Assembly (NCBI RefSeq): GCF_009687845.1
Contig: NZ_BLAD01000086.1
Location: forward strand, 1 to 62,489
Direction of reading: 5' to 3'
Origin: Acrocarpospora corrugata
GTDB lineage: Bacteria; Actinomycetota; Actinomycetes; Streptosporangiales; Streptosporangiaceae
DNA: 62,489 nt
Shown here piece after piece: positions 1-62,489 of the stretch. The notes under the pieces were generated by a model. That model worked only from the letters and a program-made list of their open reading frames with translations, was not told the origin of the DNA and ran no database searches. Every line of letters starts with the position of its first letter. Position 1 is the first letter of the stretch. The position numbers and the translations under genes are program-made.

Positions 1-318
1 CCCCCGTGAATGGACACCCGACAGGAAGTTCGCTTTGGCGCGACAACTTGGAAGAGGGAGCCCGAAGAAAACAATGTGGCGGCGGGTTTATTGTTCCAGG
101 AATCGGATCGTAAACCTTTCTCGCATAAGGTTACGGCCCCGGAACGTTTAAGATACGCCCGTATGGGCCGAGTGAACGAGCAGGCGGCGGGCATCGTTGC
201 GGTACGCCCTCAGGCATTGGCCCTTCCCGCCCCCACATGTCGCGAGGTCTCCGAAGGCCGCCATCGACACTGCCGGGGACGGTGACCCCCAGGAGCAGCA
301 GACCCTCAAATCACGCCC
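1..318. other. No supported gene
   Basis: Short open frames exist here (for example 10-285 on the plus strand), but none has a convincing ribosome binding site or a recognisable protein. The stretch lies downstream of the leftward SMR gene and may contain its 3' untranslated region. I see no clear terminator hairpin. Confidence 0.4.
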
Positions 319-636
319 TCAGCCGTCAAGGAACTTCAGGCCGACCACGCCGACCAGAATGAGCATCAGGCAGGCCAAGCGAGCGGGTGCGGCGCTTTCG
401 CCCAGGGCGACGATTCCCATGACGGCGACCCCGACCGCGCCGAGCCCGACCCAGACGGCGTAGCCCGTACCCAGTGGCAGGGTCTTGAGCGCGAAAGTGA
501 GCAGGACGAAACTCAAGGCCGCCGCCGTCACCCCGATGACCGTTGGCCATAGCCGCGTGAACCCGGCAGAGCGCTCAAGCGCGGTGGCCCAGACGACCTC
601 CAGCATGGCCGCCACAACGAGCAAAACCCAAGCCAC
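319..636 (-). CDS. sugE: SMR-family exporter, SugE/Gdx-like
   Basis: This 105-residue protein has four hydrophobic helices, the size of small multidrug resistance transporters, which work as dual-topology dimers in the membrane. The essential membrane-embedded glutamate is near residue 13 (sequence AAMLEVVWATALE). The stretch SAGFTRLWP after helix 1 is typical of the SugE/Gdx branch, known to export guanidinium or quaternary ammonium ions. It lies 6 bp downstream of the SDR gene on the same strand, so the two are probably one operon controlled by the facing TetR regulator. The family is seen in the sequence; the substrate is inferred. Confidence 0.85.
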   Translation of the reverse strand: MAWVLLVVAAMLEVVWATALERSAGFTRLWPTVIGVTAAALSFVLLTFALKTLPLGTGYAVWVGLGAVGVAVMGIVALGESAAPARLACLMLILVGVVGLKFLDG

Positions 637-642
637 GGCGGG

Positions 643-1374
643 TCAGGCCGTGGTGCCCGCGTCGACGGCGATGGCAGAGCCGGTGATGTTCGCACCGCCC
701 TCGCCCGCCAGGTGGGAGATAGTCGCGGCGATGTCCTCGGGCTGGCAGTACCTGTCCAGCGCGGTGAAACGCCGCTCATCCTCCGCGTCCGGACCATCGG
801 CCGGGTTCATCTCGGTGTCGGTCGAACCGGGATGAACGAGATTGGCCGTGATACCGCGCGGCCCCAGATCCCGCGCGAGCCCCTTGGTCAATCCGATCAG
901 CGCCGACTTGCTCATCGCGTAGAGAGTCCACCCCGGGTACGGCACCCGCACAGCAAGGCTGCTACCGACACAGATGATCCTGCCCCCCACCCCCATATAC
1001 CGCGCAGCCGCCTGGGCCAGGACAAACGAGGCACGGGCGTGAATCGCCAGACATCGGTCGACCTCGGCGAGCGTCACCTCATCAAGCGGCCCGTACGGCG
1101 CGATGCCGGCGTTGCTGACCAGAATGTCGATCCGCCCGAACTCGGCGACCGTACGCTCGACCGCCGCCACCAACATGCCTGCGTCGGATGCCTCCGCCTC
1201 CACGGCCAGCCCCCGCGCCCCAGCTGCGGCCATCTCCTTCACCACCGCCGCCGCTCGATCCGCCGAGCGCGCGTACGTGATCACGACGTCAGCGCCGTCG
1301 GCGGCGAGCCGGACGGCGGTGGCGGCGCCGATCCCACGGCTTCCTCCGGTGACGAGTGCGACCTTGCGTGTCAT
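643..1374 (-). CDS. SDR-family oxidoreductase
   Basis: A 243-residue classical short-chain dehydrogenase/reductase. The nucleotide-binding TGGSRGIG motif is near residue 9, the structural NAG motif near 89, and the catalytic Tyr/Lys pair in LYAMSKS near 152. A C-terminal GSAIAVDAG segment ends the fold. A basic residue after beta-2 (TYARS) would favour NADP(H). It is the first gene of a two-gene operon with the SMR exporter and faces the TetR gene across 76 bp that hold two palindromes. The substrate cannot be told from the sequence. Confidence 0.85.
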   Translation of the reverse strand: MTRKVALVTGGSRGIGAATAVRLAADGADVVITYARSADRAAAVVKEMAAAGARGLAVEAEASDAGMLVAAVERTVAEFGRIDILVSNAGIAPYGPLDEVTLAEVDRCLAIHARASFVLAQAAARYMGVGGRIICVGSSLAVRVPYPGWTLYAMSKSALIGLTKGLARDLGPRGITANLVHPGSTDTEMNPADGPDAEDERRFTALDRYCQPEDIAATISHLAGEGGANITGSAIAVDAGTTA

Positions 1375-1388
1375 AGCAACCTCCTATA

Positions 1389-1428
1389 CGGAATCAATTC
1401 CGTTTCAAGTTAATCGGAATCGATTCCG
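1389..1428. promoter_or_regulatory. Paired palindromic operators between SDR and tetR
   Basis: Two near-identical 14-bp palindromes lie between the divergent genes: CGGAATCAATTCCG at 1389-1402 and the perfect CGGAATCGATTCCG at 1415-1428. Their centres are 26 bp apart. Arms CGGAAT/ATTCCG are identical in both. They sit 15 bp upstream of the SDR start and 22 bp upstream of the TetR start, where a TetR dimer could repress both promoters. Inferred, not proven. Confidence 0.75.
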
Positions 1429-1450
1429 CTTGCAAGGCCTCCAGTAGCCT

Positions 1451-2050
1451 GTGACGGTGAACCTCGTCACAAATCCGCGGCAGGAGCGGGTCGACGCGGC
1501 GCGCAACCGGGCGAAGATCCTCGCCGCCGCCGCCGAGATCGTCGCCTCCCACGGCGTCGAGGGCCTGGCGATGGCCGACGTCGCCGCGGCCGCGGGAGTC
1601 GGTGTCGGCACCCTGTACCGCCGGTTCGGTGATCGCTCCGGGCTGGCCTACGCGCTCATCGACGAGCGAGAGCGGGAGTTCCAGGCAGCGTTCATCGCTG
1701 GACCGCCCCCACTCGGCCCCGGCGCCGACGCGCCCGTCCGCATCCGCGCCTTCCTGAACGCCGCAGTCGACAGAACCGTGGAGCAACTCGACCTGCTGCT
1801 GATGGCCGAAACGGCGGCTCCACTGGCCCGGTTCGGCGGTGCGTACGACGCCTACCACGCGCACCTGTCGATGCTCATCGCCCAAGCCAGACCCGACGCC
1901 GACGCCTACGTCCTGGCCGACGCGCTGCTGGCCACACTGGCCGCCCCACTCCTCGCCCACCGCCTGCGCGACTGCGGTGTGACAGCGGACCGGATCAAGG
2001 CAGGTCTGGGAGATCTGTTCAACCTTGCTGGCCAACGCCGTGTCCAATAA
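1451..2050 (+). CDS. TetR-family transcriptional regulator
   Basis: A 199-residue protein with an N-terminal TetR helix-turn-helix (about residues 15-62). ILAAAAEIVASHG is helix 1, and DVAAAAGVGVGTLYRRFGDR is the recognition region. The C-terminal half is an all-helical ligand domain with no recognisable effector signature. The start used is GTG at 1451; no strong Shine-Dalgarno precedes it, and a second GTG at 1457 is possible. It faces the SDR-SMR operon, and two identical palindromes lie between them, so it most likely represses that operon and itself in response to a toxic small molecule. Confidence 0.88.
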   Translation: MTVNLVTNPRQERVDAARNRAKILAAAAEIVASHGVEGLAMADVAAAAGVGVGTLYRRFGDRSGLAYALIDEREREFQAAFIAGPPPLGPGADAPVRIRAFLNAAVDRTVEQLDLLLMAETAAPLARFGGAYDAYHAHLSMLIAQARPDADAYVLADALLATLAAPLLAHRLRDCGVTADRIKAGLGDLFNLAGQRRVQ

Positions 2051-2225
2051 CGTTCACCGGCTCGGAGCGCCGCGATCGGGGAGCCACTTTGACCCGGCGA
2101 GCTCGTGGTCACCGCTCTTGCCACCATGCAGATGACTGCCACGCCACCTGGCCGAGCGGGCTGCGCGGCGTCGTTGAGGAGACGGTCCACTCAGCTGGCC
2201 GCGGTTACCCTGTGGCATGGTCAGT

Positions 2226-3248
2226 TCAGCCACCCATGATCAGGACTGCCGCGCCGTTGACGCGATCGGCGGCGAGATCGCTGAGAGCGTCGGATGCGTC
2301 GGCGAAGTCGTACGGGACGGTCGAGACCTGGAGGGCGTTGTCTGCGGCGAATGCCAGAAATGCGCGCCCGTCCTCGCGGGTATTGGCCGTGACACTTCGT
2401 AGCACACGCTCCTGAAAGAGATGCCGTTCGTAGTCGAGGCTGGGGATGTCGGTGAGATGGATGCCCGCGACGGCGAGCGTTCCACCACGATCCAGCGCCC
2501 GAAGCGCGACCGGCACAAGCTCACCCACCGGAGCGAAGAGAATGGCCGAATCGAGCGGCTCGGGTGGTTCGTCGTAGGCGCCTCGTGCGGAAGCCGCCCC
2601 CAGCCCCAGAGCGAGTTCGCGCGCTTTCTCCGACCTTGTCAGCACATGTACGGCAGCGCCTTGGGCGATAGCCACCTGCGCGGTGAGGTGCGCCGACGCG
2701 CCGAACCCGTAGATACCGAGCCGGCCACCGGGCGGAAGGTTGGCCTGCACCAGCGAGCGATATCCGATGATCCCCGCGCAGAGCAGCGGAGCCAGCTTCT
2801 CCGCCGGATGGTCCTCCGGCAACGGATAGACATAGGCCTCGGGTGCCACGAGGTACTCGGCATACCCGCCATCCGCATCCCACCCGGTATACGTGGAATA
2901 CGGACAGAGGTTCTCCGCCCCGCGCAAGCAATACCGGCATTCGCCGCAGGTTGACCGCAGCCACGCCACCCCCACCCGGGTGCCGACCGCCAACCCGCCA
3001 TCCCGGACGCCCCCGACAACGCGACCGACCGCTTCATGCCCGGGGACGGTACGCGGACGTCGGGGCTTCAGGTCCCCTTCGGTAAGATGCAGGTCGGTAC
3101 GGCACACCGCACACACCTCTACCTTGATCAGGACTTCCCCAGGACCAGGCTCGAGGACCGGAACCCGCACATACCGCAGCGGCCCAGTGGCCATCGGCCC
3201 CGGCCGGTCGACGACCCAAGCGTTCATCTCATCCGGAATCGGCACCAT
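2226..3248 (-). CDS. Zinc-dependent alcohol dehydrogenase
   Basis: A 340-residue medium-chain alcohol dehydrogenase of the AdhA/AdhP type. Catalytic zinc ligands are the cysteine in CAVCRTDLH (about residue 48) and the GHE motif about 70. The structural zinc is held by the four cysteines in [15 protein letters not shown] (about 100-114). The Rossmann region has [11 protein letters not shown] (about 175). It oxidises alcohols or reduces aldehydes with NAD(P). It stands alone, flanked by the TetR gene downstream and the GNAT gene upstream, with no operon partner. Mycobacterial AdhA-like proteins are the closest relatives I recall. Confidence 0.88.
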
Positions 3249-3372
3249 GCCTCCGACGATATGAGGATGGCGCGGATCGTTCGTCAGCGCAGCATCCCTC
3301 TTCCACCAACGTTCTCTCAGCGTCGGCTGCGTGGTCGCGACCAGCGACGGTTCGCCTCACGACAATGAGCAA

Positions 3373-3840
3373 TCAGTCGCTCTCAGCGTCGGACAGGACG
3401 AGCATGATGTGCTCGTCCTGGCCATGCATGACCGTTCCGCTCGGCCGGAACCCACACCTCTCCAGCAGACGCACCGAACCGGCATTGCCGGAGAAGGGGT
3501 CGGCGAAGAGGGGGCGAGTCTTTTCTCGTTCGAGGAACAGACCTAAGGCTCTGGTGCCGACGCCGCGCCCCCAGAACTCGCGCCCGAACCAGTAGCCGAT
3601 AAAACGTCTACCCTCCTCCCACCAGGCAACGATGTTGCCGGCGGCCACGCCGTCGACCGTGACCGTCTGCACGAAGACCGTGGGATCACCCAAGATCCTC
3701 GTCCGCCAATGGTTCATGAAATAGTCCCGTTCCCGGGGAACGAATCTTGATCGCCGGGTCGCCTCGGGGTCGTGTTCCTGGGCGTAGAACAGCTCCAGGT
3801 CGGCCTCTTCGACATCCCTCAACTGCACCTCGTCACTCAT
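3373..3840 (-). CDS. GNAT-family N-acetyltransferase
   Basis: A 155-residue GNAT fold resembling RimJ/RimL-type acetyltransferases. It begins with VQLRDVEEADLELFYAQ and has the acetyl-CoA binding region IGYWFGREFWGRGVGTRALGL around residues 80-100. The C-terminus has NAGSVRLLERCGFRPSG, the NxxSxxLxEKxGF-like segment of the family. The start is taken at ATG 3840 because the family begins there. An upstream ATG at 3897 would add 19 residues not typical of the family. The substrate is unknown. Confidence 0.8.
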   Translation of the reverse strand: MSDEVQLRDVEEADLELFYAQEHDPEATRRSRFVPRERDYFMNHWRTRILGDPTVFVQTVTVDGVAAGNIVAWWEEGRRFIGYWFGREFWGRGVGTRALGLFLEREKTRPLFADPFSGNAGSVRLLERCGFRPSGTVMHGQDEHIMLVLSDAESD

Positions 3841-3936
3841 GGCGACGACTCTGCCACACGGCACCGACAGAATCCTGAGCCACCGCCCGGCAGGCATAAT
3901 TCGGAAAAACCAGATGAACTACCGGAAGGCGCCTTG

Positions 3937-3962
3937 TTACCGTTCTAATGCCGGAACGGTAA
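3937..3962 (+). repeat. Perfect hairpin abutting tRNA-Pro
   Basis: TTACCGTTC (3937-3945) and GAACGGTAA (3954-3962) form a perfect 9-bp stem with an 8-nt loop. The stem ends one base before the first base of the tRNA-Pro acceptor stem. It lacks a U-tract, so it is unlikely to be a terminator. A role in 5' processing or control of the tRNA array is possible. Confidence 0.6.
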
Positions 3963-3963
3963 A

Positions 3964-4039
3964 CCGGGTGTGGGGCAGTTTGGTCAGCCCGCCTGCGTTG
4001 GGAGCAGGAGTATCGCAGGTTCGAATCCTGCCGCCTGGA
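3964..4039 (+). tRNA. tRNA-Pro(TGG), atypical but complete
   Basis: A full cloverleaf can be drawn. The acceptor is CCGGGTG/CGCCTGG (7 bp, two G-U pairs), the D stem GGGC/GCCC, and the anticodon stem CCTGC/GCAGG with loop GTTGGGA (anticodon TGG at 3999-4001, U33 and G37 present). The T stem is GCAGG/CCTGC with loop TTCGAAT, and the discriminator is A at 4039. The variable region has 6 nt. No CCA is encoded. The sequence is unlike the usual actinobacterial tRNA-Pro, so this is probably an accessory tRNA, here the first gene of a tRNA/protein array. Confidence 0.8.
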
Positions 4040-4050
4040 CGCGGTATCCC

Positions 4051-4129
4051 GCAGGAGCTGAGCATTGGTGAGCTCATTCGGTTGTAACCCGGACGCATTG
4101 CTGTGATGGTTCGAATCCATCCTCCTGCA
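4051..4129 (+). tRNA. tRNA-Tyr(GTA)-like
   Basis: The acceptor GCAGGAG/CTCCTGC is a perfect 7-bp stem. The D stem is GAGC/GCTC. The anticodon stem TTCGG/CCGGA carries loop TTGTAAC with anticodon GTA (4084-4086) and U33. The T stem is GATGG/CCATC with loop TTCGAAT, and the discriminator is A. The variable region is about 11 nt, in line with a reduced class II tRNA-Tyr. Position 8 is C instead of the usual T, and no CCA is encoded. It starts 11 nt after tRNA-Pro and is probably co-transcribed with it. Confidence 0.75.
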
Positions 4130-4292
4130 CTCTCCAGAAAGAGCCACTTCGCACCGCAATGCGAGGCCGAGCGGTTCTGTCGGTGGCGGCTGATAGGAAA
4201 TACCTGCAGCCCAGCGAGGAGCCCGAGATCCGGGTATCCCCCCTTCAGATATTGAGGTGTGACATGTCGTCATTTACCGATACGGTCATACC

Positions 4293-5024
4293 GTGACCAA
4301 GCTCAACCAGATCCTCGCCGTAGAGAAGGGCGTCAAATCCGACGTCCAGCGTAAGGTTGCGGACGCGCACAGCCTGATCAACAAGGCTCCGCTGCTGTCC
4401 GGCATCTCCCGGACGTACCAGCCGATCGATGATGAGGGTGAGCAGCTGCCGCCCGAGTCGACGCGGGTGCAGGTGCAGGCCGAGCAGGTGCTCAAGGATG
4501 TGACCGTGGCGCTGACCCGGCTCCTGGACGTCACCGCGACCAAGGACGTCGCGAACTGCTCGGCGAAGGCCGATGTGAAGATCGACGGGGTCGTGCTGGT
4601 GCCCGAGGTGCCGGTGACGTACCTGCTGTTTCTGGAGAAGCAGCTCGTCGACCTGCACAATTTCATTTCGCGGCTGCCCACGCTGGACCCGTCCGAGAGC
4701 TGGACGCGCGACGAGAACACCGATTCCTGGCGCACCGAGCCGGTGAAGACCACGCGAACCAAGAAGGTGCCGCGCAACCACGTCCTGGTGGCCGCGACGG
4801 ACAAACACCCGGCGCAGGTGCAGGTGTACAACGAGGACATCATCGTCGGTTACTGGACCAAGGTCGGTTTCTCCGGTTCGGTGCCGCAGCGTCGGGTGAA
4901 CGAACTGCTGGCCCGGGTCGTCAAACTGCAGGAAGCCGTCAAGTATGCCCGCGAGGAGGCGAACGGCACCGAGATCGTCGACCAGCGGGTCGGTGAGGCG
5001 GTGTTCTCCTACCTTCTCGGGTAG
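4293..5024 (+). CDS. Conserved protein of unknown function in tRNA array
   Basis: A 243-residue soluble protein, about 20% Lys/Arg with many Val and Glu. There is no signal peptide, membrane segment or nucleotide-binding loop. It starts MTKLNQILAVEKGVK, and the middle holds the cluster TTRTKKVPRNHVLVAATDKHPAQ (about 150-172). From memory, close relatives occur widely in streptomycetes and in some actinophages, with no function assigned. The GTG start at 4293 lacks a Shine-Dalgarno, so it may be leaderless. The gene lies between two complete tRNAs and two permuted tRNA-like genes on the same strand, which suggests it acts on or is served by them. No function can be assigned. Confidence 0.8.
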   Translation: MTKLNQILAVEKGVKSDVQRKVADAHSLINKAPLLSGISRTYQPIDDEGEQLPPESTRVQVQAEQVLKDVTVALTRLLDVTATKDVANCSAKADVKIDGVVLVPEVPVTYLLFLEKQLVDLHNFISRLPTLDPSESWTRDENTDSWRTEPVKTTRTKKVPRNHVLVAATDKHPAQVQVYNEDIIVGYWTKVGFSGSVPQRRVNELLARVVKLQEAVKYAREEANGTEIVDQRVGEAVFSYLLG

Positions 5025-5037
5025 TACGTCATAGACC

Positions 5038-5055
5038 CCCGCTCGTGAGAGCGGG
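5038..5055 (+). repeat. GC-rich hairpin after the array protein
   Basis: CCCGCTC, loop GTGA, GAGCGGG form a perfect 7-bp stem starting 14 bp after the stop codon. No U-tract follows. It could slow read-through or separate the messenger part from the downstream tRNA-like part by processing. Confidence 0.5.
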
Positions 5056-5097
5056 TGCGCGAGGAGCGCAAGCTGAAAATGAAGCTCGAAACTGAAC

Positions 5098-5176
5098 ACG
5101 GTGAAAAGTTCGGGTTCGATTCCCGACTCCGGTACCGCATACCGGAGTAGCCCAATGGTAGAGGCCGCCGTTCAAA
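5098..5176 (+). tRNA. Permuted tRNA-like gene A (3' half precedes 5' half)
   Basis: Reading 5' to 3' I see: anticodon 3' strand CGGTG (5099-5103), T stem TCGGG/CCCGA with loop TTCGATT, acceptor 3' strand CTCCGGT (5127-5133), discriminator A and CC. A spacer GCAT follows. Then come acceptor 5' strand ACCGGAG (5141-5147), TA, a D arm with GG in its loop, anticodon 5' strand CGCCG (5166-5170) and loop TTCAAA. The acceptor strands pair 7 of 7, and CGCCG/CGGTG pair with one G-U. Joining 5176 to 5098 would give loop TTCAAAA, anticodon CAA. The short 6-nt variable region is unlike tRNA-Leu, so identity is uncertain. Confidence 0.65.
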
Positions 5177-5206
5177 CTCAGACTCTCGCTCCAGATTCAG
5201 TATTCT

Positions 5207-5364
5207 CCGTCGGACGCCAGAACAATCGAATGCTGACAGAGATAGTCGGGGTGCGGGTTCGATTCCCGCGGGGTGCTCCACGTGCACCCCTAGCTCAATA
5301 GGAAGAGCACGACCTACTTATGACTGACCAGCATTCTTAAACGAGCTGACGTCCCATGTGACGG
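5207..5364 (+). ncRNA. Rod-like precursor enclosing permuted tRNA B
   Basis: The flanks of gene B pair with each other in nested order, outermost first: CCGTC 5207-5211 with GACGG 5360-5364, GGACG 5212-5216 with CGTCC 5350-5354, CAG 5218-5220 with CTG 5346-5348, and GAATGCTG 5228-5235 with CAGCATTC 5329-5336. The last pairing is a perfect 8 bp. All enclose the anticodon stem 5245-5248/5310-5313. The precursor would be a long extension of the anticodon arm, as expected if the two halves are held together for processing and joining. Confidence 0.6.
5245..5319 (+). tRNA. Permuted tRNA-like gene B (3' half precedes 5' half)
   Basis: The order is: anticodon 3' strand GTCG (5245-5248), GGGT, T stem GCGGG/CCCGC with loop TTCGATT, acceptor 3' strand GGGGTGC (5270-5276). 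Then come U73 and an encoded CCA (5278-5280), a 3-nt spacer, acceptor 5' strand GCACCCC (5284-5290), TA, D stem GCTC/GAGC, A26 and anticodon 5' strand CGAC (5310-5313). Acceptor pairing is 7 of 7. U73 with GAGCACGAC and GTCGGGGT resembles actinobacterial tRNA-Gly, but the apparent loop (CTACTTAT) lacks U33 in register, so the mature anticodon cannot be read. Confidence 0.65.
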
Positions 5365-5369
5365 AACTG

Positions 5370-5401
5370 GACCCCCAGGGCCAGGGAAGGTCCTGGGGGT
5401 C
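5370..5401 (+). terminator. Terminator-like hairpin closing the tRNA array
   Basis: GACCCCCAGG (5370-5379) pairs perfectly over 10 bp with CCTGGGGGTC (5392-5401), with a 12-nt loop. It follows the permuted tRNA genes and precedes the MaoC gene. There is no long U-tract, as is common in actinomycete terminators. Confidence 0.7.
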
Positions 5402-5445
5402 GCCGTCCCTAGCCGGAGGCGTACCAACAGAATAAAGTTCGACGT

Positions 5446-5901
5446 ATGCGGATATTTGCTGATCTCGGCGAGCTGGCGGCTGCGCAGGGTGATCATCTGG
5501 GCCACACCGAGTGGCGGGTGGTCACGCAGGAGCAGGTCAACCTGTTCGCGGACGCCACCGGGGACCACCAGTGGATCCACGTAGATGTGGACAAGGCGGC
5601 CCAAGGCCCGTTCGGCCGGACCATCGCGCACGGGTACCTCTCGCTGTCGATGCTGCCCTCGTTCATGCAGGAACTGGTACGAGTCGACGGCATCCGGATG
5701 GGCATCAACTACGGGCTCAACAAGGTACGGTTCCCGACTCCGGTTCCGGTGGGGTCGCGCGTACGAGCAAGTGGTGAAATTGCCGAAATTACTGCCACGG
5801 CGAATGGGACGTTGGTCAACCTCAAGCTCACCATCGAGGTCGAAGGTGTGGCGAAGCCGGCCTGTGTCGCTGAGACGCTGTCGCTCTACATACCCGCATA
5901 G
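5446..5901 (+). CDS. MaoC-family (R)-enoyl-CoA hydratase
   Basis: A 151-residue single hot-dog domain of the MaoC/NodN type. It has the catalytic Asp/His pair in FADATGDHQWIHVD (about residues 32-45) and the GPFGRTIAHGYLSLSMLP segment (about 53-70). It hydrates trans-2-enoyl thioesters to (R)-3-hydroxy products. Full length for the family. No fatty-acid genes are adjacent, and its 3' end overlaps the convergent response-regulator gene by 16 bp. Confidence 0.88.
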   Translation: MRIFADLGELAAAQGDHLGHTEWRVVTQEQVNLFADATGDHQWIHVDVDKAAQGPFGRTIAHGYLSLSMLPSFMQELVRVDGIRMGINYGLNKVRFPTPVPVGSRVRASGEIAEITATANGTLVNLKLTIEVEGVAKPACVAETLSLYIPA

Positions 5902-6496
5902 AACGCCGCTGCCTGCGCCCGGCTCTGCAACCCGAGTTTCGCGAGCACGCGGCTGACGTGCGTCTTCGCCGTCGGTTCGGCGATGTCTAGTTCGCGGGCT
6001 ATCTCCGCGTTCGACAGCCCCGACCGAGACACCCGAGGACCTCCCGTTCGCGCGCCGTGAGCCCTTCGGGTTCCGGGGCCGTACGCGTCTGGGCGAACGC
6101 GGAGATAAGCTGCCGGGTGACCGACGGCGAGATGAGGCCGTCACCACGCGCGACCAGTCGCACGGCCTGGACCAGGGTGTCCGCATCGATGTTCTTCAGC
6201 AGAAAGCCCGCAGCCCCCGCCCGGAGAGCGCCGAAAACATACTCGTCCTGGTCGAACGTGGTTAGAACGATCACATCCGCGACGCCGTTCAGCTCGGCCG
6301 TGGCCGCGATCCCGTCCAGGCGCGGCATACGAATATCCATAAGCACAACATCTGGCCGCATTTCCATGGCCAGCTCCACCGCGGCACGCCCATCCGCGGC
6401 CTCCCCGACCACCTCGATATCGGGAGCCCCACCCAGGATCAGCAGCACCCCAGCGCGCACGGCCGCGTGATCATCCGCGACCAGCACCCTGATCAT
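5886..6496 (-). pseudogene. NarL/FixJ-type response regulator, frameshifted
   Basis: The receiver domain is intact (MIRVLVADDHAAVRAGVLLIL, acidic pair DD, phospho-acceptor in DVVLMDIRMPR, Lys in FLLKN). The LuxR-type HTH begins (LTAREREVL), then the frame fails near 6025-6040. Read in the shifted frame it continues SNAEIARELDIAEPTAKTH and AKLGLQSRAQAA to a stop at 5886. One missing base restores a normal protein of about 203 residues. It overlaps the kinase gene by 4 bp (ATGA), the usual translational coupling. Either a true frameshift or an assembly error. Confidence 0.8.
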
Positions 6497-7627
6497 GACA
6501 TCTCCCCCTGAATGGGGAGCTCAGCGCGAACCCGCCAGCCATGCCGGTACGGCCCTGCCTCGAATGTCCCTCCGACGAGCGCGACGCGTTCCCGCATCCC
6601 GACCAGCCCCGCGCCCGCCCCCGGCAGCGCCGGCGGCTGATCGCCAACCGGATTGTCGATGGTTACTCTGACCGCATTCGCCAGGTAGTCGACGGCGATG
6701 GCGGCAGCGGTCGTTCCGTGCTTGAGGGCATTCGTCAGGGATTCCTGAAGGATCCGATAGGCGGCGAGATCGACAGCGGCAGGCAGATCGTACGGCGACC
6801 CGCTGATCGCAAGAGTGGCCTGAAGCCCTGATCGTTCGACGAGGTCCCCTGCGTCAGCAAGCCTGCGCCGGGTCGGTTCGTCCTCATCTGTCGTCTCAGC
6901 CCGAAGCAGCCCGATCATGGTGCGCATCTCCGCCATGCCCTGAACGCTGTTCTCCCGGATCGATTCCACGATCGCCTGTACGGCCTGTGGCTCCAGATCC
7001 GACCGAGAAAGCACTCCCGCGGACTGGATGGCGATCGCACTGAAGTGGTTGGTGACCAGATCATGGAGCTCCCTGGCCATCCGCGTACGCTCAGCGGTGA
7101 TCGCCGTCCGGCGGTCGAGCTCAGCCAGCCGCGCGATCTGCTCCGCCCTGGCGCGCTCGGCCTCGGCCTGGTCCCGGTGCTGCCGGACGATGACCGCCGT
7201 GATCACCGGAATGATTCCGACGAGCGCGGCCTGGACCCCCACCGGCAGGATCGCCCGCCAATCCCCAACGACATATCCGGCAGCAGCGCCGATAACAAGG
7301 GTGCCCACCGGGGGTTATCCGGAGCAGGGCACGAGTCAGCGGCGCAGGGCCGTACAGGGCGGCGGCATAGATGTTGTCGGTAAATATCAGGACCGTGCCC
7401 AGCGAGGGACCAAGCAGGACGTCCCCCAACAAGCCAATCGTTCCCAGGACGAGGGTGAGGATCGGCGCACGCCTGCGGATGGCGACCCCGACGCAAGTGA
7501 TCGCGAGCGGCGCAATGAGCAGGATGGGCGGAGTTGCCCGAGGGATGTACACGCCCGCGGCGAGCAGGACCAGGCCGCCGACGAAGAGCACGCCGGCCAT
7601 CCAGGTGTCCTGCCGACCGGGAGCCAT
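6493..7627 (-). pseudogene. NarL-type sensor histidine kinase, frameshifted
   Basis: The N-terminal part (from ATG 7627) holds several membrane helices and stays open past LYGPAPLTRALLRI. The rest continues in another frame from VGTLVIGAAAGYVVGDW, with the HisKA_3 phospho-histidine in ARELHDLVTNHF and a C-terminal ATPase domain (LTNALKHG N-box, GLVGMRERV G-box). The switch is at a run of five C (minus strand) near 7310-7314, where one extra base explains it. The downstream fragment alone could start at 7308 but would lose half the membrane domain. Its partner regulator is also frameshifted. Confidence 0.8.
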
Positions 7628-7737
7628 GCCCCCATCTCATCATCCGGCGTACATCGAAGGATGTATCCCGGTTCGTTCCCGCTGACGAGGAATGCGAGGC
7701 GTCCGGCATCGACGATGGGATCAAGGAGGTGTTCGGC

Positions 7738-8013
7738 GTGCTGGCACTGATCATCGCGTGCGAGATCGGCTTCTGGGTGTTCCTCGGGCTCGGCTTGGCG
7801 GCCAGGTACGGCCTGCGGCTGCCGCGCGTGAGCGCCATCCTGCTGCTGTGCGTGCCACTGATCGACGTGGTGCTACTGGTGGCAGCCGTGATCGACATGC
7901 GTTCCGGCGCTGCGGCGACCTGGCAACACGGTCTCGCCGCGGCGTACATCGCGTATTCCGTGCTCGGCGCCCTGAGAGTCCCACTGATCGCCGCGATCTG
8001 GCACACCCTGTGA
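7738..8013 (+). CDS. Small membrane protein, conserved in actinomycetes
   Basis: A 91-residue protein beginning at GTG 7738, chosen because AAGGAGG lies 8 bp upstream (7723-7729). It has about three hydrophobic helices: ALIIACEIGFWVFLGLGLA, SAILLLCVPLIDVVLLVAAVID and the C-terminal AAYIAYSVLGA. Similar short membrane proteins of unknown role are common in actinomycetes; from memory they usually continue further, so the C-terminus may be altered. It diverges from the histidine kinase gene across 110 bp. Confidence 0.65.
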   Translation: MLALIIACEIGFWVFLGLGLAARYGLRLPRVSAILLLCVPLIDVVLLVAAVIDMRSGAAATWQHGLAAAYIAYSVLGALRVPLIAAIWHTL

Positions 8014-8035
8014 CCGAAGAAGGAAAAGGACCAGG

Positions 8036-8563
8036 TCACGACGGAGTGAGCTCGGTAGGCAGGTACGCGTGAACCCGCCAGCCCCCCCGATAAGGCCCCG
8101 ACTGCACCGTCCCGCCCAACGGAGTCGCCCGCTCGCGCATCCGCTTCACCCCAGAATGTCGCGTCGGCTTCCCCCCAACCGGGCTGTCCACAGTGAGCGT
8201 GATCGCGCCCACCTGATAGCTGATGGTCACCGTCGCCGCGTTCGTCCTGTGCTCCAGCGCATTGGTCAGTGCCTCCTGAACAATGCGATACCCGGCCAGA
8301 TCCACACTGCGCGGCAACTTCCTCGGCGCCCCCGACACATGCAGCCGCGCCGCCAACCCCAACTGCCGCGACCGCTGAAGCAAGATCACCGCATCATCGA
8401 GCCCACGCCCATCGGCTCCCAGCGCCCCCTCGACCTGCTCGGCCAGCATGCGCTCGTTCTCGATGTCCACCTTCCGCCGCCGTACGGACTGCATGACGAT
8501 CAGCACCACGAGAAGACACGCGGCCGTCACGACGATGCCTAGGTTCATCAGCATCAGCCCCAT
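8036..8563 (-). CDS. Histidine-kinase-like ATPase without His box
   Basis: A 175-residue protein with one N-terminal membrane helix and a C-terminal HATPase_c domain (SVDLAGYRIVQEALTNALEH, about 90-110; RGGWRVHAYLP at the end). It closely resembles the ATPase half of the nearby kinase at 6493-7627 (compare YRILQESLTNALKH and RHGWRVRAELP). The dimerisation/phospho-acceptor helix with its histidine is missing, so it cannot autophosphorylate in the usual way. Most likely a decayed duplicate; a role as a stand-alone ATPase is less likely. Confidence 0.65.
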   Translation of the reverse strand: MGLMLMNLGIVVTAACLLVVLIVMQSVRRRKVDIENERMLAEQVEGALGADGRGLDDAVILLQRSRQLGLAARLHVSGAPRKLPRSVDLAGYRIVQEALTNALEHRTNAATVTISYQVGAITLTVDSPVGGKPTRHSGVKRMRERATPLGGTVQSGPYRGGWRVHAYLPTELTPS

Positions 8564-9066
8564 CTGGTGAGGTATAGGCGGATATATCCCTTTTTATGGC
8601 CCTCGCGATTGCGCTCCACGCCCACAGCCAGAGAACTTTGACCCTTCTTGGCAGGGGGCACGAACCCTCATCCCCCACCCGCCCCACCCCCAAAGCCAAG
8701 GAATGACCACAACCCTCGACGCCCCTGGCACCCTCGACTCCGTCATGCCCTGAAAATCCGGGGCATCCGCGGCAGATTCGAACGAGCGCTACGCTATGAT
8801 CGGCGACCCGCTCGCCCCCACCCCGAACCACGAGAGTGGTCGCATCCCCAAGCCACCCGTGATCACCTCTCGACGACATGCCGGATGCAGGCCCACGACT
8901 CCGCCCCAGCCGGCCCTTCCCCTGATCAACCCCCAGCCGTCGATCTCCAAGAAGATCCACAACCTGACGCCAGGACGGCGTGGCCCACGGGATAATTGGC
9001 TCGATCAGCCATGTCCGGCTGGTACAGTTGGATCCGTTGCCAGCGACAAGTCACGGCAACAAACAA
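8564..9066. other. About 500 bp without a supported gene
   Basis: Only overlapping GC-driven frames are present, none with a recognisable domain. A 16-codon ATG frame at about 8702 follows an AGGA-like sequence but has no other support. The last part should contain the tRNA-Arg promoter. Confidence 0.4.
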
Positions 9067-9139
9067 GCGGCCGTAGCTCAATGGATAGAGCATCTGACTA
9101 CGGATCAGAAGGTTGGGGGTTCGAGTCCTCCCGGCCGCG
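9067..9139 (+). tRNA. tRNA-Arg(ACG), integration site
   Basis: A canonical cloverleaf: acceptor GCGGCCG/CGGCCGC, D stem GCTC/GAGC with AATGGATA loop, and anticodon stem TCTGA/TCAGA with loop CTACGGA (anticodon ACG). The T stem is GGGGG/CCTCC with loop TTCGAGT. The discriminator is G, with no encoded CCA. Its 3' 44 bp recur at 14995-15038, which marks this gene as the attachment site of an integrated element. The element restores the tRNA 3' end, so the gene stays intact. Confidence 0.95.
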
Positions 9140-9141
9140 CA
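9098..9141 (+). repeat. attL: 44-bp tRNA 3'-end core
   Basis: The segment runs from the anticodon loop of tRNA-Arg through its 3' end and two further bases. It is identical to 14995-15038. The bases just outside differ (A before and A after here; C before and G after there), which fixes the repeat length. Confidence 0.9.
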
Positions 9142-9147
9142 AGGCAG

Positions 9148-9178
9148 AGCCCAGGTCATCACTGCGATGACCTGGGCT
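9148..9178 (+). terminator. Strong terminator after tRNA-Arg
   Basis: AGCCCAGGTCATC (9148-9160) pairs over 13 bp with GATGACCTGGGCT (9166-9178), with loop ACTGC and then TTCTTC. It lies on the element side of attL, so the incoming element supplied a new terminator for the tRNA. Confidence 0.85.
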
Positions 9179-9331
9179 TTCTTCATTCCGAAGATCCTCC
9201 CCGTGCCCGGCGGTGTTCGGAGATGATCTAGCGTAGTCGGCTGATCATTCCCAATGTGTTCCCACGCTGTCGGGCGCAGACTGGCCGTCGACGAGTCCCG
9301 TCTCCCGTGGTGCGGGGCCGCCCGCGGAGGG

Positions 9332-10552
9332 TCATGGCGAGCCTGTAGTCCCCGCCTCTGGAGAGCGCGAGAACTCGCCATACAGGGCGCTGTCGATGCG
9401 GCGCATGGCGATCTGGTCGTGACCGACGAGGCACTTCTCGTATGTCCGGTGGAGAACTTCCACGCTGTTGCCCGCCCACTCGGCAACCTGTTTCGGGGAA
9501 ACGCCAGCGTTGAGCCATGTGGACAAGCAGGCATGGCGTAGGTCGTAAGGGCGCCGGGCGATTGGAGAAGCAGCATCTTCAGTGCTTAGCGCCTCTACTC
9601 GTGCCTTAGCCCAGATTTGCTTGATGGTGCTGGTCGAAAGCATGCCCCCGAACCGCCCACGAAAGATCAGGCCGTCAGGTCCCGCCCCGTGTTCCTTGAG
9701 GTGGTTACGCAGAATGGCAACCAACTCGGGAGGACAGGGTACGGGGCGTCCGTGGCCCTGGGGCCGGTGCTTGAGGCCGCGTAGGTCGCGCTGCTCGCCG
9801 GTGCCTGTCCATTCCTTCCCCGCGTCCGGTGCGGCTTGGGTGAGATAGAGCTCCCCCCAGGCGTCGTCGGTATCGGGCAAGGTGAGGTCCCCTTCTTTCA
9901 GGTTGACCGCTTCCTCGGGGCGAAGGCCAGCGAAATAGAGGCCAGCGAAATAGAGGCCAGCGAAATAGAGGGTTGCGAAGAACGGCATCAGCAATGGGCC
10001 GCTGGGCTTCTGGGCCTCCACCGCGCCGAGTAGTCGTCGGGCCTGTTCGGGGTTGACGACTGACTTGCGGTCCACGTGATGGGTCGGCGTGGACACTTTC
10101 CATTTCAAGCTCGGAATGGGGTTGGTATCGAGGAGGCCGAGTTCGACGGCGTGGGTCAGCGCGTTGGAGAGGATGACGCGATGCCACCGGTTGGTGCTGG
10201 CGGCGACGCGCATACCGTCGAGCCGGGTAGTCGCGGCGTTCATCAACTTACGTGTCACGGTTGCATCGGAGAGCGCGGATACGGGTCGGCTGTGGCGTGA
10301 GACCCATCGAAGGATCTCTTCCACCTCGGCCGGAGCGGAGTCACGTTCTCTGGTGTTGAATCCCCACCGTCGAAGTGCGGTCCTCACCGCCTTGTCGTCA
10401 TGAGGGCAGTTCTTGTCGAGCATGGCTTTGGATGCCATGGACAAGGCGTAGGCGATACCGGCCCGGTGTTTGCTCCTGCGGTCATGTAAGAGTCCGCGCC
10501 GGATCGGTCCTAGGGCGATGAAGCGCGTGCTACCAGGGTCTATACCTGGCAT
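9332..10552 (-). CDS. int: Tyrosine-type site-specific integrase
   Basis: A 406-residue phage-type integrase. The N-terminal core-binding region runs to about 130. The catalytic domain includes the first Arg in GLRPEEAVNL, the DLRHACLSTWL box with the second Arg, the WAG position and the nucleophile Tyr in HRTYEKCL. Directly before the first catalytic Arg, the segment LYFAG occurs three times (about residues 195-209) because of a tandem 15-bp DNA repeat; related integrases have it once. This lengthens a core helix by 10 residues and may inactivate the enzyme. The gene points toward the tRNA attachment site, as in tRNA-integrating elements. Confidence 0.9.
   Translation of the reverse strand: MPGIDPGSTRFIALGPIRRGLLHDRRSKHRAGIAYALSMASKAMLDKNCPHDDKAVRTALRRWGFNTRERDSAPAEVEEILRWVSRHSRPVSALSDATVTRKLMNAATTRLDGMRVAASTNRWHRVILSNALTHAVELGLLDTNPIPSLKWKVSTPTHHVDRKSVVNPEQARRLLGAVEAQKPSGPLLMPFFATLYFAGLYFAGLYFAGLRPEEAVNLKEGDLTLPDTDDAWGELYLTQAAPDAGKEWTGTGEQRDLRGLKHRPQGHGRPVPCPPELVAILRNHLKEHGAGPDGLIFRGRFGGMLSTSTIKQIWAKARVEALSTEDAASPIARRPYDLRHACLSTWLNAGVSPKQVAEWAGNSVEVLHRTYEKCLVGHDQIAMRRIDSALYGEFSRSPEAGTTGSP
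9926..9970 (+). repeat. Three perfect 15-bp tandem copies inside int
   Basis: The unit GCCAGCGAAATAGAG occurs three times without mismatch (9926-9940, 9941-9955, 9956-9970). In the integrase frame it encodes LYFAG repeated. Perfect identity suggests recent slipped-strand expansion. Confidence 0.95.
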
Positions 10553-10685
10553 ATACCGACGTGTCCGATACTCAACCCGGCGCCACGATCTTCGGTTTTA
10601 CCGGGGCGCCGCAGACCAACAGTGGTCCGGGGATGCGACTAAAGACCGCATTATCACCCCAGAAGACCCTCTATGGAGGAAACAC

Positions 10686-11057
10686 ATGCGAAAGCAAACC
10701 AAAGCGCTGCTCATCGGGGCGACCACGTGCGCTGTGCTGTTCGCCGCGGCACCGGCCGAAGCCGCGTCGTCCACGTGCCATCTGGGAACCTTCAACACCA
10801 GCTGTACGAGCGGCATCATCAACGCCTACCCGGGAGGCAACTGGGTCGACATCCACATCACCTCTTACACCGCTAACACGGTGAAGTACCAGGTCGTGGA
10901 CGTGGACACCGGGGTTACCGTGGCGTCAGGACAGACGTCGGGCGGGAATGGTGTCAATCGGACTATCGGGGGACTGGTCGGCCGCTATCGGCTGAAGATG
11001 CAGAAGCAAATACTCGGGGCCGGCGCCGACGGCGTGATCGAGAACGAGTTGCCATAA
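10686..11057 (+). CDS. Small secreted protein of unknown function
   Basis: A 123-residue protein with a clear Sec signal peptide (KQTKALLIGATTCAVLFAAA, cleavage likely after AEAA about residue 27). The mature part of about 96 residues starts SSTCHLGTFNTSCTSG and is rich in Thr, Val and Gly, suggesting a beta-rich fold with one disulfide. ATG 10686 follows GGAGGAAAC. It diverges from the integrase and is cargo of the element. No family recognised. Confidence 0.75.
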   Translation: MRKQTKALLIGATTCAVLFAAAPAEAASSTCHLGTFNTSCTSGIINAYPGGNWVDIHITSYTANTVKYQVVDVDTGVTVASGQTSGGNGVNRTIGGLVGRYRLKMQKQILGAGADGVIENELP

Positions 11058-11182
11058 CGTCGATCCCAGATGACACCCGTCGTCTGACGATTCGTTCTTT
11101 CGGCGTGATGCAACTCGGACAGTAAGGATATCCTCGGCGATATCGACACACTGGTGTAGACATATGGACGCACCGAAACGCG

Positions 11183-11233
11183 GGTTCGTCCGGAGGGGGC
11201 CGCTGCCTAAAGCGGATCTTTACCGGACGAACC
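11183..11233. repeat. Nested inverted repeat
   Basis: GGTTCGTCCGG (11183-11193) pairs perfectly over 11 bp with CCGGACGAACC (11223-11233). Inside, CCGCT and AGCGG (11200-11204/11211-11215) form a second stem. It lies 125 bp after the secreted-protein gene with no gene around it. It may be a structured RNA, an attenuator or an old insertion end. Confidence 0.55.
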
Positions 11234-11572
11234 TGCGGGTTCGGGGGTGGTGAGCGGTACGGACGAGGCTCGGCTAAAGGGCTTGGTCCGCACCGCGGCC
11301 GTGATGTCGGTTCCTACCGTCAGGTTCTCCGGGGGGCGGCACCGAGCCCGGAGAGCAACAGTGAAAGGCCCACAGGCGCGGCTCCCGGCGTCCGACCAAG
11401 CACGGCCTCAACGACCAGGGGCACCTGGCCCGGTGTCGAGCACCAGGCCGACCACGTGTTCACGGACGTACTCCAAGCTGTCGAGATCTTGCAGTAAAGG
11501 GAACGAGGGCGGCGGCTCGCCGTGACAGCAACGTCGGCGTTCGACCCGCCCCTGACCACATCACCTGAACAG

Positions 11573-11611
11573 CCAAAACGCCCCGAGCATCCGTGCTTCG
11601 GGGCGTTTTGG
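11573..11611. terminator. Strong bidirectional terminator
   Basis: CCAAAACGCCCCGA (11573-11586) pairs with TCGGGGCGTTTTGG (11598-11611) over 14 bp, with A-rich and T-rich outer strands, so it can act in both directions. No intact gene now ends here. The 340 bp before it (11234-11572) hold no supported gene. Confidence 0.8.
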
Positions 11612-11715
11612 TCTCCAGTGGCAGCAACGTCCTAAGGACCTTCGTCATGCATCTCCTGGGCGATCGCGACGCCGGTTCCAAAGTGAATGCGTAGGTCAAG
11701 GGTTCAATTGCCTTA

Positions 11716-11829
11716 GCCCGCCTGGAAGCGCAGATCGCTCTTCCCGCGCTGTTCGACCGCTTCCCCAGCCTCGCCCTCGCCGAGCCCGCAGGCCAGCTCC
11801 GACCGCTTGAGTCCTTCATCTCCAATGGC
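11716..11829 (+). pseudogene. Cytochrome P450 C-terminal fragment
   Basis: On the plus strand the frame reads ARLEAQIALPALFDRFPSLA and then LAEPAGQLRPLESFISNG. This is the segment that follows the heme-cysteine loop in actinomycete P450s. The heme-binding part and everything before it are absent. It is a short relic of a lost biosynthetic or catabolic gene. Confidence 0.7.
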
Positions 11830-11833
11830 ACCG

Positions 11834-12191
11834 CGCCAATGCGCTCCAGGACGCTGTCGCGCCCCTCTTGAAGTGCTGCTTCGTCGGCCTTAGAGAGCCC
11901 TCGCAAGCCGAACAGCTTGTCGTAGGAGAAGTGAGAGTGGGTGCCCTCTTCGTCGTCCAAGACGACTAGGATGTTGGGGAATTCGGTGCCTTTCACGCCC
12001 TGCTGGGTGGAGTACGACGACTCATCGCCTACATAGTTGAAGTAGCCGGGTAGTTCGTGGATGTCGCAAGCCATGAAGGCACTGAGCGCCTGCCCATCAT
12101 TGTCGGGGACGAGGGTGCTGCCATAGTTGCTGCTGGCGGCCAGATGATCAACCCACCGCTTGTCCAATTCGACGAGGCCGTAGTTCGACAC
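11834..12191 (-). pseudogene. Truncated gene of unknown function
   Basis: From GTG 12191 about 119 residues look like genuine protein (SNYGLVELDKRWVDHLAASS; later YDKLFGLRGLSKADEAALQE). The open frame continues to 11460 but from about 11834 on it runs antisense to the P450 relic, so the original C-terminus is lost. Its start follows directly the stop of the upstream chimeric frame (12195), indicating a former operon. I do not recognise the family. Confidence 0.5.
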
Positions 12192-12194
12192 GAT

Positions 12195-12640
12195 TCACAG
12201 GGCTTTCCCGACCGATCCTGGACCTCCTTTGGTTATGACGCTTGCAAGCTCGATGAGGCCTTGCTTGAGCGAGCTGAGGATGGTGGCCAGATTTTCGCTG
12301 GCACGGATGCCCTGGAGGAGGGGCGAGTGGGCGCGGAGCAGGGTCATGGCGTCGGATGAGTTTGCTCGGTTCTTACCGGAGTGGTACGGCCGGTCGGCGG
12401 CCACTCGGTCGATCGGGATGAGGGTCCCGTCCAGTACGACGAAGGCGTAGTCGGGGCGTTCGGCTGCCCATAATGCCTGGTCCAGGCTCGGGGAGCGACG
12501 GGCGAGCAGCGTGATCGCCTCGCGGACATAGCGCCAGGCGGTGGTCGTGCCCACGCCGAATCCGGCCTCCGCCTCGGTAGGGTTTCGCCTTTGCGCAGGT
12601 GGACCAGCACGAGCAGGGCCTGCCGGCCGGCGTTCCGCCT
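12195..12640 (-). pseudogene. IS5-type transposase fragment fused to gene remnant
   Basis: On the minus strand, frames [16 protein letters not shown] and [19 protein letters not shown], then [23 protein letters not shown], match the N-terminal half of IS5-family DDE transposases, with a frameshift near 12570. The first DDE aspartate is in LDGTLIP. After HSGKNR the transposase stops matching and the frame passes into an unrelated C-terminus (MTLLRAHSPLLQGIRASENL), the tail of a host gene truncated by insertion and deletion. Confidence 0.7.
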
Positions 12641-12705
12641 CGGACCGCTGCCGTCCCGCCGGCCTCGGTGACGATCGCGGCCACCACCTTGATCACCACG
12701 ACCCC

Positions 12706-12892
12706 GTCCGCCTCGTCGAGATACTGGGTGGCGAGTAGCACGGTCGTGCCGTCGGCGACGACGTCCCGGACGAGGTCCCAGACGTCACCGCGCGAGCGCG
12801 GGTCCAGCCCGGTGGTCGGCTCGTCCAGGAATAGCACGCGCGGGCGGCTTCACCAGGCCCTCGACTTGGATCGCGTGCGTCGTCGAATTCAT
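12706..12892 (-). pseudogene. ABC transporter ATPase with internal deletion
   Basis: The start region reads [15 protein letters not shown], a typical first strand of a DrrA-like drug-export ATPase. It then jumps, out of frame, to [20 protein letters not shown] (Walker B and D-loop) and [13 protein letters not shown] (H-loop region lost). About 120 residues including Walker A and the signature motif are missing. The 3' end is cut by the IS5-type sequence. Confidence 0.75.
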
Positions 12893-13055
12893 GCCGCCCA
12901 CGCTGCTATGGAGCACTGTTACGGCTCGCTCACGGCACTGACGCGGCTTCCCGGAACCCGGTAGCCGCGCTGTCCGGCAAACCAAGCGTCCGGGCAACCT
13001 TTTCGTGTCCTGGGGGCGTACAAACGGGTGACTGTCGCTTGAGGGGGGCTTGTTG

Positions 13056-13559
13056 ATGGCGGATCGATCGGAGTACGACGCGTTTGTCGCCGCCGCGTGG
13101 ACGCGGTTGCTCCGTACCGCCTACCTGCTGACCAGAGACTGGGGGGCAGCCGAGGACTTGGTGCAGACGGCGCTGTTGAAGACGTGGCTGGCCTGGCCGC
13201 GCATGGGCGACGAGCGGGAGGCGTACGTCCGCAAGATCATGGTGAATGTGCACGTGTCGTGGTGGCGGCGGCGGTGGAGATGGGCGGAGGTCACGACCGG
13301 ATCGCCGCCCGCCCGGACGCAGGAGGCCGACCGCATGGAGCAGGCCGACGAGCGGGAACTCCTCTGGCAGGCGCTGGGGCGGCTGCCCGTCCGGCAGCGA
13401 GCCGTCGTGGTGTTGCGCTACTTCGAGGACATGACCGAGGCCCAGGCCGCCCAGACGCTGGGGTGCAGTGTGGGGACGGTCAAGAGCCAGACCAGCAAGG
13501 CGCTGGCCAAACTGCGCGTAGACGACTCGTTCGCATCAACGTCCATGAGTTGGGGGTAG
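13056..13559 (+). CDS. SigE-type ECF sigma factor
   Basis: A 167-residue ECF sigma factor. Region 2 is about residues 8-70 (FVAAAWTRLLRTAYLLTRDW; DLVQTALLKTWLAW). Region 4 is about 105-155 (ALGRLPVRQRAVVVLRYFED; AAQTLGCSVGTVKSQTSKAL). ATG 13056 is chosen after GAGGGGGG. The membrane protein gene follows 4 bp after the stop, the usual pairing for this sigma group. It is one of few intact genes in the island. Confidence 0.9.
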   Translation: MADRSEYDAFVAAAWTRLLRTAYLLTRDWGAAEDLVQTALLKTWLAWPRMGDEREAYVRKIMVNVHVSWWRRRWRWAEVTTGSPPARTQEADRMEQADERELLWQALGRLPVRQRAVVVLRYFEDMTEAQAAQTLGCSVGTVKSQTSKALAKLRVDDSFASTSMSWG

Positions 13560-13563
13560 GCGC

Positions 13564-14565
13564 ATGCCCATCAACCGGCGAGATCTCCATGACCTTCTGG
13601 ACGAGCGCAGCCGTCACGCGTTCGAGCGCCCGATCCCGTGGGAGCCGCTGCGGGCACGGGTGCGTGCCGCCCGCCGTCGCCGTCTCGCCGTCGTCGCGGG
13701 CGTCGTGGCGGTCGTGGCGTCGGCGAGCATGCTGAGCTTGCGCGGGCCTGAGAAAGGCGACCAGACGATCACCGCGTCCGCCGGCGGCCCGATCCCGGCT
13801 CAGTTGGAGGAAGCGGACGGGACGGTCTACCGCAGGGTCGCCACGGCGACGCTCGACGCCTCGCGCGAGAAGACGGTGACGTTCGACGTGGAAGTGCGCG
13901 GCAGGCCGCTGGCCATTCTCCCGAATTGCCCGACGAAGTCGATGTTCATGATGCCGGACGTCACCGTACGGGTTCCGGGCGTCGCCACAGTGTTCACCCT
14001 GTCGCCTCTCCCGTTCCTGTCGGACGCGTGCGAAACGAACAGGCCGGTCGACGTGATGCCGCTCCCGGCCGGGACGCGACGGGCAAGGTTCACCGTCAAA
14101 GCGCCCAAGGGGTTCGAGGACGTGCGCCTGCAGAAGTGGCGGTTCGGCGTCTATGAATGGACGCCACCCGCCACGATGAAGGCTGCGTCGCCACCGGCCG
14201 AGCCACCTGCGGGCTTCGGGGGATACACCCTGATCACGAAGAAGAGCATCACCTGGCCGGCCGTACGCGAATTGACGGTCACCGTTCCGAACGAAGGCCG
14301 GTCGATGGCGTTCCTGACGTACTGCGGAGGCGACGTCGCCGGCCGCCTGGCTCAAGAGGTCCGGGTGAACGGCCGCCTGATCAAGAGTTCCATCGTCTGC
14401 TCCGCCTCGCCCGCCGATCGCGGGATCGTCTTCACCACCTTGGGCGGGCCGCGGCCGCGGAGCCAGAAGACGGTGACCATCCAGGTCCGGCTGGTGGCGA
14501 AGGTCCCCGACCACCAGCACCGTCCGGGGGCGCTGACAGTGGCCGTCTATGACGAGCCCGGGTGA
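13564..14565 (+). CDS. Sigma-linked single-pass membrane protein
   Basis: A 333-residue protein with a cytoplasmic N-terminus rich in Arg (about 1-40) and one membrane helix (LAVVAGVVAVVASASMLSL, about 41-60). A large exported domain with several Thr/Val-rich strands and Cys residues follows (NCPTKS, DACETN, TYCGG, IVCSAS). It lies 4 bp after the ECF sigma gene and is probably translated with it. By position it may act as the anti-sigma or sensor, but no ZAS or RskA motif is visible, so that is an inference. Confidence 0.75.
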   Translation: MPINRRDLHDLLDERSRHAFERPIPWEPLRARVRAARRRRLAVVAGVVAVVASASMLSLRGPEKGDQTITASAGGPIPAQLEEADGTVYRRVATATLDASREKTVTFDVEVRGRPLAILPNCPTKSMFMMPDVTVRVPGVATVFTLSPLPFLSDACETNRPVDVMPLPAGTRRARFTVKAPKGFEDVRLQKWRFGVYEWTPPATMKAASPPAEPPAGFGGYTLITKKSITWPAVRELTVTVPNEGRSMAFLTYCGGDVAGRLAQEVRVNGRLIKSSIVCSASPADRGIVFTTLGGPRPRSQKTVTIQVRLVAKVPDHQHRPGALTVAVYDEPG

Positions 14566-14994
14566 CGGCGCTTACGCGCGCTCCTGGTTACTTCGCACTC
14601 GGTGCACAGACCTGAGCGAGGGCCTCGTAGTCGTCTGCGGGCCTTCACGAATCGCACTGACCTGGCGGGAGTGTGGGATCCGAAGGTCCCTCCCCTGATT
14701 GCGACTGATCGTTTTCCGACGGGTCGTCGCGATCACGCGACGGGCGAAGGGTCAGATGATCAGGCTGAGTGCGGCCTCGCACCGGGCGGCCGGCGTCGAA
14801 CGGTGGCCGGGGGTCGTACTCGATCGCGAGCTGCACGGTGCGAGCCGTCTCCTCATGCGTCTCGGTCGGTTCACCCATGTCTATTGGCTGGGCCCCGGCA
14901 TGTTCCCAATGCATTCCCACAAGCACCACGGCAGGCTAGAAGCCGAGCTGTTTCTGCAGTTCAGAGGCATAGGCGCCGCCAATCGATGCTTTTC
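14566..14994. other. Island end without supported gene
   Basis: About 430 bp between the membrane-protein gene and attR. Frames here have no recognisable domain or ribosome binding site. Probably relic sequence at the element edge. Confidence 0.4.
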
Positions 14995-15038
14995 CTACGG
15001 ATCAGAAGGTTGGGGGTTCGAGTCCTCCCGGCCGCGCA
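14995..15038 (+). repeat. attR: second copy of the tRNA 3'-end core
   Basis: A perfect 44-bp copy of 9098-9141. It carries only the anticodon-loop-to-3'-end part of tRNA-Arg and cannot fold as a tRNA. It marks the original chromosomal continuation of the tRNA gene. Confidence 0.9.
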
Positions 15039-15045
15039 GCAGGTC

Positions 15046-15080
15046 AAAGGCCCATTGCGATCATTGCAGTGGGCCTTTTT
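15046..15080 (+). terminator. Original tRNA-Arg terminator
   Basis: AAAGGCCCA (15046-15054) pairs with TGGGCCTTT (15070-15078), with inner TGC/GCA pairing and a run of T. It follows attR by 7 bp and was presumably the terminator of the tRNA before integration. Confidence 0.8.
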
Positions 15081-15297
15081 GATCTCTGTACAGCAACGCG
15101 ATCTACCCCCGGTGAATCCGGTAGAACTGCCACCCGACCGTCAACCTTCCTGACCCGCTTGCAGTCAACGCTGGGCAGCTGTTCGATCTGGTCCTGGTGG
15201 ACCTGCCTCCACCTCATCGCGATGGCGTCGTGGTCCTTGCGCGTCACCTCCAGGACGGCCTCCGGAAATAGAGCCACCAGCCGTCATCGCGACGCAC

Positions 15298-15477
15298 TCA
15301 CAGGATCGCGCGGGCCAGGCCGCCGCCGATGATCCGGAAGAGTGGCCCGTCCGGCACCGAGTTGAGCGGAGGGAACTGCTCCGGCAACTCCTCCAGTGTC
15401 TCGAACATATGTTCGATAGTCTGCCCGAGTCGCCCCGCGTGGGTGAGCGCGCAGGAGTAAGACTGCGAAACATACAC
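15298..15477 (-). CDS. Possible small protein, unknown
   Basis: A 59-residue frame from GTG 15477 reads with protein-like composition (GRLGQTIEHMFETLEELPEQ; then FPPLNSVPDGPLFRIIGGGL). No clear ribosome binding site and no family recognised. It may be a relic. The rest of 15081-15586 holds nothing I can support. Confidence 0.3.
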   Translation of the reverse strand: MYVSQSYSCALTHAGRLGQTIEHMFETLEELPEQFPPLNSVPDGPLFRIIGGGLARAIL

Positions 15478-15586
15478 AGGGCTACGACCCGTACGCTGCG
15501 ACTTCGTCAACGGTCGCGGCGGTGGGCTTGACGGGGCGGACGGGCCGCGCATGCATAGATGGCACCCACCCATTCCAGGAGCCGTG

Positions 15587-15970
15587 ATGAAGATCGTAAG
15601 GATCGTCGCGCTGGCGCTGACCGCCGCGCTGTTCTCCGCTCCCCTCACCGCCTCCCCGGCCGCCGCGTCCGCCGGAGCCAACTACCAGCTCACCCTCGTA
15701 CGCAACGGGATTCCCAAGACCGCCACGCTCACCTGCGCACCCGACGGGGGGACACACCCGAACCCAGCGGCCGCCTGCGCCCGGCTGGCACCGGCGCTGG
15801 GGAATCCCGCGTCGATCCAGCCCAAGCAGGGTGTGATGTGCATCGCCCTGTACGACCCGGTGACGGCCACGGCGACGGGCGTATGGTTCGGCCGCCCGAT
15901 CTCCTACACCCGAACTTTCACCAACACCTGCTGGCTCTCCGTGGCCACTTGGGAGGTGTTCGCCTTCTAA
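15587..15970 (+). CDS. Subtilisin-inhibitor-like secreted protein
   Basis: A 127-residue protein. A signal peptide (MKIVRIVALALTAALFSAPL, cleavage after about 30) is followed by an SSI-like domain of about 95 residues. Strand 1 is YQLTLVRNG. The two Cys pairs are in LTCAPDGG/AAACARL and in GVMCIALYDPVT/NTCWLS, and the family-typical YDPVTATATGVW and C-terminal VFAF are present. Position P1 lies near the second disulfide (QGVMCIA). The family inhibits secreted subtilisin-like proteases. ATG 15587 follows AGGAG. Confidence 0.85.
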   Translation: MKIVRIVALALTAALFSAPLTASPAAASAGANYQLTLVRNGIPKTATLTCAPDGGTHPNPAAACARLAPALGNPASIQPKQGVMCIALYDPVTATATGVWFGRPISYTRTFTNTCWLSVATWEVFAF

Positions 15971-16115
15971 CTCGGCGCTGGTACGGATGCCCCGTCGGCG
16001 CGAGGTCGACGGGGGCCAGCGCCTCCGGCACGCGGCCGCTCATCCCCCGATTCTCGTGGCAAACCTAGCCACGCCGTCGGCACCTGCGTCATCGTCTGTC
16101 CTAACTCACTGCCGG

Positions 16116-16724
16116 TCACTGCTGCATCCTCGGGTCCTGGGTGGGGTCGGCGTACATGCGAGGGCAACCACGATCGATCGCCTCAGTGCGCAGTTCGTAG
16201 TGCCAGGGTTCGTTCCGGTAGATCTGGCACAGCCCGTACTCGGCGCCGTGCTCGGACAGCCACGCCGTGGCATCGTAGCGCCCGATGTCGATCGCGTCCC
16301 CCGACACGTGCCGAGACGTCTCCGGGGTGGCCACCCATCGGGCGGCTTCCGCTGCCGAGCCATATGTCGAGACCGCCTCACGAAGGAGCTGATTCTGGCG
16401 CTCAGGGGAACGCCAGCCGCTGTTGACGTAGAACGTGACCTGGTCCTCGGCGGCATCCGTCGCCGCTTCACGCAGGGCTTGGAGTAGAGCGGGGTCGAGG
16501 TTGGCCACACCGGGATACTCGTCCTCGAACACCGTCGCACCGTCAGGGACGGCGCCATCAGCCTCGCCACGTACACCAGCGGCCGGGGAAGGCGAGTAAT
16601 TCGGCACCTGGTCGGCGCAGGCTGCGCTGATCATTGCTAGGACGACACTCAAAGCGAGGAACCGGCGAATCCGGCGGCGCGATATTCGTGCCGCCGGTGG
16701 GATTGGGGGCATAGCGCCAGTCAA
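16116..16724 (-). CDS. VanY-like D-Ala-D-Ala carboxypeptidase (M15B)
   Basis: A 202-residue exported M15 peptidase. The N-terminal membrane segment ends in ISAAC, a possible lipobox. The zinc site is visible as SRHVSGDAIDI (His and Asp, about 133-143) and EPWHYE (catalytic Glu and His ligand, about 172-177). It trims the terminal D-Ala of peptidoglycan stems. It faces a VanR/VanS-like pair across 75 bp, so that system probably controls it. No vanHAX genes are present, so glycopeptide resistance is not implied. Confidence 0.88.
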   Translation of the reverse strand: MTGAMPPIPPAARISRRRIRRFLALSVVLAMISAACADQVPNYSPSPAAGVRGEADGAVPDGATVFEDEYPGVANLDPALLQALREAATDAAEDQVTFYVNSGWRSPERQNQLLREAVSTYGSAAEAARWVATPETSRHVSGDAIDIGRYDATAWLSEHGAEYGLCQIYRNEPWHYELRTEAIDRGCPRMYADPTQDPRMQQ

Positions 16725-16799
16725 GGCAGCGTGGTGTTGCCAGCGCGTATGCGGTTTTCAATACGCTGACGATATGCGCCCGCTCGTAGCATCAAGAGC

Positions 16800-17495
16800 G
16801 TGCGCGTGCTGATCGTCGAGGACGAACCTTATCTGGCGGAAGCCATCCGCGATGGTCTCCGCCTGGACGCGATCGCCGCCGACATCGCAGGTGACGGCGA
16901 CACTGCTCTGAAACTGCTGGGCATCAACATTTACGACATCGCCGTCCTTGACCGCGACGTTCCTGGACCGTCCGGTGACGAGATCGCCAAACGCGTCGTC
17001 GCCTCCGGCAGCGGCATGCCGATCCTCATGCTCACCGCTGCCGACCGGCTCGACGACAAAGCCTCCGGGTTCGAGCTCGGCGCCGACGACTACCTCACCA
17101 AGCCTTTCGAACTCCGGGAGCTCGTCCTCAGGCTCAGAGCACTCGACCGCAGACGTGCCCACAACAGGCCGCCTGTGCGAGAGATCGCCGGTCTGCGGCT
17201 GGACCCGTTCCGCAGAGAGGTCTACCGGGACGGCCGCTATGTCGCGTTGACCAGGAAGCAGTTCGCCGTGCTCGAAGTCCTCGTCGCGGCCGAAGGCGGT
17301 GTCGTCAGCGCCGAGGAACTTCTGGAGCGGGCGTGGGATGAGAACGCCGACCCGTTCACCAACGCCGTGCGCATCACGGTTTCGGCACTGCGCAAGCGTC
17401 TCGGCGAACCCTGGCTCATCGCCACCGTTCCCGGCGTCGGCTACCGCATCGACACGCGACCAGAGGCCGGACATGAGGGAGGAGACCGTGGATAG
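16800..17495 (+). CDS. OmpR-family response regulator, VanR-like
   Basis: A 231-residue regulator. The receiver domain (1-115) has acidic residues in IVEDEPYL, the phosphorylated Asp in DIAVLDRDVPG, Thr in MLTAAD and Lys in YLTKPFE. The winged-helix domain (about 130-220) has LTRKQFAVLEVLVAAEGGVV, NAVRITVSALRKRL and GVGYRI. The GTG start at 16800 has no strong Shine-Dalgarno. Its 3' end overlaps the kinase gene by 8 bp. Confidence 0.9.
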   Translation: MRVLIVEDEPYLAEAIRDGLRLDAIAADIAGDGDTALKLLGINIYDIAVLDRDVPGPSGDEIAKRVVASGSGMPILMLTAADRLDDKASGFELGADDYLTKPFELRELVLRLRALDRRRAHNRPPVREIAGLRLDPFRREVYRDGRYVALTRKQFAVLEVLVAAEGGVVSAEELLERAWDENADPFTNAVRITVSALRKRLGEPWLIATVPGVGYRIDTRPEAGHEGGDRG

Positions 17496-18576
17496 AGCGC
17501 CCGGGTTGAGCGTTCGCCTCAAACTCACCCTCAGCTACGCCGGATTCCTCATGCTCGCCGGCGCCCTGCCGCTCGCGGCGGTGTGGATCTTCATCCTGCG
17601 CCACCTGCCCGACTACACGAGTGTCCCCGGGGGAGTGCTGAGCCGCACGACCCTCCTGCGCGACTTCGCGTCGGCCGCGGGCGCGGTGCTGCTCTTGCTG
17701 CTGATGTTCGGCCTCGCGGGAGGGTGGATCCTCGCCGGCCGGATGCTCGCCCCGCTGACCCGCATCGCCGACGCCACGCGGCTGGCCACGACCGGATCAC
17801 TCTCCCACCGAATCCGGCTACCGGGCCGCAGAGACGAGTTTCGCGAACTCGCCGACGTCTTCGACGGCATGCTTGAACGGCTCGAAGCACACGTCGCCGA
17901 ACAGCAGAGATTCGCAGCCAACGCCTCTCACGAACTGCGCACCCCGCTCGCGATCTCGAAGGCACTTCTCGACGTGGCCCGCACCGATCCGCACCGCGAC
18001 ATCGGCGAACTCGTCGACCGCCTCCACGCCGTCAACACCCGAGCCATCGACCTCACCGAAGCATTGCTCCTGCTCAGCCGCGCCGAGCAGCGGTCCTTCA
18101 CCCGGGAACACGTCGACCTGTCCCTCGTGGCGGAAGAAGCCACAGAAACACTCCTCCCCCTCGCGGAAAAGCATGGCGTCACCATCGAGACCTGCGGCGA
18201 CATCACCCCCACGATCGGATCGCAAACGCTCCTGCTGCAGCTGACCATGAACCTGGTGCAGAACGCGATCGTCCACAACCTGTCCGAACAGGGCACCGTT
18301 TGGGTCAATACCAGCGTCCGCCCCAAGACCGTGGTGCTCGCTGTCGAAAACACCGGCGAGACGCTCACCCCGCGGCTGGTCTCGACACTCACCGAACCGT
18401 TCCAGCGTGGCACCGAGCGGATACACACCGACCACGCGGGCGTCGGCCTCGGCCTGGCAATTGTCAAGACCATCACCCACGCACATGACGGAACACTCAC
18501 CCTCACCCCGCGCTCTGCCGGCGGGATCCGCATCACTGTGGAACTACCCGCGACAGCCCCGCACACCGGCAGGTGA
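17488..18576 (+). CDS. Sensor histidine kinase, VanS-like
   Basis: A 362-residue two-pass membrane kinase. Helices are near 15-38 and 60-85, with a short extracytoplasmic loop, then HAMP (about 85-135). HisKA has the phospho-His in FAANASHELRTPLAISK, and HATPase_c has an N-box NLVQNAIVHN and a G-box GVGLGLAIVKTI. GTG 17488 is chosen because GGGAGGAG lies just before it; ATG 17473 is the alternative. Coupled to the regulator gene; the pair faces the VanY-like gene. Confidence 0.9.
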   Translation: MDRAPGLSVRLKLTLSYAGFLMLAGALPLAAVWIFILRHLPDYTSVPGGVLSRTTLLRDFASAAGAVLLLLLMFGLAGGWILAGRMLAPLTRIADATRLATTGSLSHRIRLPGRRDEFRELADVFDGMLERLEAHVAEQQRFAANASHELRTPLAISKALLDVARTDPHRDIGELVDRLHAVNTRAIDLTEALLLLSRAEQRSFTREHVDLSLVAEEATETLLPLAEKHGVTIETCGDITPTIGSQTLLLQLTMNLVQNAIVHNLSEQGTVWVNTSVRPKTVVLAVENTGETLTPRLVSTLTEPFQRGTERIHTDHAGVGLGLAIVKTITHAHDGTLTLTPRSAGGIRITVELPATAPHTGR

Positions 18577-18640
18577 AGAATCAGGGGAAAGGCCCCGCCT
18601 GCTGTCTCCTCGAAAGCGAGCAAGTTCCAGCGAGATCTAC

Positions 18641-18660
18641 CCCGGGCGTTTACGCCCGGG
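18641..18660. repeat. Left-end hairpin of the IS200/IS605 element
   Basis: A perfect 8-bp stem with loop TTTA. It shares the central CGTTTACG with the right-end hairpin, which is the recognition feature expected for TnpA. Confidence 0.8.
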
Positions 18661-18728
18661 AGGAAGCGACAGCGCGGGAGGGCCTTCAGGCCCGAGCGGT
18701 GCCGTGACAGGTAGTCCGCGTGAGTAGC

Positions 18729-19157
18729 TCAGCCGGGCCGTTTCTGGTTCTCGATGTACTCCTTGATGATGGAGAGTGGGGCTCCGCCGCAGGAGGCGGC
18801 GAAGTAGGACGGGGACCAGAAGTGGTCGCCCCACAGGTCCTTGCTGATGTGGGCCGGGTACTGCTTGCGCAGGAGTCGGGCCGAGACGCCCTTGAGGGAG
18901 CCGACCAAGCTGGACAGGGCGACTTTGGGCGGGTAGCGGACCAAGAGGTGGACGTGGTCGGGTTCGCCGTTGAACTCCACCAGTTCCGCGCCGAAGTTGT
19001 CACACACCTCGATCATGATGGCTTCGCAGCGGGTCAGGATCTCCTCGGTGAACACTCCACGTCGAGACCTCGGGATGAAGACCAAGTGAGCGTGGAGGCT
19101 ATGGACAACACTTCTACCCCGGCGGGTGTCGGGGTCAGGCTCCCAGCGCGGTGACAT
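18729..19157 (-). CDS. tnpA: IS200/IS605 TnpA Y1 transposase
   Basis: A 142-residue HUH single-strand transposase. The metal-binding HVH is in GEPDHVHLLVRYPP (about residue 70). The nucleophile Tyr is in the C-terminal helix (SYFAASCGGAPLSIIKEYIE, about 115-135). ATG 19157 starts MSPRWEPDPDTRRG, the usual family start. The start codon is only 7 bp from that of tnpB on the other strand. Confidence 0.9.
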   Translation of the reverse strand: MSPRWEPDPDTRRGRSVVHSLHAHLVFIPRSRRGVFTEEILTRCEAIMIEVCDNFGAELVEFNGEPDHVHLLVRYPPKVALSSLVGSLKGVSARLLRKQYPAHISKDLWGDHFWSPSYFAASCGGAPLSIIKEYIENQKRPG

Positions 19158-19164
19158 AGGCCAA

Positions 19165-20325
19165 ATGGTAGTGTGTTCGATTGTGAAGTTGGTGGTGCGG
19201 GTGAAGCTCCTGCCAACGCCCGAGCAGGCGGCGGCACTACAGGCAACCCTGCGCATGGTCAACCAGGCCGCCAACCACGTGTCGAAGGTCGCGTTCGAAC
19301 GGAACACGCGCCGCCACTACGACCTGAGGAAACTCACCTACGCCAACGTGCGGGAGGAGTTCGCTCTCGCGGCGCAGGCCGCCCAGCACGCGATCAAGAA
19401 GGTAGCCGACGCCTACACCTCCCTGAGAAGCAACATCCGCGCGGGGAACCTGGGCCCGGAAGGCTCGCCCCGCCGGGCCAAAGCCGAATCCAAACCGATC
19501 ACCTTCGGTCCCGACGCCGCCAAGCCCTACGACGACCGGTGCCTGAGCTGGAACCACGACGCCCGCACGCTGTCGATCTGGACCACGGCCGGCCGACTCA
19601 GGAACATGGCCTTCACCGGCTCTCCCGATCAGCTGAAGATGCTCACCGCGCACCGCAAAGGCGAATCCGACCTGATCCACCGCGACGGCATGTGGTTTCT
19701 GTACGCCACCTGCGACCTGCCCGACGTCCAGGTCCTCGACCCGGTCGGATTCGTGTGCGTCGACCTGGGCATCGCCAACTTCGCGACCACCTCCGATGGC
19801 ACGCTCTACGCCGGGAAGACCCTCAACGCGGTCCGCCACCGGCACCGGGAGCTACGCCGCCGGTTGCAGGCCAGGAACACCAAGTCCGCGAAACGACTCC
19901 TCAAACGGCGTTTCCGCAAAGAGGCCCGCTTCGCCGCCGACGCCAACCACGTCATCAGCAAACGCATCGTGACCGAGGCGAAACGCACCGGGCGCGGCAT
20001 CTCACTGGAAGACCTGAGTGGAATCCGTGACCGGGTACGGCTCCGCAAGCCCCAGCGGGTCACCCTGCACTCGTGGAGTTTCCACCAGCTGGGAAGCTTC
20101 ATCGCCTACAAGGCGGCCGGCCAGGGCGTTCCCCTGGTGTACGTCGATTCGGCCTGCACCAGCCGGGAATGCTCGACCTGCGGGCATGTGGACAAGAAGA
20201 ACCGGCCGGACCAGGCCACCTTCTCCTGCACCTCGTGCGGCTTCGCTGAGCACGCCGACGTCAACGCGGCCCGCAACATCGCCTCACGCGGTGCCACGGG
20301 CTGGGCAGTGAGTCACGCTGCCTGA
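19165..20325 (+). CDS. tnpB: TnpB RNA-guided endonuclease
   Basis: A 386-residue TnpB. The RuvC residues are visible as Asp in CVDLGIANFATTSDG (about 202), Glu in GISLEDLSGI (about 284) and Asp in HADVNAARNI (about 368). The zinc finger is CSTCGHVDKKN with FSCTSCG (about 336-360). All catalytic and zinc positions are present, so it may be active. The family cuts DNA guided by an RNA from the element's right end. Starts at ATG 19165; GTG at 19171 is possible. Confidence 0.9.
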   Translation: MVVCSIVKLVVRVKLLPTPEQAAALQATLRMVNQAANHVSKVAFERNTRRHYDLRKLTYANVREEFALAAQAAQHAIKKVADAYTSLRSNIRAGNLGPEGSPRRAKAESKPITFGPDAAKPYDDRCLSWNHDARTLSIWTTAGRLRNMAFTGSPDQLKMLTAHRKGESDLIHRDGMWFLYATCDLPDVQVLDPVGFVCVDLGIANFATTSDGTLYAGKTLNAVRHRHRELRRRLQARNTKSAKRLLKRRFRKEARFAADANHVISKRIVTEAKRTGRGISLEDLSGIRDRVRLRKPQRVTLHSWSFHQLGSFIAYKAAGQGVPLVYVDSACTSRECSTCGHVDKKNRPDQATFSCTSCGFAEHADVNAARNIASRGATGWAVSHAA

Positions 20326-20400
20326 CGCGGCCCGAACCGTCGACGCCATCGACGGTCAGGAGCTGCAAGCTCGGTCGTTTACGGCCGAGAAGCTGACTGA
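20326..20400 (+). ncRNA. Probable omega RNA 3' part and right end
   Basis: Directly after tnpB lie two hairpins: CCGTCGA/TCGACGG at about 20337-20356, and the right-end hairpin with TTTA loop at 20370-20389. In this family the guide RNA overlaps the tnpB 3' end and the right end, with the guide being the flanking DNA from about 20390 on. Inferred from position. Confidence 0.55.
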
Positions 20401-20578
20401 AGACGGCATCGGGTGGTACGCCATCGACTTCTTCGACCTTGCGCGTCGTCCCATCCGGTGACGTATCCGGCTTCAAACCGGCATTCTCGGATTCCGGCAA
20501 TTCACCTGGACCAGCTCCGGAATGCCCGCTGGGCCCGCACGGGAGCATTGCGTAGTCGTACTACGATCATGCCTCATT

Positions 20579-22243
20579 GTGCGCATATACCGTTTGGCGG
20601 CTTCTGCCTACTTAGTCATCACCCTCGGTTCGATCATCCTCAGCCTGGTGATGGGCACGGCGACACCCGCCTGGTTGGTCACCATGTGGTACCCGCCCAG
20701 CGAGATCACCGGGAAGTCCCCGCTGGTGCCGGTGCTGGGTGGTCTGCTGCTGCTTGGGCTGGTGAACTCGTGGATGCTGTGGCAGGTTCTGCGGGGACCC
20801 GCGCCCACGGCCGTGCCGATGAGCCGGGCGGCCAGGTGGCTACGGCTGCTGCTGTACGCCGACGTAGTGTGGCTGCTGATCCCCTCACTCCTCCCAGGCC
20901 TGGTCGAAACGGTCATCGGGCTGGCGCTCTGGGTGCCCGCGCTCGTGTTGTTCACGATGGTGTTCACCGGGTCAGGCTGGCCCTTCCGACTGGCTCTGCT
21001 CCTGCTCGGACTGATGGAACCGGTCAGATCGCTCGTGTACGACCTGGCGGACGATTCAGTGTTCCGGCTCTTCATGAGTCCGGCCTATCAAGTGACTGTC
21101 ATGGCCGCAGGAGTGGCCTCGTTCGTCGCGATAGTGATGCTCCTGCTCGCTCAGCGGCGCGACGGGCGCTGGAGCCGGATGACCCTCCTCATCGGGCTGG
21201 GCATATTCGCGAGCGCGTTCCTGGTGGAGTTGGTGGATGGCCTGACCCGCGGCAGCACGATCGAGTCGATCGCCGAGGCGATGGATGTGCTCTACATCGT
21301 CTGGCTGGCCCGTACGGCGCATGAACTGAACCGCGAGCCGAAGCAGAACGCGCCACTGCGCGTGCCCACAGCGGTCGCCGCTGCTGCCACGGTTCTCCCG
21401 CTGATGGTCATCGGAGCCGAAGGCCGTCCACATCTCACCTACACCTGGCAGAGCGATGAGCCCACCGAATGTTGGACGTGGTGGAAACCGCCACGTGTCG
21501 CGGATGTCCCGGCCAACAAGCGCGATTGGGCCTACGTGTGCAGCGTGAGCAAGCCTTCTCGGCATGTCTCGGACCAGGAACTGCTCGGCAAGGGCTGGAA
21601 TGCGTGCGCCAGGTTCGCAGCCGGGGAGCCGGTCAGGGCTCGGCCTGCGCTGCTCGCGCTGCTCTGCCCGGAGGTGATTGGACGGAAATATCCGGATCTG
21701 TTGCTGTCATCCGCTCAGATCGCCCAGCAAGAGGCAGAGAAGGAGAACATCCAGCGCGAACGGTTGAGGCGCGAGGCGCGCAAGGAGGACGCACTGTGCC
21801 GCGACCCGTGGCCCGCGCTACGCACCCGGTTCCAGGCGACCGCGTCCTATTACGACTGGGACACCCAGCCCTACGGCATCTACGACGCGGAAGCGGACAC
21901 CGAGGAAGACGCCGAGAAGATCTGGGACGCGAAACAGGTCGACACCCTGGCAACCAGCGGTCAGCTGGCCCTGATCTACACACCCAGCCAGGACTGGGCG
22001 ACCTGCGTCACGGCGAAGGCGCTGAACTCGGCCCCGCCACCCCTGCGACGAAAAGGGTGGGACGAGGTGGTCGAGGCCGACATCATCAGCGAATCGGGCC
22101 GCCTGGTGATGGAGACGTTGTCGGCGAGCAAGGTGCGCTTCCCCAACCTCGCGCGCAACGGCCCTGGCCGCTACCGCCTGCGCCTGTATACACGTCCAGG
22201 CGTGGATCTCGTCCTCATCTATCCGGCGAGGAGGGCGGCTTAA
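20579..22243 (+). CDS. Polytopic membrane protein, unknown
   Basis: A 554-residue protein. Residues 1-270 hold about eight membrane helices (for example YLVITLGSIILSLVMG, LVPVLGGLLLLGLVNSWML, VIGLALWVPALVLFTMVF). A further helix lies near 285 (VAAAATVLPLMVIG), followed by a soluble C-terminal half with a charged coiled stretch (QQEAEKENIQRERLRREARK). GTG 20579 is favoured over an ATG at 20522 because hydrophobic sequence begins there. No family recognised; no operon partner. Confidence 0.75.
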   Translation: MRIYRLAASAYLVITLGSIILSLVMGTATPAWLVTMWYPPSEITGKSPLVPVLGGLLLLGLVNSWMLWQVLRGPAPTAVPMSRAARWLRLLLYADVVWLLIPSLLPGLVETVIGLALWVPALVLFTMVFTGSGWPFRLALLLLGLMEPVRSLVYDLADDSVFRLFMSPAYQVTVMAAGVASFVAIVMLLLAQRRDGRWSRMTLLIGLGIFASAFLVELVDGLTRGSTIESIAEAMDVLYIVWLARTAHELNREPKQNAPLRVPTAVAAAATVLPLMVIGAEGRPHLTYTWQSDEPTECWTWWKPPRVADVPANKRDWAYVCSVSKPSRHVSDQELLGKGWNACARFAAGEPVRARPALLALLCPEVIGRKYPDLLLSSAQIAQQEAEKENIQRERLRREARKEDALCRDPWPALRTRFQATASYYDWDTQPYGIYDAEADTEEDAEKIWDAKQVDTLATSGQLALIYTPSQDWATCVTAKALNSAPPPLRRKGWDEVVEADIISESGRLVMETLSASKVRFPNLARNGPGRYRLRLYTRPGVDLVLIYPARRAA

Positions 22244-22252
22244 GCGCCATCT

Positions 22253-22714
22253 TCAGGCGAGGCGAGCGGGGAAGCCGCCGGTGGCGATCGGGCCCCAGCG
22301 GGTGGGGGTGACGCGCAGCAGCGACTTGCCCTGGCGTGTCATGGCCGCACGGTATTCGTCCCAGTCGGGATGCTCGCCCGAGATCGAGCGGTAATAGTCC
22401 ACCAGGGGTTCGAGCGCCTCCGGCAGATCGAGCACCTCCGCGGTGCCGTCCACCTGCACCCAAGCGCCGTCGAAGTCGTCCGACAACACCATGACGCTGA
22501 CCTGTTCGTCGCGCCGGGCGTTGTGGGTCTTGGCCCGCTCGGGGTAGGTCGAGATCACGATCCTGCCGTCGTCGTCGACCCCGCAGGTCACCGGCGACGC
22601 CTGCGGCCGTCCGTCCCGCCGGGCCGTGATGACGATCGCCCGGTGCCGTACGCGCAGGAAATCGAGCAGTTGCTCACGGGTGACGGTGTCCGACGTCGCG
22701 ATCTTTGGGCTCAT
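22253..22714 (-). CDS. PPOX-class F420-dependent enzyme
   Basis: A 153-residue split-barrel flavin/deazaflavin-binding protein. It shows the pattern RHRAIVITARRDGRPQASPV, then GRIVISTYPERAKTHNARRD with the phosphate-binding basic residues, then GAWVQVDGTAEVLD. This matches the actinobacterial PPOX group that uses F420. Reaction partner unknown. Convergent with the membrane-protein gene. Confidence 0.85.
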   Translation of the reverse strand: MSPKIATSDTVTREQLLDFLRVRHRAIVITARRDGRPQASPVTCGVDDDGRIVISTYPERAKTHNARRDEQVSVMVLSDDFDGAWVQVDGTAEVLDLPEALEPLVDYYRSISGEHPDWDEYRAAMTRQGKSLLRVTPTRWGPIATGGFPARLA

Positions 22715-22866
22715 TCGGCCAACTCTAGGACCTCGGGAAACAGGTGACCAGACCGGTCAGGAATCGAGAAGCGCAGGTCACAGGCCCGCAACTAGCCTGA
22801 CTGTCATGACCGACGGCAATCTCCGTCCGTCTTCAAGCTCGACAATCCGCAATCTCAGGAGTGCCC

Positions 22867-23211
22867 ATGACCACCCAGGGAATCAAGACCGTCCTGCATC
22901 CCGTCTCCGACCTGGCCGCCGCCAAAGCGGTGTACGCCGCTCTGCTCGGCGTCCAGCCGGTGGCCGACTCGTCCTACTATGTCGGTTTCGAGGCCGAGGG
23001 TCAGCACATCGGGCTGGTGCCGGGCGGTGGACCGCAGGGCATGACCTCGCCGGTGGCGTACTGGCACGTGGCCGACATCGAGGCGAAGCTGGCCGAGGTG
23101 ACCGCCGCGGGCGCCACCGTGAAGGAGCCCGCGCACGACGTCGGCGGCGGACGCCTGGTGGCCACCTTCACCGACCCCGACGGCAACGTCCTCGGGCTGC
23201 TCCAGGACTGA
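22867..23211 (+). CDS. Glyoxalase/VOC-superfamily protein
   Basis: A 114-residue single VOC domain with two beta-alpha-beta units: VLHPVSDLAAAKAVYAALLG, and YWHVADIEAKLAEVTAAGAT ending in FTDPDGNVLGLLQ. The DPDGN motif is typical. Metal ligands are not all clear. ATG 22867 is chosen after AGGAG. The UvrA-like gene follows 140 bp downstream on the same strand. Confidence 0.85.
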   Translation: MTTQGIKTVLHPVSDLAAAKAVYAALLGVQPVADSSYYVGFEAEGQHIGLVPGGGPQGMTSPVAYWHVADIEAKLAEVTAAGATVKEPAHDVGGGRLVATFTDPDGNVLGLLQD

Positions 23212-23351
23212 GCGCCGACCCCCGCTCCCGCCGCCGCGGGGCGGGGTGACCGCGGCCTACGCCTGGGTCGAAGGAACACGAACCAGACGTACCCTCGAAT
23301 CTGGTCAAATCGAGCCAGGCGACCCCCCCCCGACCAACAGATGGAGACAGG

Positions 23352-25739
<2,388 letters not shown>

Positions 25740-25747
25740 CCGAAGAA

Positions 25748-25773
25748 GGACCTCTGGGGTCACCCAGAGGTCC
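25748..25773. terminator. Bidirectional terminator between uvrA-like and M48 genes
   Basis: GGACCTCTGGG (25748-25758), loop GTCA, CCCAGAGGTCC (25763-25773): a perfect 11-bp stem between two convergent genes. Confidence 0.85.
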
Positions 25774-27081
25774 TCAGTAATTCGAGGTGAGTACGGCGTG
25801 AGCCGCGCGGGCGCGGACGGCCGTCAGCTCGGTTTCGACGGCGGCGATCTCTGTTTCCCGGAGGGTGATCGCGGCTTCCTGGGGCGGTCGTTCGTCGGCG
25901 AGCCGGATACGCAGGTGGGTGGGCGGGTGGGTCGTGTCCACCGATGCCATGTGCAGGGCCGACACTCGCAGTCGCCGCAGGCGTTCGGTTTCGGGGATCG
26001 AAGTGATGTACTCCCGCAACTCCTGCCACAGATCGAAGTCGTCTCCCCGGCGGGAGTTGATGCGGGAAGAGCGCGTTTGCCGGCGAATGACCGTCTGGCG
26101 TTGGAACAGGTGCTCCACGCTCTTGTCGAGCACCAGTGCCTCCAGCATGGATCGGGTCGCCGCCGACGAGGCGACGCGTGCGGCCAGGTCATCCGCCAGG
26201 TATTCGGCGCGCTGGCCGGTGCGCAGCGTGTAGCGGTGCAGCAGGAGCAGGATCAGGCCGGTGAGCTTGTGGGGAACGATCAGCAGCAGTGTGGCGGTCG
26301 CGTTGCCGATCATGGTGAAAGGGTCTGACTCAGTGGTGAAGGTTCTGCTGGGCCGGGTGAACTCGTACCAGCTGGCCAGCGCCTCGGAGGCCGAGTGGAG
26401 CCACAGGCCGCGACGGCTGTCGCCGTTGCGGGCGTGCCCGAACTCGTGCCCGAGTAGTGCGACGCGTTCTTGAGGAGTCAGCACCTCCCATAAGGCCAGG
26501 CCTATGGTGAGGACGCTGCGCCGGCGCAGGCCGGTCTTGCCGTAGCTGGCGTTGAATTCCGGGGCGACGCGGATCAGATCGACGGGCCGCACGCCCAGTT
26601 CGGCGGCGACTCGGTTGGCGATGCCGTACAGGTGGGGTGCTTCGGTTCGGTTCAGTGACCATTCGTCGCGCCGGAATCGGCCCAGGCGCGGACGGAGCAG
26701 AACGGCGGTGGCGAAGCCCACCACACCGAGGAACCTGATCAGGAAGGTCCCGTTGACCAGGAGCCAGACGGAACCCGTTGCCAGGACGGCAGTGGTCAGG
26801 TGCACCGCGCCCGCGATGGTCATGGCAGTGAACCATGCCCCGTCGCGCCATGGGCGTGAGGTCGCTTCGCCGGAGATCTCCGCGTACAGCCGTTCGACGG
26901 CCGCGCGGTCGGCCGCCCGTCGTGCGTCCTGCCGCCGGGCGGAGCGTCCGCGCTGAGCGTCGGGCGCGGGACCGAGGTTCCCTTCACATGCGGGACACCA
27001 AGTGACGAACCGTGGGTCCGCCGAGGCACGGGTGGAGCAGGAACAGAGGCTGTCAGCCGAGGCAGCGGGCAGCGATGTCAT
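25774..27081 (-). CDS. M48-family zinc metallopeptidase
   Basis: A 435-residue membrane protease of the HtpX/Ste24 type. A short zinc-ribbon-like N-terminus (CSCSTRASADPRFVTWCPAC) precedes two membrane helices (about 85-130). The active site HEFGH is near 240 (LLGHEFGHARNGD), and the third ligand is in RAEYLADDLAA (about 322). The C-terminal quarter is helical and basic. ATG 27081 is favoured over upstream starts. Likely acts on misfolded or signalling membrane proteins; target unknown. Confidence 0.85.
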   Translation of the reverse strand: MTSLPAASADSLCSCSTRASADPRFVTWCPACEGNLGPAPDAQRGRSARRQDARRAADRAAVERLYAEISGEATSRPWRDGAWFTAMTIAGAVHLTTAVLATGSVWLLVNGTFLIRFLGVVGFATAVLLRPRLGRFRRDEWSLNRTEAPHLYGIANRVAAELGVRPVDLIRVAPEFNASYGKTGLRRRSVLTIGLALWEVLTPQERVALLGHEFGHARNGDSRRGLWLHSASEALASWYEFTRPSRTFTTESDPFTMIGNATATLLLIVPHKLTGLILLLLHRYTLRTGQRAEYLADDLAARVASSAATRSMLEALVLDKSVEHLFQRQTVIRRQTRSSRINSRRGDDFDLWQELREYITSIPETERLRRLRVSALHMASVDTTHPPTHLRIRLADERPPQEAAITLRETEIAAVETELTAVRARAAHAVLTSNY

Positions 27082-27142
27082 GACGGAGATCATGCCGTAT
27101 GCGCACATCTCTCCTGCGCGCGTCGGAGAACATCGTGGTTGG

Positions 27143-28858
27143 TCAGTGGGCGGAGGCGACGGCGAGGAGGAACCAGCCCGTGTGCGGGATCCATTGTTCG
27201 GCCCAGCGCCAGGAGTCTCCCGGGGGTGCGTCGGGCGGGAGGAAGGCGATGTCCTCCTCGTCGCTCCAGCCGGAGGTGATCCCGTTGACGATCCCGCCGG
27301 GGATGTTCGGGAAGTCCGAGGTGTAGTCGGGGTTGTTGCGACCGCGTCCGTGGATCATGGAGGCGTCGAAGGGGTTGCGGCCGGTGATCCAGGCGAGTTG
27401 GTCGTCGGCGAAGGCGTTGAGCCGGTGGCGGTCGGGCTCGGTGACGTTGTCGAGGGCGGCGCAGGCGCACGCGGCTGCGGCGAGTGAGGCGATTGTGGCG
27501 TTTTCGCCCTGCCACCAGTAGCCGGTTTCGTTGGCGTGCGGGAAGAAGAAGGCGTCCTTGGGTGCCGCGTCGGCTGGCTGGACCCGCTGGCGTGGGTATC
27601 CGAAGGGGTTGGCCACGGCGTAAGTGCGTTCCAGCGTGTCGAGCATCGCGCGCAGAGCCACGTCCTCGGCTTGCGCGGCTTCGGGAGAGCCGGGCAGGAC
27701 CTCGGCGAACCTGAGTAGTGCCAGCACCGGGAGGCCGGCTTCGGCGGCGTGGAAGAACGGGCGCTCCTCGGCGTCGGCGACGAACCAGCCGGGGGCGTTT
27801 GCGGGCCGGGTGTAGCGTGCCGCGAGCGTGCGGGCCCGGCGTCTGGCGGCCTCGGGTGCTCCGTCGGCGACTCCGGCCGCCACCAGCTCGGCGGCGGCCA
27901 GCAGTGCCGCGTAGTCGTCGACGATGGATTCGGTGCCGTCATCGAGGTAGTCGAGGTTGTGCTGTTCGAGGTGGGCGAAGCCGAGCCGGGCCGCGGACAG
28001 GTACTCGGCCCGGGTGAAGTCGCCGTCGTCGTCCTGCGTGGCGGCTCGGGCCAGGGCCGCGATGGCCAGCCCGCCGCCCTGCCGGTAGGCGGCCTGGTAG
28101 CGGTCGGTGCGTACACACTCGGGCAGCGGCGCGGTCACCACCCGTTCCTCCAGGCGCTTGGTCAGCGCGTCGAAGATCCCGGTGTAGAAGCAGCCTTCGG
28201 CGGAGCGGAATCTGACCAGGAAGTCGGTCCCCCACAGCGCCTCGTCGCGCAGGCGTGCACCGAGCGAGCGCACCAGGGCGGGGTGGCGTACGGCGATGGC
28301 GTCACGCGCGGCCAGCATTGCCCAGGCGCACAGCGGAATCTGCTGCGGGCTCATCGTGCGCGTATAGGTCAGATGGCTGAGGAACTTGCTGGTGTCACCA
28401 CTCGCGTCGAGCCACCCACCGCGTGCGTCGACGGTGGCGCCGGAGTCATCACCCCAGAACGCCGCCCGGCGATCCTTGCGGTCGATCTCCCCGCTGGAAC
28501 GCATGGCCTTGAAATAGGCGAGCACATCGGACATGGTCTGACGCTGCAAACGATCGGCCGCGACGACGAACGGCTCACCCTGCACGCTCCGCCCATCAGC
28601 ACACTCCACCTGTACGGCATAACCCCCCGGCCCCAATTCGTCGGGAAGCTCCACCCGCGTGTACGGTCCAAGACTCCAGCCGGGCACCTTCTCGACCGGC
28701 CCAGCTGTCAGCGGGCGAGGCGCCGACCCGTCCGACGGCACCAGCAGGACCCGCGCGGGCGGCGCACCGTCCGGCAGAAGCACCACGACGGCCTTTGAGC
28801 CGGCCAGGCCGTAGCCGAGGTGGCCGGCGTGGACAACGGGAGTATCCCTTGAGCGCAC
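27143..28858 (-). CDS. Glycoside hydrolase family 9 enzyme
   Basis: A 571-residue protein with an N-terminal immunoglobulin-like CelD_N domain (about 5-105) and a GH9 (alpha/alpha)6 barrel. The conserved GGWLDASGDTSKF carries the catalytic base region. NPFDASMIHGRGRNNPDYT and the catalytic Glu in WAEQWIPHTGW stand near the C-terminus. No signal peptide is visible from either GTG 28858 or ATG 28918, so it is probably cytoplasmic and acts on imported oligosaccharides. Beta-glucanase or exo-glucosaminidase activity are both possible. Confidence 0.8.
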   Translation of the reverse strand: MRSRDTPVVHAGHLGYGLAGSKAVVVLLPDGAPPARVLLVPSDGSAPRPLTAGPVEKVPGWSLGPYTRVELPDELGPGGYAVQVECADGRSVQGEPFVVAADRLQRQTMSDVLAYFKAMRSSGEIDRKDRRAAFWGDDSGATVDARGGWLDASGDTSKFLSHLTYTRTMSPQQIPLCAWAMLAARDAIAVRHPALVRSLGARLRDEALWGTDFLVRFRSAEGCFYTGIFDALTKRLEERVVTAPLPECVRTDRYQAAYRQGGGLAIAALARAATQDDDGDFTRAEYLSAARLGFAHLEQHNLDYLDDGTESIVDDYAALLAAAELVAAGVADGAPEAARRRARTLAARYTRPANAPGWFVADAEERPFFHAAEAGLPVLALLRFAEVLPGSPEAAQAEDVALRAMLDTLERTYAVANPFGYPRQRVQPADAAPKDAFFFPHANETGYWWQGENATIASLAAAACACAALDNVTEPDRHRLNAFADDQLAWITGRNPFDASMIHGRGRNNPDYTSDFPNIPGGIVNGITSGWSDEEDIAFLPPDAPPGDSWRWAEQWIPHTGWFLLAVASAH

Positions 28859-28972
28859 CTGCGACCGCCCCCTCCATCGTGCCGCGAAGATCGCGTAGAG
28901 GATATACACACCACGCAAGTGCGCCAGCGGCGGCGACTCAAGCTCATCACGGCCGTGAGCACGCCGTATGTA

Positions 28973-29407
28973 CTAGCGAGGTGCCGCGAGGACGTCTCGG
29001 ACCACGTCCTCCAGCGTGACACGGGCCAGCTCGTGCCGCAGGGTCTCCTCGATGCCCTCGTAAATGCCCTGCATGGCCGGCTGGATGCCGTACCCCACCA
29101 CGCATCCCTGGTCAGGGGTGGCGCGGTGCATCGCGAACAGGGGGCCGGGTTCCACTGCCTCGTACACGTCGAGCAGGGTCATCGACGTCAGTTCGCGCGC
29201 CAGCGACCAGCCCGCGCCGACGCCGCGCCGGGACTCCACGAGCCCGGCCTTGCGCAGCTCGCCGAGGAGCCGCCTGATCACCACGGGATTGGTGTTCGCG
29301 CTGCTCGCGATCTGCTCGGAAGTGGCGACCTCGTGGCCCTGGCGCTGGTAGAGGCTGATCCAGGCCAGCGCGTGGGCGGCGATGGTCAACCTGCTGTTGG
29401 CGCTCAT
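28973..29407 (-). CDS. Rrf2-family transcriptional regulator
   Basis: A 144-residue Rrf2 regulator with an N-terminal winged helix (RLTIAAHALAWISLYQRQG; SSANTNPVVIRRLLGELRKAGLV; RGVGAGWSLAREL). The three cysteines that hold a [2Fe-2S] cluster in IscR are absent, with one Cys remaining (QGCVVGYG). It therefore probably senses something other than cluster status. ATG 29407 is the family start. It faces an SDR gene across two palindromes, its likely operators. Confidence 0.87.
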   Translation of the reverse strand: MSANSRLTIAAHALAWISLYQRQGHEVATSEQIASSANTNPVVIRRLLGELRKAGLVESRRGVGAGWSLARELTSMTLLDVYEAVEPGPLFAMHRATPDQGCVVGYGIQPAMQGIYEGIEETLRHELARVTLEDVVRDVLAAPR

Positions 29408-29444
29408 GAACCCTCTCCTCTTGGCCGCAATGCTACGACCGCAC

Positions 29445-29497
29445 AGTCGTAACAGCAAATGTTGCGACTAGGATGTCGTAACTACTAGTGTTACGAC
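29445..29497. promoter_or_regulatory. Two Rrf2-type operators
   Basis: Operator 1 (29445-29469): AGTCGTAACA and TGTTGCGACT around 5 bp, 9 of 10 positions symmetric. Operator 2 (29475-29497): perfect arms GTCGTAAC and GTTACGAC around 7 bp. They share the half-site GTCGTAAC and fill the space between the divergent Rrf2 and SDR genes. Confidence 0.75.
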
Positions 29498-29531
29498 TTT
29501 CTTTGGAGGATCGATCAGCGAGGTGGGAAGA

Positions 29532-30287
29532 ATGAACAAGCCGCTCACGGGCAAGGTCGCCCTGGTCACCGGAGGGTCCCGCGGGCTGGGAGCCGCGACC
29601 GTACGGCTGCTGGCCGAACAGGGCGCCGACGTCGCGTTCACCTATGTCAGCTCCGACAAGCAGGCGCAGGCCGTCGTCGACGAGGTGCGCGGCAAGGGCG
29701 CGAAGGTCGCCGCCTTCAAGTCCGACCAGGCGGACCTGGGCCGGGCGCCGGCGCTGATCGACGACGTGGTCGAGGGCTTCGGTGGCCTGGACATCCTCGT
29801 CAACAACGCGGCGATCTCGGTGGAGCAGGGCCGTACTGTGGACGACCCGGACGTCGACACCGCCGCGCTGGACCGGATGCACGCCACCAACTACCTCGGC
29901 GTGATCGCCGTAATCCGGGCTGCCTCCCGCGTGCTGCGTACGGGCGGCCGCATCATCACAGTGAGCTCCGGGCTGGGCACCCGGGTCGGCGTCCCGGGCC
30001 TGGCCGACTACTCGGCGACCAAGTCGGGCGTCGAGAGATACACCATGGGCGTCGCGCGGGATCTCGGCCGCCGGGGCATCACGGCCAACGTCGTGGAAGC
30101 CGGACTGATGGAGAGCGGCATGCAACCGCCGGATCCCGAAACCCTCAAGGGCATGGTCAGCTCGCTGTCCCTGCAGCGTATGGGCCACCCCGACGAGATC
30201 GCCGCGGCGATCGCCTTCCTGGCGAGCCCCGCCGCGTCGTACGTCACGGGCGCGGTGCTGGACGCCCACGGCGGCTACAACGCATAG
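29532..30287 (+). CDS. SDR-family oxidoreductase
   Basis: A 251-residue classical SDR: TGGSRGLG near residue 12, NNAAIS near 90, catalytic Tyr/Lys in DYSATKSGVERY near 158. The C-terminus is VTGAVLDAHGG. ATG 29532 follows GGGAAGA; GTG 29523 is possible. Divergent from and probably repressed by the Rrf2 regulator, a common regulator/NADPH-enzyme pair. Substrate unknown. Confidence 0.87.
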   Translation: MNKPLTGKVALVTGGSRGLGAATVRLLAEQGADVAFTYVSSDKQAQAVVDEVRGKGAKVAAFKSDQADLGRAPALIDDVVEGFGGLDILVNNAAISVEQGRTVDDPDVDTAALDRMHATNYLGVIAVIRAASRVLRTGGRIITVSSGLGTRVGVPGLADYSATKSGVERYTMGVARDLGRRGITANVVEAGLMESGMQPPDPETLKGMVSSLSLQRMGHPDEIAAAIAFLASPAASYVTGAVLDAHGGYNA

Positions 30288-30360
30288 GCTGGCTCCTAAA
30301 TCGTAGGAACTGACCGATATCGGGTTGTTCGTCAAGCAGCCCTATCGGGAGCCGGGTGGT

Positions 30361-31398
30361 ATGCCGATCATCGTCGCCGGGCTGAGGTCGCTTCAGCGTA
30401 TTCACGTCGTTGTGGCGCCCTTGATCGAACTCGGGTCCGCGTTGCACGTGCTGGGTCAGCCGAAGCATCACGGTCGTGAGGAATGGGCGCAGAATGTGCT
30501 CGCGGGCATGAGCCCTGTTCTCGCTGAGCAGTCACGGACGTGGGCTTGGGCGACTCAGGCGATCCGCGCGACCCCGTTCGTGCGCGTCACCGGGAATTCG
30601 GACCGGAATGACTTCTCCGGGCAGGTTGAGCAGATGCGGCGGATTCCGGCGCGTGAACTCGCGAATCAGTTGCTGCGGCCGGTATCGGGTGCCGGAGATC
30701 CGGCCGCGGCCCGTAAATGGGGAAAATCTCGGGGCCCGGCCGTCACCGCTCTGGTCGACGCGCTGATCGATCAGCCTCAGGCGGCGGTTGGGCGCTTTCT
30801 GGACTTTCTCGCGGCCACCTGGCAGGAGTGGTTTCGCGACGAGTGGCACACCGTACAAACGGATCTTGTTTCACGAGCACGGCAGATCGAGGACATTTTC
30901 CAACGTTTCGGAGGGTCGGCTGGTCTGGACTGTTTGGACCCGGCGGTGAGCGTTCGCGGTAACAGCGTTGTCATCGCCAAAGTCCAGAGCAGACGCCACG
31001 ACGTCTCCCGCCGCGGCCTGGCGATCGCTCCGAGCGCTTTCGTCCACCCGCATGTGTACGTCGCGAACATCCCAGGTCAGCCGCTCCTATTGATCCACGA
31101 CGCCCACCCCGATCAGGGCGTGGTGCCCTCGGCCCCGGCTGTACTCTCACGGCTCACCGTTCTCGCCCACGCGGGCCGCCTGGAGGTGTGCCGGGCGATC
31201 GCCAGCGAGCCGCGAACCGCCGGCGAGATCGCGGCTCTGTGGGGCATGGACCCGAGCCAGGTCACGCGGCATCTTCGCGCCCTGGCGTCCGCCGGTCTGG
31301 TCCGCGCCAGACGCCAAGGGCGTTTCGTCCAGTACGCCCTTGAGGTGGAGGCGGTCGAGTCGGTCGGCGTGGACCTCGTCCGGCTCCTCCTCCGCTGA
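30361..31398 (+). CDS. ArsR-like regulator with DUF5937-type N-domain
   Basis: A 345-residue protein. The last 90 residues are an ArsR-type winged helix (LTVLAHAGRLEVCRAIASEP; TAGEIAALWGMDPSQVTRHLRALASAGLV). The first 250 residues match, from memory, the DUF5937 domain often fused to such regulators. No metal-binding cysteine box is seen, so a metal sensor is unlikely. ATG 30361 is used. No obvious target operon is adjacent. Confidence 0.8.
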   Translation: MPIIVAGLRSLQRIHVVVAPLIELGSALHVLGQPKHHGREEWAQNVLAGMSPVLAEQSRTWAWATQAIRATPFVRVTGNSDRNDFSGQVEQMRRIPARELANQLLRPVSGAGDPAAARKWGKSRGPAVTALVDALIDQPQAAVGRFLDFLAATWQEWFRDEWHTVQTDLVSRARQIEDIFQRFGGSAGLDCLDPAVSVRGNSVVIAKVQSRRHDVSRRGLAIAPSAFVHPHVYVANIPGQPLLLIHDAHPDQGVVPSAPAVLSRLTVLAHAGRLEVCRAIASEPRTAGEIAALWGMDPSQVTRHLRALASAGLVRARRQGRFVQYALEVEAVESVGVDLVRLLLR

Positions 31399-31528
31399 CA
31401 CCGCAGGACGATTGCCGAACATCGTCAGTCCACTCGCCATCCCGACCGGCGTGCCCTTTGCTCTCGGGGGGACACGTCCTGGCCGTGGACGGACGTGACA
31501 GCCATGTCCTGCATGAATACGGAGCACG

Positions 31529-31640
31529 ATCGTGAGTACAGATGGAAGCGCGTTGCCGCTGGGGCCCACCAGGACGGCGGCGGGCCACCGGGCCGCGAAG
31601 GCCGCATCGTGAGTACGGATGAAAGCGCCTTGCCGATGGG
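31529..31640 (+). repeat. Duplicated start-codon segment
   Basis: A 35-bp segment at 31529-31563 recurs at 31606-31640 with 31 of 35 identical bases. Both begin ATCGTGAGTAC and contain an in-frame GTG. The first copy opens a 26-codon frame whose TGA overlaps the GTG of the second copy. This looks like a duplication of a gene start. Confidence 0.7.
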
Positions 31641-32160
31641 AAAGGCCGCCCGGAGAGTCCGCGTGGATCGGGGACTCCTGCTGGCGGAGGTCGCGCAACG
31701 CTCGGAAGAAGACCTGATTGCCGGATACAGCGTCGCCGGCGGCCCGCTCGGCGACTTCTGCGAGTCGTTGCGCGACCTTGTGGCCCATGTGCTGATGTGG
31801 GACGAGATCAACCTGGCGGTGCTCACGGAGGCGCGGCTCGGACGGGCGCACTGGAGCCTGCGATCAGCGTGGGAGACGCGCGAGGCGGGCCAACTGCTCA
31901 ATAAATCGGGTGTCGCCGCCGGCCGTGACCTTCCCGTGGACCTGCTGACAGATCGCTACGCCGCAGTCCAGGAAGCGCTCCTCGCCGAACTGCGGAGTTA
32001 CGGCGAGGACGGATGGCGGGCTCCGACCGGGCTCGGGCATCCGCAGGCGACAAGCGTCGGATCGCTGGCGCAGTACGTCATGTCGGTGCCCAACGCGGCG
32101 CCCTACTGGCACGCCGCCATCCACCTCGGCCGGCTGACCGCCGTCGAGGCCGCGCGGTAA
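31609..32160 (+). CDS. DinB/maleylpyruvate-isomerase-like protein
   Basis: A 183-residue helical protein with the DinB-like four-helix pattern. A conserved His lies in LRDLVAHVLMWDEIN (about 60), and a C-terminal HAAIHLGRL is present. Members use a metal held by histidines and often mycothiol. Starts at GTG 31609, which is itself inside a duplicated segment. Function not predictable. Confidence 0.6.
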   Translation: MSTDESALPMGKAARRVRVDRGLLLAEVAQRSEEDLIAGYSVAGGPLGDFCESLRDLVAHVLMWDEINLAVLTEARLGRAHWSLRSAWETREAGQLLNKSGVAAGRDLPVDLLTDRYAAVQEALLAELRSYGEDGWRAPTGLGHPQATSVGSLAQYVMSVPNAAPYWHAAIHLGRLTAVEAAR

Positions 32161-32184
32161 GGCGCGGCCCATTCTCACGTTGGG

Positions 32185-33279
32185 GTGATCAACATTCTTG
32201 CTCGTACGGTACGTGACGCGCGATTCGCGCCGGAGACCTCGGCCCTCCTCGACCTCATCGGCCCCCAGGCGGGGCCAATCACCTATGACGACCTTGTCGC
32301 CGACCGGGCGAGCCCGCCCGACCCCGAAGTGGCCGGGCACGCGGAACCCGTCCGGGTCCGTACTGACCTGCTGCTGGTTCGGGGGGAGAGCGATGGGTTG
32401 CTGCCTTGGGGGGAGATCGACGGGCTGTTGCTCCGCCGGGACACCGACGGGCTGCTGCTTCGCGGAGAGAGCGACGAGCCGCTGCCCCACCAGGAGACCA
32501 ATGAGCCGCTGCTCCGCGGGAAGACGCCGCTGCGCGTCCGGCTGTATCGGCACGCTGTGGAGACACCGCGCCCGCTGCTCCTCTGGCTGCACGGCGGCGC
32601 CTTCGTCGGCGGGTCGCTTGCTGACGTGGACGTGGCCTGTTCGGCGCTGGCCCGGCGGGCCGGGGTGAATGTGGCCTCGCTTGACTACCGGCTTGCCCCG
32701 GAACATCCGTTTCCGGCGGCCCTTCACGACACGTACGACGCCTTCCAATGGCTGGCCGCCAACGGTGCCGCGATCGGTGGCGACGGGCGTGTCGCGGCCG
32801 GTGGGCAGAGTGCCGGTGCGAATCTCGTCGCGGCCGCCTGCCTGCTCGCCCGCGATCGTGGCGGTGCTCAGGTGCTGCGGCAGATCCTCTGCTACCCGGC
32901 GCTCGATTTCGGCCGGGACACCGAGTCGAGCCGGCTCTTCGACGGCGTCCTGCTAGATTCCAGTCTGGAAGAGTGGTACGAGGCCCAGTACCTGGCCGGG
33001 CAGCCCGTCACGCCCTACGCCGCGCCGCTGCGCGCGCAGACCGTCGAAGGGCTCCCGCCGGCGCTCATCCTCGGCGCCGGCCGCGACCCGCTGCGCGACG
33101 AGGCTCGCGAGTACGCCGGACGGCTGGACCAGGCGGGAGTGGACGTCAGCTACCTGGAGTACGAGGACACGATGCACGCGTTTCTCAACTTCCCGGGAGC
33201 GCTGTCCGCTGCGGGGCAGGCGATCCGGGACATCGCCGATGACCTCGGCCGATTCTTCGCCACCAACGACCGACCGTGA
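32185..33279 (+). CDS. HSL-type alpha/beta-hydrolase with repeat insert
   Basis: A 364-residue hormone-sensitive-lipase-type esterase. The oxyanion HGGAFVGG is near 137 and the nucleophile Ser in GGQSAGAN near 210. Asp in GRDPLRDE and His in TMHAFLNF complete the triad. Residues 64-115, just before the catalytic core, are 5.8 copies of a 9-residue unit (LLRGESDGL and variants) that family members lack. Starts at GTG 32185. A carboxylesterase role is likely; substrate unknown. Confidence 0.85.
   Translation: MINILARTVRDARFAPETSALLDLIGPQAGPITYDDLVADRASPPDPEVAGHAEPVRVRTDLLLVRGESDGLLPWGEIDGLLLRRDTDGLLLRGESDEPLPHQETNEPLLRGKTPLRVRLYRHAVETPRPLLLWLHGGAFVGGSLADVDVACSALARRAGVNVASLDYRLAPEHPFPAALHDTYDAFQWLAANGAAIGGDGRVAAGGQSAGANLVAAACLLARDRGGAQVLRQILCYPALDFGRDTESSRLFDGVLLDSSLEEWYEAQYLAGQPVTPYAAPLRAQTVEGLPPALILGAGRDPLRDEAREYAGRLDQAGVDVSYLEYEDTMHAFLNFPGALSAAGQAIRDIADDLGRFFATNDRP
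32374..32529 (+). repeat. In-frame 27-bp minisatellite in the esterase gene
   Basis: Five full and one partial 27-bp units (32374, 32401, 32428, 32455, 32482, 32509). The units encode LVRGESDGL, LPWGEIDGL, LLRRDTDGL, LLRGESDEP, LPHQETNEP and LLRGKTP. The copies have diverged, so the expansion is not very recent. Confidence 0.85.
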
Positions 33280-33940
33280 GTCGCGAGCGCGGATCCTCCG
33301 TCTGAGCGAAATCAGCACGGCCGGAAGCCCGCAGCCCTGAGCGCACGGTGAAGCTTTCATCGGCCACACCCTGATTTCGGCCGAGTGCGTCGCCTTCCTC
33401 GTTCCTGGTGACCGCGAAACAGCATTCCCAATGGCGCCCCTGCGCCTTGTTTTATGCCTGACCGGATCGCGACCCTTAATCGTCCTGCTGGACGGGTTCC
33501 CGATTAGAGAATAATCTCCTGGCGCTCCGCACTCCTGAATGGGATGAGGTGTGAATTGACCGCACGGTCGAGCGGACGTCGATCGCCCTGGCTGTCGCGA
33601 CATCGGTCGCCGCTCTCGTGCCGATCACCCCCGCACACCCGACATACGACTCGGACCAGCCGGTCAACGTGCGGTTGAGCGCGTCCGCCGGAGCCGGGCG
33701 TCAGCTAATTCGCCTGGCACGGTACCGGTACTCGCTGTGGTAGCAGGCATACCCAACGCCTTATGCTTATGCATTGAAATTTCAACGACCCGGCATTGCT
33801 TTTATTCCCGTTAATAAATCGCCAGTCCGTCGGCCCGTAATATCGCGGTACCACAAAAAGTGGTCAATTATATTGTAAGTCCGGCTGTGGCGGCACACAC
33901 TCGGTGGCAAGCAGGCCCGCCCCCAGAATTAGGAGCCGCA
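33280..33940. other. Long intergenic stretch, partly AT-rich
   Basis: At 33555-33745 one plus frame reads like an exported peptide (SIALAVATSVAALVPITPAH) but has no in-frame ATG or GTG, so it may be a relic. 33750-33850 is unusually AT-rich for this genome and probably holds the promoter of the following secreted-protein gene. Confidence 0.4.
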
Positions 33941-34840
33941 ATGGACCGAGCCGTAATCGTAATTCCCAGGCGCAGTAAATCAATGCTCCAGCGCCTCGCG
34001 TCCGCCGCCGTCGCCGTGCTCGCCGTGACATTTCTCTGCGTGCCACCCGCCACCGCGCTCGCGCTGCCGACGCCGAAGGATCTGACCTCCTTCCTCGACC
34101 TCGAATGCTTCAAGACCAGCCCGTACCAGCCGCCGGCCACCACACTCACGCTGCGGCACATCAACCCCGTGCTCGGCAACCTGCCGATCGAGACCGTCAC
34201 CCTCGGCCAGCGTGAGCAGCTGTGCGTTCCGGTCGCCAAGAACAACCAGATGCCGCCGTCGCCCGCGCTCGACTTCATCAGGTTCATCGACCTGGCCTGC
34301 TACAAGATCTCCGGCGCCACGGTGACCACGGGCCTCGTGCTCAGCCACCTCAACCCGCTGTTCCAGACCCTGCCGCGTACCCAGATTTCGATGAACACGC
34401 CGCAGCAGCTGTGTGTGCCGGTCATCAAGAACAACGTGGCGCCACCCGCCGAGGTGCTGTCACTTATCCGGCACATCGACCTCAAGTGCTACGCAATCAC
34501 CCCCAACACCCTGCTGAACCAGCAGCTGTCGCTGCGTCAGCTCAACCCCGTCCTGACCCCGGTGATCCCCACGCACGGCGCTCAGATCCTGGCCGCCCGC
34601 CAGCTGTGCGTCCCGGTGCAGAAGGCCGGCGACAACATCCCAGCCCAGGTGTTCAACATCGTCCGATGGATCGACCTGGAGAAGTTCGACCTCTCCACCC
34701 CGGCGCTGCCGACGGTCTCGCTGACCCTGCGGCACATCAACCCCGTCCTCGCCGGCCTCCCGATCGAGCAGGCCACCCTCTCCGGCGCCAGCCAACTGGC
34801 CCTGCCGGTCGCCAAGAACGGCAACCTCCCCCCGGGCTGA
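33941..34840 (+). CDS. Secreted protein with four tandem repeats
   Basis: A 299-residue protein. The signal peptide (RLASAAVAVLAVTFLCVPPA, cleavage near residue 36) is followed by four units of about 65 residues. Each unit follows the pattern (F/I)xDLxCYxI...LxLxHLNPVL...LPxxxxQLCVPVxKN. Each of the first three units has one Cys in its DLxC part and one in QLCVPV, suggesting a disulfide per unit. The fourth unit has lost both (DLEKFDL, QLALPV). ATG 33941 follows AGGAG. Function unknown; probably cell-surface or matrix. Confidence 0.75.
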   Translation: MDRAVIVIPRRSKSMLQRLASAAVAVLAVTFLCVPPATALALPTPKDLTSFLDLECFKTSPYQPPATTLTLRHINPVLGNLPIETVTLGQREQLCVPVAKNNQMPPSPALDFIRFIDLACYKISGATVTTGLVLSHLNPLFQTLPRTQISMNTPQQLCVPVIKNNVAPPAEVLSLIRHIDLKCYAITPNTLLNQQLSLRQLNPVLTPVIPTHGAQILAARQLCVPVQKAGDNIPAQVFNIVRWIDLEKFDLSTPALPTVSLTLRHINPVLAGLPIEQATLSGASQLALPVAKNGNLPPG

Positions 34841-34888
34841 CCGGGGCTTTCCCACCCATCCCGCACCCTGACCGTTAGGTAGCGACTG

Positions 34889-34915
34889 GGGCCCAGGGCC
34901 AGATTGCCTGGGCCC
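34889..34915. terminator. Hairpin between convergent genes
   Basis: GGGCCCAGG (34889-34897) and CCTGGGCCC (34907-34915) form a perfect 9-bp stem between the secreted repeat protein and the DUF418 gene. Confidence 0.7.
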
Positions 34916-34958
34916 ACGCTCGACAGCGCCTGAGCCCGGCGGTCAGGGGTGCGGCTGG

Positions 34959-36023
34959 TCAGGGGGTACGGCGGAAGGGCGGGCGGTGGGCCAAGGTGGC
35001 CCAGCGCCAGAGCCATTCCAGGGGTCCTTGGCGGTAGCGGCGCAGCCAGAGTGTGGACACCAGCCATTGCGGGAGGAGGATGGCTCCGGCGATCAGGACA
35101 ACCGTCGTTTCGGACCAGCCGTCCGGTGAGCTGCCGATGAGGCGGGTGGCCAGCAGGACCAGGATCGTGGCGGACAGGTAGTTGGTCAGCGCCATCTGGC
35201 CCAGTGGCGCGAACGCTCCCCGGAGCACCGGCCGGAGCGGCGTTTTGAGCAGAAGCAGTAGGGCGCACACATACGCACCCGCCATCAGCAGTCCGGCGAC
35301 GGCGAACCAGGAGCCGAAATCGGCCCTGCCGGCGGCCCCGGACTCGATCTGCTGCCACACCGCGGGCACCGCCCCGGCCACGAAGGCCAGGCCCAGCGCG
35401 GCCGGGACACGGGCGGAGCCCTCGAACCTGTCGATCACGCCGTACCGGGTCAGTGCCGAGCCGAGCAGGAACAGGCCGGGGACCAGCGGCACGCCGTTGC
35501 TGCCGAGAATCACCGGCGTCACGATGAGGACGGCGGCGAGCCCCGCGACGGCCGAGCGCGGCAGCCAGGTCGAGGGCAGCAGCACCACCAGGCCGACGAC
35601 GGCGTAAATGGTCAGGATGTCCCCCCACCACAGCAGGAGCATGTGCGCCAGGCCGATGGCGAGCAGCACCAGGAGCCGCCGCAGCAGGAGCACTCGCGGG
35701 CGCGGGACACGGCGTCCCGCGGAGTCCAGCAGCAGCGAGAAACCGATGCCGAACAGCAGGGAGAACATCGGGAAGAAGCGCTGGTCGACGAAGAGCCCCA
35801 CGCCCAGCCAGGAGTCATCCGGGCTCGGCGGCGCCGCATAAGCTGCGAGCGATTCGGTGTCGAGCATGTGAGCGATCGGCTTGACGTTGGCCAGCAGGAT
35901 TCCGCACAGGGCGAACCCGCGCAGAACATCGAGAGCGGCGATACGCGGCCGGCCGGAGGCGGTGGTCGTGGCCTCCGCGGCTGCCGGCGTCAGGGGGAGC
36001 GTTTCGGGTGGCATGGGCCTCAT
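34959..36023 (-). CDS. DUF418-family membrane protein
   Basis: A 354-residue protein with about nine membrane helices. The N-terminal signature RIAALDVLRGFALCGILLAN is typical of DUF418/YeiB-like proteins. FPMFSLLFGIGFSLLLDSAG and the C-terminal NYLSATILVLLATRLIG are also typical. ATG 36023 is chosen over far upstream frames. The family is thought to be acyltransferase-like or transport-related, without proof. Monocistronic. Confidence 0.82.
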   Translation of the reverse strand: MRPMPPETLPLTPAAAEATTTASGRPRIAALDVLRGFALCGILLANVKPIAHMLDTESLAAYAAPPSPDDSWLGVGLFVDQRFFPMFSLLFGIGFSLLLDSAGRRVPRPRVLLLRRLLVLLAIGLAHMLLLWWGDILTIYAVVGLVVLLPSTWLPRSAVAGLAAVLIVTPVILGSNGVPLVPGLFLLGSALTRYGVIDRFEGSARVPAALGLAFVAGAVPAVWQQIESGAAGRADFGSWFAVAGLLMAGAYVCALLLLLKTPLRPVLRGAFAPLGQMALTNYLSATILVLLATRLIGSSPDGWSETTVVLIAGAILLPQWLVSTLWLRRYRQGPLEWLWRWATLAHRPPFRRTP

Positions 36024-36444
36024 CCTGCGGCCCCGGGCACTGAGCCCGGATCGGTCGAAAGAAGGGTTCACGGCGACCTGGACCGTACTTCCGGTCGTTT
36101 CAATGGGCGGGTGGTCTGGCGGAATCCGTTCTCTGATCGGTTTCCCTCCAGCGTTGTGTCCACAAACCTTCGCCGAGTCGCCGCACCGGCCTCGGCGATC
36201 GAGGTGAGGCAGTGGGTCGGGATCGCCGTCCGCGGTGCCGGTAGGACGTCTCGAAATTGGGCACATTTGTAACGTCGGCGGCAGCTATGTCGGTAATGTC
36301 TGAAGTGTGATCTTTGTTGCGTGAAACGACGGTAACGACTATCCCTCGGGTGGCCAGTTCCATGACGGTCGGCGCGAGGATCTCCGTCCCTCGCCGGGGC
36401 CCTCGAACTCCCTCACCATCACCGACTCTCCAGGAGACACAGCA

Positions 36445-37356
36445 GTGACCGCAACGACCGCCCCCGAGTTGGCCCGCCGTACCGAGGCCGAAGTCGAGAG
36501 TCAGCCGGAGACCTGGAGTCGTGCCATTGAGCTGGCCGCCCGCGCGGGTGCGCTGCCCGCCGCCGGTGCGAGCGTACTCGGCCTTGGCTGCGGCACCTCC
36601 TATTACATCCTGGACAGCTACGCCCGCCGTCGGCAGCAACTCGGCCAGGGCCGTACCCGCGCCGCCATCGCCACCGAACTCGACGCCGTCGACCTGGCCG
36701 ACCCCGGTGACGCGGTCATCCTGCTGTCGCGCTCGGGCACCACGAGCGACCTGGTGCACGTCGGCCGCGAGCTGTCGAAGCGCACCCGTACGATCGCGAT
36801 CACCGGCACCCCCGGTTCGCCGATCACCGAGGTCGCGCACGACACCATCGTCATGGACTTCGCCGACGAGCAGTCAGTCGTCCAGACCCGGTACGCCACC
36901 TCCGCGCTGACCCTGCTGCGCGCCTCCATCGGCGACGACGTGGCTACCCTGCCCGACCTCGCCCGCGCCGCCTTGGCCGAGCCGCCGGTCGCCAACCCCG
37001 CCGACTACAACCACGTCGTCTTTCTCGGCACCGGCTGGACCCTCGGCCTGGCCGACGAGGCCGCGCTCAAGTGCCGCGAAGCGGCCCGGCTGTGGACCGA
37101 GTCGTACGCCACCCTGGAGTACCGGCACGGGCCGATCGCATGCGCGTCCGAGAAGACCCTCGTGTGGTCGTTCAGCCCGCTGCCCGCAGACGTCACCGAG
37201 GCGATCACCGGCACCGGAGCCACCCTCCGCGTCGCCACCATCGACCCACAGGCCGAACTGACCCTGGTCCACCGCCTGGCCATCGCGTACGCCCGCCACC
37301 GCGGCCTGGAATGTGACACCCCCAAGCACCTGTCCCGCTCGGTCATCGTGGGGTAG
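36445..37356 (+). CDS. SIS-domain sugar isomerase, AgaS/GlmS-like
   Basis: A 303-residue double-SIS protein. The first SIS has GLGCGTSYYILDSY (about 45-60) and SRSGTTSDLVHVG (about 95-107). The second has FLGTGWTLGLADEAALKCREA and EYRHGPIACASEKT. It matches the isomerase half of glucosamine-6-phosphate synthase, without the glutaminase domain. It probably deaminates and isomerises an amino-sugar phosphate. Starts GTG 36445; first gene of an operon with a PfkB kinase and a class II aldolase. Confidence 0.85.
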   Translation: MTATTAPELARRTEAEVESQPETWSRAIELAARAGALPAAGASVLGLGCGTSYYILDSYARRRQQLGQGRTRAAIATELDAVDLADPGDAVILLSRSGTTSDLVHVGRELSKRTRTIAITGTPGSPITEVAHDTIVMDFADEQSVVQTRYATSALTLLRASIGDDVATLPDLARAALAEPPVANPADYNHVVFLGTGWTLGLADEAALKCREAARLWTESYATLEYRHGPIACASEKTLVWSFSPLPADVTEAITGTGATLRVATIDPQAELTLVHRLAIAYARHRGLECDTPKHLSRSVIVG

Positions 37357-37358
37357 CC

Positions 37359-37481
37359 ATGCCCTTCACCCAGTACGCCACCGTGCGTCCCGTACCCACG
37401 GACTCGTCCAAGGACCTGCTCACGGACGTGTCCACGCGACTGGCCGCCGAGCTCGGTGACGCCCCCGGGGTGCTCGGGTGA
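37359..37481 (+). CDS. 40-residue ORF between SIS and kinase genes
   Basis: ATG 37359 lies 2 bp after the SIS gene stop, and its TGA overlaps the GTG of the kinase gene (GTGA). The product (MPFTQYATVRPVPTDSSKDL to APGVLG) is acidic with one helix (LLTDVSTRLAAELGD). The tight coupling on both sides suggests it is translated. It may be a real small protein or the ends of a gene that lost its middle. Confidence 0.5.
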   Translation: MPFTQYATVRPVPTDSSKDLLTDVSTRLAAELGDAPGVLG

Positions 37482-38398
37482 TCCTCACGGTCACGCTCAA
37501 TCCCGCTCTCGATGTCACTTATCGGGTGCCGGGTCTGACGCTCGACGCCACCAACCGTGTTGCGGAGGTGTCCGTGCGCGCGGGTGGCAAGGGTTTGAAT
37601 GTCGCTCGCGTGCTGCACGCGCTTGGGTATGAGGTGATGGCACTGGGCCTGGCGGGCGGTCCTGACGGGGACCGTCTCGTGGCGTCGGCTGGTCTTCCGG
37701 CCGCTTTCACTCGCGTGTCCGGTGAGACCCGCAGGACCGTCGCGGTCGTCGCCGATGGTGGCGTGACCATGCTGACTGAGCCTGGCCCGGGGATCACCCC
37801 CGCCGAGTGGGCCGCGTTCCAGGCTGACTTCGCGCGCTGGTTGCCGCGCGCCTCGGCCGTTGTTTTATCGGGCAGCTTGCCGCCCGGGCTTCCCGCCGAC
37901 GCGTACGCCGTGCTCGCCGGGCTGGCCGGTGGTGTGCCCACGATCGTGGACGCCGAGGGCGACGCCCTGGTCAACGCGCTGGCCGCGCGGCCGCACGTGG
38001 TCAAGCCCAACGTGGACGAGTTGAGCCGTACGTTCGGTGCCGCCACGTCGGTCCGCGACGGCGCCTTGCGGCTGCGCGAGTTAGGCGCACGTGCCGTCGT
38101 CGTCTCCGATGGGCCGCGCGGCCTGCACGCCGACACCCCCGAGGGCCGGTGGCGGGCCGTCCCGCCGTACACCGAAGGCAACCCCACTGGCGCGGGCGAC
38201 GCGGCTGTGGCGGCGATCGCGATGGGCGTGGTCGGCCGCTGGGACTGGGCCGAGACACTGCGGCACGCCGCCGCCCTGTCGGCAGCGGCCGTGCGCGCGC
38301 CGCTGGCGGGGCAGGCCGACCACACCGCCTACCGGGACAATCTCGCGGTCATCGCCGCGGAACCGCTGGAATTCGAGAGAGAGGGCACACAGTGCTGA
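37478..38398 (+). CDS. PfkB-family sugar-phosphate kinase
   Basis: A 306-residue kinase of the 1-phosphofructokinase/tagatose-6-phosphate kinase group. The N-terminal NPALDVTYRV and GGKGLNVARVLHALG bind the substrate. The anion-hole/catalytic motif is GNPTGAGDAAVAA with Asp (about 245). It would phosphorylate a ketohexose-phosphate made by the SIS isomerase, giving the bisphosphate cleaved by the aldolase encoded next. Overlaps both neighbours by a few bases. Confidence 0.88.
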   Translation: MILTVTLNPALDVTYRVPGLTLDATNRVAEVSVRAGGKGLNVARVLHALGYEVMALGLAGGPDGDRLVASAGLPAAFTRVSGETRRTVAVVADGGVTMLTEPGPGITPAEWAAFQADFARWLPRASAVVLSGSLPPGLPADAYAVLAGLAGGVPTIVDAEGDALVNALAARPHVVKPNVDELSRTFGAATSVRDGALRLRELGARAVVVSDGPRGLHADTPEGRWRAVPPYTEGNPTGAGDAAVAAIAMGVVGRWDWAETLRHAAALSAAAVRAPLAGQADHTAYRDNLAVIAAEPLEFEREGTQC

Positions 38399-39207
38399 CC
38401 CCCACGACTGAGATCATTGCCGCTGCGTACGCCGTCGGTGGGGGCGTGGGTGCGTTCAACGTGATCCAGATTGAGCATGCGCAGGGCATTGTGGCCGGTG
38501 CTGAACAGGCCGGGGTGCCGGTGATTTTGCAGGTCAGTGAGAACACCGTGGAATATCACGGTGGGCTGGTGGCTCTCGGTGTTGCCTGTTTGGAGCTTGC
38601 GGCGGGTGCGTTGGTGCCGGTTGCGGTGCATCTTGACCATGCGACTCGGGGTGAGCTGGTGGATCAGGCCGTGGCGCTTGGCTTTGGGTCGGTGATGTTT
38701 GACGCGTCGGCTTTGCCGTACCAGGAGAATGTGGTCGCGACCGCTGAGGTGGTGCGTCGGGCGGGGGTCTTTGTGGAGGCCGAGTTGGGCGAGGTCGGTG
38801 GGAAGGACGGTGTGCATGCTCCCGGTGTGCGGACCGATCCGGTCGAGGCGGCCGCGTACGTCGCCGCCACCGGTGTTGCCGCGCTCGGCGTCGCTGTGGG
38901 TACGTCGCACGCGATGCTTACCCGCGACGCCGCGTTGGACTTCGAGCTGATCGCCGCGCTGCGCGAGGCGGTGCCGGTGCCGCTGGTGTTGCACGGCTCC
39001 TCTGGCGTCGATGACGAAGGGCTCGCCAAGGCCGTTCGCGGCGGTATGACGAAGATCAACATTGCCACTCAGCTGAACAAGGTGTTCACGGCCGAGGTCC
39101 GCCGGGTGCTGGCTGACCAGAAGGTCGTCGACCCGCGCAAATACCTCAAGCCCGCCCGGGACGCCGTCGCCGCGCAGGTCGCCCACCTGCTGCGCATCCT
39201 GCGTTAG
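38392..39207 (+). CDS. Class II fructose/tagatose-bisphosphate aldolase
   Basis: A 271-residue zinc aldolase: catalytic Asp and zinc His in HLDHATRGE (about 80), zinc ligands in VEAELGEVGGKDG and GTSHA (about 170), and LHGSSGVDDEG. The phosphate-binding NIATQLN follows. Starts at GTG 38392, overlapping the kinase stop by 7 bp. Similar to KbaY/GatY; it completes an amino-sugar or galactitol-type branch of hexose catabolism. Confidence 0.9.
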   Translation: MLTPTTEIIAAAYAVGGGVGAFNVIQIEHAQGIVAGAEQAGVPVILQVSENTVEYHGGLVALGVACLELAAGALVPVAVHLDHATRGELVDQAVALGFGSVMFDASALPYQENVVATAEVVRRAGVFVEAELGEVGGKDGVHAPGVRTDPVEAAAYVAATGVAALGVAVGTSHAMLTRDAALDFELIAALREAVPVPLVLHGSSGVDDEGLAKAVRGGMTKINIATQLNKVFTAEVRRVLADQKVVDPRKYLKPARDAVAAQVAHLLRILR

Positions 39208-39281
39208 GGAGCCGGCGCTAGCGAGCTGACCATGAGTTAAGCGCCCTGGGCAGGGGATAGGCGCCCTTGGCTTGACCGGGA

Positions 39282-39303
39282 AACCAGGGCCTCTTCCCTG
39301 GTT
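39282..39303 (+). terminator. Hairpin after the aldolase operon
   Basis: AACCAGGG (39282-39289) and CCCTGGTT (39296-39303) form a perfect 8-bp stem with a 6-nt loop, 75 bp after the stop codon. No U-tract. Confidence 0.6.
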
Positions 39304-39394
39304 CACGTACAACGCAATTGTGACCAGCGACTGGTTTCTCGTTGAGTAGCGTGGAATGGACCTTTATATCCGGATCTGGCCTGGGGGAGGATCC

Positions 39395-39838
39395 ATGTCC
39401 GCAGTGTGGGACCTCAAACGCCAGCTGCAAATCGCGACGAACTCGCACGATCTGGAGAGAGTGCTCGACTGCTACAGCGTGGACGCCGTCTACGTCGCGC
39501 CCGCCGGCATAGCCGAAGGGCATGAGCAGATCGCCTGGCACTATGAGCAGTACTTCAAAGGATTCCCCGATTTTCACGCGACGGCGTGGCTGGAGCTCGC
39601 CGACTGCGATAACCCTGCGATCACTGAATGGACCTACACCGGCACCCATACGGGACCTTTTCTCCTGCCGGACGGGGACGAGATCGAGGGAACAGGCCGC
39701 CGCATCACTGTTCGCGCCACCTGCGCCGCCCATGTTGAGAACGGGAAGATCGTCACGCACCGCGAATACTTCGACCAGCTGGAGCTTTACAGCCAACTCG
39801 GCTTCGGGCTGGCCCGACTCAACTCGACCATCGTCTAG
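39395..39838 (+). CDS. SnoaL-like/NTF2-fold protein
   Basis: A 147-residue NTF2-like protein. A helix-rich start (DLKRQLQIATNSHDLERVLD) is followed by CYSVDAVYVAPAG, HYEQYFKGFPDFHATAW and the C-terminal NGKIVTHREYFDQLELYSQLG, the pattern of SnoaL-type ester cyclases and steroid-isomerase-like proteins. ATG 39395 follows GGGGGAGGA. A single-gene unit; substrate unknown. Confidence 0.85.
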   Translation: MSAVWDLKRQLQIATNSHDLERVLDCYSVDAVYVAPAGIAEGHEQIAWHYEQYFKGFPDFHATAWLELADCDNPAITEWTYTGTHTGPFLLPDGDEIEGTGRRITVRATCAAHVENGKIVTHREYFDQLELYSQLGFGLARLNSTIV

Positions 39839-40049
39839 TCCGTCCTGCTGAGGACCGCGAGACCGGTTTCGTACCCACTCAGCGGTGCGGACATCACTGA
39901 CGCGTGCCTTCGACCGTGCAGCGACCTATAGCCCGCGCGCGATCAACCGAAATGTCTCCTTCTCACAATCCGTCAGCGCGGCGAGCCGACCGTTCCGACG
40001 TTGAACTCGGCGATCGGCACGCGGATGCCGAGAGCCGGGCGAGGGTGTT

Positions 40050-40199
40050 GAAATATTTCGGCCTATCGGGCCAGGCAGCAGATAACGTGCCTACCATTCA
40101 GCTAGTTTCCGAAAATTTCGGTAGTGGTCTTGATGTACTTCCAGCTCAGAGGTATCGCAAGACATCAAATGTCGAAACATTTCGGTCATAGCGTTGACG
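40050..40199 (+). promoter_or_regulatory. Three GAAA/TTTC palindromes upstream of the xylan esterase
   Basis: GAAATATTTC at 40050-40059, CCGAAAATTTCGG at 40109-40121, and CGAAA-CA-TTTCG at 40173-40184 lie about 60 bp apart. They resemble the CGAAA-N-TTTCG element described upstream of streptomycete xylanase genes. A possible -35 TTGACG follows at 40194. The sequences are seen; the regulator is inferred. Confidence 0.7.
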
Positions 40200-40257
40200 T
40201 GTTTCGAACGGATTCCCAGACTGAGCGCCAACACCCCACCCGGAAGGGAGAGCCCTA

Positions 40258-42441
40258 GTGATCATTAGCTCAAGCCGCTCCGTGATCCGCAGGAAGGTCG
40301 TCGCGCTCGCGGTGGCGGCGACGCTCTCGGTCGCTGGAGTGATAACGATAGCAACCACCGAGGCCGCCGCAGCTGTGGGAATTGAGGACGACGGCGCCGA
40401 CTGCCCGGTGACCCTGCCCTCCGAGGGATCCTTACCCACCAACACCAGGCTGCCCGATCCTTTCAGGAAACTGGATAACACCCGGATTGCCACCAAGGGC
40501 GACTGGCGCTGCCGACGGGAAGAGATCAAGAGGCTGTCGGAGCGCTTCGTCTACGGAGACAAACCCCCGAAGCCGACCACTGTCACCGGTACGGTCACCA
40601 ACACCAACATCACCGTCAATGTGAACCACAACGGCAGAAGCTCCAGCTTCTCGGCGAGCGTCTCGCTGCCGAGCGGCACCGGACCCTTCCCGGCCGTGGT
40701 CGTCTACGGCGGCTTCGGCGCCGACGCGGCCGCCATCCGCGCGGCCGGCGCCGCCGTCATCAACTACGACCCGTACACGGTCGGACGCGAGGGCACGCCG
40801 CGCAACAACAAGCAGGGCGCGTTCTACACCATCTACGGCAACACCAGCAGCACCGGCCTGCTCATGGCCTGGGGCTGGGGTGTCAGCCGGATCATCGACG
40901 TCATCGAGCAGTCCGGCGGCAACATCCTCAAGGCTGACTCGACCGGCGTCACCGGATGTTCCCGGTTCGGCAAGGGCGCCTTCGTGGCCGGTGTGTTCGA
41001 CCAGCGGATCGCGTTGACCATGCCGATCGAGTCGGGCACCGCCGGTGTTCCCATCTTCCGCGGCGTCCCCGGGGAAGGCGCGCAGAGCCTGAGCAGCGCC
41101 TACGGCGAGCAGCCGTGGTTCGGCGACGCGTTCGGCACCTTCACCGGCAGCCCGAACAGGCTCCCGGTGGACACCCACCAGATGGTGGCCATGGTGGCCC
41201 CGCGCGGGCTGTTCATCATGGACAACCCGCACATCGCCAACCTGGGCCCCCGGTCCGCGAGCGTCGCGGCTCTCGGCGGCGCCGAGGTCTACCGGGCGCT
41301 GGGCGCGGGCGACAACATCACCTACTGGTCCGACGTCGCGGACGGCACTCACTGCGCCAACCGGCCCGAGTGGCGGACCCCGCTCCAGCAGAACATCCAG
41401 AAGTTCCTGCTGCGTACGGGCAACGCGGCCGGCGCGATCAGGATCTCCTCCCGGGCGCAGGGCAACCTGGCCGACTGGCGGGACTGGACGACCCCGACCC
41501 TCACCGACTCCAGCCCGTCCCCGACCGACACCACCCCGCCGAGCACCCCGGGCGCCCCGGCCGCGTCCAACGTGACCGCCACCAGCGCCACGCTGACCTG
41601 GACCGCGTCCACCGACACCGGCGGCTCCGGCCTGACCGGCTACAACGTGTACCGCGAGCAGGGCTCCACCGACCCGCAGCTCGGTTCGCCGACGACCAAC
41701 TCGTTCACCGTCACCGGACTGACCGCGAGCACCCAGTACCAGGTGTACGTCCGAGCCAGGGACGGCGCCGGCAACCTGTCCGGCAACTCCGCTCTGGTGA
41801 CCTTCACCACCGCGGCCGGCACCGGCGACACCATCCCGCCGACGGCTCCGGGCAGCCTCGCGGCCTCGGGAACCACGCAAACCGGGACCACGCTGGCCTG
41901 GACCGCCTCAACTGACGCTGTCGGCGTCACCGGCTACGACGTCCTGCGCGCGCCCGGCGCGACCGGAGGCACCTTCACCCAGGTCGGCACCTCGACCACG
42001 ACCTCGTTCGCCGACACCGGCCTGACCGCGAACACGACCTACCGCTACCAGGTCAGGGCACGGGACGCCGCGGGCAACCTGTCGCCGGTCTCGAACACCG
42101 TCCAGATCACCACCCAGCCGGGCGCGTCCACCGGAACCTGCACGGCCGTCGCGACCGTACAGACCCAGTGGGCCACCGGGTATGTGATTCAGCCTCTGAC
42201 CATCACCAACACCAGCATTTCGACGATCACCGGCTGGACGGTCACGTTGACGCTGCCGGCCGGGCACACGCTGACCGGCTCGTGGAACGGCACCGTCACC
42301 GTCAGCGGGCAGACCGTGACGATCAGGAATGTCGGTCACAACGGAACTCTCGCTCCCGGAGCCAGCACGGGCAGCGCCGGCTTCCAGGTGAGCCGCCCGA
42401 ACGGTAACACCGCTCTTCCGTCCGGATACACCTGCGCCTGA
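40258..42441 (+). CDS. Secreted glucuronoyl esterase (CE15) with FnIII and CBM2
   Basis: A 727-residue secreted enzyme. A signal peptide (to about residue 38) precedes a CE15 alpha/beta-hydrolase domain (about 45-400) with the nucleophile in GCSRFGKGA (about 235), a conserved ESG (about 260) and HCANRPEW. A Thr/Pro linker, two fibronectin III domains (about 425-520 and 525-615) and a C-terminal family 2 carbohydrate-binding module (about 625-727) follow. CE15 cleaves the ester between lignin and the 4-O-methyl-glucuronic acid of xylan. The GTG start 40258 follows AAGGGAGAG. Three xylanase-type palindromes lie upstream. Confidence 0.92.
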   Translation: MIISSSRSVIRRKVVALAVAATLSVAGVITIATTEAAAAVGIEDDGADCPVTLPSEGSLPTNTRLPDPFRKLDNTRIATKGDWRCRREEIKRLSERFVYGDKPPKPTTVTGTVTNTNITVNVNHNGRSSSFSASVSLPSGTGPFPAVVVYGGFGADAAAIRAAGAAVINYDPYTVGREGTPRNNKQGAFYTIYGNTSSTGLLMAWGWGVSRIIDVIEQSGGNILKADSTGVTGCSRFGKGAFVAGVFDQRIALTMPIESGTAGVPIFRGVPGEGAQSLSSAYGEQPWFGDAFGTFTGSPNRLPVDTHQMVAMVAPRGLFIMDNPHIANLGPRSASVAALGGAEVYRALGAGDNITYWSDVADGTHCANRPEWRTPLQQNIQKFLLRTGNAAGAIRISSRAQGNLADWRDWTTPTLTDSSPSPTDTTPPSTPGAPAASNVTATSATLTWTASTDTGGSGLTGYNVYREQGSTDPQLGSPTTNSFTVTGLTASTQYQVYVRARDGAGNLSGNSALVTFTTAAGTGDTIPPTAPGSLAASGTTQTGTTLAWTASTDAVGVTGYDVLRAPGATGGTFTQVGTSTTTSFADTGLTANTTYRYQVRARDAAGNLSPVSNTVQITTQPGASTGTCTAVATVQTQWATGYVIQPLTITNTSISTITGWTVTLTLPAGHTLTGSWNGTVTVSGQTVTIRNVGHNGTLAPGASTGSAGFQVSRPNGNTALPSGYTCA

Positions 42442-42451
42442 CGGACATAGA

Positions 42452-42493
42452 CCCACCCACACCGGTTCGCGCCGGTGTGGGTGGGTTTCTTTT
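42452..42493 (+). terminator. Strong intrinsic terminator
   Basis: CCCACCCACACCGG (42452-42465) pairs with CCGGTGTGGGTGGG (42472-42485) over 14 bp, followed by TTTCTTTT. It ends the esterase transcript. Confidence 0.92.
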
Positions 42494-43205
42494 CAGGCGG
42501 TGGCGAGGGCTTCGGTTGGGGTGAGGCGGGCGGCGCGGCGGGCGGGGTAGAGGCCCGCGACGGCGCCGATGGCGATGGCGGCCAGGGTGCCGCCGGTGAT
42601 GGCCTCCACGGGCAGCGCCAGTGGCCAGCCCTGATATCCGGCGTAGCCGAGGCAGATGGCCAGCCCGATGACGACGCCGGCCACCCCGCCGAGCGCGGAG
42701 AGGGTGATCGATTCGGTGAGGAACTGCAGTCGGATCTGGCCGCGGGTCGCGCCCAGTGAACGGCGCAGGCCGATCTCCTGGCGGCGTTCCAGCACCGAGA
42801 TGACCATGATGTTGGCGATGCCGACCCCGCCGGCCAGCAGCGCCACCGCGCCCAAACCGAAGAACAGCGCGTTGAACGCGCGATTGGCGGCGGCCTCGGC
42901 GGTCAGCACGTCGGACGGGCGGCTGACCTTCACCTCTTCGGGGTGTTCGGGGCTGACGGTGTGGGTCAGCCGGCCTCGCACCGATTCGACGGTCTCGTCG
43001 GTGGAGCGCTCGTACAGGGTGGTGGCGTAGCCGTCGAAGCCCACTTGGGCGCGTACGGCCAGCCGATCAGCGCGGATCGGTCGATCCCGGGGGCGAGTTT
43101 GATGGTGTCGAGGATCCCGATCACCAGGAACCACCGGCCGGAGATGTAGACGTGTTCGCCGGCGCGGTCGACGCACAGCCAGGTCGCCGCGGCCGAGCCG
43201 AGGAC
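42493..43205 (-). pseudogene. MacB-type ABC permease, C-terminal remnant
   Basis: Read across two frames the minus strand gives LGSAAATWLCVDRAGEHVYI, FLVIGILDTIKLAPGIDRSA and then GFDGYATTLYERSTDETVES. It goes on through the FtsX helices (NALFFGLGAVALLAGGVGIA, VLERRQEIGLRRSLGATRGQ) to PTEALATA. The N-terminal helix and first half of the periplasmic domain are missing, and a frameshift lies near 43060. Upstream it joins a response-regulator remnant at about 43205. Confidence 0.8.
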
Positions 43206-43738
43206 CACGGCCCGTTCCAGGAGTTCCTCAGTACTGACGACCTGGCCCCGCGTCTGCATCAGCACCTCCAGCACCGTACTCCTTACGGGACAATGGCAGG
43301 TAGCGGCCATCGCGGTGATCCTGCCGCCGCGCGGTATCCAGCGTGATATCACCCCATTCCAGGACAGGAGGCAGCGGCGGCCCGACCCGCCGGGCGAGCG
43401 CACGAATCCGCGCCACCAACTCGTCGAACGCGAAAGGCTTGGCCAGGTAGTCGCTGCCCCCAGATTCAGCCCGGTGATCCGCTCATGCACCGCGCCGGAG
43501 GCGGTCAGCATCAGGATGCGTACCGGCTGCCCGCGCCGCATCAACTCCCGCAGACCTCGTCCCCGTGCACCTGAGGCAGATCCCGATCCAGCACCAGCAC
43601 GTCGTAGTCGTTGACCACGAGCCGCTCCAGCGCGGCGGCCCCGTCATAGGCGACATCCACCGCCATCGCCTGCTCACGCAACCCCTCGGCCACCAGGTCG
43701 GCCAGCACACGCTCATCTTCGGCCACCAGTATCCGCAC
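43206..43738 (-). pseudogene. OmpR-type response regulator remnant
   Basis: From ATG 43738 the receiver reads RILVAEDERVLADLVAEGLR and LVLDRDLPQVHGDEV. It shifts frame near 43545 (RGQPVRILMLTASGAVHERI), again near 43450 (ELVARIRALARRVGPPLPP) and again near 43280 (TVLEVLMQTRGQVVSTEELL). Where the winged helix should end, the frame passes straight into MacB permease sequence. At least three frameshifts plus a deletion. Confidence 0.8.
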
Positions 43739-43784
43739 GCCGCCATTACCGCAGATCCGCGATAAGACGATGGTTAACGAACTG

Positions 43785-44957
43785 CTAGCGCGACGGCATC
43801 GCCACGGCCATCACGAGCGCGCACAGCACCACGGCGGCGGTGGCGGCGAAAGCCGTCTCGTACGAGAAGGAGGCCGCCAGCTGCCCGGCGACCAGCGGGC
43901 CGACGGTCATGCCGAGATCGGCGGTCATCTGGTAGCCCGCCACCACGGTGCCGCCGCGGCCCCTGGCGACGTCGCCCACGGTGGCCGCGCCGCCGGTGGT
44001 GCAGAAGGCGGTGCCGAGGCCCATCAGGGCGAAGGCCGTCAGGTAGCCCGGCAGCGTCTGCCAGGTGATGACCAGGATGAGGCTGCCGAGCACCAGGCTC
44101 AGGCCGGCCACGAGTGACGGGCGGCGGCCCCACAGGTCGGCCGACCGGCCGGCGAGGGGCAACGCGACCGCCTGCAGGATGGCGCCCAGCGCCAGGCCGA
44201 CGCCGACCCAGGTCACGTTCGTCGTGATCACGGCCAGCAGGAACAGCGGCAGCACGGAGACCCGGACCCCGAACACCGCCCAGCCGAGGCTGAAGTTGGT
44301 GGTCAGCGCGGCGCGATAGGACTGCTGCCGCAGCGCGCCGAACACCGACAGGGGGTCTTCTGCGGAGGCCGCCGGTGTCGCGGGGCTGTTGACCAGGGCG
44401 GCGCGGGCCAGCGCGACGGTGGCGATCGTGCCCGCGATCGCGACCGCGACGCCGTACACGAAGAAGGGCAGCCGGGGGGAGATGCCGAGCAGGCCCCCGC
44501 CCAGCACGGGGCCGGTCACGGTGCCGAGGTAGTAGCCGCCCTGGAAGTAGCCGGTCGCCCGGCCCCGGTGCGACTCGGGGGTCACCCGGAGCAGCAGGTT
44601 CATCGCCGACACCGTGTACAGCGCGGAACCGACGCCGCAGGCCCCCCGGAAGATCAGCAGCTGCGGGTAGTTGCTGGACAGGCCCGCGAGGATGCTGGTC
44701 GCCGCGAGCAGCGCCATGCCGGCGGCGAGCACCCCGCGTTCCCCGAAGCGGTTGACCAGCCGGCCGCCGGGCAGGCCGGTGGCCAGGCGCATGAACGCGA
44801 ACGCCGACACGACCGCGCCGATCGCCGCGCTGCCCACGCCGAACTCGCCGGCGAAGACCGGGATCGCCGGTGACTGGATGCCGAAACCCACCGCGACGGT
44901 GAACGCGACGATCGTCAGGATCCTGACCTCGCGCGGCAGTTCGCGGAAACCTCCCAC
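43785..44957 (-). CDS. MFS transporter
   Basis: A 390-residue, 12-helix major facilitator. Loop 2-3 motif GRLVNRFGERG and loop 8-9 GRSADLWGRRPSL match the conserved GxxxDRxGRR pattern. The start GTG 44957 overlaps the etfA stop codon, so it is translated with the beta-oxidation operon and stands at its 3' end. It probably moves the substrate or product of that pathway, although drug-exporter-like members look the same. Starts predicted further upstream are read-through of another frame. Confidence 0.85.
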   Translation of the reverse strand: MGGFRELPREVRILTIVAFTVAVGFGIQSPAIPVFAGEFGVGSAAIGAVVSAFAFMRLATGLPGGRLVNRFGERGVLAAGMALLAATSILAGLSSNYPQLLIFRGACGVGSALYTVSAMNLLLRVTPESHRGRATGYFQGGYYLGTVTGPVLGGGLLGISPRLPFFVYGVAVAIAGTIATVALARAALVNSPATPAASAEDPLSVFGALRQQSYRAALTTNFSLGWAVFGVRVSVLPLFLLAVITTNVTWVGVGLALGAILQAVALPLAGRSADLWGRRPSLVAGLSLVLGSLILVITWQTLPGYLTAFALMGLGTAFCTTGGAATVGDVARGRGGTVVAGYQMTADLGMTVGPLVAGQLAASFSYETAFAATAAVVLCALVMAVAMPSR

Positions 44958-45904
44958 TAGGCCCGCCGCCTGGCTATCTCGTCCAGGAGCCGCGGCACCA
45001 CCTGGAACAGGTCGCCCACGACGCCGTAGTCGGCCAGGTCGAAGATGGGCGCCTCGCCGTCCTTGTTGATCGCCACGATCGTCTTGCTGGTCTGCATTCC
45101 GGCGCGATGCTGGATGGCGCCGGAGATGCCGACGGCGAGGTAGAGCTGGGGTGAGACGGCGACTCCGGTCTGGCCCACCTGGTGGGTGTGCGGATACCAG
45201 CCCGCGTCGACGGCCGCCCGGGACGCGCCGACCGCGCCGCCGAGGGCGTCCGCGAGGTTCTCGATCAGGGCGAAGTTCTCGGGTCCCGCCAGGCCGCGCC
45301 CGCCGGACACCACGATGTCGGCCTCGGTCAGGCCCGGCCGGCCGGTGCTCTCCCGGACCGAGCGGGAGACGACCCTGGTCCGCAGGGACGCCTCGTCCGG
45401 CACCAGGCGCGCGCGGGTGACGGCCGGCTCGACCGGGGCCGGCGTGGGCACGACGGCGTTGGGTTTGACCGCGATGATCGGCACCCCGCGCGCCACCCTG
45501 GCGGTGACGGTGAAGCCGGCCGCGAAGGCCCACTGCGTGACGACGGGACCGTCAGGGCCCGGCTGGACGTCCACGGCGTCGGTGAGCACGCCGCCGCCCA
45601 GCCGGACGGCCAGACGTGCGGCGATCTCCCGGCCGTGGGGGGTGGCCTCGGTGAGGACGGCGTCCGGCGGCGTGTCGGCGGCCAGCTCGGCGAGGGCCTG
45701 CACCCAGCCGATCGGGTGCGCACCGATGTCCTCAGATTCGATCACGTGCACCCGTTCCGCGCCGTACTGGCCGAGTGCCTCCGGTGCTGACCCCGAGCAG
45801 ACGGCTATCGGCGTGCCGAGGCGGCGGGCCAGCGTGAGCAGTTCCAGGCTCGGCTTGCCGACCTGTCCCTCGATGTGCCCGACGAGCACGAATATCCCTG
45901 CCAC
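44957..45904 (-). CDS. etfA: Electron transfer flavoprotein, alpha subunit
   Basis: A 315-residue ETF alpha subunit. The C-terminal FAD domain has [20 protein letters not shown] and [45 protein letters not shown], including the conserved Arg and His contacts. ETF takes electrons from acyl-CoA dehydrogenases. It is encoded 13 bp after etfB and overlaps the MFS gene. This pair is specific to the catabolic operon, which encodes two acyl-CoA dehydrogenases. Confidence 0.95.
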
Positions 45905-45917
45905 AACGATCCCTCTC

Positions 45918-46697
45918 TCAGATGAACTTCTTCGTGGCCAGGAATTCGGCGAGGTGCCACGCCCCTTCGCCGTCGTCCTGGACGGCGGTTCCGGCGGCCC
46001 GGGGCGGACGGGCGGTGATCTCGTCGACCACCGTGCGGGCGGCGCCCGCCCCGACCTGGTCGGCGGGCACGCCGAGGTCCGCGAGGGTCCAGGTCTGCAG
46101 CGACTTCTTCTTCGCCGCCATGATCCCTTTGAAGGACGGATACCGCGGGTCGCCGATGCGGTCGGTGACCGACACCAGCGCGGGCAGCTCCGCCGCCAGC
46201 TCTTCGGTCGCCTGTACGGCTTCGCGCCGCACGCGCACGGTTCCCGCGTCCACGCTCACCTCGGTGGCGAAGGTGAGCTGCGGCAGCTCCAGGTGCTCGG
46301 CGAGCATCGCCGGGACCAGGGCGGTGCCGCCGTCCGTGGAGGCCATCGCGCACAGCACGAGATCGGGGGTCAGCCGGCGCAGCGCCGCGGCGAGCACCAG
46401 CGCGGTGGCCGAGGCGTCGGAACCGGCGAGCGCGTCGTCGCTGACGTGCACCGCCGCGTGCCCGCCCATCGCGAGCGCCCGGCGCAGCGCCTCCGCCGCC
46501 TGCGGCGGACCGACGGTCAGGTGGGTCACGTGGGTGTCCGGTGCCGCGTCCACGACCCGGAGCGCCTGTTCGACGGCGTATTCGTCGAGCTCGGAGAGGC
46601 GGCCGGGAACGTTCTCGCGGTCCACGGTGTGGCCGGCGGTGAAGCGGGGCTGCGAGGCCGGGTCGGGGACGTACTTGACGCAGACGACGATCTTCAT
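45918..46697 (-). CDS. etfB: Electron transfer flavoprotein, beta subunit
   Basis: A 259-residue ETF beta subunit: N-terminal [27 protein letters not shown], the AMP-binding region [20 protein letters not shown], and the C-terminal [15 protein letters not shown] loop that docks on dehydrogenases. Full length. Begins 3 bp after the enoyl-CoA hydratase gene stop and is followed by etfA. Confidence 0.95.
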
Positions 46698-46700
46698 GGG

Positions 46701-47504
46701 TCACCGCCCCCGGAAGACGGGCTTGCGCTTGGCCACGAACGCGGCGGCCGCCTCCTTGTGGTCGTCGCTGACGAAGGTGGCGCCCTCCAGGACGAGACCG
46801 AGGTCGAGCACCAGGTTCATCCGCTCCCGCACGATCTTGTTGACGGTCGCCTTGGTGCCCTGCACGGCGAGGGGCGCCGCGTCGGCCAGCCGGCGCGCGA
46901 CGGCGGTCGCCTCGGCGAGCAGCTGGTCGGCGGGGACCGCCCGCAAGGCCAGCCCCAGCCGGGCCGCCTCGGTCCCGCTGAGCCGGTCGCCGGTCATCAG
47001 GTAGTAGCGGGCCGCCCCGATCGGCATCGCCAGCGGCCAGGCCACCGCTCCGCCGTCGCCCGCGACCAGCCCGATCGCGACGTGGGTGTCGGCGAACTGG
47101 GCGTCCTCCGCGGCGACCACCACATCGCAGAACAGGGCGATCGTGGCGCCCAGCCCCATCGCGTATCCCTGGACGGCGGCCACGATCGGCTGCGGCACGG
47201 ACAGGATGGACTCCAGGATGTCGCGGCCGTGCAGCAGCTGGTAGACCTGCTGGGCCGCGCTCGGCCCGACCTCGTCGGCGGCGCGCCCGGCCATGTCCTT
47301 GACGTCGCCGCCGGCGCAGAACGCGCGCCCCTCGCCGCGCAGCAGCACCGCACGCACCGACGGATCCGCCGCGACCTCGGCCAGCGCCCTCAGCAGGTCC
47401 GTTTCCAGGCCGCCGCCGATGGCGTTCAGCCGGTCGGGCCGGTTCAGCGCGATGGTGGCCAGCCCGTCGTCCACGGTCAGCAGCAGGGTCGTGTAGTCAC
47501 TCAT
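46701..47504 (-). CDS. Enoyl-CoA hydratase/isomerase family protein
   Basis: A 267-residue crotonase. The oxyanion-hole segments are RAFCAGGDVKDM (about 62-73) and GYAMGLGATIALFCD (about 113-127). The usual catalytic Glu positions show A/Q-rich substitutions around VAIGLVAGDGGAVAWP, so it may act as an isomerase or hydrolase in place of a hydratase. ATG 47504 overlaps the previous gene's stop (ATGA). Confidence 0.88.
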   Translation of the reverse strand: MSDYTTLLLTVDDGLATIALNRPDRLNAIGGGLETDLLRALAEVAADPSVRAVLLRGEGRAFCAGGDVKDMAGRAADEVGPSAAQQVYQLLHGRDILESILSVPQPIVAAVQGYAMGLGATIALFCDVVVAAEDAQFADTHVAIGLVAGDGGAVAWPLAMPIGAARYYLMTGDRLSGTEAARLGLALRAVPADQLLAEATAVARRLADAAPLAVQGTKATVNKIVRERMNLVLDLGLVLEGATFVSDDHKEAAAAFVAKRKPVFRGR

Positions 47505-48265
47505 GTGTTCTCCTCGGTACCGGAAAGGCGGCGGACTGTGGCGGCGCGGGCCTCCTGCCGTCCGGGCGCCGCGACGGCCAGCGCCTGGAGTCGGGCCTCC
47601 TCGTCCAGCAGTTCGGCCAGCCCGTGGTTGAGGCCGTAGTCGAGCAGCCGCTTGGTGAGCCCCACGGCGAGGCCCGGCGTCCCGGCCAGCTGGTGGGCCA
47701 GCCGGGTGGCGTGCGGCATGAGGTCGGCGGCGGGCACCACTTCGGAGACGAGTCCCCAGTCGAGCGCCTGCGCCGCGGTGAGCGGCCGGCCGGTGGCCAG
47801 CCACTCGTAGGCGCGGGCGTAGCCGAGCAGGCGCGGCAGGAAGTACGCGCCGCCGGCGTCGGGCACCAGCCCGACCGCCGTGAAGGCCGGGACGAACTTG
47901 GCCGTGTCGGCGGCGATCCGCAGGTCGGCGGCGGCGGCCAGGGACAGCCCGGCGCCGGCGGCCGGGCCGTTCACCGCCGCGATCACGGGTTTCTCCAGGG
48001 CGGCCAGGGCGAGCACGTGCGGGTGGTAGGTGTGCCGGAGCCCGCTCCTGCCCGGTGCGGAACTGGCCGCGCGCAGGTCGGCGCCGGCGCAGAATCCCCG
48101 CCCGTTGCCGGTGACGACGACCGCCCGGACCTGCGGGTCGGCGGCCTCCTGCCAGGCGTCGGCCAGCGCGTACAGGGTGTCGGTGTCCAGGGCGTTGAGC
48201 TTGTCGGGGCGGTTGAGGGTCACGATCAGCACCGCGCCGTCCCGCTCGGTCAGCACGGTGTTCAC
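47501..48265 (-). CDS. Enoyl-CoA hydratase/isomerase family protein
   Basis: A 254-residue crotonase: NRPDKLNALDTDT, oxyanion-hole GRGFCAGADLRA, and GPAAGAGLSLAAAADLR. The region of the second catalytic Glu reads FTAVGLVPDAGGAYFLPR, with Asp instead of Glu, as in several isomerase-type members. GTG 48265. Coupled to its neighbours by 4-bp overlaps on both sides. Confidence 0.88.
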   Translation of the reverse strand: MNTVLTERDGAVLIVTLNRPDKLNALDTDTLYALADAWQEAADPQVRAVVVTGNGRGFCAGADLRAASSAPGRSGLRHTYHPHVLALAALEKPVIAAVNGPAAGAGLSLAAAADLRIAADTAKFVPAFTAVGLVPDAGGAYFLPRLLGYARAYEWLATGRPLTAAQALDWGLVSEVVPAADLMPHATRLAHQLAGTPGLAVGLTKRLLDYGLNHGLAELLDEEARLQALAVAAPGRQEARAATVRRLSGTEENT

Positions 48266-49428
48266 AGGCTCGCCTCCGACCCGAGGATCGCGGTCACCTG
48301 GCTGGAGAGCTGGCCGCCGTTGCCGTGGGCGAGGGCGACCGTCACCCCGGGCTGCTGCCGTTCGCCCGCCTCGCCGCGGATCTGGCGGGTCGCCTCGATG
48401 AGGGTGAAGATGCCGTACATGCCGGGATGGCAGTAGGACAGCCCGCCGCCGTTGGTGTTGACGGGCAGCACCCCGCCGGGGGCGATTCGCCCGCCGGACA
48501 CGAAGTCGCCGCCTTCGCCCTTCGCGCAGAAGCCCAGGTCTTCCAGGAACAGGATGGTGTTGATGGTGAAGGCGTCGTAGAGCTCCACGACGTCGACGTC
48601 CGCCGGGCCGAGTTTCGCCATCGCGTACGCGCGAGCCGAGGACTCGGTCGCGGCGGTGACGGTGAGGTCGGGCATCTGCGCGATCGTGCGATGCCAGTGC
48701 GCCTCGCCCGCGCCGAGCAGGTACACCGGGGGGCGGGGGAGATCCCTGGCCCGGTCGGCCCTGGTCACCACCACCGCGCCGCCGCCGTCGGTGACCAGGC
48801 AGCAGTCCAGCGCCGACAGCGGGCTGGAGATGACGCGGCTGGCGAGCACGTCCTCGATCGTGAGCGGATCGCGGGCGAACGCCTTCGGGTTGAGCATCGC
48901 CCACCGGCGGGCGGCGACCGCCACCTCGGCGAGCTGGGTGCGGGTGGTGCCGTACTGGTACATGTGGCGGGCCGCCGCCAGCGCGTACCCGGTGACGGGC
49001 ATGCGCGGCCGGTAGGCGGCCTCGTAGGAGGGCAGCTCGGGCGGGCCGGTGGGCAGCCTGCCACGCCCGCTGTCCGAGCGGGCCGTGCTTCCGTAGGCGA
49101 TCAGGGCGACGTCGCACGCGCCCGCCGCGACGGCCAGCGCCGCGTGGTGCAGGTGCGAGACGAACGAGCTGCCGCCCACCATCGTGCCGTCGGTGTACCG
49201 GGGGCGGACGCCCAGGTATTCGGCCACGTCGAGCGGTGCCATGCCGCGCCCCGCGATGGCGCAGAACAGCCCGTCCACGTCCCGGGTGGTCAGCCCCGCC
49301 TCGGCCAGGGCGGCCACGCTCGCCTGCGCGGCGAGCTCGATGGCGTATCTGTCCTGACCGACCTCGCCGAGGTCGGATTCGGCGACTCCCACGATCGCCG
49401 CGGCGCCCCGCAGATCGGGCCCGCTCAT
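48262..49428 (-). CDS. Thiolase-like acyltransferase (SCPx/Ltp2 type)
   Basis: A 388-residue protein with the thiolase fold of the lipid-transfer/SCPx branch. GGSSFVSHLHHAALAVAAGA stands where classical thiolases have the reactive Cys, which is replaced by Ser or lies elsewhere. ELYDAFTINTILFLEDLGFC and NTNGGGLSYCHPGMYG precede the C-terminal HGNGGQLSSQ. Ltp2-like members act as retro-aldolases with a DUF35 partner, which is encoded next and overlaps by 4 bp. True thiolase activity is therefore uncertain. Confidence 0.85.
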   Translation of the reverse strand: MSGPDLRGAAAIVGVAESDLGEVGQDRYAIELAAQASVAALAEAGLTTRDVDGLFCAIAGRGMAPLDVAEYLGVRPRYTDGTMVGGSSFVSHLHHAALAVAAGACDVALIAYGSTARSDSGRGRLPTGPPELPSYEAAYRPRMPVTGYALAAARHMYQYGTTRTQLAEVAVAARRWAMLNPKAFARDPLTIEDVLASRVISSPLSALDCCLVTDGGGAVVVTRADRARDLPRPPVYLLGAGEAHWHRTIAQMPDLTVTAATESSARAYAMAKLGPADVDVVELYDAFTINTILFLEDLGFCAKGEGGDFVSGGRIAPGGVLPVNTNGGGLSYCHPGMYGIFTLIEATRQIRGEAGERQQPGVTVALAHGNGGQLSSQVTAILGSEASL

Positions 49429-49790
49429 GACCTGTCCGCGAGGAACTCGACCCGGGCCTGGTCGACCTGGTCGACCTGGTCGACCTGGGCCCGCACCCGC
49501 ATCCCGATCCGGACGTCCCCTGCGGGCATCCCCACGACTGTGCTCATCATGCGGAACCCTTCGTCGAGGTCGATCAGGGCCACCGAATACGGCCGGCCGT
49601 CGCGCGGGGACAGCACACTGACCGAGTAGACGGTCCCCAACCCCGCGCTTTGTCCCCAGGTCAGCCGCGTGGATCCGCATGCGGGACACAGCACCCGGGG
49701 CTGGAACACCGCCGCCCGGCAGTCGTCGCACCGCTGGAAGGCCACCTCGCCCGCGGCGAGCCGATCGGTGTACTCGCGATGCGGGGTCAT
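49425..49790 (-). CDS. Zn-ribbon/OB-fold DUF35 protein
   Basis: A 121-residue protein. The rubredoxin-like zinc ribbon has CDDCRAAVFQPRVLCPACGS (four Cys, about 21-39), followed by an OB-fold (TVYSVSVLSPRDGRPYSVAL). Such proteins pair with thiolase-like enzymes (Ltp2) or form part of MaoC complexes (ChsH2). The C-terminus contains VDQVDQVDQ from a 9-bp DNA triplication at about 49459-49485. Overlaps both neighbours by 4 bp. Confidence 0.9.
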   Translation of the reverse strand: MTPHREYTDRLAAGEVAFQRCDDCRAAVFQPRVLCPACGSTRLTWGQSAGLGTVYSVSVLSPRDGRPYSVALIDLDEGFRMMSTVVGMPAGDVRIGMRVRAQVDQVDQVDQARVEFLADRS

Positions 49791-50209
49791 GACGCACCTC
49801 CCCCGGAAACGGGGTAGACCGCCGTCGCGTCGCCGCGCAGGACCAGCCTGGGTTCCCGTCCTTCGGCTTCGCTGTGCACCAGGAGTCCCACCTCGACCTC
49901 GCCGGGCGCGCTGCGCAGCACCTCGCCGCTGAGCACGAGCGTGTCTCCCGGCCAGACCTGATCCACGTAGCGCACGGTGAAACGGCGCAGGTTGCGGCGG
50001 CCGAGCCAGGACGCGGCGAACCCGCCGAGAATGCCGGCCGTGAGCAGCCCGTGCCCGAATACCGAGGGGTAACCGGCGGCGACGGCGAAGGTCTCGTCGT
50101 GGTGGATCGGATTGAAGTCGCCGCCGGCCCCCGCGTACCTGACGAAATCGGTACGCGTCAGCGGCCCGACCCTGCGCACGGGGGCGGGCGGCGGCGCGCT
50201 CTCGCTCAT
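49787..50209 (-). CDS. MaoC-family dehydratase subunit
   Basis: A 140-residue hot-dog protein with the catalytic pair in YAGAGGDFNPIHHDE (Asp and His, about 25-37) and VFGHGLLTAGILGGF. It forms a functional hydratase with the non-catalytic partner encoded next (FAS1-like domain), as in ChsH1/ChsH2-type and HtdXYZ-type heterodimers. Overlaps by 4 bp on both sides. Confidence 0.9.
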   Translation of the reverse strand: MSESAPPPAPVRRVGPLTRTDFVRYAGAGGDFNPIHHDETFAVAAGYPSVFGHGLLTAGILGGFAASWLGRRNLRRFTVRYVDQVWPGDTLVLSGEVLRSAPGEVEVGLLVHSEAEGREPRLVLRGDATAVYPVSGGGAS

Positions 50210-50634
50210 CGTTCCCCCAGTTCGATCACTGTGCTCCGGAGTCGCAACACCGTCTCCTCACGCTGATTGACGAATTCGTGCTCGGTGACGACCAGCGTCA
50301 TCGGGCCCCTGCTCCCGGTCTTCTCCGACACCTCGGCGATGTGCGCCCGCACGGTCAGCACGTCGCCGGCGACGATCTCCCCCAGGTACTCCCACTCGGC
50401 GCCGCCCGCCAGGACCCTGCGCAGGTCCAGTCCGAGCACGTCGGCGCGCTCGCGCGGCAGCCAGTGGGAGGTCACGGCGGAGAACGTCGGCGGTGCGGGC
50501 AGCCGCCCCGCCTCGTCCGCGTACACCGGGTCGTCGTCCTTGACGGCGAGTGCGAATTCGCGCACCTTGCCGTGCTCCACCCGGACCGTGTAGTGCGGGT
50601 AGGTGTGCCCGACCAGCCCGCTGCGGTCAGTCAC
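50206..50634 (-). CDS. FAS1-like hot-dog dehydratase subunit
   Basis: A 142-residue MaoC N-terminal-type domain: GHTYPHYTVRVEHGKVREFA, DDDPVYADEAGRLPAPPTFSA, and GAEWEYLGEIVAGDVL. It lacks the Asp/His catalytic pair of MaoC proteins and is the substrate-binding half of the heterodimer with the gene downstream. Overlaps the ligase gene by 8 bp. Confidence 0.9.
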   Translation of the reverse strand: MTDRSGLVGHTYPHYTVRVEHGKVREFALAVKDDDPVYADEAGRLPAPPTFSAVTSHWLPRERADVLGLDLRRVLAGGAEWEYLGEIVAGDVLTVRAHIAEVSEKTGSRGPMTLVVTEHEFVNQREETVLRLRSTVIELGER

Positions 50635-52717
50635 GCCGCACCACGATCAGCGCGTCGGCCGCCAGCACCGCGCCGTCGGCGACGCGCAGCGGGTTCACGT
50701 CGACCTCGGTCACCTCGTCCAGCTCCAGCGCCAGCTCGCCGAGGGCGACCATCACCTGGGCCGCGGCCTCGCATTCGGCCTCGGACAGGCCGCGCCGCCC
50801 CGAGACCAGCCGCCCGCCGAGCAGCCCGCCCAGCGCCGCCACGGCGTCGGCCACGTCGAACGGCGGGCGGAGCAGCGCGGCCTCGCTGAGCACCTCCACC
50901 AGCACCCCGCCGAGTCCGATCGCGACCATCGGCCCGAAGACCGGGTCACGCTGGACGCCGCAGGTCAGTTCCAGCCGGGCGGGCGCCATCTGCTGGACCA
51001 GCACCCCCTCGATCACCGCGTCCGGCGCGCGCACCGCGACCTCGGCGAGCATGTCCGCGTACGCCTCCCGGACCGCGTCGGGGCCGCGAAGGCCGAGCCG
51101 GATCGCGCCCGCGTCGGACTTGTGCGGGAGCTGGTAGGACATCACCTTGAGCGCCACGGGACCGCCGACGCGCTGGGCCGCCTCGGCCGCGCCGTCCGCG
51201 TCGGTCACCAGTTCCTCGCGGGTGACGGGCACGCCGTACCGGGCGAGGATGTCCTTGCCGGTCGACTCCAGCAGTGTGCTCTGATCGCCGGGGATCAGCT
51301 CGCGCACGGCCCGCGCCCGGTCCGCGTCAGGGGTGAACCGCGCGGAGCCGGCCGGGCGCCGGTCGGAGTGCCGGACCAGCGCGGCCAGCGCGGTCATCGC
51401 CCGGCGCGGATCGGTGTAGGTGGGCACGCCGGCCTGCTGGAACTGGTCGCTCCACGCGGTGGACAGGATCGCGACCGGCTTGTCGGTGCTCTGGTACATC
51501 TCCACGATCGCGTCGTTGGCCGGGCCAGGCCGTGCCCAGGTGACCGCGGCCAGCAGGTCGGCGGACGGGCTGGCGGCGACCGAGAAGAGCACCTTGCGGT
51601 ACGCGTCGGGCATCGCGGTGGTCTGCGCGGTCGTGTCCACCGGGTTGGCGGCGCTGCCGTAGAACGGCACCGGCATGTCGGAGACGAGCCGCCGCTGCTC
51701 CTCCTCGGGGAGCACCGGCACCGACAGCCCGCTCTGCCCCGCCTCGTCGGCGAGCAGCACCCCGGCGCCGCCGGAGGCGGTCATCACGATCACCCGGTTC
51801 CCGCGGGCGCGGCGGCCGTCCTGGAAGATGGTGCCCAGGTCGAGCAGTTCCTCCATGGTGGAGGCGACGAAGACGCCGTACTGGTGGCAGATCGCGTCCA
51901 GGACCTGGGCCGAGCCGACGATGGAGGCGGTGTGGCTCATCGCCGCCCGCGCGGCCTCCTCGGACCGGCCGGCCTTCAACAGGATCAGCGGCTTGTCCAG
52001 TTCGGCGGCGCGGCGTGCCGTGTCGATGAAGACCTCGGGGTCGCGCAGCGTCTCGACGAACGACAGGAGCACTCCCACCTCGGGCCGCTCCACCAGGTGG
52101 CGCAGCACGCCCGCCACGTTCACGTCGGCCTCGTTGCCGGTGGAGACGAACCAGCCCAGTCGCAGCCCGGCCAGCACCGCCTTGTTGGTGATGTACGAGC
52201 CGAAGCCGCCGCTCTGGGAGACCAGCGCGACCGGCCCCGGCTGGGGCAGCGGCTCGTCCACGGTGACCATGAAGTTGGCCATCACGCCGTCGTGGGCGTT
52301 CATGTATCCGATGCAGTTGGGGCCGATGACGCGGATGCCGGTCTCCAGCGACACCTGGGTGAGGCGGTCCTGCAGGGCGCGTCCCTCCGGCCCGGCCTCG
52401 GCGAACCCGGAGGTGATGACGGTCGCGCCGCCGATGCCCTTGGCGGCGCACTCCGCGACCACGTCGACCACGGCCGCGGCGGGCACCGCGATCACCGCCA
52501 GGTCCACCGGTTCTGGCAGGTCGCCGACGGTGCGGAAGGCCGGACGGCCCTGGACGATCTCGTCCCTGGGGTGGATCGGGTGGACGTCGCCGGGGAAGGC
52601 GCGGGCCAGGTTGGCGAAGACGGTCCCGCCGATGCGGGTCGGGCTGTTGGACGCGCCCACCATCGCGATCGAGCGGGGCGAGAGAAGCCGGTCGAGGGGC
52701 GGCCGGGATGCGGTCAT
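50627..52717 (-). CDS. NDP-forming acyl-CoA synthetase
   Basis: A 696-residue fused ACD-type ligase. It has a CoA-binding domain (about 8-135: SIAMVGASNSPTRIGGTVFA, VITSGFAEAG) and a succinyl-CoA-ligase-like domain with the phospho-His region (GFGSYITNKA; SHTASIVGS, about 250). The C-terminal ATP-grasp part holds KDILARYGVPVTREELV, GPVALKVMSYQLPHKSDAGA and the EVDVNPLRV end. It makes acyl-CoA from an acid with ATP or GTP. Together with the CoA-transferase it probably activates the imported acid. Confidence 0.88.
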   Translation of the reverse strand: MTASRPPLDRLLSPRSIAMVGASNSPTRIGGTVFANLARAFPGDVHPIHPRDEIVQGRPAFRTVGDLPEPVDLAVIAVPAAAVVDVVAECAAKGIGGATVITSGFAEAGPEGRALQDRLTQVSLETGIRVIGPNCIGYMNAHDGVMANFMVTVDEPLPQPGPVALVSQSGGFGSYITNKAVLAGLRLGWFVSTGNEADVNVAGVLRHLVERPEVGVLLSFVETLRDPEVFIDTARRAAELDKPLILLKAGRSEEAARAAMSHTASIVGSAQVLDAICHQYGVFVASTMEELLDLGTIFQDGRRARGNRVIVMTASGGAGVLLADEAGQSGLSVPVLPEEEQRRLVSDMPVPFYGSAANPVDTTAQTTAMPDAYRKVLFSVAASPSADLLAAVTWARPGPANDAIVEMYQSTDKPVAILSTAWSDQFQQAGVPTYTDPRRAMTALAALVRHSDRRPAGSARFTPDADRARAVRELIPGDQSTLLESTGKDILARYGVPVTREELVTDADGAAEAAQRVGGPVALKVMSYQLPHKSDAGAIRLGLRGPDAVREAYADMLAEVAVRAPDAVIEGVLVQQMAPARLELTCGVQRDPVFGPMVAIGLGGVLVEVLSEAALLRPPFDVADAVAALGGLLGGRLVSGRRGLSEAECEAAAQVMVALGELALELDEVTEVDVNPLRVADGAVLAADALIVVRRD

Positions 52718-52718
52718 G

Positions 52719-53843
52719 TCAGTTGCCTCCTCTGGACGCGGCCGGCGCGTCCAGTTCTTGCAGGATCGAAGCGGTGTGCTGGCCCAGGAGCGGCGGCGGG
52801 CCGGGGTCGTGCGCGGGGTAGGCGCTCAGGCGCAGCGGCTGGCGCACGTAACGCCGCGGTTCGGGCCCGGAGAGCGTCCGGACCACGTCCCGCGCCGTGA
52901 CGTGCGGATCGTCGAGTGCCTCGCCGAGCCGGTGGACCGGGCCCGCGGGCACTCCGGCGCGGTCGAATCTCTCCTGCCAGTCGGCGCGCGTGCGGGTGGC
53001 CAGCACCCGGGCCAGCTCGCCGACCAGCAGGTCGCTCTCGGCCAGGCGTTCGGCCTGGTCCAGGCGCTCGTAGCCGGCCAGCCCGGTCGCCCGGCACAGC
53101 AGGTCCCAGAAGTGGTCCTCGAAGCCGATGCCCAGCGCGATCAGCAGGCCGTCCGCGCAGCGGTAGAGCCCGTACCCGGGTTCGCGGCCCGGCGCGGGGG
53201 CGGGCGACGCGGTGAGCACCGGCTCGAACCGGAGCGTCTGCGCGGCCAGCAAAGCCTCGTGGGTGGACATGTCGACGTGGGTGCCGTGCCCGGTGGCGGT
53301 CCTGCCGATCAGGCCGGTCAGCGCGCCCAGCGCCGCGTAGAGGGTTCCGATGATGGCTCCGGCCTCCAGGTCGGGCGGCGGGAAGGCGGTCCCCCGCTGG
53401 TCGCAGAGCCCGGCCACCAGCCCGGCCGCCGCCTGGTACATCAGGTCGTGGCCGGCCCTGTCACGGTAAGGACCGTCCTGCCCGAACCCGGAGACGGACA
53501 CGTAGACCAGCCCGGGGTTGCCGGCGCTCAACTCGGCGTACCCGAGGCCGTACCGGGCCATCGTGCCCGGCCGGTACGCCTCGAACAGCACGTCCGCGGT
53601 GCGGACGAGTCGCCGCGCCGCCTCCTGATCGGCCGGCTGCTTGAGATCCAGCGTCACCGAGCGCTTGCCCCGGTTGAGCGCGGTGAACAGAGCGCCCTGG
53701 GCCCGGGCGGGATCGCCGGTCCCCGGCCGCTCGACCGTGATCACGTCCGCGCCGAGATCGGCGAGCAGCATGGTCGCGTACGGCCCCTGGTAGAGCTGGG
53801 CGAAAGTCACCACTCGAATGCCGTCGAGCGGACGAGACGCCAT
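52719..53843 (-). CDS. Class III CoA-transferase (CaiB/BaiF)
   Basis: A 374-residue family III CoA-transferase. It begins LDGIRVVTFAQLYQGPYATM, and ADLGADVITVERPGTGDPAR follows with the region of the catalytic Asp near RAGHDLMYQAAAGL (about 165). FNRGKRSVTLDLK-type sequence appears as LNRGKRSVTLDLKQPADQEA. It moves CoA between acyl-CoA and a free acid. One base separates it from the ligase gene start context. Confidence 0.9.
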   Translation of the reverse strand: MASRPLDGIRVVTFAQLYQGPYATMLLADLGADVITVERPGTGDPARAQGALFTALNRGKRSVTLDLKQPADQEAARRLVRTADVLFEAYRPGTMARYGLGYAELSAGNPGLVYVSVSGFGQDGPYRDRAGHDLMYQAAAGLVAGLCDQRGTAFPPPDLEAGAIIGTLYAALGALTGLIGRTATGHGTHVDMSTHEALLAAQTLRFEPVLTASPAPAPGREPGYGLYRCADGLLIALGIGFEDHFWDLLCRATGLAGYERLDQAERLAESDLLVGELARVLATRTRADWQERFDRAGVPAGPVHRLGEALDDPHVTARDVVRTLSGPEPRRYVRQPLRLSAYPAHDPGPPPLLGQHTASILQELDAPAASRGGN

Positions 53844-53844
53844 G

Positions 53845-54591
53845 TCAGCGCACCATCATTCCGCCGCCGTCCACCGAGATCACCTGACCGGTGACGTAGC
53901 TGGAGGCGTCCGAGGCGAGATACACGTAGGTCGGCGCGATCTCCTCAGGCTCCGCGTGCCGGCGCAGCGGCAGGCGCTTGACGGCGTCGGCGAAGCGCGG
54001 GTCGGTGCGCACCTTCAGCGTCATCTCGGTCGCCGCCGCCGGCGCCACCGCGTTGACCAGGATGTTGTAGCGGCCGAGCTCGCGGGCCGCGCTGCGGACC
54101 ATGCCGAGCATCCCGGACTTGGCCGCCGCGTAGTTGATCTGCCCGATTGATCCGTTCTGCGCCGTCGAGGAGGAGCTGAAGATGATCCGCCCGCTCTCCT
54201 GCGCGATCATGTCGTGCACCACGGCCTGCAGCCAGTAGAACGACCCGGACAGGTGCACCGCCAGGACCCGGTCCCACTCCTCGTCTGTCATCTTGTGCAG
54301 CATCGCCGGGCGGGTGATGCCCGCGTTGTTCACCAGCACGTCGATCGGCCCGTACGCCTCCTTGACCAGCCCGGCCGCCTGGTTCACCGCCACCCGGCTG
54401 GACACGTCGCAGGTCACCGCGAGCGCTTCCCCGCCCGCGTCGCGGATCGCGGCGGCCACCTCGTCGGCGCCCTCCTTCTGCACGTCCACGACGGCCACCC
54501 GTGCGCCCTCCCGGGCGTAGGTCTCGGCGATCGCGCGGCCGATGCCCTGCGCCGCCCCGGTGACCACGGCCACCTTGTCCTTCAACAGCAT
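53845..54591 (-). CDS. SDR-family 3-hydroxyacyl-CoA-type dehydrogenase
   Basis: A 248-residue FabG-like SDR: TGAAQGIG near 11, NNAGIT near 89, catalytic Ser in IIFSSSSTAQN and Tyr/Lys in INYAAAKSG near 153, C-terminal VTGQVISVDGGG. Asp in VAVVDVQKEG favours NAD. In this operon it most likely oxidises the 3-hydroxyacyl-CoA formed by the MaoC or crotonase enzymes. ATG 54591 follows AAAGGA. Confidence 0.9.
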   Translation of the reverse strand: MLLKDKVAVVTGAAQGIGRAIAETYAREGARVAVVDVQKEGADEVAAAIRDAGGEALAVTCDVSSRVAVNQAAGLVKEAYGPIDVLVNNAGITRPAMLHKMTDEEWDRVLAVHLSGSFYWLQAVVHDMIAQESGRIIFSSSSTAQNGSIGQINYAAAKSGMLGMVRSAARELGRYNILVNAVAPAAATEMTLKVRTDPRFADAVKRLPLRRHAEPEEIAPTYVYLASDASSYVTGQVISVDGGGMMVR

Positions 54592-54605
54592 CTCTATGGT
54601 TCCTT

Positions 54606-55358
54606 TCACCGATTGCCCGTGTTCATCTGCTCGCCCGTCCGGCCCAGGTAGACCTCGCGGATCAGCGCGCCGTCGTCGAACTCGGCCTTGGGTCCGGCGG
54701 CGATGATCCGCCCGTTCTCCATCACCGCGACGTCGTCGGCGATCGCCAGCGCGTGCTCCACCCGCTGCTCGACCAGCAGGATGGACAGCCCTTCCTCGCG
54801 CAGCGCGGCCACCATCCCGAGAACCTCGTTGACGATGGACGGCGCGAGACCCGCGGAGGGCTCGTCCAGCATCAGCAGCTTGGGGCCCGGCATCAGGGCC
54901 TGGCCGATCGCGAGCATCTGCTGCTGCCCGCCCGACAGGCTGCCCGCCGGGATCCTGCGCCGCTCCCGCAACATCGGGAACCGCTCGTACGCCTGTTCCA
55001 GCGCCTCGCGCCTGGCCGTGGCGCGCAGCCCCCGGCCCGGGATCGTGTAACCGCCGAGCAGCAGGTTCTCCTCGACCGACCGGCCGCGGAAGACCCGCTT
55101 GTTCTCCTGGACCAGGGCCAGCCCGGCCCGGATCCGCCGGTGCGCGCGGGTCCCGCTGAGGTCCTGCCCGGCCAGTTCGACCGTGCCCTCGCTGACCGTG
55201 GGCAGCAGCCCGGCGATCGCGCTGAGCAGCGAGGTCTTCCCCGCGCCGTTCCGGCCGAGCACCACAGTGATCTTCCCGGCGCCCACCCGCGCGTCCACGC
55301 CCCACAACACGCGCAGATCTCCGTACCCGCCGGTTATCCCGGTGACCGTCAGCATCAC
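54606..55358 (-). CDS. livF: Liv-type ABC importer ATPase (LivF)
   Basis: A 250-residue ATPase: Walker A GRNGAGKTS (about 38), Q-loop QENKRVF, signature GSLSGGQQQML, Walker B LLMLDEPSAGL, H-loop VEQRVEHAL. It belongs to the branched-chain-amino-acid/hydrophobic acid uptake family. Overlaps the LivMG gene by 4 bp. Confidence 0.93.
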   Translation of the reverse strand: MMLTVTGITGGYGDLRVLWGVDARVGAGKITVVLGRNGAGKTSLLSAIAGLLPTVSEGTVELAGQDLSGTRAHRRIRAGLALVQENKRVFRGRSVEENLLLGGYTIPGRGLRATARREALEQAYERFPMLRERRRIPAGSLSGGQQQMLAIGQALMPGPKLLMLDEPSAGLAPSIVNEVLGMVAALREEGLSILLVEQRVEHALAIADDVAVMENGRIIAAGPKAEFDDGALIREVYLGRTGEQMNTGNR

Positions 55359-57184
55359 TGCGCTCCCTTCGTGGTGGCGGTCTCGGCCTGCTCGTCCGTC
55401 GCGCCGGTGTACTCCGCGAGCACCCGGCGGTCGGACTGGATCTCCGCAGGGGTGCCGGAGGCGATGAGCTGTCCCTGGCTGAGCACGTGGATGCGGTCGG
55501 CCAGCTTGAGCACCAGCGGGAAGTTGTGCTCGACCAGGATCACGGTGCCGCCGGCCCGGCGGATCGCGCCGATCACCCGTTCCAGCACCACCAGGTCGCT
55601 CTCGTCGAGCCCGGAGCCCACCTCGTCGAACAGGAAGACCCGGGGCCCGGACGCGAGCGCCCGCGCCGCCTCGACCAGCCGGCGCGTGCCCAGCGCGAGC
55701 GAGTCGACCTGCTGGTCGGCCAGGTCCTCGATGCCCAGCCAGCGCAGCAGCCGCAACGACTCCGCGGTGTCGGCCGCGTACCCGCGCCGGAACGCGGGCA
55801 GCCGCAGCACCGCCGCCGCGATGCCCACGCGGTGGCTGGTGTACCTGCCGGTGGCGACGAACGCCAGCGTGGTCATGTCCTTGGGGATCAGCGGGGTCTG
55901 GAAGGTGCGGGTGACGCCCAGCCGCGCGATCCGGTAGGGCGCGCGCCCGGCGATCTCGTCGTCGTCGAGCAGCAGCGAGCCGCCCGACGGCTTGTAGAAG
56001 CCGCAGATCAGGTTGAGCAGCGTGGTCTTGCCCGACCCGTTGGGGCCGATCAGCGCCGTCACCTCACCGGGTTTGGCCTCGATCGACACCTCCCGCAGCG
56101 CCGCGTTCCCGCCGAAGGACTTGCTCAGCCCCTCGGTGCGCAGCACCGCGCCGTCCAACCGGTCAAGCTCGGCTTCCGGTTCGACCGGTACGGCCAGCGC
56201 GGCCGACACCGGCCGGGCCGGCAGCAGGCCCCTGCGGCGGGCCGCGGCCAGCGCGTCATGGGCGAGACCGGCCAGCCCCCGGTTGAAGAGCACACCGGCC
56301 ACCAGCAGGAACGTTCCGTAGATGACCAGCTGCCAGTCCTGGAACTGGGTGAACGTCTGCTGGCCGATCTGCAGCACCGCCGCGCCGGCGATGGCGCCGT
56401 ACACGGAGGTCGCGCCGCCCACCACCGAGGCGGCCAGCACGCTGAGCGCCAGGGCGAAGGTGAACGTCTCCGGCGCGATGAACCCGTCGATCATCGAGAA
56501 CAGCGCCCCGGCGAGGGCCGCCGGGATCGCGCCGATCACGTACGCCAGCAGCTTCAGCCGATACACCGACACCCCGAGCGTGGAGGCCAGGATCGGGCTC
56601 TGCCGCAGGACGAGGAACACGTCGCCGTGCCGGGACCGCAGCAGGTTGCGGGCGATCGCGAACCACACGGCGGTGACGGCGAGGATGAACACGTACAACC
56701 GGGTGCCGGTGATCTCCATCCCGAACAGCGTCGGGACCGCCGCCGCCAGGCCGAGCGTGCCGCCGGTGAAATCGTGCAGGATGTCGATCGTGTTCGGCAC
56801 CAGGATGACCAGGAAGAACGTCACCATCGCCAGCGACCAGCCGCCCAGCCGGAGCCCGGGTATCCCCGTCACCAGCCCGACCAGGACCGCCGCGAGGGTG
56901 GCGGCCCCCAGCGCCAGCAGCACATTGGTGGCGCCGAACTGGACCCCGAGGTAGCCGGCCACGTACGCGCCGACCGCGTACAGGGCGACCTGCCCCATGG
57001 CCAGCTCTCCCGCGTAGCCGAGGACCACGTTCAGGCCGCTGACCAGCAGGCTCAGGATCGCGATCAGCATGACCGTGCGCGACCAGTAGGCGTTGATCAG
57101 GCCGAGCCCCGGCGCGGCCATCAGCAGCGCCACAGCCAGCAGGGGGCTGAGCGGACGGAACCGGGCGAGAAGGGTCATGGTCAC
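55355..57184 (-). CDS. Fused LivM permease and LivG ATPase
   Basis: A 609-residue fusion. Residues 1-320 are a LivM permease with about nine helices (VLGYAGELAMGQVALYAVGAYVAG; EAA-like loop about 190-215). Residues about 345-609 are LivG: Walker A GPNGSGKTT, signature-like SLALGTRRLVE (LivG members often deviate from LSGGQ), Walker B VFLFDEVGSGLDE, H-loop VEHNFPLVL. Fusions of these two are common in actinomycetes. It overlaps livF and livH genes by 4 bp each. Confidence 0.92.
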   Translation of the reverse strand: MTMTLLARFRPLSPLLAVALLMAAPGLGLINAYWSRTVMLIAILSLLVSGLNVVLGYAGELAMGQVALYAVGAYVAGYLGVQFGATNVLLALGAATLAAVLVGLVTGIPGLRLGGWSLAMVTFFLVILVPNTIDILHDFTGGTLGLAAAVPTLFGMEITGTRLYVFILAVTAVWFAIARNLLRSRHGDVFLVLRQSPILASTLGVSVYRLKLLAYVIGAIPAALAGALFSMIDGFIAPETFTFALALSVLAASVVGGATSVYGAIAGAAVLQIGQQTFTQFQDWQLVIYGTFLLVAGVLFNRGLAGLAHDALAAARRRGLLPARPVSAALAVPVEPEAELDRLDGAVLRTEGLSKSFGGNAALREVSIEAKPGEVTALIGPNGSGKTTLLNLICGFYKPSGGSLLLDDDEIAGRAPYRIARLGVTRTFQTPLIPKDMTTLAFVATGRYTSHRVGIAAAVLRLPAFRRGYAADTAESLRLLRWLGIEDLADQQVDSLALGTRRLVEAARALASGPRVFLFDEVGSGLDESDLVVLERVIGAIRRAGGTVILVEHNFPLVLKLADRIHVLSQGQLIASGTPAEIQSDRRVLAEYTGATDEQAETATTKGAQ

Positions 57185-58047
57185 ACCCGCCGTTCGAGCG
57201 CGGTGCCGAACAGGCCGCGCGGTCGCAGGAACAGGATCAGCAGGAACACGGCGAACACCACCAGCTGCGGGTACGCCTCACCGACGTAGCGCGCGGCGAA
57301 CGCGTAGATGAGCCCGGTGGCGAACCCGCCGATCAGCCCGCCGAGCTGGCTGCCCGCGCCGCCGATCGCGATCGCCACGAAACCGAACAGCGCCAGCGCG
57401 TGCCCCAGGTTGAACACCGCGTAGGTGCGCGCCCCGACCAGCAGCCCGAACGCCCCGGCGATCAGACCGGCCAGGACGAAGGCCCCGACACCCAGCAGCC
57501 GGACGTTGATGCCGCGCGCCGAGGCGGCATCACGGTCCTCCGCCGAGGCGAGCGAGGCCAGGCCGATCAGCGAGTGGCGCGACCACAGGTGCAGCCCGAC
57601 GCCGACCAGCAGGGTGAGCCCGATCAGCACCAGGTCGACCGGCCGGACCGTTCCGCCGAGCAGTTCCAGCGGACGGTCCGGCAGGCCGGACGGCACGGTG
57701 AGGGGCTGGCGGCCCCAGAGGGCCGCCGCCAGTCCGTCCAGGATCGTCGCCGCGCCGACCGTGGTGATCAGGGCCCCGTGCGCGTCCGACCGGCCGAGGA
57801 GCGGCCGGATCGCGGTCCGCTCCTCCAGCAGCGCGAGCGCCCCCACGCCGGCCGCGGCCAGCAGCACGGCGGGCACGACCGGCAGGCCGAGCGTGACCGC
57901 GCCGGTGTACGCCAGGAACGTTCCGATCATCAGCAGCTGCGCGTGGGCGAAGTTGAACGTGCCGGAGGCGAGGAGCACCACGTTGTACCCGATGGCGACC
58001 AGAGAGTAGATGGCGCCCGTCGCCAGCCCGGCCCATACCGTCGTCAT
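57181..58047 (-). CDS. livH: Liv-type ABC importer permease (LivH)
   Basis: A 288-residue permease with about eight helices. Typical LivH features are GAIYSLVAIGYNVVLLASGTFNFAHAQLLMIG at the N-terminus and ASAEDRDAASARGINVRLLG as the cytoplasmic coupling loop. It is placed between the binding protein and the fused LivMG. Confidence 0.93.
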   Translation of the reverse strand: MTTVWAGLATGAIYSLVAIGYNVVLLASGTFNFAHAQLLMIGTFLAYTGAVTLGLPVVPAVLLAAAGVGALALLEERTAIRPLLGRSDAHGALITTVGAATILDGLAAALWGRQPLTVPSGLPDRPLELLGGTVRPVDLVLIGLTLLVGVGLHLWSRHSLIGLASLASAEDRDAASARGINVRLLGVGAFVLAGLIAGAFGLLVGARTYAVFNLGHALALFGFVAIAIGGAGSQLGGLIGGFATGLIYAFAARYVGEAYPQLVVFAVFLLILFLRPRGLFGTALERRV

Positions 58048-58054
58048 CGTCGTC

Positions 58055-59278
58055 TCACGCCTTGCCGGAGGTGTAGAAGCCCTCGGTGCTGTAACCGCCG
58101 GGCCCGACGTACTGGAAGGTGGATTCGCTGGTGGTCGGGAAGTGGTTGGTCGCGGAGTAGGAGAAGGACACCAGGTCGCCCTTGGGTCCCGCGTAGAACC
58201 ACGGCGGCGTGCCGGTCGGCTTGGCCAGGCTCTCCATCGCCGCCTTGACCTTGTCGGGGTCGGTGGACTTGGCCTGCTGGGCCGCGTACGAGGCCAGCGC
58301 GAGCGAGTCGTGCCCGGTGGCGTAGAGGCCCCAGCCGGTGGTGGTGATCTCCTTGCCGGCCGGGCCCGCCTTGACCTTCGCGATGAAGGCGTCCAGGCCG
58401 GGGTGGCGTTCGCTGGTGGCCAGGGTCACCGTGGAGATGACCACGTTGACGTTCTGGAGCTCGTCCTCCCTGAGGTTCTTCAGGTACGGGTAGCCCGAGG
58501 AGAGCTGGTCGCAGTAGGTCGGGATGTCCCAGCCGATCTGGGCCCGGCTGCGCATCGCGTACAGGGCGGCGGTTCCGTACCCGTTGAGCACCAGGGCGTC
58601 CGGGCTCTCCGCCTTGAGCTGGTTGAGCTGGGAGGTCATGTCCAGCGCGGTGGACTCGAACCGCGCCTCGACGAAGGTCATGCCGGCGGCCTCGACCGCG
58701 GCCTTGTAGATCGCCGCCGAGCTCTGGCCGGTCGCGTCGTTGGCGTACAGCATGCCGATCTTCTGGTAGCCCTTCTCCTGGGCGATCTTGATCAGCGCGG
58801 GTGCGTAGTCCTTGCCGGGCGAGGAGATGCCGAAGTGGTAGGGGAACTTGGCGGGGTCGTTCAGCAGCCCGCTCACCGTGCCGCCGACGGAGATGATCTT
58901 CTGCCGGGTCAGAATCGGCAGGAGGGACAGTGAGACCGCGCTGGAACTGCCCGGGTAGACGAGGTCGGGCTTGGTTCCCTTCGCCAGCCGCTGCTGGAGC
59001 AGGCTCACCGCCTTGGTCGGATCGTTCTGGTCGTTGGCGGTCTCGACCACGATCTTCTTGCCGTCGATGCCGCCCTTGGCGTTGAGCTCCTCGGCGGCGA
59101 GTTTGATGCCCGCGTCGATGCTCGCGTTGTTGGCCGAGACGGCGCCGGAGTAGTCGCCGGTGAAGTAGACGATGTAGGTGTCGCCGCCGGAGGCGGAGTC
59201 CTCGGCGTCGCCGCAGGCGGCGAGGGGGAGGACCAGAAGGGCGCTGATCATGGCGAAGCGGATGGGACGTGAACTCAT
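58055..59278 (-). CDS. Liv-type substrate-binding lipoprotein
   Basis: A 407-residue type I periplasmic-binding protein. The lipoprotein signal peptide has lipobox LPLAACGD (Cys about 22). The mature part has the two-lobed fold (YIVYFTGDYSGAVSANNASI; VETANDQNDPTKAVSLLQQR; GMLYANDATGQSSAAIYKAA). In this family the ligand is often an aromatic or aliphatic acid in place of an amino acid, and the operon content favours that. The 114 bp to the upstream fadE gene may hold a promoter. Confidence 0.92.
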   Translation of the reverse strand: MSSRPIRFAMISALLVLPLAACGDAEDSASGGDTYIVYFTGDYSGAVSANNASIDAGIKLAAEELNAKGGIDGKKIVVETANDQNDPTKAVSLLQQRLAKGTKPDLVYPGSSSAVSLSLLPILTRQKIISVGGTVSGLLNDPAKFPYHFGISSPGKDYAPALIKIAQEKGYQKIGMLYANDATGQSSAAIYKAAVEAAGMTFVEARFESTALDMTSQLNQLKAESPDALVLNGYGTAALYAMRSRAQIGWDIPTYCDQLSSGYPYLKNLREDELQNVNVVISTVTLATSERHPGLDAFIAKVKAGPAGKEITTTGWGLYATGHDSLALASYAAQQAKSTDPDKVKAAMESLAKPTGTPPWFYAGPKGDLVSFSYSATNHFPTTSESTFQYVGPGGYSTEGFYTSGKA

Positions 59279-59392
59279 TACAGCCTCCTCAGCCGGGGGG
59301 TGCCCGTCGACTGAATGTTGTTCAGGAGGTGGAGGGGCGGTAAGGACCGCGGAGACGGACGTCAGGTCAGGTGACGGCGTCAGGAACCCGTG

Positions 59393-60520
59393 CTAGCGCG
59401 GCAGGTCGAGCATGCGCGCGATGATGTTCTTCTGGATCTGGGCGGACCCGCCGTACACGCTGACCGGGCGGGAGGTGAAGTAGGAGCTGAGCCAGCCCTC
59501 GGCGGAGCCGGTCAGCTCGTCGGCGCCGAGGATGTCCATGGCCAGGTGCTGGAGGGACTGTTCCGCGTCGGCCCAGAGCAGCTTGGCCACCGAACCTTCA
59601 GGACCGGGCGGCCGCCCGGAGACCCGGGACGACAGCTGCTCCATGCAGTTGAGGCGCAGCACCTCACCCTGCACGTAGGCGCGGGCCAGTTTCTTGCGCC
59701 ATTCCGGCTGCTCAAGCAGCCCGCGTTCGGCCGCGAGATGTTCCACCTTGCGGAGAGTGCGGCGGTACGCCGCGATGAAGCCGATATCCGCGGGCCCGCG
59801 CTCGTAGGAAACCGTGGTCATGGCGATGCGCCAGCCTTCGCCGGGCGCGCCCAGCCGCTGATGCACCGGAATCCGCACGTCGTCCCAGAAGACCTCGGCG
59901 GTCTCCGCCTCCCCGCTGGCGATCACGATGGGGCGCACCGTGACCCCCGGCTCCTTGACCGAGACCAGGAAGGCTGAGATTCCCTTGTGCTTGGGGACGT
60001 CGGGGTCGGTGCGGGCCAGCAGCAGGCACCAGTCGGCGTACTGGCCGCCGCTGGTCCACATCTTCTGGCCGTTCACCACGTAGTGGTCCCCGTCGAGCCG
60101 CGCCGACGTGCGCAGCGAGGCCAGGTCGGAACCCGCCTCCGGCTCGCTGAAACCCTGACACCACTGCGTGTCGCCGGAGAGCAGCGGAGGCAGGAAGCGC
60201 TGCTTCTGCTCCTCGGAGGCGTAGGTGAAGATCGCTCTACCGATGTAGCCGACCGAGGGCAGCGGCGGAGCGTTCAGGTTGCCCGACTCTTCGTTGAGTA
60301 TCGCGTCGTAGACCGGGCTGAGCCCGCGCCCGCCGTACTCCACCGGCCAGCTCAGGCCGACGTATCCGGCCTGGTAGAGCGTTCGGTGCCAGCCCTTGCG
60401 GAGCGCGACCGCCTCCTGCTCGTCCTCGATCTTGTCCCAGCCGGCCGGTATGTGGTCGGCCAGCCACTGGCGCAGGTCCGCGCGGAACCCCGCCTCCTCA
60501 GGGGTGTCGCGGTAGTCCAT
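59393..60520 (-). CDS. Acyl-CoA dehydrogenase, catalytic-type subunit
   Basis: A 375-residue acyl-CoA dehydrogenase. FAD and substrate contacts are CQGFSEPEAGSDLASLRT (about 127-145) and QKMWTSGGQYADW. The probable catalytic base Glu is in TVSYERGPAD (about 238). The C-terminus is GGSAQIQKNIIARMLDLPR. It is adjacent to the smaller FadE, so an alpha2beta2 enzyme like ChsE1-ChsE2 is likely. Confidence 0.92.
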   Translation of the reverse strand: MDYRDTPEEAGFRADLRQWLADHIPAGWDKIEDEQEAVALRKGWHRTLYQAGYVGLSWPVEYGGRGLSPVYDAILNEESGNLNAPPLPSVGYIGRAIFTYASEEQKQRFLPPLLSGDTQWCQGFSEPEAGSDLASLRTSARLDGDHYVVNGQKMWTSGGQYADWCLLLARTDPDVPKHKGISAFLVSVKEPGVTVRPIVIASGEAETAEVFWDDVRIPVHQRLGAPGEGWRIAMTTVSYERGPADIGFIAAYRRTLRKVEHLAAERGLLEQPEWRKKLARAYVQGEVLRLNCMEQLSSRVSGRPPGPEGSVAKLLWADAEQSLQHLAMDILGADELTGSAEGWLSSYFTSRPVSVYGGSAQIQKNIIARMLDLPR

Positions 60521-60521
60521 G

Positions 60522-61571
60522 TCACTCTCCCGTCAGTCGAACGTCGGCGATCCGGAGCAACAGGGCGTTCTCGTCGCCGAAGACCAGGCTGTCCATCAGC
60601 GCGCGGCGGGTGTGCACGTGGGCGATGTGCTCGTAGGTCTGGCCGATGCCGCCGAACACCTGCATGACCGTCTCCGTCACATCCCGCGCGACCGCCGCGC
60701 ATTGCGCCTTCGCCGTCCACCCGGCCAGCAGCGCGTCCGCCGGGTCGAGCGCGTCTACCGCCCACGCGGCGTAGCTGGTGGCGCTCGCCGCCGCCTCCGC
60801 GGCTACGTACGCCTCGGCGCACATGTGCTGGATCGCCTGGAAGGAGCCGATGAGGACGCCGTACTGCACGCGTTCCTTGGCGTACGCGATGGCCTTGGCC
60901 AGCGCGGAGCGCATGACGCCCACGACGTCGGCGCAGACCGCGGCGAGCGCGAGGGCCTCCCAGCGGAGCAGGTCCTCGGGTGTCAGCGGGCGGCCCACGG
61001 TGGTCAGGCGCGCCGGGTCGATCGGGCCGTCGGAGCGGAGCAGTCGCCGGGTGAGGTCGGCGCTCACCGCCGGGACGAACCCGTCGGCCAGCGACACCCG
61101 GACGACCCGGGGGCCCTCCGGGGAGTCGGTGAGGGCCAGCGCCTCCTCGGCTCCGTCGACGTCCCAGCCGTACACCATGCCGTCCGCAGGGAACCTGGCC
61201 AGCCCGGATAGGTCACGATTTAGTAGGACACCGGCGCGTGCGGTTCCTTCGGCCAGTCTGGCGGCGTCGTCGTCGGCGCCGGCCAGGCACAGCAACTCCG
61301 TGGCGAGAATGGCGGAGCCGAGATAGGGGACGGGCACGAGGCCGGCGCCCATTGCCTCGGCCACGACCGCGACCTCGACGCCGGACCCGACCGGGCTTCC
61401 GTCCTCGTCCCGCGTCCGCAGCGCCAGCAGGCCCGACTGGGCCAGCGACTGCCAGGTCGCGGCCCAGTTTCGGCTGGTCAGGTCGCTGGGATTCGCCAGA
61501 CCCGCCGAGCCGGCGATCTCACCGGCCACCTCTTTGAGCATCTGCTGCTCATCAGTGAGCAACGTGAGCAC
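60522..61571 (-). CDS. Acyl-CoA dehydrogenase, partner subunit
   Basis: A 349-residue FadE-like protein. The C-terminal ALAKAIAYAKERVQYGVLIGSFQAIQHMCAE, FGGIGQTYEHIAHVHTRRAL part is well kept. The middle FAD-loop motifs (such as EPEAGSD) are missing, and the usual base Glu is not seen. This matches the non-catalytic subunit of heteromeric dehydrogenases. It is the first gene of the long operon and starts 3 bp before the other FadE gene ends its leader. The ATG 61571 faces the EtfD-like gene. Confidence 0.88.
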   Translation of the reverse strand: MLTLLTDEQQMLKEVAGEIAGSAGLANPSDLTSRNWAATWQSLAQSGLLALRTRDEDGSPVGSGVEVAVVAEAMGAGLVPVPYLGSAILATELLCLAGADDDAARLAEGTARAGVLLNRDLSGLARFPADGMVYGWDVDGAEEALALTDSPEGPRVVRVSLADGFVPAVSADLTRRLLRSDGPIDPARLTTVGRPLTPEDLLRWEALALAAVCADVVGVMRSALAKAIAYAKERVQYGVLIGSFQAIQHMCAEAYVAAEAAASATSYAAWAVDALDPADALLAGWTAKAQCAAVARDVTETVMQVFGGIGQTYEHIAHVHTRRALMDSLVFGDENALLLRIADVRLTGE

Positions 61572-61607
61572 AACGGCACCTCCTGTGCCTCTAAGAGCCT
61601 AGAACGA

Positions 61608-61630
61608 GATTCTGTAACTGAATCCCATTC
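61608..61630. promoter_or_regulatory. Palindromic operator of the catabolic operon
   Basis: GATTC (61608-61612) and GAATC (61620-61624) form an inverted repeat with 7-bp spacing. GAAT-CCC-ATTC (61620-61630) overlaps it. The site lies 37 bp upstream of the first operon gene and fits a TetR-type fatty-acid or steroid regulator. No such regulator gene is inside the window next to it. Confidence 0.55.
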
Positions 61631-61847
61631 AGCGCACATTAAACATGTCGGTGCGATGTGCGTCAATGGACACAGCATCGTCACATTGGCGCAACGGGGC
61701 GACAGTCTTCGGCCCGCTCTGTTGACCATCGTTCCAGCAGCGTGTTTAGCTGAAATCGGCCCAAATGGGCCCATCTGTGCTGGCCTGCCGCGCCCACCGT
61801 CGATCATCGTCCGCACAGTGAATGCCGTTCAGATTGTGGGAGGGTCC

Positions 61848-62489
61848 GTGCTCTGGGTAACGTTGGTCGCACTCGTTGCGACCGTGGCGGTCGTTGCCCT
61901 GGCGGGCCGCCGTGCGTTGTTCCTCTACCGGCTGGCCACCGTCGGCCAGCCCGCCCCCGAGCGGATCGTGTACGCCAGGGAGCACGTGCGCGCCGAGCTC
62001 AAAGCCCAGCTTGTGGAGGTCCTGGGACAGCGGAAGCTGCTGAAGTGGACGCCCTCCGGGGTCGCGCACACCTTCGTGATGTGGGCCTTCTTCATCCTGG
62101 CCACCGTCTACCTGGAGGCTTACGGGGTTCTCATCCAGGGGGCGATCACTGGTGAGCTCGATTTCCGCATCCCGGTCGTCGGGACGTGGCCGGTTCTCGG
62201 GTTCCTGCAGGACTTCATCGCGGTTGCGGCGCTGGTCGGTCTGATCGCGTTCGCGGTGATCCGCGTCAGGAACTCGCCGAAGAAGCTGGGCCGCGACTCC
62301 CGGTTCTCCGGTTCGCACCTGGGCGGTGCCTGGCTGATCCTGTTCATGATCTTCAACGTGATCTGGACGATGTTCCTGTTCCGCGGGGCGGCGGTCAACA
62401 CCGGGAACTTCCCCTACACCTCAGGCGCCTTCGCCTCCGAACTGGTGGCCCGGGTGCTCCCGACGAGCGAGGCACTGGAGTCCGCCGGG
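61848..62489 (+). CDS. Membrane oxidoreductase, EtfD-like (partial)
   Basis: The first 214 residues of a membrane protein cut by the window end. Helices lie at 1-22 (LWVTLVALVATVAVVALAG), about 65-90 (HTFVMWAFFILATVYLEAYG), 100-130 and 155-175. The charged first loop (YAREHVRAELKAQLVEVLGQ) and HTFVMW match the heme-b/NarI-like domain of actinobacterial iron-sulfur reductases such as Rv0338c (EtfD). These pass electrons from ETF to menaquinone. The Fe-S motifs would lie beyond the window. GTG 61848 follows GGGAGGG. Confidence 0.75.
   Translation, partial: MLWVTLVALVATVAVVALAGRRALFLYRLATVGQPAPERIVYAREHVRAELKAQLVEVLGQRKLLKWTPSGVAHTFVMWAFFILATVYLEAYGVLIQGAITGELDFRIPVVGTWPVLGFLQDFIAVAALVGLIAFAVIRVRNSPKKLGRDSRFSGSHLGGAWLILFMIFNVIWTMFLFRGAAVNTGNFPYTSGAFASELVARVLPTSEALESAG

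What the first reader, a model, noticed from the sequence alone, without database searches (positions are those of the whole stretch)
5207..5364. Second permuted tRNA-like gene B held in a long rod by complementary flanks
Acceptor strands GGGGTGC and GCACCCC (7/7) are again in reversed order, with U73 and an encoded CCA (5278-5280), then only 3 nt before G1. Outside the anticodon strands the flanks pair in nested order: 8 bp perfect (GAATGCTG/CAGCATTC), then CAG/CTG, GGACG/CGTCC and CCGTC/GACGG. Such pairing is not expected by chance and would hold the two ends together for cutting and joining. U73 and body sequence suggest a glycine-like tRNA, but the loop lacks a readable anticodon, so part of it must be removed or the product is not a normal tRNA.
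Basis: partly seen in the sequence, partly recalled or inferred. Interest (0 to 1): 0.95.

Follow-up and report, generated by a model that had tools for sequence, protein, structure and literature searches.

The report
tRNA-mimic RNA pair beside DUF7873 gene
Next to a gene of unknown function sits a pair of small RNAs shaped like a cut-open tRNA on a long stalk; the same gene-plus-RNA set recurs in many soil bacteria, planctomycetes and phages, which points to an undescribed protein-RNA particle rather than a scrambled tRNA gene.

Summary
At 5207-5364 a tRNA-like head (T-arm, acceptor, D-arm in permuted order) sits on a nested rod, and the rod covaries strongly in 42 homologues. The reading as a permuted tRNA gene is not supported. 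With the usual 5-bp anticodon stem, position 33 is U in only 2 of 42 B homologues; encoded CCA is a minority; the linker inside the acceptor runs from 4 to 96 nt. In sister unit A the head is replaced by a small hairpin in several loci while the rod stays.

The layout is that of bacterial Y RNA (YrlA), a known permuted tRNA mimic on a stem. But YrlA's protein, Ro60, was not found in this genome; the gene next door is DUF7873 (4293-5024). Of 85 DUF7873 loci examined (Actinomycetota, Planctomycetota, phages), 83 have such a head within 790 nt downstream on the same strand. In 120 genomes of the family, strong matches to the B-type RNA and to DUF7873 occur in the same 36 genomes, with or without Ro60.

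Best reading: a Y-RNA-like ribonucleoprotein with DUF7873 in place of Ro60. RNA expression, protein binding and function are untested.

The parts
4293..5024 (+). DUF7873 gene (243 aa), proposed protein partner of the RNAs
   Evidence: Pfam PF25283, 378 bits, E 2.5e-113; AlphaFold model mean pLDDT 86.2
5072..5201 (+). RNA unit A: rod plus permuted tRNA-like head (T-arm 5110-5126, acceptor 3' strand 5127-5133, linker 5134-5140, acceptor 5' strand 5141-5147, D-arm 5150-5165)
   Evidence: Rfam YrlA 23.7 bits at 5091-5185, E 0.009; model R1 41.4 bits at 5086-5187
5183..5191 (+). conserved A-rod motif CUCUCGCUC
   Evidence: A-type motif within 700 nt downstream in 60 of 83 DUF7873 loci, 0.006 expected per 700 nt
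5207..5364 (+). RNA unit B (the finding): three-helix rod plus permuted tRNA-like head
   Evidence: Rfam YrlA 36.1 bits at 5229-5338, E 2.5e-6; model R1 111.5 bits at 5226-5338 (this sequence is one of those the model was built from)
5207..5211 (+). rod helix P1, 5' strand (pairs with 5360-5364)
   Evidence: 100% of cells paired in 42 homologues; 3 of 5 pairs never vary, no two-sided change
5214..5220 (+). rod helix P2, 5' strand (pairs with 5346-5352; one mismatch in the window)
   Evidence: 5 of 7 pairs with two-sided changes
5228..5235 (+). rod helix P3, 5' strand (pairs with 5329-5336)
   Evidence: 8 of 9 consensus pairs with two-sided changes
5244..5248 (+). anticodon-stem-like helix, 3' tRNA side (pairs with 5310-5314; 4 of 5 pairs in the window)
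   Evidence: 87.9% of cells paired, 5 of 5 pairs with two-sided changes
5253..5269 (+). T-arm of head B
   Evidence: 98.6% of cells paired
5270..5290 (+). acceptor stem closed by a 7-nt linker UCCACGU (5277-5283)
   Evidence: 99.3% of cells paired, 6 of 7 pairs with two-sided changes
5293..5308 (+). D-arm of head B (4 bp)
   Evidence: 100% of cells paired
5337..5343 (+). conserved B-rod motif UUAAACG
   Evidence: B-type motif within 700 nt downstream in 53 of 83 DUF7873 loci, 0.013 expected per 700 nt
5370..5401 (+). strong G+C hairpin, probably the end of the transcript
   Evidence: 13-bp stem in the fold of 5025-5410; similar G+C palindromes are visible after B in many loci printed (by eye, not counted); no U-run, and the terminator scan did not call it

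Best explanation
5207-5364 is the second of two small structured RNAs (A, B) encoded just downstream of a DUF7873 gene. Each has a rod made by its two ends, carrying internal-loop sequence that is kept in most loci, and usually a head that copies the T-arm, acceptor stem and D-arm of tRNA in permuted order, the layout of bacterial Y RNA (YrlA). Shown: structure and covariation of B, and near-complete linkage of the RNAs to DUF7873. Inferred: that they are transcribed as stable RNAs, that DUF7873 binds the rods, taking the place of Ro60, and that the tRNA-like head attracts or decoys a tRNA-binding enzyme (for example PNPase, RNase P, a tRNA modifier or an anticodon nuclease), so that the particle works in RNA or tRNA surveillance. 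No splicing into a tRNA is needed.
For: Rfam's best matches for both units are YrlA. 83 of 85 DUF7873 loci carry a head within 790 nt downstream on the same strand, against 10 hits in 1.22 Mb of control sequence; 58 carry both a 3-bp and a 4-bp D-stem head. In 120 genomes of the family, model R1 scores 67.9 bits or more in 36 genomes, the same 36 with DUF7873 at E 8.4e-7 or better (Fisher p 2e-31; kinship not corrected). The RNA does not follow Ro60: 11 of the 36 lack a TROVE match, including this genome, and the 29 with TROVE but no strong DUF7873 have no strong R1 hit. The 10 Ro60 loci fetched each carry their own YrlA-like RNA, with a different rod in the 2 read. B covariation. Rod motifs are shared between actinomycetes, several actinophages, viral contigs and some planctomycetes. 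A keeps its rod without a head in L003, L007, L052, L053, L070. Published: YrlA is modular, stem for Rsr and tRNA-like domain for PNPase (PMC8394870, passages); Y RNA superposes on tRNA with a circular permutation (PMC11472068, passages).
Against: No evidence of transcription or of DUF7873-RNA binding. The A rod is conserved rather than covarying: 4 of 18 pairs with two-sided change, near the shuffled level; its fold is predicted in 22 of 42 A units; a cross-pairing test across 9 distant loci was inconclusive. DUF7873 has no clear fold match and is not basic (31 K+R, 33 D+E). Heads keep a near-fixed discriminator base (A73 in 65 of 67 A-type heads, U73 in 54 of 74 B-type heads), which would suit use of the acceptor end. 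The motif patterns miss 23 (A) and 30 (B) of 83 loci; 16 loci have neither, among them all 6 proteobacterial-phage and both cyanophage loci, one Gordonia phage (L061) and 5 planctomycete loci. R1 also matches weakly (54.4 bits or less) in many genomes without DUF7873: 85 of 120 genomes have some match at E 0.001, so heads of this kind are not exclusive to DUF7873.
Confidence: 0.7

Rival explanations
1. A true permuted tRNA gene: RNase P and a 3' nuclease cut the acceptor linker, the rod aligns the ends, and a ligase joins the anticodon halves to give a tRNA-Gly-like molecule.
For: Permuted halves, T73 and encoded CCA in the window; anticodon-stem-like helix with two-sided changes; near-fixed N73; with a 4-bp anticodon stem the second loop nucleotide is T in 33 of 42 B units.
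Against: With the usual 5-bp numbering nt 33 is U in 2 of 42 B homologues and nt 34-36 vary; NCCA encoded in only 27 of 74 B-type and 14 of 67 A-type heads; 6 of 141 heads have a linker of 4 nt; A units without a head.
Confidence: 0.07
2. A Ro60-bound Y RNA (YrlA) that has drifted away from its protein gene.
For: Sub-threshold YrlA matches, of the same order as those of Ro60-linked RNAs in related genomes (30.5-48.8 bits); 25 of 36 family genomes with DUF7873 also carry TROVE.
Against: TROVE not found in this genome with the Pfam model or with a congener's Ro60 protein; strong R1 hits follow DUF7873, not TROVE; the 10 Ro60 loci fetched have their own YrlA-like RNA; TROVE in 1 of 16 virus records with DUF7873, some of them fragments.
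Confidence: 0.08
3. A cis-acting or processing element of the DUF7873 mRNA: the tRNA-like heads are cleavage signals (RNase P or RNase Z) that set the 3' end of the messenger.
For: Position just downstream of the gene on the same strand; near-fixed N73.
Against: Two long units with conserved rod motifs are more than a processing signal needs; one genome (G713) keeps the RNA at 89 bits although only a 38-residue DUF7873 remnant with two stops was found.
Confidence: 0.09
4. A permuted or degenerate tmRNA.
For: Permuted tRNA-like domain with a long helix attached; permuted tmRNAs exist (Rfam RF04321).
Against: Permuted-tmRNA model 11.4 bits against a gathering score of 47; a full 4-bp D-stem and an anticodon-stem-like helix are conserved.
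Confidence: 0.02

Closest known systems
Bacterial Y RNA, YrlA (Rfam RF02553), with Ro60/Rsr
   Same: Rod formed by the two ends plus T-arm/acceptor/D-arm head in permuted order; modular; encoded beside one protein gene; similar sub-threshold Rfam scores to the Ro60-linked RNAs of related genomes
   Different: Partner gene is DUF7873, not Ro60; different rod sequence from the two Ro60-linked RNAs read; two units in tandem in 58 of 85 loci; unit A can lack its head
Circularly permuted tRNA genes (algae, archaea)
   Same: 3' half before 5' half, linker inside the acceptor
   Different: No conserved U33 (5-bp numbering) or anticodon in B, CCA encoded in a minority, head optional in A; published maturation uses a BHB motif and tRNA-splicing machinery (PMC3978253, passages)
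Two-piece (permuted) tmRNA
   Same: Permuted tRNA-like domain on a long helix
   Different: Full D-stem; model score 11.4 bits against 47

Membership tests
YrlA / bacterial Y RNA | tRNA-like domain with T-arm, acceptor and D-arm in permuted order | tested here: met
YrlA / bacterial Y RNA | long stem formed by the 5' and 3' ends | tested here: met
   rod covariation in 42 B homologues
YrlA / bacterial Y RNA | score at or above the Rfam gathering threshold of RF02553 (69 bits) | tested here: not met
   36.1 bits for B, 23.7 for A; nothing at gathering. Weak as a divider: the Ro60-linked RNAs of related genomes also stay below it (30.5-48.8 bits)
YrlA / bacterial Y RNA | partner gene is Ro60/Rsr (TROVE) | tested here: not met
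   none found in own genome (one search warns that an empty answer alone shows little); strong R1 hits follow DUF7873
YrlA / bacterial Y RNA | Ro60-binding sequence in the rod | tested here: inconclusive
   only compared by eye with two Ro60-linked RNAs, which have another rod sequence
YrlA / bacterial Y RNA | binding to PNPase; DusA and TruB modification | not testable with these tools
   published for YrlA (PMC8394870, passages)
Circularly permuted tRNA gene | 3' half precedes 5' half with a linker in the acceptor | tested here: met
Circularly permuted tRNA gene | readable anticodon loop with U33 | tested here: not met
   with a 5-bp anticodon stem nt 33 is T in 2 of 42 B homologues; with a 4-bp stem 33 of 42
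Circularly permuted tRNA gene | BHB motif at the junction | not tested
   no search for the motif was made
Circularly permuted tRNA gene | mature aminoacylated tRNA | not testable with these tools
   needs northern blot or charging assay
tmRNA (permuted) | match to the permuted-tmRNA covariance model | tested here: not met
   RF04321 11.4 bits against gathering 47

The most novel reading that the evidence does not exclude
DUF7873 and its tRNA-mimic RNAs form an undescribed ribonucleoprotein, parallel to Ro60-Y RNA but with a different protein, spread through Actinomycetota, Planctomycetota and phages of Actinomycetota, Proteobacteria and Cyanobacteria, where it often sits among phage tRNA genes and may guard or manage tRNAs during infection or stress.
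Probability: 0.6. Interest if true: 0.88.

Novelty: new variant of a known kind. Interest (0 to 1): 0.76.

Why it matters
Bacterial Y RNAs are described as partners of Ro60. A second protein family that almost always travels with the same kind of permuted tRNA mimic would show that tRNA-mimic scaffolds are used by more than one protein, give DUF7873 a first testable role, and make the question of what the tRNA-like head is for testable by comparing two systems, also in phages grown in laboratory hosts.

Tried and rejected
Permuted tRNA gene, Ro60-bound YrlA, mRNA processing element and permuted tmRNA: see the rivals.

Literature: searches of the held open-access library for DUF7873 (0 papers), for Y RNA / Ro60 / YrlA, permuted tRNA with bacteria or YrlA, Y RNA with phage, Y RNA with M. 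smegmatis / RNase P and circularly permuted tRNA with actinobacteria or phage: none of the listed titles and abstract starts described a DUF7873-linked RNA. I saw only those listings, and passages of four papers. The main YrlA papers tried are not held.

Errors of mine: the gene coordinates of L002-L005 and L007 were wrong (0 units shown); one search corrects this. In one search the unit-A count used a wrong D-stem column and is not used.

Rows dropped: A2 used 42 of 46 B units (L011, L015, L051, L052 left out), A3 42 of 46 A units (L011, L015, L038, L051 left out), A4 28 of 46 (lists, which itself left out virus loci and linkers over 40 nt). One search was given 43 of the 71 DUF7873 loci then held. 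One search left out L001 and L008 (copies of the window) and L074-L083 (Ro60 loci); L095 (a weak match with an in-frame stop) does not appear in its output. Its 85 loci include L093 (same genome as L054) and L097 (contig ends just after the gene); one search dropped these two for the motif counts (83 loci) but not for the head and linker counts (141 heads, typed A or B by D-stem length only). The second hit of L021 (+694) is probably not its B unit. One search also flags L002, L005, L012 and L037 as headless, but their printed sequence has a head that the descriptor missed; L089 is an uncertain headless case.

Full report
What is there. Unit B (5207-5364) is a three-helix rod carrying a head with T-arm, acceptor stem and D-arm in permuted order; unit A (about 5072-5201) lies just before it and has the same plan. 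Both follow, on the same strand, a gene of 243 codons (4293-5024) that is a full-length DUF7873 protein, and a strong hairpin at 5370-5401 follows B. ARAGORN and Rfam at curated thresholds see only three tRNA genes in the window, none of them A or B. At a permissive threshold the best Rfam match to both units is YrlA, the bacterial Y RNA: B 36.1 bits, E 2.5e-6; A 23.7 bits, E 0.009; cut-off 69. The cut-off is a weak divider here: the Ro60-linked RNAs of related genomes score 30.5-48.8 bits and also stay below it.

More than chance. B folds at -73.2 kcal/mol, z -3.62. In an alignment of 42 B units RNAalifold gives 37 pairs, 23 with compensatory change. A fuller structure of 42 pairs including an anticodon-stem-like helix has 96.2% of cells paired, 28 pairs and 250 cells with changes on both sides; none of 500 shuffles reaches these values, and sliding the partners by 1-3 columns gives 38-53% paired. 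The rod alone (21 pairs) has 123 two-sided cells against 40.1 shuffled. Related sequences can exceed shuffles without structure, but the slid control and the pair types (up to six standard types at one pair) leave little doubt. For A the acceptor and T stems covary, but the rod is conserved in sequence and its pairing is not proven by covariation.

The partner is DUF7873. The search with this protein brought 49 loci from named genomes, mostly Streptosporangiaceae, with Kibdelosporangium and a planctomycete. 7 of 396 genomes of the phylum sample, this one included, and 12 of 246 of the planctomycete's phylum sample, that planctomycete included and one of them weak, have the family. In phages 73 of 50,697 records match (Vibrio, Gordonia, Rhizobium, Klebsiella, Serratia, Arthrobacter, Pseudanabaena, Rhodococcus, Microcoleus names), of which I fetched 12, plus 4 IMG/VR contigs; 4 plasmid-collection records match. 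A descriptor for the head (T-stem at least 4 of 5, acceptor at least 6 of 7, together at least 11, linker 3-109 nt, U8, R9, D-stem) finds one or two heads within 790 nt downstream on the same strand in 83 of 85 loci: two in 58, one in 25. The control is 10 hits in 1.22 Mb of the same loci elsewhere or on the other strand. 74 loci have a head with a 4-bp D-stem (B-type), 67 one with a 3-bp D-stem (A-type), 58 both. The two misses are a Microcoleus phage, where a HEARO RNA lies downstream of the gene, and a contig that ends just after the gene. Eleven of the 12 phage loci and 4 of 4 IMG/VR loci have a head.

Linkage genome by genome. With a covariance model of B (R1) 120 genomes of the family were searched. 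85 have some match at E 0.001 or better, but the scores fall into two groups: 36 genomes with a hit at 67.9-119.8 bits, then nothing above 54.4. The weaker ones include A units next to DUF7873 and hits beside TROVE genes (coordinates); I did not sort them all. DUF7873 is found at E 8.4e-7 or better in the same 36 genomes, on the same contig as the strong R1 hit by the coordinates listed, and two further weak matches (E 4e-4 and 6e-4, G767 and G738) have no strong R1 hit. I chose the score gap after seeing the list, and the genomes are related; the Fisher value of 2e-31 ignores kinship. TROVE (Ro60) is in 54 of the 120 (one below its cut-off): by comparing the lists, 25 of the 36 have it and 11 do not, this genome among the latter. 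None of the 29 genomes with TROVE but without strong DUF7873 has a strong R1 hit. In 43 DUF7873 genomes or records tested separately (of 71 loci then held), 16 have TROVE; of the 16 virus records among them, some fragmentary, only Rhizobium phage Y65 has it. The 10 Ro60 loci fetched there each carry a YrlA-like RNA of their own, and the two that I read have a different rod. So the DUF7873 RNAs are not simply the Ro60 RNAs of these genomes.

What is kept and what drifts. The stems of the B head and rod change with compensation, whereas short loop sequences in the rods are often kept: an A motif around UAUCGCUC and a B motif UUAAACG, found downstream in 60 and 53 of 83 loci against 0.006 and 0.013 expected per 700 nt. 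They are visible in three actinophage loci (L058-L060), viral contigs (both in L072) and some planctomycetes. Sixteen loci have neither motif in this form: L003, L061-L069, L071, L084, L086, L087, L091 and L096, that is all proteobacterial-phage and cyanophage loci and several planctomycetes. In L003 and L007 (unnamed genus of the class), Spongiactinospora L052 and L053 and viral contig L070, unit A has its rod but a small hairpin instead of the head. That is hard to square with a tRNA gene and fits a rod that binds a protein and a head that is an effector. The discriminator base is nearly fixed (A in 65 of 67 A-type heads, U in 54 of 74 B-type heads), which I cannot explain fully; descent from particular tRNAs or contact with an enzyme at the acceptor end are both possible.

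Why not a permuted tRNA. Counting from the D-stem with a 5-bp anticodon stem, position 33 is U in only 2 of 42 B units; with a 4-bp stem the second loop nucleotide would be U in 33 of 42, so the negative rests on the usual numbering. The linker between the acceptor strands is 4 to 96 nt, and 20 nt or more in 13 of 20 virus heads; NCCA is encoded in 27 of 74 B-type and 14 of 67 A-type heads. Published permuted tRNAs mature through a BHB motif and the tRNA-splicing machinery (PMC3978253, passages); I did not search for that motif.

How it may work. A review states that the stem of YrlA tethers the Ro60-like ring Rsr while its tRNA-like domain binds PNPase, and that YrlA is a substrate of DusA and TruB (PMC8394870, passages); the functions had been studied only in Deinococcus radiodurans by 2020, and a decoy role of the tRNA-like domain against an anticodon nuclease has been suggested (PMC7790460, passages). 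By analogy I propose that DUF7873 binds the rods of A and B and that the heads recruit or distract tRNA-binding enzymes. In 9 of the 12 phage regions fetched, annotated tRNA genes lie within 2.5 kb of DUF7873, which agrees with a task in tRNA care but does not prove it. The DUF7873 model is fairly confident (pLDDT 86.2, pTM 0.74) and consists of long helices and beta strands; no clear relative was found, so no biochemical function is suggested by the fold. In a tree of 40 rows the actinomycete chromosomal proteins (91/73) group with those of actinophages (83/88), apart from most planctomycete and the proteobacterial-phage rows; the tool warns of long branches.

Verdict. Works like a bacterial Y RNA; not filed as YrlA, because the Ro60 partner was tested and not found, and the Rfam threshold is not met (though Ro60-linked relatives do not meet it either). 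New variant of a known kind, with a fair chance of being a distinct ribonucleoprotein family. The claim of novelty rests on Rfam 15 and on the literature searches listed under Tried and rejected; the key papers on YrlA could not be read.

Noticed in passing
window 3964-4040 and 4051-4130: Two low-scoring tRNA genes (Pro-UGG, Tyr-GUA; 54 and 47 bits) just upstream of DUF7873, also in three other Acrocarpospora loci (L009-L011) but not in L012; other loci have another tRNA there (Val in L020, Thr in L033) or none.
   Followed up: partly
family genomes G713, G687, G733: DUF7873 is a short remnant with stops (G713), in two pieces (G687) or has one in-frame stop (G733), yet the B RNA scores 89-111 bits in all three.
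   Followed up: no
L045 and L049, unit A: Inserts of 96 and 91 nt between the two acceptor strands of head A.
   Followed up: no
L067 3450-3659: A HEARO RNA (129 bits) lies downstream of DUF7873 in the Microcoleus phage, the one phage locus where no head was found.
   Followed up: no
phage NC_070967.1 (L065), about 139762-140505: Rhizobium phage Y65 carries a Ro60 (TROVE) match about 6 kb from DUF7873, so both systems may sit in one phage.
   Followed up: no
L048: Record labelled Rhodococcus rhodnii lies in a 12.4 Mb genome and its DUF7873 is almost identical to that of Kibdelosporangium L049; probably mislabelled or contaminated.
   Followed up: no
L059 572-1100: A tmRNA match (89 bits) inside the tRNA cluster of Gordonia phage Phendrix; no such feature in the annotation table.
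   Followed up: no
control genome Deinobacterium chartae: The only one of 14 control genomes to match either family matches both TROVE and DUF7873.
   Followed up: no
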